This document shows, one piece after another, positions 1 through 34,025 of a stretch of 34,025 bases of DNA. Numbering within the stretch: the first letter of the stretch is position 1; each line of letters opens with the position of its first letter. Made by a program: the position numbers and the translations under genes. Under the pieces are notes generated by a model. It worked only from the letters and a program-made list of their open reading frames with translations. It was not told the DNA's origin and did no database searches. Source of the DNA: Arthrobacter sp. HMWF013 (GTDB lineage Bacteria > Actinomycetota > Actinomycetes > Actinomycetales > Micrococcaceae). Location: positions 1-34,025 of the forward strand of contig NZ_QAIQ01000032.1 in assembly GCF_003061105.1 (NCBI RefSeq), given 5' to 3'.

Positions 1-1
1 G

Positions 2-880
2 TACCGGATGCTGCTGCAACGCCTGGCCGATATGCCCCGGCACCCCGAACCCCTGCCCGAAACTGCTCCGCCGCCACCACCGGCCGGCCCCCACGCCGTG
101 CAGCTGCTGCGCACCTACGGCGTGAAGCATCCGCCGTTCCCGTTCGCACCCGACGGTGAGCGCAGCGTTGCCCGGGCCTACACGAAGGCTTTCTCCCTGG
201 CCCGCTCGCTGATCTACATCGAGGACCAGTACCTGTGGTCGGCGGAGGTCGCAGCCGGGATCGCTGCGGCCCTCGAGCAGAACCCCGAGCTGAACGTGAT
301 CGCCGTGGTGCCACGCTACCCGGACTCCGACGGTCCGCTCGGCGGGCCGCCCAAGCGGCTCGGGCAACTGCGTGCCATCGAGGGGATCAGCCGGGTGGCA
401 CCCGACAGATTCGGCGTGTTCAATCTGGAGAACAGAGCAGGGACCCCGATCTATGTCCATGCCAAGATCTGCATCATCGACGACACCTGGTTCACGTGCG
501 GCTCGGACAACTTCAACCGCCGTTCCTGGACCACGGACAGCGAGCTTACCTGCGCGGTGATCGATACCACTGCTGGCCCCGAGGCTCCCTTGCCCCACGG
601 GGTCCGGCGCCAACTCTGGGCCGAACACCTGGGCCTGGACGAGAACGACCCCCAACTCCACGATCCGGCGGACGGGCTCAAACTGTGGAATGCCGCCGCC
701 GACGCCTTGGACCAATGGCATGAAAAGGGCAGCCGCTCCCCCCGCCCCAACGGTCAGGCGCGCCACCATGTCACAGAACCGGTGACACGCCTGCAGCGGC
801 TGTGGGCGGCTCCGGCGAACCGCTTCCTGGTGGACCCGGACGGCCGCCCCCGTAAACTGCGCGGCACCACCCGGTTCTAG
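2..880 (+). CDS. Phospholipase D-like protein, C-terminal part (5' end outside window)
   Basis: The visible part carries one HKD motif (H-A-K-I-C-I-I-D, about residues 151-158 counting from the ATG at 8), followed by G-S-D-N-F-N-R-R-S, the usual second half of a phospholipase D active site. PLD enzymes need two such motifs. Only one is present, and the frame is open to the left edge of the window, so the gene almost certainly starts upstream and the ATG at 8 is internal. The family cleaves or transfers phosphodiester bonds in phospholipids (PLD, cardiolipin synthase) or nucleic acids; the substrate cannot be read from this part. The last 60 residues are polar and probably lie outside the catalytic fold. 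The gene ends before a strong hairpin at 932-957. Confidence 0.85.
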   Translation, partial: YRMLLQRLADMPRHPEPLPETAPPPPPAGPHAVQLLRTYGVKHPPFPFAPDGERSVARAYTKAFSLARSLIYIEDQYLWSAEVAAGIAAALEQNPELNVIAVVPRYPDSDGPLGGPPKRLGQLRAIEGISRVAPDRFGVFNLENRAGTPIYVHAKICIIDDTWFTCGSDNFNRRSWTTDSELTCAVIDTTAGPEAPLPHGVRRQLWAEHLGLDENDPQLHDPADGLKLWNAAADALDQWHEKGSRSPRPNGQARHHVTEPVTRLQRLWAAPANRFLVDPDGRPRKLRGTTRF

Positions 881-931
881 GCGGCGATTTCTCGGGAGGG
901 CGAATCAGCCTTCCAAGACGGACCGAACAAA

Positions 932-957
932 ACGACGGCGGGTGGTCCCGCCGTCGT
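932..957. terminator. Hairpin terminator between convergent genes
   Basis: Perfect 11-bp inverted repeat (ACGACGGCGGG / CCCGCCGTCGT) with a TGGT loop. It lies between the stop of the PLD-like gene (880, plus) and the stop of the membrane-protein gene (966, minus), so it can serve both. There is an A-rich run on its left and no long T-run on its right. Its core recurs at 2443-2470 and 8223-8265. Confidence 0.75.
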
Positions 958-965
958 CCGTTCAA

Positions 966-1397
966 TCAGTGCTGCACACTCAGGACAGCCGAATCCTTTG
1001 CCCGAATCTCACGCAGGCCGGCCTGGCACTCAGGCGCCCGTCCAGCTGTATCGCCGTGAACGGCAGAGGTAATGGCCTCGACAACAGCCATTTGGCCGGT
1101 GGTGTCAGGGACGCCGGGAAACTGCACCTGCGGAGCCTCAGTTGCGGCTGCGGGCTCCTCGTTCGTGGCGCGCATGCGAAGGATCGCGATGGCCGAGATC
1201 AGGCACCAGGCAATGTTCGTGACCACTGAAGGCCAGGCTTCATGGACGGCACCGTTGATGATGAAGGCGCATGCACCGATGAGGTTGGCCACCTGGAAGC
1301 GTTTGCCGGCCTTCAACCAGCCCATGGAGACCGAGAGATAGGCCGACAGGATCAGAACCGCCCCTGACCAACCAGCAATTTCCCACAGCAGTTCCAT
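966..1397 (-). CDS. Small CBU_0592-like membrane protein
   Basis: A 143-residue protein whose first 75 residues or so are three hydrophobic segments (starting E-I-A-G-W-S-G-A-V-L-I-L, then A-N-L-I-G-A-C-A-F-I, then V-V-T-N-I-A-W-C-L-I-S-A-I). This matches the small conserved CBU_0592-type membrane proteins of actinobacteria and proteobacteria, whose function is unknown to me. The C-terminal half is a polar, Glu/Ala-rich tail, probably cytoplasmic and poorly structured. The start is supported by a GAAAGGA ribosome site just upstream on the minus strand. The gene is divergent from the LysR gene at 1499 with 101 bases between them, a layout often seen when the regulator controls its neighbour; that link is inferred. 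Confidence 0.72.
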   Translation of the reverse strand: MELLWEIAGWSGAVLILSAYLSVSMGWLKAGKRFQVANLIGACAFIINGAVHEAWPSVVTNIAWCLISAIAILRMRATNEEPAAATEAPQVQFPGVPDTTGQMAVVEAITSAVHGDTAGRAPECQAGLREIRAKDSAVLSVQH

Positions 1398-1498
1398 GAT
1401 GTCCTTTCAGATGACGGGGGTTTTAACAGCAATTATGAGCAGGAAATACCTTTAGAGCAATTGCATTTGAGTGAAGATATGGTTTAGAACTACTTAAC
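1398..1498. promoter_or_regulatory. Divergent intergenic region, membrane protein / LysR gene
   Basis: This 101-base A/T-rich spacer must hold both promoters. It contains GCAATTGC (1457-1464), a perfect 8-base palindrome, and a second GCAATT near 1430. LysR proteins usually bind such A/T-rich partial dyads next to their own gene. No Shine-Dalgarno sequence precedes the LysR ATG at 1499. TATGGT at 1478-1483 fits the actinobacterial -10 pattern TAnnnT. Confidence 0.4.
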
Positions 1499-2422
1499 AT
1501 GGATATCGATCCGCGCAGACTGCGCGTCCTCCTGGCGATTGCCCGCACCGGCGGGGTGCTAGCCGCGGCTGATGAACTGGGAATCAGCCCCTCGGCTGTC
1601 TCGCAGCAACTCACCAAATTGGAAGACGAGACAGGGCACGCGTTGGTGGTGCGCACGCCCAAGGGCTCGGTACTGACCCCCGCCGGCCTGGCAGTCGCGG
1701 AAGCCGGTGAGGAGATTGAACGCGCGCTCAGCGTCGCCCGCGCCCGCATCGAAGGCGGGGCCAAAATCGCCGGGGTGGTCCGGGTGGGCGGATTCACCAG
1801 CTTTGTCCGGACTGTGGTGATCCCCCGCCTGCCTGCATGGCGCACCCAGTACCCGCAGTTGCAGATCCGGATTGTCGAGGACGATCTGCCTGCCCTGATG
1901 CGGCTCCTCCGCCAGCGCCAGCTCGACGCCGTCGTCGTGGAGCTCGATTCGACGACGGCCGAGCAGCGTTCGCTCCCCGCCGGACTGACCGAGGAGCCAC
2001 TGCTGGATGAGCCATGGAAACTGGTGGTTCCCGCCGGCGCCCTGCTCAGTACCGAGAACATCGACCTTGCCCGGCTGCCACTACCGTGGATCGGCGTCGA
2101 GCCCACCGCCGCAAACTCCGCGGCACTCGGCCGGCTCCGCCAGTCGACCGGCACCCAGATGGAAACGGTGCATCAGTACCAGGAGACGCTGACAGCCCTC
2201 GCCCTCGTCGCCGCGGGAGAAGGCATTGCGATCCTGCCCACCTTGGCGTTGATCGGCGTCGTCCACGACGGGGTCGATGTCCTGGACGTCCCCGGCCTCG
2301 GCACGCGGCGCATCGTCCTCCGACGGTTCGACCGGCGGCGCTCAACCGGCACCCCCGTGGACACCGTCGCACGCCTGCTGCGGGAATCGGCCGCCGCGTT
2401 CGACACCCGCGCGGCATCCTGA
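1499..2422 (+). CDS. LysR family transcriptional regulator
   Basis: A 307-residue protein of normal LysR length. The N-terminal winged helix-turn-helix is clear (about residues 4-62: R-R-L-R-V-L-L-A-I-A-R-T-G-G, then A-A-D-E-L-G-I-S-P-S-A-V-S-Q-Q-L-T-K-L-E-D). A linker helix and a periplasmic-binding-protein-like effector domain follow (about 90-300). The effector is unknown. It is divergent from a small membrane-protein gene and likely autoregulates through the shared spacer. The ATG at 1499 gives the standard N-terminus but has no ribosome site, so a leaderless or short-leader mRNA is possible. A strong hairpin at 2443-2470 ends the unit. Confidence 0.92.
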   Translation: MDIDPRRLRVLLAIARTGGVLAAADELGISPSAVSQQLTKLEDETGHALVVRTPKGSVLTPAGLAVAEAGEEIERALSVARARIEGGAKIAGVVRVGGFTSFVRTVVIPRLPAWRTQYPQLQIRIVEDDLPALMRLLRQRQLDAVVVELDSTTAEQRSLPAGLTEEPLLDEPWKLVVPAGALLSTENIDLARLPLPWIGVEPTAANSAALGRLRQSTGTQMETVHQYQETLTALALVAAGEGIAILPTLALIGVVHDGVDVLDVPGLGTRRIVLRRFDRRRSTGTPVDTVARLLRESAAAFDTRAAS

Positions 2423-2442
2423 AGCACCGCCCGTGGCGAGCG

Positions 2443-2470
2443 GACGACGGCGGGACCTCCCGCCGTCGTC
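2443..2470. terminator. Hairpin terminator after LysR gene
   Basis: A 12-bp perfect stem (2443-2454 with 2459-2470) closed by an ACCT loop. Its arms contain GACGACGGCGGG and the complement, the same core as the hairpins at 932-957 and 8223-8265. It separates the LysR gene from the TetR gene. Confidence 0.75.
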
Positions 2471-2505
2471 GGCCCCGGAAAGTGCACTCGTAGCGGGTTA
2501 GGCAA

Positions 2506-2520
2506 TAGTCTGGCCAGATG
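2506..2520 (+). promoter_or_regulatory. Putative -10 element for leaderless TetR mRNA
   Basis: TAGTCT (2506-2511) fits the actinobacterial -10 pattern TAnnnT and is followed by exactly six bases before the ATG at 2518. There is no Shine-Dalgarno sequence in that space. A transcript starting at the A of the ATG is therefore likely. No convincing -35 box is seen. Confidence 0.45.
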
Positions 2521-3144
2521 GGGACCAAAGCCGTGAACTCCGGCGAACAGATGGACAGGCAGTCGCGCATTCTCGAGGCGGCGATGGATCTGCTGTCCCG
2601 CCACGGGATTTCAGGCGTGAGCATGCGGGCGGTGGCCCGCGAAGCGGGCGTCGCGCTCGGCCTGGTGAACTACTACTACGACGACAAAACGAGCCTGATA
2701 CGGGCGGCCCTGCGCCGGGTGGACGAGCATGACCTTCGGCTGGTGGCGCCCGACCCGTCGTCAGACCCGGAGGAACAGCTGCGCCGGGCCCTCCGGCGGG
2801 TGGCGGCCGCCGATCTGCTGACCACCCGCTACCTGTCCCTGCGCCTGCACCTGTGGGCCCTCGCCCAGGCGGACGAGGGTTATGCACAGATCAACGCCGA
2901 GGCCTTCGACCGCTATCTTGACGGCCTCGCCTCACTGGTTTCCAACGCCCAACCCGGTCTTTCCTGGGAGGAATGCCGCGAGCGGGCGGCTGACATTGTC
3001 GTCATCCAGAACGGCATGTGGCTGACAGCGCTTCTCGGCGTTGATGAGGCCTCCATCCAGCGGAGCATCGCCCGCACCGAGCAAATCGCCTTCGCGCCGC
3101 TTCCGGACCACTCCCTCAAGGAACACAGGCTGCACGAGTCCTGA
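2518..3144 (+). CDS. BetI-like TetR family regulator of the choline genes
   Basis: A 208-residue TetR-type repressor. The N-terminal helix-turn-helix (about residues 18-62) includes R-I-L-E-A-A-M-D-L-L-S-R-H-G, then M-R-A-V-A-R-E-A-G-V-A-L-G-L-V-N-Y-Y-Y-D-D-K, which matches the BetI subgroup (G-L-V-N-Y-Y/H). The rest is an all-helical ligand domain, in BetI proteins responsive to choline. It lies directly upstream of the choline operon on the same strand, and two perfect operators lie in the 98 bases between them. The natural reading is a repressor released by choline or betaine aldehyde; this is inferred from family and position. The ATG at 2518 probably starts a leaderless mRNA. An internal ATG at 2551 is the only close alternative. 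Confidence 0.85.
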   Translation: MGTKAVNSGEQMDRQSRILEAAMDLLSRHGISGVSMRAVAREAGVALGLVNYYYDDKTSLIRAALRRVDEHDLRLVAPDPSSDPEEQLRRALRRVAAADLLTTRYLSLRLHLWALAQADEGYAQINAEAFDRYLDGLASLVSNAQPGLSWEECRERAADIVVIQNGMWLTALLGVDEASIQRSIARTEQIAFAPLPDHSLKEHRLHES

Positions 3145-3183
3145 ACCACAGGGCAGCTGTCCCGTAGAAATTTATACGTCGCA

Positions 3184-3199
3184 TTGAACGACTGTTCAA
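3184..3199. promoter_or_regulatory. TetR/BetI operator 1
   Basis: Perfect palindrome TTGAAC-GACT-GTTCAA, 6-bp arms around 4 bases. The same palindrome recurs 23 bases downstream. The half-site resembles remembered BetI motifs (ATTGAAC...GTTCAAT). It is upstream of betB and just downstream of the TetR gene, so this repressor is the likely ligand. Confidence 0.8.
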
Positions 3200-3206
3200 A
3201 AAATGA

Positions 3207-3222
3207 TTGAACACTCGTTCAA
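3207..3222. promoter_or_regulatory. TetR/BetI operator 2 overlapping the -35 region of betB
   Basis: Perfect palindrome TTGAAC-ACTC-GTTCAA, extended to 7-bp arms by an outer A and T. The left half TTGAAC is also a reasonable -35 box: 17 bases later comes TACTGT (3230-3235), a TAnnnT -10, and 7 bases after that the betB ATG. A bound repressor would cover the -35 box and block RNA polymerase directly. Confidence 0.8.
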
Positions 3223-3243
3223 TCTGCATTACTGTCCTTCCTA
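3207..3243 (+). promoter_or_regulatory. Putative promoter of the betB-codA-permease operon (leaderless)
   Basis: Reading: -35 TTGAAC 3207-3212, 17-base spacer, -10 TACTGT 3230-3235, transcription start at about 3242-3243, on the betB ATG. No Shine-Dalgarno sequence lies before that ATG, which fits a leaderless transcript. Confidence 0.5.
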
Positions 3244-4781
3244 TGACCTACGCCACACCAGCCCATGACGTCATCCGACCCGCAACAACCGAAACAGCAT
3301 CCACCCTGTTCATCAACGGTGCATGGGAGCCGGCCGCTTCCGCTGCTGTCCGCGAAATCCGCAACCCCGCCGACGGCGAACAGGTGGCCACAGTGTCCGA
3401 GGCCGGCCGGGAGGATGCGGAACGCGCCATCGCCGCAGCCCGTGCAGCCTTCGACTCCGGCATCTGGTCGAATGTCCCGGCCCCGGAGCGCGGGACCTTC
3501 CTGCTCAAGGTCGCCGCCGGCCTCCGCGAACACCGCGAAAAGTTCGCCCGCGCCGAGTCGCTGGACACCGGCAAGCGCATGGTCGAAAGCCGCATCGACA
3601 TGGACGACATTGCCGCCTGCTTCGAATACTTCGGCAGGCTCGCCGGCCAGCAGGCCGGACGCATCGTCGACGCCGGGAACGCCGAGGTCGTCAGCAAAAT
3701 CGTCTACGAACCCGTGGGTGTCTGCGGCCTGATCACGCCCTGGAACTACCCCCTGCTCCAGGCCGCGTGGAAGATCGCGCCCGCCCTCGCCGCCGGCTGC
3801 ACGTTCGTCCTCAAACCCTCCGAGCTGACCCCGTCCACCGCCATCCTGGCCATGCAGCTGCTGCAGGACCTCGGCCTGCCGGACGGCGTCGCGAACCTCG
3901 TGACCGGCGCCGGAGCGGAGGCGGGTGCACCGCTTTCGGAACACCCCGCCGTCGACCTCGTCTCGTTCACCGGCGGTTTGGAAACCGGCAAGCGCATCGC
4001 GGCGGCCGCCGCCGGCACCGTAAAAAAGGTGGCGCTGGAACTCGGTGGCAAGAACCCCAACGTGGTGTTTGCCGACGCGGACTTCGACGCCGCCGTCGAC
4101 AATGCCCTGAACGGAGCCTTCGTCCACTCCGGGCAGGTCTGCTCCGCCGGAGCGCGGCTGCTGGTGGAGGAATCCATCGCCGAGCGCTTCGTGGACGAAC
4201 TGGTCCGCCGCGCCCAGGCGATCCGCCTCGGCGGCCCCTTCGACGAAACAGCCGAAACCGGGCCGCTGATTTCCGCGGCCCACCGCGACAAGGTCCACTC
4301 CTATGTCCAGCGCGGCATCCAGGAGGGTGCCCGGCTGCGGACCGGCGGCGCGGCGCCGCGGGGAGAAAAGTACGACGGCGGGTTCTACTACCAGCCGACT
4401 GTCCTGGACCGCGTCGAGCGGGGAATGTCCGTGGTCATCGACGAGGCGTTCGGCCCCGTGGTGACCGTGGAGACCTTCCGCACCGAGGACGAAGCGGTGG
4501 CCACCGCCAACGACACGGTCTACGGCCTGGCCGGCGCGGTCTGGACCCAGGATGCGGGCAAGGCGCAGCGCGTGGCCTCCCGGCTGCGGCACGGCACCAT
4601 CTGGATCAACGACTACCACCCCTACCTTCCCCAGGCCGAGTGGGGCGGCTTCGGCCAGTCCGGCGTCGGCCGCGAGCTGGGCCCCACGGGCCTGGCCGAG
4701 TACCAGGAAGCCAAGCACATCTACCAGAACACCAGCCCGCAGGTCACCGGCTGGTTTGCTGACCATGGCAAGGAGAACTAG
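3243..4781 (+). CDS. betB: Betaine aldehyde dehydrogenase
   Basis: A 512-residue NAD(P)-dependent aldehyde dehydrogenase. The catalytic Cys300 sits in G-Q-V-C-S-A-G and the general base Glu266 in A-L-E-L-G-G-K. The NAD-binding P-W-N-Y-P-L segment is present, and the loop usually reading F-T-G-S is F-T-G-G here. The C-terminal block N-D-Y-H-P-Y-L-P-Q-A-E-W-G-G-F-G-Q-S-G is typical of glycine betaine aldehyde dehydrogenases. The reaction is betaine aldehyde to glycine betaine in the cytosol. The start was set at 3243 rather than the upstream in-frame TTG at 3207, because 3207 lies inside the second operator and because of the spacing to the -10 box. The gene abuts codA (TAG 4779-4781, ATG 4782), so the two are likely translated together. 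Confidence 0.92.
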   Translation: MTYATPAHDVIRPATTETASTLFINGAWEPAASAAVREIRNPADGEQVATVSEAGREDAERAIAAARAAFDSGIWSNVPAPERGTFLLKVAAGLREHREKFARAESLDTGKRMVESRIDMDDIAACFEYFGRLAGQQAGRIVDAGNAEVVSKIVYEPVGVCGLITPWNYPLLQAAWKIAPALAAGCTFVLKPSELTPSTAILAMQLLQDLGLPDGVANLVTGAGAEAGAPLSEHPAVDLVSFTGGLETGKRIAAAAAGTVKKVALELGGKNPNVVFADADFDAAVDNALNGAFVHSGQVCSAGARLLVEESIAERFVDELVRRAQAIRLGGPFDETAETGPLISAAHRDKVHSYVQRGIQEGARLRTGGAAPRGEKYDGGFYYQPTVLDRVERGMSVVIDEAFGPVVTVETFRTEDEAVATANDTVYGLAGAVWTQDAGKAQRVASRLRHGTIWINDYHPYLPQAEWGGFGQSGVGRELGPTGLAEYQEAKHIYQNTSPQVTGWFADHGKEN

Positions 4782-6425
4782 ATGCATTACGAGAACATCG
4801 ACGATGTCACGGAGCGCGGGTTCGACTACGTCGTCATCGGCGGCGGATCTGCCGGTGCCGCCGTGGCCGCCCGGCTGAGCGAGGATCCGGACGTGACCGT
4901 GGCCCTCGTGGAGGCCGGTCCGGATGACCGGAACCTGCCCGAAATCCTGCAGCTGGACCGCTGGATGGAGCTGCTTGAGTCCGGCTACGACTGGGACTAT
5001 CCGGTGGAACCGCAGGAAAACGGCAACTCCTTTATGCGCCATGCCCGTGCCAGGGTGATGGGCGGCTGCTCGAGCCACAACTCGTGTATCGCGTTCTGGG
5101 CTCCCCGCGAGGACCTCGACGAGTGGGAGTCGAAGTACGGCGCCACCGGCTGGAACGCCGACGCCGCCTGGCCGCTGTACAAGCGGCTGGAAACCAATGA
5201 GGACGCCGGCCCGGACGCCCCGCACCACGGGGACACAGGCCCCGTGCACCTGATGAACGTGTCCCCGGTGGATCCTGCAGGCGTCGCCCTCCTGGACGCC
5301 TGCGAACAGACGGGCATTCCGCGAGCGAAGTTCAACACCGGGGCCACCGTGATCAACGGCGCCAATTTCTTCCAGATCAACCGCCGCGCGGACGGCACCC
5401 GGGCCTCGAGTTCGGTCTCCTACATCCACCCGATCATCGACCGCGAAAACTTCACCCTGCTCACAGGCCTCCGAGCCCGCCAGCTGGTGTTCGACGCGGA
5501 CAAACGCTGCACCGGCGTCGACGTGGTGGACTCCGCGTTCGGCCGCACCCACCGGCTCTCCGCGCACCGCGAAGTCATCCTGTCCACCGGTGCCATCGAC
5601 TCCCCCAAGCTGCTGATGCTCTCCGGCATCGGTCCGGCAGCCCACCTCGCCGCGCACGGCATCGAGGTCCTGGTGGACTCCCCCGGCGTGGGCGAAAACC
5701 TGCAGGACCACCCCGAAGGCGTGGTCCAGTTCGAGGCCAGGCAGCCCATGGTGCAGACCTCCACCCAGTGGTGGGAGATCGGCATCTTCACCCCCACCGA
5801 GGACGGCCTGGACCGCCCGGACCTGATGATGCACTACGGCTCCGTCCCCTTCGACATGAACACCCTGCGGCACGGTTACCCCACCACAGAGAACGGCTTC
5901 AGCCTCACCCCGAACGTCACCCACGCCCGCTCCCGCGGCACCGTCCGGCTGCGGAGCCGCGATTTCCGCGACAAGCCCATGGTGGATCCGCGCTACTTCA
6001 CGGATCCCGAAGGCCACGACATGCGCGTCATGGTGGCCGGTATCCGCAAGGCCCGCGAAATCGCCGCCCAGCCCGCCATGGCCGAATGGACCGGCCGCGA
6101 GCTGTCGCCCGGCGTCGCGGCGCAGACGGACGAGGAGCTGCGGGATTACATCCGCAAGACCCACAACACCGTGTACCACCCGGTGGGCACGGTCCGGATG
6201 GGACCGGCCGACGACGGGATGTCACCGCTGGATCCCGAGCTGCGGGTCAAGGGCGTCGCCGGCCTGCGCGTGGCGGATGCCTCCGTGATGCCCGAGCACA
6301 TCACCGTCAACCCCAACATCACCGTCATGATGATCGGCGAGCGCTGCGCGGACCTCATCCGCGCCGGCCGGTCCAGCGAAACCATGACCGCGGAAGAAAT
6401 GGAGCTCACCGCATCCCTTGCCTGA
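4782..6425 (+). CDS. codA: Choline oxidase (GMC flavoprotein)
   Basis: A 547-residue glucose-methanol-choline oxidoreductase that matches my memory of Arthrobacter globiformis choline oxidase along nearly its whole length. The ADP-binding G-G-G-S-A-G lies at residues 20-25. His99, to which FAD is covalently linked in the known enzyme, lies in S-S-H-N-S-C with Ser101. Catalytic His466 (V-Y-H-P-V-G-T) and Asn510 (V-N-P-N) are at the exact known positions. The enzyme oxidises choline to betaine aldehyde and then to glycine betaine with O2, releasing H2O2, in the cytosol. Its ribosome site AAGGAG lies within the end of betB, and the ATG directly follows the betB stop. A pairing with betB is partly redundant, since choline oxidase can do both steps. 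Confidence 0.96.
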   Translation: MHYENIDDVTERGFDYVVIGGGSAGAAVAARLSEDPDVTVALVEAGPDDRNLPEILQLDRWMELLESGYDWDYPVEPQENGNSFMRHARARVMGGCSSHNSCIAFWAPREDLDEWESKYGATGWNADAAWPLYKRLETNEDAGPDAPHHGDTGPVHLMNVSPVDPAGVALLDACEQTGIPRAKFNTGATVINGANFFQINRRADGTRASSSVSYIHPIIDRENFTLLTGLRARQLVFDADKRCTGVDVVDSAFGRTHRLSAHREVILSTGAIDSPKLLMLSGIGPAAHLAAHGIEVLVDSPGVGENLQDHPEGVVQFEARQPMVQTSTQWWEIGIFTPTEDGLDRPDLMMHYGSVPFDMNTLRHGYPTTENGFSLTPNVTHARSRGTVRLRSRDFRDKPMVDPRYFTDPEGHDMRVMVAGIRKAREIAAQPAMAEWTGRELSPGVAAQTDEELRDYIRKTHNTVYHPVGTVRMGPADDGMSPLDPELRVKGVAGLRVADASVMPEHITVNPNITVMMIGERCADLIRAGRSSETMTAEEMELTASLA

Positions 6426-6515
6426 GCGGCAAGGTCCCGGCGGCAGGGCATTGACCTTCCGTGCGCCACGGCCGGCCGGTCATCACTATCGTGCTTTTCT
6501 GATTTAGGAGTCCAC

Positions 6516-8117
6516 ATGGCGGAACCCAGCAAGAGTATTGATTCAAGCGGCATGGACGAATTCGGCTACACCCAGACCCTGGACCGGAGCATCGGCAAAT
6601 TTGCCAGCTTCGCCGCAGGCGTCAGCTACATCTCCATCCTCACCGGCGTCTTCCAACTGTTCTACTTCGGTTTTTCCATGGCCGGCCCCGCATATGCGTG
6701 GTCATGGCCCATCGTCTTTGCCGGCCAGCTCATGGTGGCACTGTGTTTTGCCGAACTGGCGGGCCGCTATCCCGTGGCGGGATCGGTCTACAACTGGGCC
6801 AAACGGCTCGCGTCCGGCACCTCGGCGTGGCTGGCCGGCTGGCTGCTGATGATCTCCTCCGTCGTGGCGCTGGGCTCCGTGGCACTTGCCCTGCAGCTCA
6901 CCCTGCCCCAGCTCTGGTCCGGCTTCCAATTCGTCGGTGACGGCACCGGCCCCTACGATTTCGCCATGAACGGCGTGGTGCTGGCCAGCATCATGATCAC
7001 CATCTCCACCCTCATCAACGCGTTTGGTGTGAAGCTCATGACCCGGATCAACAGCATCGGCGTTTTCGTGGAGCTGAGCGCAGCCGTACTCCTGATCCTC
7101 GCGCTGGGCTGGCACGTGGTGCGCGGCCCTGAGGTCTTTTTCGACACCGCCGGCTTCGGGGAAGGCCACGACCTCGGCTTCTTCGGTGTCTTCCTGATCG
7201 GTGCCATGGCGTCCGGTTATGTGATGTACGGCTTTGACACGGCCAGCTCCCTGGGCGAGGAAACCAAAGACCCCAAACGGACGGCACCCAAGGCCATCCT
7301 GCGGGCCATCACGGCCTCGTTCGTGCTGGGCGGGCTGATCCTGCTGTTTGGCATCCTGGCCGCACCTGACCTGGCAGATCCCAAGGTGGGAGCGGCCGAC
7401 GGCGGGCTGCAGTACATTGTGCTCTCCGTCCTGGGCGGACCGTTCGGCAAGGCCTTCCTCGCGTGCATCGTGGTGGCCGTGGTCGTCTGCACCCTGGCCG
7501 TCCATGCCGCCGCCATCCGCATGATGTTTGCCATGGCCCGGGACAACAACCTGCCCTTCAGCCGCCAGCTCAGCAAGGTGGACCCGGTCCGCCGGACCCC
7601 CAAGATCGCGGCGATCGTGATCGGCGTCCTGGCCGTCATGCCTTTGCTCATCAACGTCATGCAGCCGGCGATTTTCACGATCATGTCCAGCATCAGCATC
7701 GTCCTGATCTACCTCTCCTACCTCCTGGTGACGGTTGCCCTGCTGCGCAACAGGCTCCTGAAGAAGTGGCCACTGGCGGACGACGGTTCCGAGCCCGGGT
7801 TCTGCATGGGCAAGTGGGGACTGCCCGTGAACATCCTGGCCGTCCTCTGGGGCGCGGCCATGACGGTCAACCTGGTCTGGCCCCGCCCGGAGATCTACAA
7901 CTCGGTGCCGCCGTTCGAGTGGTACCTGCAGTGGGGCGGTGTGATCTTCGTAGGTGCCGTAGTCATTGGCGGGACCCTGCTCTACCGCCTGAAGATCCGA
8001 TACCAGACCGGGGTGCTGGCCGAGCACGCCGCGGCAGTCGCAGCACATCCGTCGTCGGGCGCACGGCAGCACGAAGTCCCCAAGGATTCACTGGTGGCCG
8101 CGTCGGAAGCTCAGTAA
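6516..8117 (+). CDS. APC superfamily permease, probably choline uptake
   Basis: A 533-residue integral membrane protein with about 12 hydrophobic segments and the amino acid/choline transporter (ACT) signature in the loop after the second helix (A-E-L-A-G-R-Y-P-V-A-G-S-V-Y-N-W). The first helix (G-V-S-Y-I-S-I-L-T-G-V-F) and the G-E-E-T-K-D-P-K-R loop are typical of APC permeases. It is the third gene of the choline operon, 90 bases after codA, with ribosome site AGGAG 6 bases before the ATG. Position suggests it brings choline to the oxidase. The family also carries amino acids, GABA and polyamines, so the substrate is inferred from context. The last 45 residues are a polar cytoplasmic tail. 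A 20-bp hairpin at 8223-8265 ends the operon. Confidence 0.85.
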   Translation: MAEPSKSIDSSGMDEFGYTQTLDRSIGKFASFAAGVSYISILTGVFQLFYFGFSMAGPAYAWSWPIVFAGQLMVALCFAELAGRYPVAGSVYNWAKRLASGTSAWLAGWLLMISSVVALGSVALALQLTLPQLWSGFQFVGDGTGPYDFAMNGVVLASIMITISTLINAFGVKLMTRINSIGVFVELSAAVLLILALGWHVVRGPEVFFDTAGFGEGHDLGFFGVFLIGAMASGYVMYGFDTASSLGEETKDPKRTAPKAILRAITASFVLGGLILLFGILAAPDLADPKVGAADGGLQYIVLSVLGGPFGKAFLACIVVAVVVCTLAVHAAAIRMMFAMARDNNLPFSRQLSKVDPVRRTPKIAAIVIGVLAVMPLLINVMQPAIFTIMSSISIVLIYLSYLLVTVALLRNRLLKKWPLADDGSEPGFCMGKWGLPVNILAVLWGAAMTVNLVWPRPEIYNSVPPFEWYLQWGGVIFVGAVVIGGTLLYRLKIRYQTGVLAEHAAAVAAHPSSGARQHEVPKDSLVAASEAQ

Positions 8118-8222
8118 CGCACCGGAAAGGCCGCTGACCCTGATACTGCTCGCCACGGTGGCCGCCCGGGCCATCGTCGCCCAGCAGATCGGTGTTGGCC
8201 CTTTCTAAGAACCACAGCGCAA

Positions 8223-8265
8223 GAAAGCGGACGACGGCGGGAGGTTCCCGCCGTCGCCCGCTTTC
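8223..8265. terminator. Strong bidirectional hairpin between permease and SRPBCC genes
   Basis: A 20-bp stem with one A-C mismatch (8223-8242 with 8246-8265) and a 3-base loop; on the minus strand the mismatch becomes a G-T wobble. A short T-rich tail (TGTTT) follows on the plus strand. It sits between convergent genes ending at 8117 (plus) and 8309 (minus). The inner core CGACGGCGGG is shared with the hairpins at 932 and 2443. Confidence 0.8.
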
Positions 8266-8308
8266 TGTTTGTGAACTGTAAATTCCGCTGCTGATCCCAC
8301 CGGCACTT

Positions 8309-8782
8309 CTAGAACTGCCCGGTGGGGCCGCTGTCCTTGACGTCACCACGCCACGCCCCGGTTTCGGTGCCGCGCGACTCGATGAAGTGCTTGAACTTAC
8401 GCATGTCGGCCTTGACCTGCACCTCGTCAATCTTCAGGGCTGCGCCTGCCTTTTCAGTGACTGTTTCCGGTGCCCATTCGAAATGGACTTTGACTTTCGT
8501 ATGATTGGCATCCAGCGGAGTGAACCTGATGATGCCGGCGTGGGACTTGCCGTCGGTGCTGCGCCAGGCGATCCTGTCGTCAGGCTCCTGGTCAACGATT
8601 TCAGTATCGAATTCCCGCTGGACTCCACCCACCCTGGTCACCCAGTGATTGGTGGTGTCAGTCAGCTGGGTTACGGATTCCACGCCGGACATGAACTGCG
8701 GAAAGGATTCGAACTGGGTCCACTGGTTGTATGCGGTCCGCACCGGGACTGCGACGTCAACGGTCTCTTCAACGTGTTCCAT
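8309..8782 (-). CDS. SRPBCC family protein (polyketide cyclase/dehydrase-like)
   Basis: A 157-residue soluble protein with the START/SRPBCC pattern: an N-terminal strand (H-V-E-E-T-V-D-V-A-V-P-V-R-T-A-Y-N-Q-W-T-Q-F-E-S-F-P-Q-F-M), central strands (W-R-S-T-D-G-K, G-I-I-R-F-T-P-L) and a long C-terminal helix (M-R-K-F-K-H-F-I-E-S-R-G). The fold makes a hydrophobic pocket for lipids or aromatic ligands; the ligand is unknown. The start at 8782 is set by the ribosome site GAGGAGG at 8789-8795; an earlier in-frame ATG at 8836 would put that site inside the gene. It stands alone on the minus strand and converges on the choline operon. Confidence 0.82.
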   Translation of the reverse strand: MEHVEETVDVAVPVRTAYNQWTQFESFPQFMSGVESVTQLTDTTNHWVTRVGGVQREFDTEIVDQEPDDRIAWRSTDGKSHAGIIRFTPLDANHTKVKVHFEWAPETVTEKAGAALKIDEVQVKADMRKFKHFIESRGTETGAWRGDVKDSGPTGQF

Positions 8783-9023
8783 CTGCTTCCTCCTCATGAC
8801 GGACGGCCGCAACAGCGGACCGGCAGCACTGGCCATCCTGCCAGTCAGGCAACCGCCACCTTTTCACCATAAATCCGGCCGCTACCGGGGTCCAGACCCT
8901 TCAGAATTGCCCTTCAGGATTCCCGGGAGGACGGCGTCACCATTTGGCCCGGTCGTAGGGGCAGTCCGCGTGCGCGAAGGCAATCGCGTAGGTGAGAGCT
9001 CGGCGGGTCAGGGCGCGCGGCCG

Positions 9024-10487
9024 TCAGGCACAGGCAGCGAGGCGCGTCAGGATGGCCTGCTCTAAGGGGCTAACGGTAAAAGGCAGGCAGCCTGGTGGCA
9101 GGAGTGGTGGTTCCAGGTCTGGGTGCTCAGCTGGATAGTATCGGCCGGTCGGTGAAATCCAGCCGGGTGGCTCAGTCTTCGTTGCCTGCGTTGGTTTCCA
9201 GGGCCGCCGGTGCTTGAGACGGTGGTGTTTCGGGCATGCCTGTCCAAGGTTGCTGATCCCGGTGGTCCCGCCCTGCTGCCAGGCGGTGAGATGGTCCGCC
9301 TCATTGTCCAGGCTATTGTTGCTGCAGCCCGGGAAGGTGCATGCGCCGTCCCGCATCTTGAGCCATCGCTTCAATGCTTCGGGTAGCCGGTAGCTGGTGC
9401 GCCCGATTTCCAGCGGCGCCCCGTTCCTCGGGTCTATCAGGACGCGGTACAACGAGCTGGCACCGTCAGCAACCAGCCTGCGCGCCACCGATGGCGGGAC
9501 CGGACCCAGTCCATCGACCTCGGCAGGTTCGTCGGTGATTCCGAGGAGGGAGAAGACCGGGACGGTGAGGAGCACTTCAACTCTAGGGGAGGGCACTTCG
9601 CCGATGCCCTGGTTCGCACTGCCCAGCAGCAGCCCTGCGCCGATGTCGGCGCGTAACTGGGTGAGGTTGCGTGGTTCGTGTGGGCCCTGGAGGCCGCGGG
9701 CCAGAGCGGTGGTTTTGTTCCAGATGGCGCAGGCTGTGTCCCCGGGAAGGTAGAGCGAAATCCAGGCCATGCCGTCGCGGTCCGGAGCGTACTCCATCCG
9801 CCGGTCCGCCATGCTCTTCGCGTGCCGTTTTTCAAGGGTCTCGGGGTGGTGGCGTTCGCGCCAGGCGCGAACCTTCCGGCGGAACCGGCCAGGCACCAGC
9901 TCTCCGGGACCGGCAGCGTTGGGAGGGTTGAGGGCATCCTGACCGAAGAAGTGCGCCTCCAGGGCAGAGGCTGCTGCAGGGGTCAGGCCAGTAGTTTCCT
10001 CGACCATGATGCGGGCATGCTGCCAGGCGATGGTGCCGGTTTGCAGCGCATCGAGTGCCGCCGGCAAGGAGGTGGCCAGCGCGTGGGCTTCTCCAACGAG
10101 GGCGGATGCGGCACGTTCGCCGATGGTGAGCACGCAAGCGACTTCTGCCACCAGGCTCATCTCCTTCGCCGATGCCTCATGCGCATTGGCCGGCGGGCCT
10201 TCCATCCCGGCCGCTGCCTCCGCATAGGCGGCCACCAGCCGGACCTTCACCGCCGCCGTCGCGGCCTCGACCCGAGCCAGCACCCCTAAACCCTCCAGGC
10301 ACGCCTCGGAAAACTCGTGCATCGGATCAGCATCGGCATCGGCCACACGCATAGGCCCAGCCGGGGCGGCCGACGGGCAGTCAAGAACACCGGCAAGCTC
10401 CTCAACCAGCCCGGCCACCGACGCAATCGCAGCCGCAACCGCGGTCCTGCCTCCCGCATCGACAACCACACCGGTTTCCAGAACCAA
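9024..10487 (-). CDS. DUF222 and HNH endonuclease domain protein
   Basis: A 487-residue protein. Residues of roughly 30-370 form the Ala-rich helical DUF222 region. A C-terminal HNH nuclease domain follows, readable as C-T-F-P-G-C, then E-A-D-H-L-T-A-W-Q-Q-G-G-T-T, S-N-L, and C-P-K-H-H-R-L-K-H (Cys pairs plus His/Asn/His). The family is common and multicopy in Arthrobacter and mycobacteria (REP13E12-type proteins) and is often linked to mobile DNA; its biological role is not established. The start is uncertain: 10487 is a TTG without a clear ribosome site, and a stop lies 14 codons upstream; a GTG at 10469 is the main alternative. No other mobile-element genes are adjacent. Confidence 0.85.
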   Translation of the reverse strand: MVLETGVVVDAGGRTAVAAAIASVAGLVEELAGVLDCPSAAPAGPMRVADADADPMHEFSEACLEGLGVLARVEAATAAVKVRLVAAYAEAAAGMEGPPANAHEASAKEMSLVAEVACVLTIGERAASALVGEAHALATSLPAALDALQTGTIAWQHARIMVEETTGLTPAAASALEAHFFGQDALNPPNAAGPGELVPGRFRRKVRAWRERHHPETLEKRHAKSMADRRMEYAPDRDGMAWISLYLPGDTACAIWNKTTALARGLQGPHEPRNLTQLRADIGAGLLLGSANQGIGEVPSPRVEVLLTVPVFSLLGITDEPAEVDGLGPVPPSVARRLVADGASSLYRVLIDPRNGAPLEIGRTSYRLPEALKRWLKMRDGACTFPGCSNNSLDNEADHLTAWQQGGTTGISNLGQACPKHHRLKHRRPWKPTQATKTEPPGWISPTGRYYPAEHPDLEPPLLPPGCLPFTVSPLEQAILTRLAACA

Positions 10488-10630
10488 AGCATCGCAGGGG
10501 GTCTGACAGTTTTGGGAAGTACCTGTTTATGCCAACCACAGGGGGCGCCAGCACGGGTGGTGACCGCGCAACGGGACTCGGGCAAGGCGTCTTTGTTGGG
10601 TGGGTAGCGTCCAACGGAAGCCCACGCCGC

Positions 10631-10656
10631 CGGGACTTCCTGGAACTCAAGTCCCG
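10631..10656 (-). terminator. Probable terminator after WS/DGAT gene
   Basis: An 8-bp inverted repeat CGGGACTT / AAGTCCCG around a 10-base loop, starting 28 bases past the acyltransferase stop. No T-run follows. A fragment CGTCGTCCGCTT next to it resembles one arm of the hairpin family found at 932, 2443 and 8223. Confidence 0.45.
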
Positions 10657-10683
10657 ACGTCGTCCGCTTGATTTAAGCTTCCC

Positions 10684-11964
10684 TCATTGGCCGAGACGCG
10701 CCATCTCCTCACCCATGGCCTGCGCAAACACGGCGCCTGGCACATTCAACACGTCGAAATGGATGCCGCAGCACAGGTTGCCCGCGTATGAGACCGCGGC
10801 GACGCCGAGCCGCACATTGCCGGCGAGTACCGCAACCGGCCAGAGCGCAGCGACCGGGGCTCCCGCAAGCCGGAACGTGCCTTCCGGACCCGGCACGTTG
10901 GTGACAAACCCTCCCACCAGATGCTGCCGCCGGGCGAGGTGGTCCATGATGCGCGCGCCCACCGGGCCGCGCATGAACTCCAGGGTGCCCTGGTCCCTGG
11001 CCTGTGGTTTCTCCGCACGGGTCTGCGCGGTGATGAGCCGCAAGCGCTCATCAGGATCAGGCTCCCCAAGCGGTAGCCGCACAAGCATGACTCCCACCTG
11101 GTTCGCGGCAGGCCCCTGCCGCCGCAACGCCACAGGCTCAGACACCGGCAGCCAAGCGGGAACGGGCTCACCGGCACTCATCAAGGCTGCCCGGAAGCCC
11201 GCCGCCGCTGCTGCGAGCAGTGCATCGTTGACCGTGGCACCCCGCGGACGCACCACCGTCTCGAGGGCTTCGATTTCTGTACGCACAAACGCGACGCCGT
11301 GGTGCGCGCTGCGCTCCCCGAGCAGCACCGTGCCGCCCACGCCACGGCCCCACAAGGTCATCCGGATGCGGCGCAGGCCGATCCTCAGCCGGCGCAAAGT
11401 GCGGCGTGGATCGCTCCGCGGGCGGTTTCGGGGTGCCTCCGCCAGCCCACGCGTAGGCGGCCCGTTCCCCGCGTCCTCTCCCGGTTCGCCGGGATCAAAG
11501 AGCTGCTGCACAATCACCGCTGCCGTCATGCCGTCGGCCACCGCGTGATGGATGCGCAGCACTACACCGGGTCCCCTCGCCGTGGCACCCGGGACCAGCA
11601 GGATCTCCCACAACGGCCGGTCCCCTGCGAGCGGCTGGCCCATGAGCTCGGCGCATCTCTTTTGAAGTCCCGCGAGACCGTCGACGGGATCCACGAGACG
11701 GATGTGGTGTTCGACGTCGGGCGTGGATTCGATCCAGTGATGCCGGCGGCCCACTCGGACTGCTCTTTTGCGGAGCGCCGGCACCTCCGCTATCCGCTCG
11801 CGGAGGACCGCCCGCAGCCGGGCCATGTCCGGTGACCCGTCCACGGCCAGGAAACCGCCCGGCTCGAGCAGGCAAGCGACGAGGAACACGTTGACCTGGC
11901 CTGCGTGGTCGAGCACCAGGTTCGCCTCGTCGGCAGGGGCCAGCTTCTGCGTCGCCGGGTGCAT
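10684..11964 (-). CDS. WS/DGAT family O-acyltransferase
   Basis: A 426-residue wax ester synthase/diacylglycerol acyltransferase. The condensation-type active site H-H-A-V-A-D-G lies at residues 139-145, preceded by D-R-P-L-W-E (115-120). The C-terminal T-N-V-P-G-P motif is present. The family joins acyl-CoA to diacylglycerol or a fatty alcohol, making storage lipid at the inner membrane; which acceptor is used cannot be told. The ATG at 11964 starts the conserved N-terminus (M-H-P-A-T-Q-K-L-A-P-A-D-E-A-N); the frame is open to 12060 but the extension is not family-like. No ribosome site is seen. A TACTGT -10-like box lies 6 bases upstream, so the mRNA may be leaderless. It is divergent from the lipoprotein/ECF operon, 113 bases away. 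Confidence 0.9.
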   Translation of the reverse strand: MHPATQKLAPADEANLVLDHAGQVNVFLVACLLEPGGFLAVDGSPDMARLRAVLRERIAEVPALRKRAVRVGRRHHWIESTPDVEHHIRLVDPVDGLAGLQKRCAELMGQPLAGDRPLWEILLVPGATARGPGVVLRIHHAVADGMTAAVIVQQLFDPGEPGEDAGNGPPTRGLAEAPRNRPRSDPRRTLRRLRIGLRRIRMTLWGRGVGGTVLLGERSAHHGVAFVRTEIEALETVVRPRGATVNDALLAAAAAGFRAALMSAGEPVPAWLPVSEPVALRRQGPAANQVGVMLVRLPLGEPDPDERLRLITAQTRAEKPQARDQGTLEFMRGPVGARIMDHLARRQHLVGGFVTNVPGPEGTFRLAGAPVAALWPVAVLAGNVRLGVAAVSYAGNLCCGIHFDVLNVPGAVFAQAMGEEMARLGQ

Positions 11965-11976
11965 GTCTCGACAGTA
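11962..11976 (-). promoter_or_regulatory. Putative -10 element for leaderless WS/DGAT mRNA
   Basis: On the minus strand TACTGT is followed by six bases (CGAGAC) and then the ATG at 11964. The hexamer is the same one found at the betB promoter, with nearly the same distance to the start codon, and there is no convincing ribosome site. Confidence 0.4.
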
Positions 11977-12065
11977 ACCGGGAAACAGCCGGCCTGTCAG
12001 TTGAACTTCTTGGAGACCTGACGTCACACAACGCGACGGCATCCCGCTCAGGGCAGGCAACGCCC

Positions 12066-12080
12066 TACCCTTGACAGGTG
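12066..12080 (+). promoter_or_regulatory. Putative -10 element for leaderless lipoprotein mRNA
   Basis: TACCCT (12066-12071) fits TAnnnT and is followed by six bases (TGACAG) and the GTG at 12078. No ribosome site precedes this GTG. A clear -35 box is not seen. Confidence 0.4.
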
Positions 12081-12632
12081 ACTTTGACTAAGATCCGCAC
12101 CGCCGCCGCGAGCTCCCTCGCCGCCGCCGGTCTCCTGTTTACCCTCGCCGCCTGTTCCGCACCGGCCGCCACCCAGCCCACTACCGCGCCGGCTACAACG
12201 GCAGCCGCCTCATCCAGCGCCGCCTCCGGGCCCTGCACCGGCGTAAAGGTGATCGTCGATTCGGGCGCCCTGAAGCAGGATGCCGCTGACAAGTCCGTGT
12301 GCGTGCCCGTGGACGCCCCCACCGCCGCTTCCAAGGTGCTCGAAGAGGCCGACGTGAAGACAGAAGGCACCACGCAGTACCCCACCGAACTCGTGTGCCG
12401 CGTGAACGGCGTGCCGGCAGCGGACTTCGACATCACCCACAAGGCCGGCACGTACAAGGAAGAATGCACGGGCATGCCCGCCGCCTTCGCGTACTGGTCG
12501 CTCTGGGTTAAGCCCGACGCCGGTGCCTGGGAATACGCCCAGGAAGGCCTCGCCACCCTGCAGGTCAGCCCGGGCCAGAGCCTGGAACTGCTCTTCACGG
12601 TCGACGGCGAACCGGCCGCCCCCGCGGCATGA
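12078..12632 (+). CDS. SCO2322-like lipoprotein next to ECF transporter
   Basis: A 184-residue secreted lipoprotein. A signal peptide ends in lipobox L-A-A-C with Cys26 as the lipid anchor. A Thr/Ala/Ser-rich spacer follows, then a compact domain with four Cys (C-T-G-V, S-V-C-V, L-V-C-R-V-N-G, E-E-C-T-G), enough for two disulfides, and A-Y-W-S-L-W-V-K-P. This pattern matches the SCO2322/DUF4430-type proteins often encoded beside ECF transporters in actinobacteria, where a transcobalamin-like or extracytoplasmic helper role is suspected. It overlaps the transporter gene by four bases (ATGA at 12629-12632), so the two are co-translated. The role as substrate capture protein on the outer face of the membrane is inferred. 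Confidence 0.7.
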   Translation: MTLTKIRTAAASSLAAAGLLFTLAACSAPAATQPTTAPATTAAASSSAASGPCTGVKVIVDSGALKQDAADKSVCVPVDAPTAASKVLEEADVKTEGTTQYPTELVCRVNGVPAADFDITHKAGTYKEECTGMPAAFAYWSLWVKPDAGAWEYAQEGLATLQVSPGQSLELLFTVDGEPAAPAA

Positions 12633-15463
12633 CCTTCCGACCCGCGCCGTTACGCGCGGCGGCAGTCCTCGCCGTCGTGTTCATCGCGGCGCGGGTCATC
12701 TACCGCGTACTTTTCAACGGCGCGGGTATCGGTGAACCGGTCCTGCTGGACCTGCCGGGGATCCGGCTGCCTGCTCCGTACGCGCATGTTGTCCTCCTCG
12801 GTCCCGTCACCGCGCCCGGGCTGTGGCAGGCGGTCCTGTCCGCCCTGCCGATTGCCGGGATGTTCCTCGGTTTCGGCCTGCTCAATGCTTTTGTGGACAT
12901 CTCCCGCGGCTTCGTCCACCTGGCCCGCGGCGGACCCATGCAGGGCGTTGCCCGCATGCTTGTGGTGGCGTGGGCGGCGCTTCCGGCCCTTGCCGACGCC
13001 GTGACCTCCGTACGCCTGGCCTTCCGGTTGCGCGGCGAACGCTTCGGACCCCGCGCCCTGGTGCCCGTGCTCGAGCGCACCCTTGAGCACGCCAGCCGGG
13101 TCGCCGCGGCCCTGGAGCTGCGCGGCTTCGGGAGCCGGGCCGCACACTTACCCGGCCAAGGCACTGAACCACCGGTTCTCGTGAGGGACGCACAATTCCG
13201 CATCGGCGACGCCCAGGTGCGGATCGCCAGATTCGCCCCGTCGCCCGTGTCAATTGCCGTCATCACCGGACCGACGGGCTCCGGCAAGTCCACCATCCTG
13301 CGGGGCATCGCGGGCCTCCTCTCCCACGTTGACGGCGGAGACATCTCCGGCACCCTGAGCCTCGCCGGAGCCGACCGTGCCGCCACGCCGCCGCGCGATA
13401 CCGCCCGGCTCATCGGCGTCGTCCTGCAGAATCCCCGCGCCGCGTTCGCCACCAGCCGGGTCCGGGACGAAATTGGCCTCGCCCTTGAGCTGCGCGGCGT
13501 CGCAGCCGTGACCGCCAAGGCGCGGGTGCTGGAGGTCGCGGAGAGCATCGGGGTGACTGCGCTCCTGGACCGCAATGTCAGCACTCTCTCGGCCGGTGAG
13601 GCAACGCTTGTGGCCATCGCCGCCGCCGTGGTGGAGCAGCCGGCACTGCTCCTGGTTGACGAGCCCCTGGCCGACCTTGACAGCGCAGCACGCGGACACG
13701 TCATCGCCGTGCTCCACGCCCTCGCCCGGGAAGCAGGCGTCTGCGTCATCGTGGCGGAACACCGCGCGGAACCGCTCGTACCCGTCGCCGATTCTTGGTG
13801 GACCATCGACGACGGCGCCCTGGTACCGGGTGCCGCACCGTCGCCGTCGCCCGCCGTCGTTTCCCGTCCGACGCCGGCCCAGCCAGCAGAGCACGCGCCC
13901 GTCCTGACTGCCACTAACCTCGCGGTGCACCGCAAGGGCAAACCGCTCGTGCGCGAGGCATCCCTGACCCTGCACCGCGGTGAAGTGGTGGCCCTGGTGG
14001 GGCCGAACGGCGCCGGGAAGTCGTCCCTCCTGGTGGCGCTCGCCCTTGGTGAGGGGACGGCTGGTGAAGGAACGCGCGACGGCGGCACGCTCGATGGCGG
14101 CCGCGTCGCCCTTGTGCCGGATGCCTCGGACGACCTCTTCACGAGGGATACCGTGGCAGGAGAGCTCCGCGCCGCCGAGCGTCGCCAGGGCCGCCGAAAG
14201 AGCGGTGGCCGGCCCTCGCCCGGCCCAGCAGCTTCACACCTTGCCCGGTTGCGGGGGGACGTCCGGATTCCCATTGGCCACGAGCATCCGCGGGACCTCT
14301 CCGCAGGCGAACGCAGGATCCTGGCCATCGCGCTGCAGACCATGGACAACCCGCAGGTCCTCCTGATTGATGAGCCTACCCGTGGCCTCGACCCTGCGGC
14401 GCGCACGGCGGTCGCGGCCGCGCTGCGGGCCGCAGCGGACACCGGCACGGCGGTCCTGATCGCCACCCACGACCACGACTTTGCGCACGGACTCGGCGCC
14501 CGGATCCTCCCCATGAGTGACGGCGTCGCGCCCTCACTCGGGCCCGAAGCCGTCCCGGCCAGTGCCGCCGCTGTCCCGGTGATCGCAGCACCACGGTTCA
14601 CCGACCAAGGAACAGACATTTCCGCTGCCAAGAAACAGCACCGCATCCGGATGCCACGGGGCGTCGAGGTCCCGGTCCTCGCCGCCGCAAACCTCCTGGC
14701 CCTCGCGGCATTCTGCTGGCCGCTGCTCGCTGCGGCGCTCCCGCAGGATGCCGCCGCGGCACTCCCCTACGCGGCGCTGGCCATGGCGCCCATCGCCGTC
14801 GTCGCCATCGTGGTATCCCTCGACGGCTCGGTCCGCTCGGCACACACGGTGGCACTGCTCGGTGTCCTGGCCGCAGTGGGTTCCGCAGTCCGGGTGGCGA
14901 GCACCGGCGTCGGGGGCGTGGAGGCAGTCTTTATCCTGCTGATCCTGGCCGGCAGGGCCTTCGGTCCCCGTTTCGGCATGCTCCTCGGCGCGGCCACGAT
15001 CGCGCTCTCAAGTGCCTTGTGGGGCGGCATCGGGCCCTGGACACCGTTCCAGATCTTCGCCTGTGCATGGGTGGGCGCGGGTGCCGGCCTGCTCCCCCGG
15101 CGGGTGCGCGGCAAAGCCGAACTGTGGATGCTGGCCGGCTACGGCGTCGTGGCGTCCTACCTGTTCGGCCTGCTGACAAACCTGTGGTTCTGGCCCTTCG
15201 CCGTGGGTTCCGGGACGGGCATCTCGTACGTCGCCGGCGCGCCGCTGGGCACCAACCTCAGCAGCTTTCTGCTCTACTCGCTGGTGACGTCGACGGCGGG
15301 CTGGGACACCCTGCGTGCCGTCACCACGATCATCGGAATCGCCGTGGTGGGACGTGCAATTCTCGCCGCCCTCCGCCGGGTAAAGCCGGTTTCCAGCGCG
15401 GGCGGGCAAGCCGTGCAGGCTCACTCCGACCTGGCCAGGGACCGGCTGCATATTGGGGCCTGA
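12629..15463 (+). CDS. Single-chain ECF-type transporter (T-A-A'-S fusion)
   Basis: A 944-residue protein that appears to hold a whole energy-coupling-factor transporter. Residues 1-180: membrane T-like part with the coupling-region sequences R-L-R-G-E-R-F-G and L-E-L-R-G-F-G. About 190-400: first ABC ATPase (Walker A G-P-T-G-S-G-K-S-T at 214-222; L-S-A-G-E at 320-324; L-L-L-V-D-E-P-L-A-D-L-D). About 430-650: second ATPase (G-P-N-G-A-G-K-S-S at 458-466; L-S-A-G-E at 557; L-L-I-D-E-P-T-R-G-L-D). About 680-930: six or so hydrophobic segments like an ECF S component. ECF modules are usually three or four proteins. The substrate is a vitamin or cofactor by family; cobalamin is a guess from the lipoprotein partner. 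Confidence 0.85.
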   Translation: MTFRPAPLRAAAVLAVVFIAARVIYRVLFNGAGIGEPVLLDLPGIRLPAPYAHVVLLGPVTAPGLWQAVLSALPIAGMFLGFGLLNAFVDISRGFVHLARGGPMQGVARMLVVAWAALPALADAVTSVRLAFRLRGERFGPRALVPVLERTLEHASRVAAALELRGFGSRAAHLPGQGTEPPVLVRDAQFRIGDAQVRIARFAPSPVSIAVITGPTGSGKSTILRGIAGLLSHVDGGDISGTLSLAGADRAATPPRDTARLIGVVLQNPRAAFATSRVRDEIGLALELRGVAAVTAKARVLEVAESIGVTALLDRNVSTLSAGEATLVAIAAAVVEQPALLLVDEPLADLDSAARGHVIAVLHALAREAGVCVIVAEHRAEPLVPVADSWWTIDDGALVPGAAPSPSPAVVSRPTPAQPAEHAPVLTATNLAVHRKGKPLVREASLTLHRGEVVALVGPNGAGKSSLLVALALGEGTAGEGTRDGGTLDGGRVALVPDASDDLFTRDTVAGELRAAERRQGRRKSGGRPSPGPAASHLARLRGDVRIPIGHEHPRDLSAGERRILAIALQTMDNPQVLLIDEPTRGLDPAARTAVAAALRAAADTGTAVLIATHDHDFAHGLGARILPMSDGVAPSLGPEAVPASAAAVPVIAAPRFTDQGTDISAAKKQHRIRMPRGVEVPVLAAANLLALAAFCWPLLAAALPQDAAAALPYAALAMAPIAVVAIVVSLDGSVRSAHTVALLGVLAAVGSAVRVASTGVGGVEAVFILLILAGRAFGPRFGMLLGAATIALSSALWGGIGPWTPFQIFACAWVGAGAGLLPRRVRGKAELWMLAGYGVVASYLFGLLTNLWFWPFAVGSGTGISYVAGAPLGTNLSSFLLYSLVTSTAGWDTLRAVTTIIGIAVVGRAILAALRRVKPVSSAGGQAVQAHSDLARDRLHIGA

Positions 15464-15484
15464 GGGCACCTTCCGTGAACACCC

Positions 15485-15514
15485 TTGAGTTCAACGTGGG
15501 AGGATCCCTAGGAT
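15485..15514 (+). promoter_or_regulatory. Possible promoter of the RsbQ-like gene
   Basis: TTGAGT (15485-15490), an 18-base spacer and TAGGAT (15509-15514) lie in the 111-base gap after the ECF gene. TAGTCT further down (15532-15537) is an alternative -10. Weak evidence, by eye only. Confidence 0.3.
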
Positions 15515-15574
15515 TCGCTATTTCCCGTGGATAGTCTGGGACAGGACGCCACCCAATGGAGGGTCAGGGAGAAC

Positions 15575-16399
15575 GTGATCGAAGCAGCTGCTGCGGTAAT
15601 CGGCCGGAACAACGTCACCATATCCGGCCGGAATGATGGGCCTGTCATGATGTTTGCTCACGGTTTTGGCTGCGATCAGGCTATGTGGCGGAAGCTGCTG
15701 CCCTATTTCGTTGAGGATTACCGGCTGGTGCTTTTTGATCATGTTGGTGCAGGACACTCCGACATCAGCGCCTATGACTGGGAGAAGTACGGGTCCCTGA
15801 ATGGGTACGCTTCGGACCTGCTGGAGATTTGCGCCGCCCTCGAACTTGAGGACGTCATCCTGGTGGGCCACAGTGTCAGCACGATGATCGCCGTGATCGC
15901 CGCAGTGCAGGACCCCACCCGTTTCTCCCACCTGGTCCTGCTTGCTCCTTCGCCCCGTCATACGGATGACCCGTACGACGGCTACGTGGGCGGGTTTTCG
16001 CGGGAAGACATCGAGGGCCTGCTGGCATCTTTGGACAGCAACTATTTCGCCTGGGCCGCGGCCGTGGCGCCCATGGTTATGGGCAACCCGCAGGAGCCGG
16101 AATTGGCGGAGGACCTTCGTGCCAGCTTCTGCCGGACAAATCCGACCATCGCACGGCACTTCGCCGGGGTAACTTTTTTCTCCGATACCCGCCCTGAACT
16201 GAAAAAGTTGCGCACCAGCTCCCTGATTCTGCAGTGCTCCGACGATCGGCTCGCCCCGCCGGAAGTGGGCGCCTACCTGCACAAGAATCTGGAACACAGC
16301 ACCCTGGTGCAGCTTCACGCCACCGGGCACTGTCCCCACGTCAGCGCTCCGGAAGAAACAGCCCGGGCGATTCTGGATTACCTCAACACCCGCTCGTGA
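15575..16399 (+). CDS. RsbQ-like alpha/beta hydrolase
   Basis: A 274-residue hydrolase that follows Bacillus RsbQ closely: R-N-N-V-T-I near the N-terminus, F-A-H-G-F-G-C-D-Q, L-F-D-H-V-G-A-G-H-S-D, the nucleophile Ser100 in V-G-H-S-V-S, the acid in C-S-D-D (223-224) and the His252 in G-H-C-P-H. The family also includes the plant KAI2/D14 receptors and binds small hydrophobic ligands. In Bacillus RsbQ works with the phosphatase RsbP in energy-stress sigma-B signalling; no RsbP gene is beside this one, so its partner is unknown. The GTG at 15575 was chosen because AGGGAGA lies just upstream and the length matches RsbQ; an earlier GTG at 15527 has no ribosome site. Confidence 0.88.
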   Translation: MIEAAAAVIGRNNVTISGRNDGPVMMFAHGFGCDQAMWRKLLPYFVEDYRLVLFDHVGAGHSDISAYDWEKYGSLNGYASDLLEICAALELEDVILVGHSVSTMIAVIAAVQDPTRFSHLVLLAPSPRHTDDPYDGYVGGFSREDIEGLLASLDSNYFAWAAAVAPMVMGNPQEPELAEDLRASFCRTNPTIARHFAGVTFFSDTRPELKKLRTSSLILQCSDDRLAPPEVGAYLHKNLEHSTLVQLHATGHCPHVSAPEETARAILDYLNTRS

Positions 16400-16413
16400 C
16401 AGGCCCCGCTGGC

Positions 16414-16443
16414 ACCGGCCCAGTAGCTTGACGGAAGGCCGGT
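16414..16443 (+). terminator. Possible terminator after RsbQ-like gene
   Basis: A 7-bp inverted repeat ACCGGCC / GGCCGGT with a 16-base loop, 15 bases after the stop codon. There is no T-run, so the call is weak. Confidence 0.35.
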
Positions 16444-16504
16444 TATCGGCGTTCGGTAATGGGCTGCGGGGGCTTGGAAGCCCTCGCTGACGAAGGCAAT
16501 CCCT

Positions 16505-16615
16505 ATGAACGCTACAACCGAAATTCGCGACACGAATACAGCCTCCAAAGATGGAGGTACTAGCAGGCTGTCGGTATTAGCCGACGCTGGCACATTCGGT
16601 GGATTAAATCATTGA
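16505..16615 (+). CDS. Possible small peptide, 36 residues
   Basis: An open frame of 36 codons with ATG at 16505, a plausible ribosome site GAAGG at 16492-16496 and a TGA at 16613. The N-terminal half is polar (M-N-A-T-T-E-I-R-D-T-N-T-A-S-K-D-G-G); the C-terminal half is mildly hydrophobic and Gly-rich (L-S-V-L-A-D-A-G-T-F-G-G-L-N-H). It has no signal peptide and no Cys. It lies 150 bases before the secreted-protein/ABC cassette, a position where a peptide substrate could sit. I recognise no family, and a chance frame cannot be excluded. Confidence 0.3.
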   Translation: MNATTEIRDTNTASKDGGTSRLSVLADAGTFGGLNH

Positions 16616-16738
16616 CTTAGTTCATTCCTCAGGCTTAGGGTTGGCGCATTGGGGATGGATTAGCTTTTCTGGATCCTGCAGCCGCCCCTCTGAAACCAAC
16701 ATAATTGGCTGATTTGCCTGCAGGATTTTCTGCTGGTC

Positions 16739-16766
16739 TATTATATCCGAGCTCCTGGGGGAACTT
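16739..16766 (+). promoter_or_regulatory. Promoter and ribosome site of the secreted-protein cassette
   Basis: TATTAT (16739-16744) matches the -10 consensus at five of six positions; a TTGCCT 19 bases upstream could be the -35. GGGGGAAC at 16757-16764 is the ribosome site for the ATG at 16767. This is the only promoter-like sequence seen ahead of the four-gene cassette. Confidence 0.45.
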
Positions 16767-17150
16767 ATGTTTGGAAAAGCGTCACCTGCTCCTGCCAAAA
16801 ATCGACTCAGCATGGCAGGAGGTGTGGCGGCTGCCGTTCTTTTCGCATCCGTCGCCCTAAGCGCGCCAGCCGAGGCGCACATTTCGCAATGTTCCAGCAA
16901 CAGGGCCTGCGCTTGGTTTGACGTCGATTATTCCGGAACCTTTGGTCAATGGTCCGGCCCTACCTCTTATCTAAGTGGCTGGAACGACTTAATTTCGTCT
17001 TCTTCCAACCGGAGAACACACGCCGTCGGCTGGTTTACGGACTCTGGTTATAGCGGAAATCCGTGGGTCCAGTATCCCAATGAGTCCGGCTCTTACATTT
17101 GGCCTCACTTCGCTGCTGATTCTTTTAGCTCGCTCTGGTTTTACGCCTAA
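16767..17150 (+). CDS. Small secreted protein, peptidase inhibitor I36/crystallin-like
   Basis: A 127-residue exported protein. The signal peptide has a basic start, a hydrophobic core (G-G-V-A-A-A-V-L-F-A-S-V-A-L-S) and a likely cut after A-E-A at about residue 37. The mature part of about 90 residues has two Cys (about 42 and 48) and two similar halves rich in Trp, Ser and Tyr (C-A-W-F-D-V-D-Y-S-G-T-F, then V-G-W-F-T-D-S-G-Y-S-G-N), like the beta/gamma-crystallin-type repeats of peptidase inhibitor family I36 in actinobacteria. Function is unknown; an inhibitor, a bacteriocin-like protein or an envelope-bound factor are all possible. Its stop (TAA 17148-17150) directly precedes the next ATG, so it is the first gene of a coupled operon. 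Codon use is more A/T-rich than in the flanks. Confidence 0.55.
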   Translation: MFGKASPAPAKNRLSMAGGVAAAVLFASVALSAPAEAHISQCSSNRACAWFDVDYSGTFGQWSGPTSYLSGWNDLISSSSNRRTHAVGWFTDSGYSGNPWVQYPNESGSYIWPHFAADSFSSLWFYA

Positions 17151-17981
17151 ATGGCTAGTCGTTCGATTCTTCTGCGTGTAGCGGCATTTGCACTTCTCAC
17201 CTGTTTACCCGCCTGTGCCGCCAATGCCCAGCAGGACTATAAGGACGCGAGGGCTAAATTGGACCCTGTATTGGGCCAAATCACTCTCCCTTTAGAGGCG
17301 TATGCAATGACCTCGTCCGAGGAACAAGAGGTCGCTCACGCGAACGCGCTTCTCCTTGATGAATGTCTGGCGAAAGGGGGACGCGACTTTCCACGTGCCT
17401 CCCAGGATTGGGAATCCATCCCCAACCTTCCGGACCGCAGGTACGGAGTCTGGTCCAATGCAGATGCGAAATCTAATGGATATGAATTTCCTGCACCCCC
17501 AGGATCTGCGGAACTGACAGCGCAGGAAGATGCATTGAGCGAAAGTTGGTGGTCAGCCTATCAAGCTTGTCAAAGCGATTTGAATCTGTTCCAGCCTTTA
17601 CGTCCTAATGGATCAAGTCAGAATTCACCTGTGGACCAAGGAATGCGCGAATCATTCGAAGCCTTGAAGGCAAGTGTTGAGTTCGCATCCGCACTCAAAG
17701 AGTGGACGAGTTGCGTCACTTCTAAAGGGCTGACACCAAACCCTGCTGACAACGCGATGGTCCCTGCTTTTCCGCCGGCCGGTGAAGAACAACTGCGGGT
17801 CGCCGCAATCGATGTCGAATGCAAGGAGTCCTTGAATAGCGTGCAGCCTCTGGCGGACTTCGAGGCACGGCATCAAATGGCATTCATAGCCCGGCACGAG
17901 AGCGAGCTGACCGAGCACCGGGCTCAAGTGGACAAGGTTTTAGCAGAAGCCCGGGAGGTGCTGGCTACCCGTGGAGGGTGA
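17151..17981 (+). CDS. Unrecognised lipoprotein of the ABC cassette
   Basis: A 276-residue protein with an N-terminal signal and a lipobox-like L-P-A-C (Cys22), so it is probably anchored on the outer face of the membrane. The mature part is mostly helical and acidic with Cys in C-L-A-K-G, Y-Q-A-C-Q, S-C-V-T and V-E-C-K, suggesting disulfides. The segment R-R-Y-G-V-W-S-N-A-D-A-K-S-N-G-Y-E-F-P is the most family-like stretch. The last 40 residues look like a single long helix. I cannot assign a domain. It abuts the gene before it (no own ribosome site; TAA-ATG junction) and is followed closely by the adaptor gene, so it most likely works with the adaptor and ABC permease, for example as a substrate- or wall-facing subunit. 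That role is inferred. Confidence 0.7.
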   Translation: MASRSILLRVAAFALLTCLPACAANAQQDYKDARAKLDPVLGQITLPLEAYAMTSSEEQEVAHANALLLDECLAKGGRDFPRASQDWESIPNLPDRRYGVWSNADAKSNGYEFPAPPGSAELTAQEDALSESWWSAYQACQSDLNLFQPLRPNGSSQNSPVDQGMRESFEALKASVEFASALKEWTSCVTSKGLTPNPADNAMVPAFPPAGEEQLRVAAIDVECKESLNSVQPLADFEARHQMAFIARHESELTEHRAQVDKVLAEAREVLATRGG

Positions 17982-18009
17982 GGCTTTCCCGAGGAGGGAC
18001 GAACCCAAG

Positions 18010-19092
18010 TTGCGCAGCTTGGCGCACCCAAAACGTACGTGGACATTCTTGGTTGTCTGCATCATGGTGGGAGCCCTGGCTTACGGCTTAGGGACTCGGG
18101 TCCGTTCCGCTGACGCTTCCATTCTTGATGCCCGTGCTCAGACAGTGCCCGTCTACGCAACAGTCGACAGCCGTTCGGTGACCGACGACGTGAGAATACA
18201 GGGGGAAGTAGTGGGTAGCGACAGCTATCAGGTACACGCGCAGCTTCCAGAAGGCACGCACCGTGCAGTCGTAACCGACACAGCTGTCGAGCATGGCACC
18301 CCTTTGACGAATGGCACGCTCCTAGGGGCCGTGTCTGATCGCCCTATCTTTGTCTTTTCACTGGAAATCCCACTTTTCCGCGACCTCAAGGCGAAGGACA
18401 AGGGGTCCGATGTCATAAGTCTCCAGAAGGCTCTTGGTGTTTCAATCACCGGCATAGTGGATTGGCAGACATTAGAAGCTGTGCGAAGCCTGTACGCGAA
18501 AGCGGAGATTATTCCGCCTGGCGGGTGGTGGGAGGGAACCTACGTAAGACTTAGTGAGTTTGCCTCCCTGCCACCAACAGATGGAACGCCTGTGGTCCGT
18601 ACTATTCCCGCGGTAGGGTCATTGCTTGAACCTGATGCTCCATTTGCCGAACTGAGCTTGGGCTCCAGCTTCGTTAGTTTACGAGCAAGCGTGCGTGAGT
18701 CTGACCAAATCACTGTCGGTGACGGAGTTTCAGTCCAAGTCCCAGGCGGTGTCATGGAACCTGCTGTGATCGCTGCGGTCGGAGAGTTTCAATCACAGGG
18801 CACCGCGGCCGGACGGCCGCCAGGTAAAGATATTCGCATTGAGTTACCGCAAGAGACCAAGCTTGCAGCCGGGCAACTTGTATCGGTGCTTTTTGGTTCC
18901 GCAACCGAACCTGTAACGGCGGTACCGACCCTGGCCATCAGGTCAGATGTCGATGGGGAGTACGTTCTGCGTCGCGATGCCAAAGAGGAAAAAGAACGAA
19001 TTCCCATAGTTGTCCTTCGAAACGCTAACGGATGGACAGCGCTTGAATCGGACGAACTTAGTCTCGGCGACGAAGTACTCGTTTCCCCATGA
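18010..19092 (+). CDS. HlyD-like membrane adaptor with peptidoglycan-binding insert
   Basis: A 360-residue protein anchored by one N-terminal membrane helix (W-T-F-L-V-V-C-I-M-V-G-A-L-A-Y-G-L). Outside the membrane, beta-rich HlyD/MacA-type segments (T-D-D-V-R-I-Q-G-E-V; A-Q-L-P-E-G-T-H) flank a PG_binding_1-like insert (K-D-K-G-S-D-V-I-S-L-Q-K-A-L-G). Such adaptors in Gram-positives sit between a MacB-type ABC permease and the wall. The TTG at 18010 was chosen because AGGAGGGA lies at 17993-18000; the frame also has a GTG at 17971 overlapping the previous gene, which would add 13 residues. Its stop overlaps the start of the ABC gene by four bases (ATGA at 19089-19092). Confidence 0.75.
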   Translation: MRSLAHPKRTWTFLVVCIMVGALAYGLGTRVRSADASILDARAQTVPVYATVDSRSVTDDVRIQGEVVGSDSYQVHAQLPEGTHRAVVTDTAVEHGTPLTNGTLLGAVSDRPIFVFSLEIPLFRDLKAKDKGSDVISLQKALGVSITGIVDWQTLEAVRSLYAKAEIIPPGGWWEGTYVRLSEFASLPPTDGTPVVRTIPAVGSLLEPDAPFAELSLGSSFVSLRASVRESDQITVGDGVSVQVPGGVMEPAVIAAVGEFQSQGTAAGRPPGKDIRIELPQETKLAAGQLVSVLFGSATEPVTAVPTLAIRSDVDGEYVLRRDAKEEKERIPIVVLRNANGWTALESDELSLGDEVLVSP

Positions 19093-21029
19093 CCGGAACA
19101 ATCCCTCAACTGTCCTTGCAGCAAGTTAGCCGGAGATATGGCACAGATCGGCAGTGGTTCGCCGTTCGGCAAGCAACGCTGGAAGTCGAACATGGCGAAT
19201 TTGTCGCAATTATTGGCCCCTCGGGCTCAGGCAAATCAACGCTCCTGAACATCATGGGGCTCCTAGATAACTCATGGGAAGGCTGCTTCGAGGTTGATGG
19301 TGTCCAAGTTAATAAACTCAGCAGCCCTGAGCGGGACAGGCTGCGTTCGAGAATGTTTGGCTTCGTCTTTCAATCCTCCTATGCGAATCCCTACGAATCC
19401 ACCGCGAGGAACGCGGCGCTGGGCTTAGCGATTCGGGGTGAAAGCCTCGACTATCAAGGCGTTGAGGTAAGCCGAGCACTGGAGACGGTCGGGCTGTCCG
19501 GCAAGGCCTCAAGTTTGGCCCGCAACCTTTCCGGGGGGGAACGTCAGCGTTTAGCGCTGGCCCGTGCGGTGGCCACCAACCCGCAGGTGATCCTGGCTGA
19601 CGAGCCCACCGGAAACCTCGATAGCAGCTCCACATCAAAAGTCCTGGAACTCCTAAAAGAGCTGAATCAGCGAGGAACGACTGTCATCGTCATCACGCAC
19701 GATCCAGCCGTCGCAGAGCACGCTGACCGTGTCATCGAAGTTAGGGATGGCGTAGTTACGGAGCCAGTTAAAGGACGTCAAGTACAAGTGCGCCAAGCGC
19801 CAATCGACGGCCCCATTCAGGAACGCATCCCCGCAAGGCAAGATCAAGGCATCCTCATTAGGACTACCAGACGCTGGCAGGAGCGAATTTTACGCGCAAT
19901 CAACAACGTGTCCTCACGCCCCCTCCGGTCAGCTACCTTGGTGGCAGCGTTCACGATAGCTATCGCTGGAATGATCACCGCCTCCGGCATAGGGGCGAGT
20001 GCATCTCAACAAATATCGGACAGACTTGCGTCGGCCGCCCTTGATGAAGTGCGCGTAGAAGTGCTGTCTGGCACAAGCCGTGAGGAGCGGCTGAATCGTG
20101 CTCAGACCATCAAGGGCCTGGCCCACGTAACGAACGTTGGTGAAATTGCCTCAATCGACGCCTCGCAGGCGAGGACATCACGTTTGGCACAGTTTCAAAG
20201 TGTTGATGGAAAAGCGTTTCCCGGAAGCACGGTTGCTGTCGACGAAGCAGCACTTTCCCTCTTTGAGGTTGAAACTTTCCCCCCACAAGCAGCGAAACTC
20301 TTCGGTTCAGAAGACGCAGGCAAGGTTGCACTGGTCGGAGAAGCCGTGTCTGAAAGGCTTGGCGTTCAGTGGGGCGGTTTCGGAGCAGAGGTGTGGGTGT
20401 CCGGTACGCCATACTCGGTCATAGGCACAATTTCTAGTGCACCCAGGGCCCAAAACCTCGCCACGAGCGTCGTCATACCCATCTCAGCCATCTCAAATCC
20501 AGCTTCACAACTCGTCGTACGCACAGACATCGGATTTTCGGCGGGTGTGGCCGAGGCCATTCCCCTGGCCTTGTCTCCTGCCGCGCCAGCGGAAGTAGCG
20601 GTGTCCACCACAGGAGACCTTCGAAACCTCAGAATTGGCGTCTCCCAAGACTTGGATGGTTTGCTGAACTCCATCTCTATCGCACTACTCGGGTTGGCCG
20701 TACTAAGCGCATCATCCGCTATGTTTTTGTCCGTTCAAACGCGGATTCAGGAGCTCGCACTGAGTCGTGCCCTCGGCCTTAGCCAGTCAGGCGTCGCAGC
20801 TATCTTTATCTGGGAAGGAATAATCGTCGGTTTCGCAGGATCCATCGCAGGTCTTTCTGTTGGCCTGGTGGCATCAGTTGGCGTATCTGCAGCGCAAGGA
20901 TGGACCGCGGTGATGCCGTGGTCCGCCGTGGCTCTAGCGCCACTCGTGGGCGTAGTTAGTGGTGCTGTGTCGGCGTTTCTCCCGGCGGTAAGGGCGGCAC
21001 GGATTGATCCTGCGGAAGCAATTCGCTAA
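19089..21029 (+). CDS. MacB-type ABC transporter, ATPase fused to FtsX-like permease
   Basis: A 646-residue fusion. Residues 1-235 are a LolD/MacB-class ATPase: Walker A G-P-S-G-S-G-K-S-T at 43-51, signature L-S-G-G-E-R-Q-R-L at 147, Walker B V-I-L-A-D-E-P-T-G-N-L-D. A short linker is followed by a permease with the MacB layout: one helix at about 278-302, a large extracellular domain (about 303-520), then three helices and the typical C-terminal A-R-I-D-P-A-E-A-I-R. MacB-type machines do not pump across the membrane by themselves; they move or release substrates on the outer side, such as lipoproteins, peptides or toxins. With the adaptor, lipoprotein and small secreted protein it forms one coupled operon. 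In gram-positives such units serve peptide export or peptide-antibiotic sensing; which applies is unknown. Confidence 0.87.
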   Translation: MTGTIPQLSLQQVSRRYGTDRQWFAVRQATLEVEHGEFVAIIGPSGSGKSTLLNIMGLLDNSWEGCFEVDGVQVNKLSSPERDRLRSRMFGFVFQSSYANPYESTARNAALGLAIRGESLDYQGVEVSRALETVGLSGKASSLARNLSGGERQRLALARAVATNPQVILADEPTGNLDSSSTSKVLELLKELNQRGTTVIVITHDPAVAEHADRVIEVRDGVVTEPVKGRQVQVRQAPIDGPIQERIPARQDQGILIRTTRRWQERILRAINNVSSRPLRSATLVAAFTIAIAGMITASGIGASASQQISDRLASAALDEVRVEVLSGTSREERLNRAQTIKGLAHVTNVGEIASIDASQARTSRLAQFQSVDGKAFPGSTVAVDEAALSLFEVETFPPQAAKLFGSEDAGKVALVGEAVSERLGVQWGGFGAEVWVSGTPYSVIGTISSAPRAQNLATSVVIPISAISNPASQLVVRTDIGFSAGVAEAIPLALSPAAPAEVAVSTTGDLRNLRIGVSQDLDGLLNSISIALLGLAVLSASSAMFLSVQTRIQELALSRALGLSQSGVAAIFIWEGIIVGFAGSIAGLSVGLVASVGVSAAQGWTAVMPWSAVALAPLVGVVSGAVSAFLPAVRAARIDPAEAIR

Positions 21030-21160
21030 GAGTTCCAATTCAGCTAGGCTCTCGACATGCAACAGCAGCGTGCAAGGCACACCGGATGCTCGATTCTCCC
21101 GCGGCCAGCGCCGAATGTCACAACTATCTGTACAAAACTACTCACGCGAAGGTGATTGGC

Positions 21161-21463
21161 ATGCAACCTGATCTTGGCCAGCACGAAGCGAACCAACACG
21201 CGGATCGTGCACGGGAACTCCTTTCGGCCGCTGAGAATGAGCTGGCGGAACGACCCTCGGAAACTGAGCTCAAGGTCGCATTCGCGCAGGCTCATGCCAC
21301 GCTCGCCCTCGCTTTAGAAACACGCGCTGCGGCCTACGACACCCGCACAGCCGCTTACGTCTCATACCTGGCAGCACTATCGACTGGAGGTCACGAGAGC
21401 AAACAGCATGCCGTAATCGTGGAGAAACTTGTCCGGCGCCGGTTGGGTTTCGAACGGTCGTGA
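21161..21463 (+). CDS. Small helical hypothetical protein
   Basis: A 100-residue protein rich in Ala, Glu and Arg, with no signal peptide or membrane segment. It reads as two or three amphipathic helices (H-A-D-R-A-R-E-L-L-S-A-A-E-N-E-L-A, then A-F-A-Q-A-H-A-T-L-A-L-A-L-E-T-R-A-A-A-Y) and would be cytosolic. The repeated A-A-Y-D-T-R-T-A-A-Y stretch favours a coiled coil or helical bundle. The start at 21161 is supported by GAAGGTG at 21148-21154; the frame is open upstream to 21086 without a ribosome site. It is 131 bases after the ABC gene on the same strand, so a link to the cassette is possible but not shown. I recognise no family. Confidence 0.55.
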   Translation: MQPDLGQHEANQHADRARELLSAAENELAERPSETELKVAFAQAHATLALALETRAAAYDTRTAAYVSYLAALSTGGHESKQHAVIVEKLVRRRLGFERS

Positions 21464-21983
21464 GCATCCTTCGGGAAACATTTCCTTGGTTTCGCGCAGA
21501 GAGCGGTAATGGATCATTTAGTTCGAGGTACACGCAAAGCTGACACGCAGCTCCTTGCACGGTCGTCCTCGGAACAACCGGAATTGATCTACGTTTGAAC
21601 GAGAAGTCGGGTCCGGCCGCCCACAGCCGGGGACAATTCTCATAGGTAATGCACCGCTGCTGCTACCAGGGAGCTACCCCGACGACTCCTACTTCCAGCC
21701 GTGGATAACCTGAATTGACCCAGCCACGGATGGATCATAGTCACCACCAGTTCCGGCTGCGTGATCACCAAGCACGGGTCTGCCCGGCCGCGGCTACAGG
21801 TTGACGGAACATACGTTATCGCCAGTTGAGTGGGACGAGTTGAAACAGATGAGACGACCCCTCTCAAGGGTGGTGTTTGCGCGCATTTCCCTAGCGTAGG
21901 AACCTAGACGTACGAGGTCCCATGAAGCCGCCTCGGCATCATGGGACCTCGTATCCTGCCCTACTAATGAACGTTCTTTTTCC
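21464..21983. other. 520-base region without a supportable gene
   Basis: Short open frames here lack ribosome sites and family features. The only clear structure is the long hairpin at 21911-21953. A stretch ending near 21713 reads like a protein C-terminus in one plus frame (P-G-S-Y-P-D-D-S-Y-F-Q-P-W) but has no start codon; it may be a remnant or chance. Confidence 0.5.
21911..21953. terminator. Long hairpin between convergent accessory genes
   Basis: A perfect 15-bp stem (21911-21925 with 21939-21953), one A-A mismatch, then 4 more pairs (GCCG/CGGC) and a 3-base loop. It lies 31 bases past the stop of the minus-strand membrane protein gene. There is no T-run on either side, so it may be a factor-assisted terminator or an mRNA-stabilising structure. 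Confidence 0.6.
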
Positions 21984-22646
21984 TCAGAAATTGTAGGGGG
22001 ACGGGTTCGTGCCAGCTTCAGATCTCCCAAGAAGTAGTAGCGCGGAAAGACCTATGAACCCGATGCATCCAGAGACGATAGCTCCGGATGAGAATGGACC
22101 CCAGGCTACAAGGGAGAAGCCGTATGAGAGCCCGATTCCTATTGGAAGTAACAGCTGATGCCTTGGACGAGTCTCTTCGCCTGCTAGTCCAAGCCATGGT
22201 GCCAAGGCAACAATCCAACCTAGCGGGTAGGGGACAAAAATCATGGTGGCGAAAAACAGGATTGCAACTGCCGCTGCAAGAAGTATGCGACGAACAACTT
22301 CCTTCCAAGGGCGCAGCCTTGTACTCGGAAGGAGAACTGCCGTCAGGACTGGGATGAGAAGCATCGAAACATAGATGTATGTGGTCAAACCTCCTGTTAG
22401 TCCCACTACCGATGCGGCCGTGACAAGTGCTCCGCCGATGGCTGCCCTTCGGATACCCGGCCTAAATCCAAGTATGAGCAAAAGCGCGGGTAAGGCCGCT
22501 GATGCGGCTACGACAGTGGAAACCAAGCCACCGGTTATGCCTGCAGCCAGGAGATTCTGCAGTGCGTTGAATAGAAGGGCCTGCGCCGCAGCAGCAGCGT
22601 AAATCCACGGCTGCAGCCAAGTCTTACTTCTGGTTTCGCTATTCAT
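21984..22646 (-). CDS. Hypothetical multi-pass membrane protein
   Basis: A 220-residue protein with about six hydrophobic helices (among them A-A-A-A-A-Q-A-L-L-F-N-A-L, A-L-P-A-L-L-L-I-L-G-F, V-S-M-L-L-I-P-V-L-T-A-V-L-L, I-L-L-A-A-A-V-A-I-L-F-F-A and G-C-I-G-F-I-G-L-S-A-L-L-L-L). No catalytic motif is seen. It is downstream of the wall-binding exoprotein gene on the minus strand. The ATG at 22646 has ribosome site AAGGAAG; an earlier in-frame ATG at 22673 overlaps the exoprotein stop (ATGA) and is equally possible. Either way the two genes form one operon. It could help secrete, anchor or neutralise the exoprotein, but nothing in the sequence decides this. Confidence 0.65.
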   Translation of the reverse strand: MNSETRSKTWLQPWIYAAAAAQALLFNALQNLLAAGITGGLVSTVVAASAALPALLLILGFRPGIRRAAIGGALVTAASVVGLTGGLTTYIYVSMLLIPVLTAVLLPSTRLRPWKEVVRRILLAAAVAILFFATMIFVPYPLGWIVALAPWLGLAGEETRPRHQLLLPIGIGLSYGFSLVAWGPFSSGAIVSGCIGFIGLSALLLLGRSEAGTNPSPYNF

Positions 22647-22669
22647 TGCTTCCTTGCCATGTAGCGAAC

Positions 22670-25030
22670 TCATATCTTGATGTTGAAATTCACTTTGCAA
22701 AATCCAGCAAGGCCGGGGCCGAAATCGCATGCTCTGTTATGCGTCATGATGGGAATATACTCTCCCGGGACCCATCCTCCCCAAAGCTCATGAGATGGGG
22801 CGCCGTCGTGGAAGCCCGTAACGCTAAACCCGTTGGGCCAGTACAGGACATCCATGGTGTAGGTGATACCAGGTGTGGGCGTCAGGCCCCACATTGCTCC
22901 GTGAGGCCGGATTGGGATGGCGGAGTCATGTTCGATTCGTGCAACACGATAAGAGCCGTAGGCTCGCTTGTCCATGATCCTGATGCCATCCGTGGACTCT
23001 TGGGCTTGCTTTACGTAAGAGCAGTTATTAAAGCTATGAAGCGTGCAGTGGTACTCCTTCGTAATTCCCGTGGCTTTACCAAAGTGCATGGACTGGATTG
23101 AGTAACGCGAGTCAAAGTAGAACGTCATGTCAGCACGTGTTCTGAACGAGTCATGCCAAGCCCCGAACCCCCGATTATCTCCGCCGAAGGTTTGCGTGTC
23201 GTACCAAGCCGGGCGCACGTAGCGGTCAGCGATAAACGTCTGATAGCGAAAGGTCCAGGCGCTGGTTCCAAATGATTCTGTGGAGATGCCACCTGAAGCC
23301 GAGTGTGCCTTTAGCGCCATCAAGCTCTTCTCCGCCATTGTAGGGGTTGGTGCACCCGGACTTGTGGCGGATTCAGACTGAATCGTAGCCGTAGTGGATA
23401 CGGCAGGGATTCGCAAGGCAGTGAAATCAACTTGAGGCTCTCGAATTGAAGTTGTAGGTGTGGTCACTGAGCAAAAGTTGCCTGTGTTCGTGCCGTATTG
23501 AGAAACCTCATAGATAACTTCTTTTCCTGATGGACGAGATGCGTCGGTGAAACTTGTTGCACATGTGCCCCCGAGTTGGGTGGTACCAGCTATGGCAAGT
23601 TGCCCCTGAGCGTCCCGGACCATTTCATGGCGGGTCACGTGACGCGCCCTGGGGCCAGCGCTTCCCTCGGACCATTCAAGTTTCGTGACGCTGCCATCAG
23701 ATGTGGCTGCGACTTTTGTCTTCCTATCCGGTTCGTCCGGGTTGATTGCCACCCGCACGTCGCGCTCCGCCAAGATGGCGCCGGCGGAATCGAGCGCGGA
23801 GGCTTTGAACGTGGTTCCATCAGAAGGAACAGGAAAGCGTGGTGAAGTCCCGCTGTATACGGTGGAGCCCGCTAAGTCCACTAACTTGTACCGTGCAGCA
23901 TTAGGTTGCGCTGAAAGTTCGACCCACCCGCTGCCGTCGGGACTGGTGGTCGTTTCTGTTACATGGAATGCGCCAGCCGCTGCTCGCGGGGTGCGCACTG
24001 CTACCTGCAGATGGTTCAGATACGTGTCGGAGATGACGGACGGAGGACCAACTACTACTGCCGACCGCAGTTCCGGTCCCCAGGATGAGGCTTCCTCTTT
24101 GATTGGTCCCGATAGAGAGTTCGAATCGGGGGTGAGCCGGGGAACCGTACCCTCCATCGCAGCGCCGAAGGAAGAGACGAGTAGCTGAGTGGATCCCAAT
24201 TGGGAACCCACTACGAGCGTGCGGTCGTCTAGGTTCCTCCCACGCAAGCTCCGCACCACCGTTTCGTTTCTAGAAGCGGCAGAGTCTCCGCTGACAGGGC
24301 TAACAGGTATTCCAAGGACCTCAATGTCCGCTACCGTCTGGGTTGCCGAACTAGTTGTGCCGATGAAGTGGGCCCTCTTTGGCTTCAGTCGCGCCAGTTC
24401 TCCCTTTTCCCAGTCGGTCAGCGCATTCCCAACGGTGAAGAGAGGTACTTTTTGGAAGCTTGATGCCGCTGACGCCGTAGCTAAGTCTGACGGGTCTAGA
24501 GCGTCTGTTATGTAGACTTCCTCGACAGTGCTTGGGAACAGTGAAGCAACTGGGCTGTCCATCTCGTCGGGTCCGGGACCGGAGGTCCAGGTCTGCGAGG
24601 TGACAACAGCATTTATCGCCTGCCGCAGCAACGTGCGCGGGTTGAATCCAGGCCCAACCAAGATGGCGTTCGTCGCTGCAAGCCTCCTGAGTTCGTCTTG
24701 CACGTTTGCCGGATTATCTGCAGAAGCAAGCAGTAACGGAATGCCTTTCGAGCGTGCAAGCGGCCCAGCAGCAGCGATAGCGTAGTTGTCCGTGGCTTCT
24801 ACGATCACTGCTTCCGCTGAACCACTGGCCCAGTGCTTCTTGCTTATAGCTACAGAATGCGCACTTGGATCTACGAGAGTATTTCGTTGTACTTGCAAAT
24901 TGCTTACTGTTTGCTGAAGCGTGGATGCTTGTGCCGGCCGAGCTTCGGTGCTGAAGGCTGATGCAATGGTGAACGCCCCTGCCGCAAGGGCAATACAACT
25001 TGCTTGCGCGCATGCTTTTCTAACTAGCAA
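22670..25030 (-). CDS. Secreted cell-wall-binding protein with DUF3238-like C-terminus
   Basis: A 786-residue exported protein. Residues 1-35 are a signal peptide ending R-P-A-Q-A. About 40-345 hold three cell-wall-binding repeat 2 units (for example A-E-A-V-I-V-E-A-T-D-N-Y-A, G-I-P-L-L-L-A-S-A, A-I-L-V-G-P-G), known from wall-anchored proteins of Gram-positives. About 360-550 are two Fn3-like beta regions. About 590-786 form a C-terminal domain with F-G-G-D-N-R-G-F and S-V-T-G-F-H-D-G-A-P, which resembles DUF3238 of Bacillus; its function is unknown. The start is a TTG at 25030 behind a GGGGGGAAG ribosome site. Domain order (wall binder, spacer, C-terminal effector-like domain) suits a surface enzyme or toxin-like protein; this is inference. 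Confidence 0.72.
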   Translation of the reverse strand: MLVRKACAQASCIALAAGAFTIASAFSTEARPAQASTLQQTVSNLQVQRNTLVDPSAHSVAISKKHWASGSAEAVIVEATDNYAIAAAGPLARSKGIPLLLASADNPANVQDELRRLAATNAILVGPGFNPRTLLRQAINAVVTSQTWTSGPGPDEMDSPVASLFPSTVEEVYITDALDPSDLATASAASSFQKVPLFTVGNALTDWEKGELARLKPKRAHFIGTTSSATQTVADIEVLGIPVSPVSGDSAASRNETVVRSLRGRNLDDRTLVVGSQLGSTQLLVSSFGAAMEGTVPRLTPDSNSLSGPIKEEASSWGPELRSAVVVGPPSVISDTYLNHLQVAVRTPRAAAGAFHVTETTTSPDGSGWVELSAQPNAARYKLVDLAGSTVYSGTSPRFPVPSDGTTFKASALDSAGAILAERDVRVAINPDEPDRKTKVAATSDGSVTKLEWSEGSAGPRARHVTRHEMVRDAQGQLAIAGTTQLGGTCATSFTDASRPSGKEVIYEVSQYGTNTGNFCSVTTPTTSIREPQVDFTALRIPAVSTTATIQSESATSPGAPTPTMAEKSLMALKAHSASGGISTESFGTSAWTFRYQTFIADRYVRPAWYDTQTFGGDNRGFGAWHDSFRTRADMTFYFDSRYSIQSMHFGKATGITKEYHCTLHSFNNCSYVKQAQESTDGIRIMDKRAYGSYRVARIEHDSAIPIRPHGAMWGLTPTPGITYTMDVLYWPNGFSVTGFHDGAPSHELWGGWVPGEYIPIMTHNRACDFGPGLAGFCKVNFNIKI

Positions 25031-25209
25031 CTTCCCCCCAATTTAGTGTTATCAACGACGTCATCGTAATCCTGGGATAACGAAACTGGTTGCAAGGAAA
25101 CACCGAGAAAAACTGAGTTTCCGCAGGTGAGGACCCTGTGTTCTCGCCCTGGGTCGATGTACACGGTCTGGTGGACGAGCTTTGATTCGTCGATGCTCCC
25201 CCAGTGCAT
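25024..25209 (-). CDS. Possible small protein upstream of the exoprotein
   Basis: A 61-codon frame whose stop overlaps the TTG start of the exoprotein gene by seven bases. Composition looks protein-like (V-H-Q-T-V-Y-I-D-P-G-R-E-H-R-V-L-T-C-G-N), with no signal or membrane segment. No ribosome site precedes the ATG, and the frame is closed 14 codons upstream. It could be a leader peptide or a gene remnant; a chance frame is also likely. Confidence 0.25.
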   Translation of the reverse strand: MHWGSIDESKLVHQTVYIDPGREHRVLTCGNSVFLGVSLQPVSLSQDYDDVVDNTKLGGSC

Positions 25210-25420
25210 TCGAGGGTTTACGCTGCCGGTACGGTGACTACACCGGGGTCAGCTTGAGGCACACCCCAGCCTGACGTCAGGAAGCCCCATAAAAACAGTC
25301 AGGATAGGGTCTGAATCGTGTTCCCTAATTGCTCTCTGATGGACAGCTTAGGTTCCAACCTGACACCTGGCCGCATGACGTCCCCGCAGGTATTTTGGCC
25401 TAAGCGGTACCGCCCCCAAA
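25031..25420. other. 390-base spacer between exoprotein gene and metH stub
   Basis: It must contain the exoprotein promoter on the minus strand; no consensus boxes stand out. Apart from the doubtful small frame at 25024-25209 I see no gene, repeat or RNA structure. Confidence 0.4.
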
Positions 25421-25645
25421 TCACACTTTGAAGTACTTCGCCTCCGGGTGGTGGAAAACCAATGCGTCGGTGGACTGTTCGGGGTGCAGCATCAGCTCGT
25501 CGCTGAGGATCACGCCCATCCGTTCTGGCTTCAGCAGCTCCGCCACCTTGCGGCGGTCCTCCATGTCGGGACACGTCGGGTACCCGAGCGAGAACCGCGC
25601 ACCGCGGTAGTCGAGCTTGAACCCGCCGGCTTTGTCCTTCGGCTC
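25421..25645 (-). pseudogene. metH: metH 3' fragment (methionine synthase, last 74 residues)
   Basis: Reading the minus strand from 25645 to the stop at 25421-25423 gives 74 uninterrupted residues that match the extreme C-terminus of cobalamin-dependent methionine synthase (AdoMet-binding reactivation domain): D-Y-R-G-A-R-F-S-L-G-Y-P-T-C-P-D, E-L-L-K-P-E-R-M-G-V, L-H-P-E-Q-S-T-D-A-L-V-F and the ending E-A-K-Y-F-K-V. A full MetH has about 1,200 residues, so more than 90 percent is missing. An in-frame stop (25646-25648) lies just upstream and there is no start or promoter, so it is a dead stub. Upstream identity ends near 25641, where an unrelated sequence beginning GGCTCT starts. The stub marks the right edge of the A/T-richer region. 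Confidence 0.85.
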
Positions 25646-25720
25646 TCAGGCAAACGAAAGATCCCCATATCGGCGTTTTCCATCACTTACGGACGTGGCC
25701 TCGGAAGGGGGTCTTTTTTG
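25641..25720. other. Junction beside the metH stub, possible IS remnant
   Basis: The sequence changes abruptly at 25641 (GGCTCTCAGGCAAACG...). GGCTCT is how the ends of many ISL3-family insertion sequences begin, but no transposase and no second end are present. An imperfect inverted repeat (AAAGATCCCC 25656-25665 / GGGGGTCTTT near 25710) and a T-run follow. Confidence 0.25.
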
Positions 25721-25814
25721 TGCAGATCCGCTGTTTGCGTTGGGTGAGGTTCCCGCCCTTGGTGATCTGGCGGCTGAATGCCGGCGGTCAACCACCGCAG
25801 CCCAGCCCGACCCC

Positions 25815-25852
25815 ACGACAGCCGGCACCCGCTGATGGGTGCCGGCTGTCGT
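25815..25852. terminator. Hairpin terminator after N-carbamoylsarcosine amidase gene
   Basis: A perfect 16-bp stem (25815-25830 with 25837-25852) and a 6-base loop, 51 bases past the amidase stop on the minus strand. C-rich and G-rich flanks can extend the stem beyond one mismatch. It also separates the amidase unit from the metH stub. Confidence 0.75.
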
Positions 25853-25903
25853 CGGGTCCGCCTAGGGATGCCGGGCCGTGGGGCTACGAGGGTGCGGTGC
25901 GGC

Positions 25904-26683
25904 TCAGGCCGGATCCGCGGGGCACGCCACCTCGGGCTGGGGATCCGAGAGGGTCTTCGGGACCGTGTCCTCGAACTGCGGGAGGCGGTTCAGGTAATCC
26001 ACCACCGAATCCGTGGACTCCACGTCACCGAACTTGTTGTCGATGTCGTAGAGGTTCCACTGCACGACGCCCGGGACGCGGTCGCCGATGGTCTCCCGGG
26101 GAATGATCGGGCGGAAGCCCTTCGCGATGGCGTCCTCGACGGTGTGGCGCACGCACCCGGCGGCTGTCGCACCGGTCACGATCAGGGTGTCGATGCGGTT
26201 GGAGGTCAGGAAGAGTTCGAGGTTCGTCCCCGGGAACGCCGAGGCGCGATTCTTCTCGATCACGACCTCGCCGTCCGCGGGCGCAATGCGGCTGTCGATC
26301 TGCGCCCAGTAGGAATCCGCCGGAAGGGTCTCGGTGGGGATCTTCGAGTACCACAGACCCATGTCGTTCGTCCCGGAGGTGGCGTCGCGGTTGCGATACA
26401 CGTTCGTGGTGTAGAAGACCGGGACGCCCTTGGCGCGGGCGGCCTCGTTGATCCGCTGGACGTTCGGGATGATGGTCTCCATGCCCGGGCAGCTGAACGG
26501 GTGGCCCGGACGGGTCCAGGCGTTCGCGAGGTCGATGTGGATGACGGCGGGGCGGTTGCCGAAGCCGATCCGACGCTTGAAACCGCGCTCGTTGTAGATG
26601 CTGGTTCCGGCTTCGAACGCCTCCTCCAGCACTGCTGCAAGACGGGCCTCGATGTCGTTGAAGGTCTCTATCTCTGTTGTCAT
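25904..26683 (-). CDS. N-carbamoylsarcosine amidase
   Basis: A 259-residue isochorismatase-superfamily hydrolase. It matches, nearly residue for residue from memory, the Arthrobacter N-carbamoylsarcosine amidohydrolase of known structure. The catalytic triad is in the known positions: Asp51 (H-I-D-L-A-N), Lys144 (I-E-K-N-R) and Cys177 (A-A-G-C-V-R). It converts N-carbamoylsarcosine to sarcosine, CO2 and ammonia, the last dedicated step of creatinine breakdown through N-methylhydantoin. The start is set by GGAGAGA just upstream. It is divergent from an IclR gene at 27043, and the enzyme for the previous step is encoded at 29156-33022. Only the C-terminal 15 residues or so differ noticeably from the remembered sequence. 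Confidence 0.95.
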   Translation of the reverse strand: MTTEIETFNDIEARLAAVLEEAFEAGTSIYNERGFKRRIGFGNRPAVIHIDLANAWTRPGHPFSCPGMETIIPNVQRINEAARAKGVPVFYTTNVYRNRDATSGTNDMGLWYSKIPTETLPADSYWAQIDSRIAPADGEVVIEKNRASAFPGTNLELFLTSNRIDTLIVTGATAAGCVRHTVEDAIAKGFRPIIPRETIGDRVPGVVQWNLYDIDNKFGDVESTDSVVDYLNRLPQFEDTVPKTLSDPQPEVACPADPA

Positions 26684-27042
26684 GGTTTCTCTCCACTCTC
26701 TCGGCTTTGTTTGTTTCTACGGTAGCAACGATGTTGCTGTAGTGGATACTGTAGCTCACGAATCGACACAGCACCAGAGGTACCCAGAGTCTGCATCTCC
26801 ACCGGACAAACTTCTCGAGAGGGCGGTGACAATGTCCGCCCGTTTTCTCTCTTAAGGGAAGCCTGCCGAGGCTTGGATGTAGCTTGGGCGGAACACGTTG
26901 AAGGCCCGCCAGGGCGGACCTTCTGTTCGTTAATCCCGCGTCCGCAAGATGGAACTGACACCCCCAGTGAGGCGGGTACAGATTGCGGCATATGATGGCC
27001 CCAACGAGTGGCGGCATAGTCACGCAGCGCGAAAGGATGAAG
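26684..27042. promoter_or_regulatory. Divergent control region, amidase / first IclR gene
   Basis: A 359-base spacer with the dyad AGCAAC-GAT-GTTGCT at 26724-26738, 41 bases upstream of the amidase gene. On the minus strand, GTGAGCTAC lies further upstream (26751-26759). Both AGCAACGATGT and GTGAGCTAC recur in front of the hydantoinase gene (29001-29019). They are good candidates for IclR binding sites. The half nearest the IclR gene shows nothing clear. Confidence 0.55.
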
Positions 27043-27846
27043 GTGGCAGGCAGGCCGAGGCAGGACAACGGGCAGGTCCAAGGAGCTGCGGCGTCACTGT
27101 TGAACGGTCTTGCCGTATTGGAAGCCTTTTCCGTTCAAAGCCCGGTTCTTGGTGTGACGGAAGTTGCTCAGCGCGTCGGCCTCCACAAGAGCACGGTCTC
27201 ACGCATTCTTAGCGGTCTAACAGAAGCCGGGTATGTCCAGCGGGATGAGGAGACGGGACGGTATCGGCTCGGGCTGGGCCTCCTCGCGTTGTCCGCCCCC
27301 TTGCTGGCGGATCTGGATGTCCGCCGTGCTGCGGTTCCGTATTTGGAGAAGTTAACCGAAACCACCCAAGAGACCAGCGCTATCTCGGTCTGGAACGGTC
27401 ATGAGGCCATCGTCGTGGAGCAGGTCGCCAGCCCGAATCAGGTCAAACACACTGCCACCATCGGAACCCGGTACAACAAATTCGAGAGCTCTTCGGTGCG
27501 GGTCTTCCTGGCGGAGCTGGCGCCGGCTCGCGCGACCGAACTGCTCGGATCCGGGCAGATCCTACGTACCGCAGAAGATGGTTTGCCGTTGGACCACACC
27601 GCCCACCTGCAGGAAGTCGCCCGTCAGGCATACGCAGTTAATGACGGTTCGACGACGGAGGAGGAGTTTGGGGTCTCCGCTCCGGTTCGGGATTACCGGG
27701 GCAAGGTTGTTGGTTGCATCACTGCATCCGCTCCCCGTTCCCGCGTGCACAAGCACGCAACCAGGGACGCTCTGGTTCACGCCGTACAACAGGCTGCCTC
27801 GGACGTATCCACCCGCTTGGGCTGGTCGGCCTCCCTTCCGGGGTGA
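27043..27846 (+). CDS. IclR family regulator (first copy)
   Basis: A 267-residue IclR-type regulator. The N-terminal winged helix-turn-helix (about residues 12-70) includes L-L-N-G-L-A-V-L-E-A-F, V-G-L-H-K-S-T-V-S-R-I-L-S-G-L and G-Y-V-Q-R-D-E-E-T-G-R-Y-R-L-G-L-G. A GAF-like effector domain follows (V-K-H-T-A-T-I-G-T-R-Y-N-K-F, then A-P-V-R-D-Y-R-G-K-V-V-G). It is divergent from the amidase gene and convergent with a very similar IclR gene. Likely a repressor or activator of the amidase responding to a pathway intermediate; this is inferred. The GTG at 27043 was chosen because GAAAGG lies six bases before it; the ATG at 27037 is too close to that site. Confidence 0.9.
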   Translation: MAGRPRQDNGQVQGAAASLLNGLAVLEAFSVQSPVLGVTEVAQRVGLHKSTVSRILSGLTEAGYVQRDEETGRYRLGLGLLALSAPLLADLDVRRAAVPYLEKLTETTQETSAISVWNGHEAIVVEQVASPNQVKHTATIGTRYNKFESSSVRVFLAELAPARATELLGSGQILRTAEDGLPLDHTAHLQEVARQAYAVNDGSTTEEEFGVSAPVRDYRGKVVGCITASAPRSRVHKHATRDALVHAVQQAASDVSTRLGWSASLPG

Positions 27847-27964
27847 TTCATCCACGCGGCCAGCCGAACGTCAGCAAGATCGTGTATTAGACCGCGTTCA
27901 GACAGAGACGGGTGACTCTGATCCAGGTTCTGTCGGTCCCTGCTCAGATCAGCCAACGGCGCCG

Positions 27965-28777
27965 TCAGCGGCCTGGCTCGGTTCCCCCCGGCAGGCTGCC
28001 CAACCGTGAAGACACCCGCGCCGCGGCCTCCATCACGGCTTCGCGCAGGATCGACTGACTCTGCATGTGCTGCACTCGGGATCGGGGCGCGCTGGCTGTG
28101 ATGCAGCCGACGACTTCGCCCCGGTAGTCCCGCACAGGAGCGGATACGCCGTATTCCTCGTAAGTGGTCTCGCCATCGTTAACGGCGAAGCCGTCGTCAC
28201 GTACGCCGACGAGCTGTTCGTGGGCCGGGTCTTCGAGACCGAGGTAGCCCTCCAGCAGGACCGCCCGGTCGGCAAGCAGACGGTCCGTCTCCTCGGACGG
28301 CAGTTCGGCGAGGAACACACGGACAGAGGAACTGGCGAACTTGTTGTAACGCGTGCCGATCGCCGCGGTGTGCTTGACCTGGTGAAGGCTGGCCGTCTGT
28401 TCCACAACAATCGCGTTGGTGCCGTTCCAGACGGCGATCGCAGCCGTCTCGCCGGTGGCCTGCGTGAGTTCTTCGAGGTGGGGCAGGGCGGCACGGCGGA
28501 CGCTTAGCTCGGCCAGCAGTGGTCCGGCCAGGCCGATCATCCCCAGCCCGAGGCGGTATCGCCCGGTTTCCTCGTCGCGCTGCACATAGCCGGCTTCGTC
28601 CAGGCCGCTAAGCATCCGGGAGACCGTGCTCTTGTGCAAGCCAACGAGCTCGGAGATCTCCGTGACGCCCAGGAGGGAACGCTTGGCGACGGAGAAGGCT
28701 TCGAGCACGGTAAGCCCGTTGAGCAGCGATGCCGCCGCCCCTTGCGGTTTGTCAGTAGTTGTTTGTGGGTCAAGCAT
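27965..28777 (-). CDS. IclR family regulator (second copy)
   Basis: A 270-residue IclR-type regulator, close in sequence to the copy at 27043 through both the DNA-binding region (V-G-L-H-K-S-T-V-S-R-M-L-S-G-L, then G-Y-V-Q-R-D-E-E-T-G-R-Y-R-L-G-L-G) and the effector domain (V-K-H-T-A-A-I-G-T-R-Y-N-K-F, then S-A-P-V-R-D-Y-R-G-E-V-V-G). Differences cluster in the middle of the effector domain and at both ends. It is divergent from the hydantoinase gene and convergent with the first copy, 118 bases apart. The start has a ribosome site GAGAGGGAG. By position it most likely controls the hydantoinase and perhaps the transporter, with N-methylhydantoin or creatinine as possible signal. Confidence 0.9.
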   Translation of the reverse strand: MLDPQTTTDKPQGAAASLLNGLTVLEAFSVAKRSLLGVTEISELVGLHKSTVSRMLSGLDEAGYVQRDEETGRYRLGLGMIGLAGPLLAELSVRRAALPHLEELTQATGETAAIAVWNGTNAIVVEQTASLHQVKHTAAIGTRYNKFASSSVRVFLAELPSEETDRLLADRAVLLEGYLGLEDPAHEQLVGVRDDGFAVNDGETTYEEYGVSAPVRDYRGEVVGCITASAPRSRVQHMQSQSILREAVMEAAARVSSRLGSLPGGTEPGR

Positions 28778-29155
28778 GGGTTCTCCCTCTCCAGGCGCTA
28801 CGCGCAGTCACCGTAGCAGCCATCGTACGGTGTGCCCATCCAAGCTCGCGTCGGAGGACAGGTCATACCTGGCCCGGCATCCGCAAGCCGCTCTCCAACA
28901 CCTAGGGAGGCCCACGTCCCCTGACACAAAAGGGGAGGTCCCAAGAAATGAACGTCAAAAGCATTGCGTGTTGTTGATAAAGGAACTAAATTGCTTTCTA
29001 AGCAACGATGTGAGCTACGGCACATCGGATTGCGGGACCGGAACCCCCGGCCCAGTGGACTAGCTCCAATCCCGAGTGAGAGCGGGCCAGGCAAAGAGGC
29101 CCCCCGCTTTTCCCTTCAACCCAGTCCTGAACCAAACTTTCGAAAGGACCCCCTT
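28778..29155. promoter_or_regulatory. Divergent control region, second IclR gene / hydantoinase
   Basis: A 378-base spacer. A promoter for the hydantoinase reads TTGCGT (28964-28969), 17 bases, TAAATT (28987-28992). Overlapping the expected start is the dyad TTGCT-N5-AGCAA (28991-29005), followed by AGCAACGATGT and GTGAGCTAC, both shared with the amidase region. Nearer the IclR gene is CACCGTA-N10-TACGGTG (28807-28830). The leader of about 155 bases before the hydantoinase ATG contains C- and G-rich runs but no fold that I can name. Confidence 0.5.
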
Positions 29156-32100
29156 ATGAAGCGCATCGGAGTAGACGTCGGCGGTACATTCACCGACCTG
29201 TATTTTTCGGACGATGATCAGCGCATCGCCGTTGTGGAGAAAGTTCCCTCCACCCCGCACGACCCATCTGAGGCCGTGATCAACGGCATCATAAAGCTCT
29301 GTGCGAAGGCCGGGGTGTCGCTTTCGGAGATCGACCAGCTGGTGCATGGAACCACGGTTGCCACGAACACCGCATTGACGCACACCGGGGCGGAGGTCGG
29401 GATGATCACCACCGAGGGTTTCCGGGACATCCTGCACATCGCCCGGCACAAGAAGCCGTACAACTTCTCCCTCCAGCAGGATCTGCCCTGGCAGACCAAG
29501 CCCCTGATCAAGCGCCGCCATAGGCTCACCGTCAAGGAGCGCATCACCGCGCCGAACGGCGACGTCCTGGTTCCGCTGGACGAGGACGAGGTCCGTGAGC
29601 GCGTACGCGAGCTGAAGGCGGCCGGCGTCGAGGCCATCGCCGTCTGCCTACTGCACTCCTACTTGAATGCCGCCCACGAGCAGCGGATCGGGGAAATCGT
29701 CGCGGAGGAGTTCCCCGAGGCCTATCTGTCCCTGTCCAGCGAGATCGTGCCCCTGTACCGGGAGTACGAACGGTTCTCCACCACCGCGCTCAATGCCTAT
29801 GTCGGGCCCCGGGTCTCGCGTTACCTCTACCGCCTGCAGGAGCAGGCCGAAGGATTGGGTTACAAGCGGGAGATCCTGCTGATGCAGTCCTCAGGCGGCA
29901 TGGTCCCGATCAAGGAGGCCGCCAAGCGGCCCGTCACACTGATGATGTCCGGACCGGTCGGCGGCCTGATCGGCGGCATGTGGGCCGGTCGCCAGTCCGG
30001 CTTCGAGAACGTGGTCACCCTGGACATTGGGGGGACCTCAGCGGACATCGGTGTGGCCTACCAGGGTGAACTGCGCATGCGCCACCTGCTGGACACCAAG
30101 ATCGGCGACCACCAGGCAATGGTCCCGATGGTGGACATCGACACCATCGGCGCAGGCGGCGGCTCCATCGCCTATGTCGACGCCGGCGGGGTCTTCCGCG
30201 TCGGTCCGCAGTCTGCCGGCGCCGTTCCTGGCCCGGTCTGCTACGGCCGCGGCGGTACGGAACCGACATCAACTGACGCCCAGATGCTGCTGGGGCGCAT
30301 GCGCCCTGACCGCGTCCTGGCAGGCTCAGGCATGGATCTGGATCTCGATGGCGCCCGAAAGGCCATGGAAGGCCTCGCCGAAAAACTCAACATGTCAGTG
30401 GACCAGGCCGCCCTCGGCGCCCTGCAGATCCAGAAGTTCGGCATGACCCAGGCAATCGAACAGAACTCCGTCCGCCGAGGCTACGACCCACGTGACTTCA
30501 CCCTCGTCGCGGCAGGCGGCGCCGGCGCACTCTTCGCCTGCGAGATCGCCGCGGAGCTGGAGGTCCCGAAGGTACTGATCCCGGCCCACCCCGGCATCAT
30601 GGCCGCCACCGGCCTGCTGGCCACAGACGAGAAGTACGAGTTCGTCGCCACCAGACGGTTCACGTTCGCCAGCGCGGACCCCGCCGCCATCCAGGGTTCG
30701 TATGAACAGCTGGAGCGCGAGGCCAACGCCCAACTCGATGCCGAGGAGGTGCCAGCCGGACGCCGCAAACTCGAATGGCTCGCGGACGCGCGCTACGAGG
30801 GCCAGGGATACGAGATCCGCTTCACTGCCCCCGAGGGGCCGGTTAACCAGGCCTGGCTGGAAAAGGCCGAGGCAGCCTTCCACGACGCCCACTTCGAGGA
30901 GTACGGCCACCGCTTCAAGAACGGCACCGTGGAAGTCATCAACATCCGCGTGGAGGCCAGCGCCCTGATGGATGACCTGCCCACGCCGGAAGCGATCAAG
31001 TCCGGTTCCCTTGACGACGCCCTGGTGGAAACCCGCCCGGTGACCTTTGAACAGGATGGCAGGCCGGTCACCCTGGACACGGGCTTCTATGACCGCGACA
31101 GGATGGGCGTGGGAATCACCTTCACCGGCCCCGCCATCATCGAGCAGTACGACTCCACCACAGTTATTCCTCCGGGATTCTCCGGAGCGGTGGATGCGGC
31201 CGGCAACCTCGTCATCGACTGCCCGGCGGCCACCCAGAGCGCCGAGAAACTGGCCACGCCGATCCTGATGCGCGTGATCGGCGGTGCCCTGAACTCCGCG
31301 GCCAAGGAAATGGCGTCGGTGCTGTTCCGCATGGCGTACTCATCGATCATCCGCGAGTCCGAGGACCTCGGTGCAGGGCTGTTCGACAAGGACGGCAACG
31401 TGCTGGCCGAGTCCGACTCCACGCCAATGTTCATGGGCTCGATGCCCAAGATCGTCAAGGGTGTGATCTCGGTCCTCGGCGATGACATCCACGACGGTGA
31501 CATCATCCTGCACAACGATCCCTACCTCGGCGCCACGCACTCCCCCGACGTTGCGATCATCGAACCGATCTTCCATGACGGGGAACTGGTCGGCTTCGCC
31601 GGCGCCTCGGGCCAGCTGATCGACAACGGCGGTGCGTACTCCGGGCTGATGGTGGACATCCAGGACATCCAGTCCGAAGGCACCATCTTCCGAGCGGTGA
31701 AGATTTCCGAGAAGGGCGTCCGCCAGGAATCGCTGATCCGGCACATCCTCAACAACACCCGGACACCCACCTCCAACGAAGGCGACTTCCAGGCGATGAT
31801 CGCCGCCTGCGAGCTGGCCAAGTCCCGGTACATTGCCCTCATCGAGCGGTACGGATTCGGCGCGGTCCGCGAGGCCGGCCAGAGCTGGATCGACTACTCG
31901 GAGCGGATGCTGCGCCAGGAGATCGCCAAGATCCCCGACGGCGTCTACGAGACCGAGGTCGGCTACTTGGACGACGACGGCCGCAACTACGGCAAGAAGC
32001 TGCCGATCGTCGTGAAGGTGATCATCGAGGGTGATGAGATTACGTACGATCTCACCGGATCCTCCGAACAGGTTCCCACCGCTTATAACTGCGCTTTTGA

Positions 32101-33022
32101 GGGGACCACGGTCTCGGCGTTCACGTTCATCACCCGGATGATATTCCTGGACGAGGTTGCCTTCCCGGTGTTTGTGCCCCAGAACGAGGGCATGCTCAAG
32201 CCGCTGAAGGTCATCGCCCCGGAGGGCACCATCTTCAACCCGACGTACCCGGCCGCGACCTTCTCGCGGTTCTCCCAGGTACAGCGGGCCGTCGACTTGG
32301 CCCTGCGGGCCCTCGCCCCGGTCATCCCGGAGCGCGTCACCGCCGGCAACTCCGCCCACATCCACTTCATCTCCTACTCAGGATGGGACGAGAAACAGGG
32401 CGAGTACTGGGTCTACCTCGAGGTCAACGAGGGCTCCTACGGCGCCCGCGCCACCAGCGACGGGCCGGACTCCGTGGACAACCTCATCGCCAACACGCGC
32501 AACAACCCGATCGAGGAGCTCGAGTGGCGGTTCCCCATGCGCACCGACCGCTACGAACTGCGTTCCGAGCCGGCGGCCGCCGGTGAATTCCGCGGCGGCA
32601 TCGGCATCGTCCGGGAGAACACCTTCCTGACGGACACCGCGATCACCTGTGAGGGTGAACGCCATGAGTCGGACGTGCCGTGGGGAGCCTTCGGCGGCCA
32701 TGACGGCCTCAACGGCTCGCTCGTGAAGAACGTCGGCCGGGCGGGCGAGGAGTCCTGGCCGTCCAAGGTCACCGGACGTCAGCTGCTGGCCGGCGACTCC
32801 CTGCAGATCACCGTGCCCAGCGGTGGTGGCTTCGGTGACCCGCAGAAGCGGGACCCGCTGAAGGTCCTCGAGGACGTGCTGGACGGCTTTACGACCGCCG
32901 AGGCGGCCGCCCGTGACTACGGTGTGGTCCTCAAGGAGGTCAACGGCCAACTCACGGTCGATCTGCGGTCAACCGCCGAACGCCGCGGGGTTTTGGTCGC
33001 CGAGCTCAGTTCCGCAACCTAA
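29156..33022 (+). CDS. Fused HyuA-HyuB ATP-dependent hydantoinase (N-methylhydantoinase)
   Basis: A 1,288-residue fusion. Residues 1-700 are HyuA-like: an N-terminal actin-fold motif R-I-G-V-D-V-G-G-T-F-T-D, H-G-T-T-V-A-T-N-T-A-L-T, and D-I-G-G-T-S-A-D-I-G. From about 703 the HyuB-like half starts (V-I-G-G-A-L-N-S-A-A-K-E-M, then R-E-S-E-D-L-G-A-G-L-F-D). Together they hydrolyse a five-membered lactam with ATP. The same architecture and length occur in eukaryotic 5-oxoprolinase, so that is the main alternative. The amidase and regulators nearby favour N-methylhydantoin to N-carbamoylsarcosine. In the well-known bacterial N-methylhydantoinases the two parts are separate subunits. The ATG at 29156 has ribosome site GAAAGGA at 29142-29148. 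Confidence 0.9.
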   Translation: MKRIGVDVGGTFTDLYFSDDDQRIAVVEKVPSTPHDPSEAVINGIIKLCAKAGVSLSEIDQLVHGTTVATNTALTHTGAEVGMITTEGFRDILHIARHKKPYNFSLQQDLPWQTKPLIKRRHRLTVKERITAPNGDVLVPLDEDEVRERVRELKAAGVEAIAVCLLHSYLNAAHEQRIGEIVAEEFPEAYLSLSSEIVPLYREYERFSTTALNAYVGPRVSRYLYRLQEQAEGLGYKREILLMQSSGGMVPIKEAAKRPVTLMMSGPVGGLIGGMWAGRQSGFENVVTLDIGGTSADIGVAYQGELRMRHLLDTKIGDHQAMVPMVDIDTIGAGGGSIAYVDAGGVFRVGPQSAGAVPGPVCYGRGGTEPTSTDAQMLLGRMRPDRVLAGSGMDLDLDGARKAMEGLAEKLNMSVDQAALGALQIQKFGMTQAIEQNSVRRGYDPRDFTLVAAGGAGALFACEIAAELEVPKVLIPAHPGIMAATGLLATDEKYEFVATRRFTFASADPAAIQGSYEQLEREANAQLDAEEVPAGRRKLEWLADARYEGQGYEIRFTAPEGPVNQAWLEKAEAAFHDAHFEEYGHRFKNGTVEVINIRVEASALMDDLPTPEAIKSGSLDDALVETRPVTFEQDGRPVTLDTGFYDRDRMGVGITFTGPAIIEQYDSTTVIPPGFSGAVDAAGNLVIDCPAATQSAEKLATPILMRVIGGALNSAAKEMASVLFRMAYSSIIRESEDLGAGLFDKDGNVLAESDSTPMFMGSMPKIVKGVISVLGDDIHDGDIILHNDPYLGATHSPDVAIIEPIFHDGELVGFAGASGQLIDNGGAYSGLMVDIQDIQSEGTIFRAVKISEKGVRQESLIRHILNNTRTPTSNEGDFQAMIAACELAKSRYIALIERYGFGAVREAGQSWIDYSERMLRQEIAKIPDGVYETEVGYLDDDGRNYGKKLPIVVKVIIEGDEITYDLTGSSEQVPTAYNCAFEGTTVSAFTFITRMIFLDEVAFPVFVPQNEGMLKPLKVIAPEGTIFNPTYPAATFSRFSQVQRAVDLALRALAPVIPERVTAGNSAHIHFISYSGWDEKQGEYWVYLEVNEGSYGARATSDGPDSVDNLIANTRNNPIEELEWRFPMRTDRYELRSEPAAAGEFRGGIGIVRENTFLTDTAITCEGERHESDVPWGAFGGHDGLNGSLVKNVGRAGEESWPSKVTGRQLLAGDSLQITVPSGGGFGDPQKRDPLKVLEDVLDGFTTAEAAARDYGVVLKEVNGQLTVDLRSTAERRGVLVAELSSAT

Positions 33023-33038
33023 GCCAGTAGCCGCAGTA

Positions 33039-33089
33039 AAAGGGGCGGCCTGGAGCCAGTTTTGACGCTGGCCTCCGGGCCGCCCCCTT
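33039..33089 (+). terminator. Hairpin after hydantoinase gene
   Basis: Long G/C-rich hairpin: 33042-33050 pairs with 33078-33086, continuing inward through TGGAG-CCAG against CTGG-CCTCC with one bulge, and an 8-base loop around 33060-33067. There is no clear T-run, so some read-through into the MFS gene may occur. Confidence 0.6.
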
Positions 33090-33139
33090 CGTTCCGTACT
33101 GATCACATCCCCACCCATCCCCGTGAATTAGGAACAGTT

Positions 33140-34025
33140 ATGACCACTGCCCAAACCTTTCAATTTGTCGAGTCTGATGTCACGCCCAAGGACGTCCGGC
33201 TTGCCACCTGGATTTGCTTCTTCGCCTGGACCTTCGCTGTCTATGACTTCGTCCTGTTCGGCAATCTCCTGCCGATGCTGGCCTCGGACCTCGGCTGGAG
33301 CCCGGCCCAGTCCACGGGGATCAATACCTGGGTGACCGCAGGAACTGCACTCGTGGCCTTCGGGATCGGCCCGATCGTCGACCGGATCGGCCGCCGCAAG
33401 GGCATCCTGATCGCCGTCGTCGGTGCCGCCGTCGCCTCACTGCTGACGGCCACTGTCGGCTGGGTGGTGGGCCTCGCTGCCGGCCTTGGACTGGTCTTCC
33501 TGGTCCTCGTGCGTTCACTGGCCGGCCTCGGCTACGCCGAACAGTCCATCAACGCGGCGTACCTCAACGAGATGTTCGCCCACAACAGCGATCCCGCCAA
33601 GGCCCGCCGCCGCGGTCTTATCTACTCACTCGTCCAGTCCGGCTGGCCAGTCGGCTCCGTCCTGGCAGCCGGGTCCGTCTACCTGCTGTTCCCCATCGGC
33701 GGGTGGGCGCTCTGCTTCGCCGTGGCCGCCCTCCCCGCCGTCTTCATCGTCCTCGCCGGACGCTGGCTCAAAGAGAGCCCCCAGTTCGCCCACCGTCACC
33801 AGATCGACAAGATGATCAAGGACGGCCGGATCGAAGAGGCCCAGGAGCTCGGGGCAAAATACGGAATCGACGTCTCGGAGAAGGCCAGCCCACTCGTCTC
33901 GGTCTTCCGCGGGGAGTCGCTGCGGTCAACCCTGACGATCGGCGGAGCCTTCCTCCTGAACTGGCTCGGCGTCCTTGCGTTCGCGATCCTCGGTACGTCG
34001 CTGCTCACGGCACCGGACGGCAAAA
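33140..34025 (+). CDS. MFS transporter, N-terminal part (3' end outside window)
   Basis: An open frame of 295 residues running off the window. Hydrophobic helices are clear (W-I-C-F-F-A-W-T-F-A-V-Y-D-F-V-L-F-G; W-V-T-A-G-T-A-L-V-A-F-G-I; V-G-L-A-A-G-L-G-L-V-F-L-V-L). The major facilitator loop motif G-P-I-V-D-R-I-G-R-R-K-G lies between helices 2 and 3, and R-S-L-A-G-L-G-Y-A-E-Q-S in helix 4. A hydrophilic central loop (from about residue 212) fits the middle of a 12-helix transporter. Position next to the hydantoinase suggests import of creatinine, N-methylhydantoin or a related compound; the substrate is inferred. The ATG has ribosome site AGGAAC. A hairpin separates it from the hydantoinase gene. 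Confidence 0.88.
   Translation, partial: MTTAQTFQFVESDVTPKDVRLATWICFFAWTFAVYDFVLFGNLLPMLASDLGWSPAQSTGINTWVTAGTALVAFGIGPIVDRIGRRKGILIAVVGAAVASLLTATVGWVVGLAAGLGLVFLVLVRSLAGLGYAEQSINAAYLNEMFAHNSDPAKARRRGLIYSLVQSGWPVGSVLAAGSVYLLFPIGGWALCFAVAALPAVFIVLAGRWLKESPQFAHRHQIDKMIKDGRIEEAQELGAKYGIDVSEKASPLVSVFRGESLRSTLTIGGAFLLNWLGVLAFAILGTSLLTAPDGK

Follow-up and report, generated by a model that had tools for sequence, protein, structure and literature searches.

A single-chain ECF-type transporter of Arthrobacter, paired with a transcobalamin-like lipoprotein, is a probable cobalamin importer

Introduction

Can a single polypeptide hold a complete ECF-type transporter and, if so, what does it carry? The question is raised by two overlapping genes in a 34,025-nucleotide stretch of DNA from Arthrobacter sp. 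HMWF013 (the window, by which we mean the whole stretch analysed). Fusion of the two ATPases, A1 and A2, is already known from ECF modules (PMC6828968), whereas here the T and S parts lie in the same chain as well. Among the titles and abstract openings listed, a set that does not extend to Rodionov et al. 2009, there was no prior report of a complete one-chain ECF transporter. We conclude, with a probability of roughly 0.8, that the longer gene encodes a whole ECF-type importer as one polypeptide, and that it takes up cobalamin (B12 or a close corrinoid), mainly for MetH.

Results

A four-part chain behind a lipoprotein gene

The two genes and their parts are as follows.

12078-12632, + strand: lipoprotein gene, 184 aa, GTG start; mature domain (residues 50-184) transcobalamin-beta-like by structure model
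12078-12155, + strand: signal peptide and lipobox LAAC with C26, read from the sequence
12629-15463, + strand: single-chain T-A-A'-S ECF transporter gene, 944 aa, ATG start
12629-13144, + strand: T-like domain (residues 1-172), a short form, from profile A6 against EcfT and from hydropathy
13181-13843, + strand: ATPase 1 (residues 185-405), from Pfam and motifs
13898-14524, + strand: ATPase 2 (residues 424-632), from Pfam and motifs
14525-14656, + strand: linker from ATPase 2 to the S part
14657-14818, + strand: two additional helices at the N-terminus of the S part (model helices 3-21 and 31-56)
14819-15391, + strand: S-component core, from the model, Foldseek and VIA

The S part as a whole covers about residues 675-921, and the two genes overlap in an ATGA at 12629-12632. 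Of 58 loci found, 55 are Arthrobacter/Pseudarthrobacter orthologs with 71-90% identity; the other three matched in the ATPase part only and were left out of the ortholog set. The lipoprotein gene lies upstream of the long-chain gene in all 55 loci, so the pairing is not a matter of chance. Of 54 orthologous loci, 47 have an in-frame overlap of ATGA and 6 one of GTGA, and the remaining locus (L044) keeps the ATGA while its T frame is broken. The ATGA coupling described in the initial annotation therefore stands, whereas its "four-Cys" lipoprotein has five cysteines, lipobox C26 plus C53, C75, C107 and C130. Frame changes break the long chain in two of the 55 loci, L044, where the frame stays open just from about residue 197 onwards, and L051, which has no long frame. 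With the full-length chain open in 53 orthologs, a sequencing artefact as the source of the fusion was rejected. Long open frames round the S part in L123, L124 and L136 were rejected as fusions because the ATPases there sit in a different, overlapping frame.

Within the 944-aa protein, Pfam recognised two ABC_tran stretches (2.4e-40 for the whole protein), and both ATPases have Walker A, signature, Walker B and His. In ATPase 1 these are Walker A at 214, signature LSAGE at 320, Walker B at 340 and EHR at 375-379, with a Q-loop LQNP at 266; in ATPase 2 they are Walker A at 458, signature LSAGE at 557, Walker B at 578 and ATHD at 612, and Asp498 stands in place of the Q-loop Gln. Walker A is invariant in both ATPases across the 54 orthologs and the window, except for the Pro of ATPase 1 (52/55).

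The N-terminal membrane part matched Pfam CbiQ only weakly (residues 60-169, E 0.0051, 16.9 bits against a 25-bit cut-off), and a stand-alone T relative matched the same family above cut-off, at 7.5e-10. A profile of 42 T parts (A6) matched solved EcfT chains (4hzu_T at 1.2e-10, 4huq_T at 1.4e-10 and 5d3m_D at 1.4e-9), mainly over the second half of the profile, which bears out the earlier proposal that this part is T-like. EcfT has two coupling-type motifs; as read from the sequence, the T domain here also ends in two, FRLRGERFG and LELRGFG.

The C-terminal membrane part had been called S-like. Its structure model (pLDDT 87.5) matched ECF S components at all of Foldseek ranks 1-22 (E 0.018-0.71, probability 0.91-1.00) and S-component-fold proteins at all of VIA ranks 1-21, so the S-like call held up in this check. 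The VIA Z score was 13.6 against ThiT and 8.4 and 8.0 against the cobalamin protein BtuM, where a value under about 13 can mean no more than that helical bundles share a common arrangement; only five rows for S components lie near or above that value. Nineteen of the 21 matches start at model residue 56-64, and the other two (4m5b and 5x3x_M) at 34-35. Among homologous S parts, 32/50 matched PF12822 (ECF_trnsprt) at E up to 0.01; the window's own S part alone had no Pfam match, and the S profile had no hit among PDB chains up to E 10. The CbrT structure, 6fnp, is not among the matches listed for the S model in Foldseek or VIA, an absence that excludes nothing. The first helix of the S core carries an AXXXA motif, read from the sequence as A738-x3-A742, of which the first position is Ala in the majority and the second (A68 of A5) invariant among 50 sequences. 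AXXXA in the first S helix serves docking to EcfT (PMC11109136). Taken together, the profiles and the S model bear out a chain with a T-like part, two ATPases and an S-like part.

The lipoprotein has the beta-domain fold of cobalamin carriers

The lipobox cysteine, C26, is invariant in the 12 sequences of alignment A3. The structure model of the lipoprotein (pLDDT 93.4) retrieved transcobalamin structures at Foldseek ranks 1-12 (E 4.6e-3 to 1.6e-2, probability 1.00). VIA gave Z 9.5-10.7 over 93-97 residues against transcobalamin, haptocorrin and intrinsic factor, with the next other fold at Z 6.0, and its best 15 matches comprise 14 carriers of cobalamin plus a single Ruminococcus protein. Ruminococcus gnavus RUMGNA_00854 (3u7z; Z 10.1, 95 residues, rmsd 3.2) has the same fold and the record title "putative metal binding protein". 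The mature lipoprotein thus has the beta-domain fold in common with the animal carriers, at 17-20% identity in the aligned parts. Animal cobalamin carriers also have an alpha-alpha barrel domain and have no lipid anchor. The lipoprotein profile found no credible sequence relative among PDB chains, and none of 24 lipoproteins matched a Pfam family of the transcobalamin-like (SLBB/DUF4430) clade at E up to 1; the protein is therefore named transcobalamin-beta-like on the strength of its fold and is not assigned to DUF4430.

A fold does not prove a ligand. The lipoprotein may instead be a structural or sorting partner that does not bind B12, with S taking up cobalamin directly from the medium. 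In favour of this, the protein corresponds to no more than the beta half of transcobalamin, and the covered parts of PMC12075633 and PMC7689651 portray ECF importers as having no soluble binding protein. Against this stand the carrier-dominated VIA matches and the presence of the gene in every ortholog locus, mostly in translational overlap, and we regard a non-binding lipoprotein as unlikely, though it is the best surviving of the alternatives. At the profile threshold used, lipoprotein homologs also occur in 14 of 40 relatives' loci, which, with the 55/55 above, supports its earlier assignment as the outer partner of the transporter.

Riboswitches, metH and B12-binding domains point to cobalamin

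At 45 of 83 S places (43/80 genomes) a match to the cobalamin riboswitch, RF00174, was found on the same strand within 0-10 kb upstream, where a rough chance expectation is 0.2; of these 45, 18 exceed the Rfam gathering score and 27 fall short of it (E 4.3e-6 to 8.3e-4 per genome). The other 38 places have no upstream match. No cobalamin riboswitch was matched, at the thresholds used, in the window, its own genome or nine other fused-lineage genomes, and none at E up to 0.1 in L107-L109. Riboswitch matches thus occur in relatives but not in the fused-lineage genomes searched, and the link between riboswitch and transporter rests on the relatives.

The B12-dependent methionine synthase gene, metH, lies convergently downstream in 32 of 54 Arthrobacter loci and is adjacent (within 250 bases) in 22; the other 22 of the 54 have no metH within the flank covered. 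Its identity was supported by a TIGR02082 match in the two tested. In the window metH is not adjacent, and a metH fragment lies on another contig of the same genome. A frame of about 1200 aa with a B12-binding domain also lies convergently 1.0-3.6 kb from S in 12 genomes of the order, hand-picked from the hit list, of which two, G005 and G024, are apparently the L018 and L036 contigs. More broadly, B12-binding domains occur in 41 of 42 S-bearing genomes of the order (G067 is the exception) and in 21 of 107 others (Fisher p 7e-20, uncorrected for kinship). The own genome has one B12-binding match, in metH. It also has metE, over two frames, so B12 need not be essential.

Riboswitch matches, metH neighbours, the lipoprotein fold and B12-domain co-occurrence together strongly indicate cobalamin as the substrate. 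The riboswitch and metH links indicate corrinoids as a class, and ECF-CbrT carries both cobalamin and cobinamide (PMC5997447), so the same single-chain importer might carry a corrinoid precursor (cobinamide or another cobamide) in place of complete cobalamin. The own genome, however, has no CbiC match and is thus probably without de novo corrin synthesis. MetH, for its part, needs a complete cobamide. A precursor is, on this evidence, rather improbable as the substrate.

Alternatively, T-A-A' could act as a group II-like hub that also serves free S components, with the attached S as one client of several. Further CbiQ-type matches (C152 and C419) in the own genome imply other ECF systems, but these have T proteins of their own. 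In addition, an S gene adjoins the A-A gene in the 40 loci examined in relatives, the dedicated arrangement of group I. We consider a hub very improbable. Least probable of all is another vitamin or metal (cobalt, thiamin, riboflavin or folate) with incidental riboswitch and metH neighbours: the closest S folds are indeed ThiT, FolT, RibU and Ni/Co S proteins, and 17/50 S-part members also match the riboflavin S family PF07155, but these are general S-fold matches, whereas the riboswitch matches, metH adjacency and transcobalamin-like lipoprotein agree on one substrate class.

Sequence upstream of the lipoprotein gene

Two elements precede the GTG start.

12022-12033, + strand: conserved box of 12 bases, 44 bases upstream of the lipoprotein start, with a putative regulatory role
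12066-12071, + strand: candidate -10 element of the familiar TANNNT type, six bases before GTG

The box forms a conserved block in an alignment of 52 upstream sequences, and a relaxed 10-base pattern of it occurs at the same place in 48 of 54 Arthrobacter loci. A regulon for the box was rejected: the own genome holds nine copies (one exact, eight with a single mismatch), whereas a reversed control gives eleven. The candidate -10 element was seen in all eight displayed sequences of the 52 aligned, and its position suggests that the lipoprotein mRNA may be leaderless.

Discussion

The closest functional comparison for a cobalamin importer of this type is ECF-CbrT from Lactobacillus delbrueckii (PDB 6FNP). 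It has been shown to import cobalamin and cobinamide and has the same four functional parts, T, A, A' and S, with one copy of each in the solved complex (PMC5997447). Unlike the fusion, ECF-CbrT consists of four polypeptides with a module common to other S components (group II), and the text covered of that paper describes no transcobalamin-like lipoprotein. Here, as in group I systems, where S is encoded with its own module, S belongs to that module, and it lies in the same chain.

Transcobalamin-like proteins encoded with CbiO/CbiQ were proposed to scavenge B12 by Burroughs et al. 2007 (PMC1796856). Their SLBB operons combine, as does our locus, an extracellular transcobalamin-C-like domain with a CbiO-like ATPase and a CbiQ-like permease; they differ in having separate genes, and the part of the paper covered names no S component and does not mention a T-A-A'-S fusion. 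To judge by the literature covered, the new element at our locus is the joining of four domains in one chain with a tethered S part; B12 scavenging by related operons dates from the 2007 proposal. The SCO2321/SCO2322-type operons of other actinobacteria (NF053823, NF040672) have homologous surface proteins and the same order of T, A-A and S genes, and many of them lie behind a match to the cobalamin riboswitch. They differ in that the subunits are in separate genes, the T protein is longer and the family matches fall below curated cut-offs. In three such separate-type loci tested, the upstream protein matches SCO2321_fam (6.4e-27 to 1e-13, under cut-off) and gives weak toroid (squalene-cyclase/prenyltransferase) matches, reminiscent of the toroid half of transcobalamin. 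The SCO2321 toroid was found in none of 11 fused-lineage genomes, with a weak model that was convincing in one of three separate-type controls; the B12 site of the fused lineage may therefore be only half that of transcobalamin.

How might such a system work? The lipoprotein would catch cobalamin outside the membrane and pass it to the S domain; ATP hydrolysis would then, via the T coupling helices, topple S and free cobalamin inside. The span from residue 632 to 680 is 44-71 residues among aligned sequences (median 52), and with a linker of about 50 residues to ATPase 2 the S domain could neither drift away nor be exchanged, even if it may undock. An importer with a tethered S part that is neither released nor exchanged, fed by a half-transcobalamin lipoprotein acting as binding protein, is a tentative proposal to which we give somewhat less than even odds.

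Dissociation of CbrT is ATP-dependent, expulsion is not formally shown to be essential, and comparison with a group I system is suggested in the covered part of PMC12075633. A chain whose S part cannot be lost would be a natural test of whether S expulsion is needed in transport, and one 2.8 kb gene may prove simpler to express and to image than a complex of four subunits. If the proposal is true, the lipoprotein would be an extracytoplasmic binding protein of the kind that ECF transporters are held to lack. The locus points to a likely substrate for an actinobacterial family with little annotation, and it would connect bacterial relatives of the B12 carriers of humans with one particular importer and, by way of metH, with one particular use.

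Gene pair and folds

Features in the window and of related loci
12022-12033: 12-base box CGTCACACAACG, 44 bases ahead of the lipoprotein start
12078-12632, + strand: gene 1, lipoprotein precursor of 184 aa (lipobox LAAC, C26, plus four other Cys)
12629-15463, + strand: gene 2, T-A-A'-S chain of 944 aa
Chain residues 1-172: T part
14120-14122 (residue 498): Q-loop position of ATPase 2, Asp for Gln
L116, L118, L120, L126, L127, L128, L135, L138: loci whose stand-alone T frames far exceed the fused T domain in length

The coordinates and the ATGA overlap of the two genes in the initial annotation agree with the open frames found. A scan of species genomes returned 58 loci, three of which were set aside, matching being confined to the ATPase part; the other 55, from Arthrobacter or Pseudarthrobacter, share 71-90% identity across most or all of the chain. 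In 55/55 the chain gene is preceded by the lipoprotein gene, and the in-frame start/stop overlap is ATGA in 47 and GTGA in six of 54 orthologous loci. Along the chain the four domains are kept and the linkers vary. The long frame is intact in 53 of the 55 loci; frame changes interrupt it in two genomes, leaving L044 partly open and L051 broken. Elsewhere in the window, a WS/DGAT-type acyltransferase gene (10684-12060, - strand) diverges from the operon, 17971-21029 holds two adjoining frames, the 373-aa one without a clear family and the 646-aa one combining an ABC ATPase with an FtsX-like permease, which we take to be possibly a MacAB-like pair, and 28964-33022 is a single 1352-aa frame with hydantoinase/oxoprolinase A and B domains together.

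The lipoprotein has no Pfam match and matches NF040672 (SCO2322_fam) weakly (E 1.8e-5, 25.1 bits against a cut-off of 85). Foldseek ranks 1-12 for its model (pLDDT 93.4) are transcobalamin structures (E 4.6e-3 to 1.6e-2, prob 1.00), and the best 15 VIA matches are 14 transcobalamin, haptocorrin or intrinsic factor entries and bacterial 3u7z, at Z 9.5-10.7, the next fold dropping to Z 6.0. That the C-terminal membrane part is S-like, as first proposed, was borne out by structure prediction: all of the best 22 Foldseek matches of a model built from 50 sequences (pLDDT 87.5) are ECF S components, at E 0.018-0.71 (none reaching 0.001) and prob 0.91-1.00. VIA gave Z up to 13.6 (ThiT) and 8.4 for the cobalamin protein BtuM, Z below ~13 being weak evidence where helical bundles are compared. 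PF12822 was found in 32/50 S homologs but not in the S part of the window itself. For both the S part and the lipoprotein, the assignment comes from fold and homologs and does not come from a direct sequence match to any protein whose ligand is known. Two extra helices precede the S core, and residues 738-742 form an AXXXA motif, described as docking S to EcfT (PMC11109136).

The window protein has a marginal Pfam CbiQ match (E 0.0051, below cut-off), and a stand-alone relative clears that cut-off (E 7.5e-10). A profile from 42 T parts reaches solved EcfT chains at E 1.2e-10 to 1.4e-9, mostly through its second half. Eight stand-alone T frames (339-389 aa, counted from the first start codon) were examined; beyond the shared core they carry about two hydrophobic segments on its N-terminal side and four on its C-terminal side, absent in fused chains. 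The T part of the fused lineage is a short form. Both ABC_tran domains have Walker A, signature, Walker B and His. In 54/54 Arthrobacter orthologs, as in the window, the Q-loop residue of ATPase 2 is Asp; among the rows of L107-L114 it is Asp or Glu in 7/8 (L108 unreadable in the display). It is Gln in 29/30 of the separate systems shown, the exception being L118 (Asp), the sister row in the tree. This replacement suggests that the two ATP sites are unequal.

Origin of the fusion

The S profile matched 42/149 genomes of the order and 52/198 of the phylum, own genome included in each count; the S part closest to that of the window belongs to Pseudarthrobacter sp. AL07, at 95% identity. Of 40 S places with flanks, 31 have separate T, A-A and S frames, five (L110-L114) join T-A-A in a single frame that is followed by one for S, three (L107-L109) encode the complete T-A-A-S chain, and in one (L145) no T was found on its short contig. 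A branch with support 100/100 sets the 18 members that are fused or half-fused apart in a tree built from 50 S parts. These arrangements and the tree together indicate that fusion was probably stepwise, T joining A-A first and S later. S attachment counts as two changes on this tree; a single origin is possible.

The lipoprotein profile matches 14/40 places, namely 8/8 fused or half-fused and 6/31 separate. Each of the three separate-type loci tested, L127, L135 and L143, encodes farther upstream a protein with matches to SCO2321_fam (E 6.4e-27 to 1e-13, all below its 300-bit cut-off) and weak ones to squalene-cyclase/prenyltransferase toroid families. Taken together, the SCO2321-like and SCO2322-like proteins look like the two transcobalamin domains as two genes. 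No SCO2321 toroid was found in 11 fused-lineage genomes, with a model that, of three separate-type controls, was convincing in G094 alone; in G067 the match was marginal and distant from that genome's S locus, and G119 had none.

Evidence for cobalamin as substrate

The RF00174 search covered 80 S-bearing genomes, with stricter filters, and own genome; nine further S-bearing genomes (G024, G108, G126, G179, G227, G272, G304, G320, G338) lay outside it. A same-strand match lies 0-10 kb upstream of 45/83 S places (43/80 genomes), at 3.3-6.3 kb in 43 of the 45; the other 38 of the 83 places have none. These 45 belong to 141 matches in total, with ~0.2 expected by chance on a rough model; 18 of the 45 score above the Rfam gathering score and 27 below it (E 4.3e-6 to 8.3e-4). 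An opposite-strand match occurs within 15 kb of three S places, two of which also have a same-strand one. In the ten fused-lineage genomes searched, own included, RF00174 was found nowhere. The 12-base box, with one exact copy in own genome, recurs in relaxed form at the same place in 48/54 Arthrobacter loci, and is possibly an operator that took the riboswitch's place.

A ~1200-aa frame with a MetH motif lies downstream on the opposite strand in 32/54 Arthrobacter loci (flanks of at most 8 kb), within 250 bases in 22/54; TIGR02082 identifies the two such frames tested as MetH. For 12 genomes chosen from the B12-binding matches, the domain lies in a long convergent frame 1.0-3.6 kb from S. They include all ten fused-lineage sample genomes other than own; two of the 12, G005 and G024, seem identical to L018 and L036 and are not independent. 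Across the order, a strong B12-binding domain (E < 1e-10) occurs in 41/42 S-bearing vs 21/107 other genomes (Fisher p 7e-20, kinship ignored). Within the window's family, G000 (own genome), G005 and G024 have both S and the domain; among eight sampled members without S, it is absent in seven and marginal in one. CbiC was found in 6/42 S-bearing genomes of the order, with no match in own genome. The sole B12-binding match there is a metH fragment on a different contig. The metE of own genome (G000:C597:761-2990) is matched by two frames with eight bases between them, so either the gene is broken or the assembly is in error there; because metE is present, over two frames, B12 may be dispensable to this organism. 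Burroughs et al. 2007 (PMC1796856) had already inferred B12 scavenging for transcobalamin-like proteins whose genes accompany CbiO/CbiQ.

Proposed mechanism

Cobalamin would be captured by the lipoprotein and passed to S; ATP hydrolysis, acting through T, would then topple S and release cobalamin, S remaining tethered by ~50 residues (44-71). What the analysis establishes is domain order, folds, conservation and gene context; the transport scheme is inferred. ECF-CbrT releases S from the module and takes it back with dependence on ATP, which its authors describe as not formally shown to be essential (PMC12075633). A chain unable to lose S offers a natural test of the need for S to leave the module.
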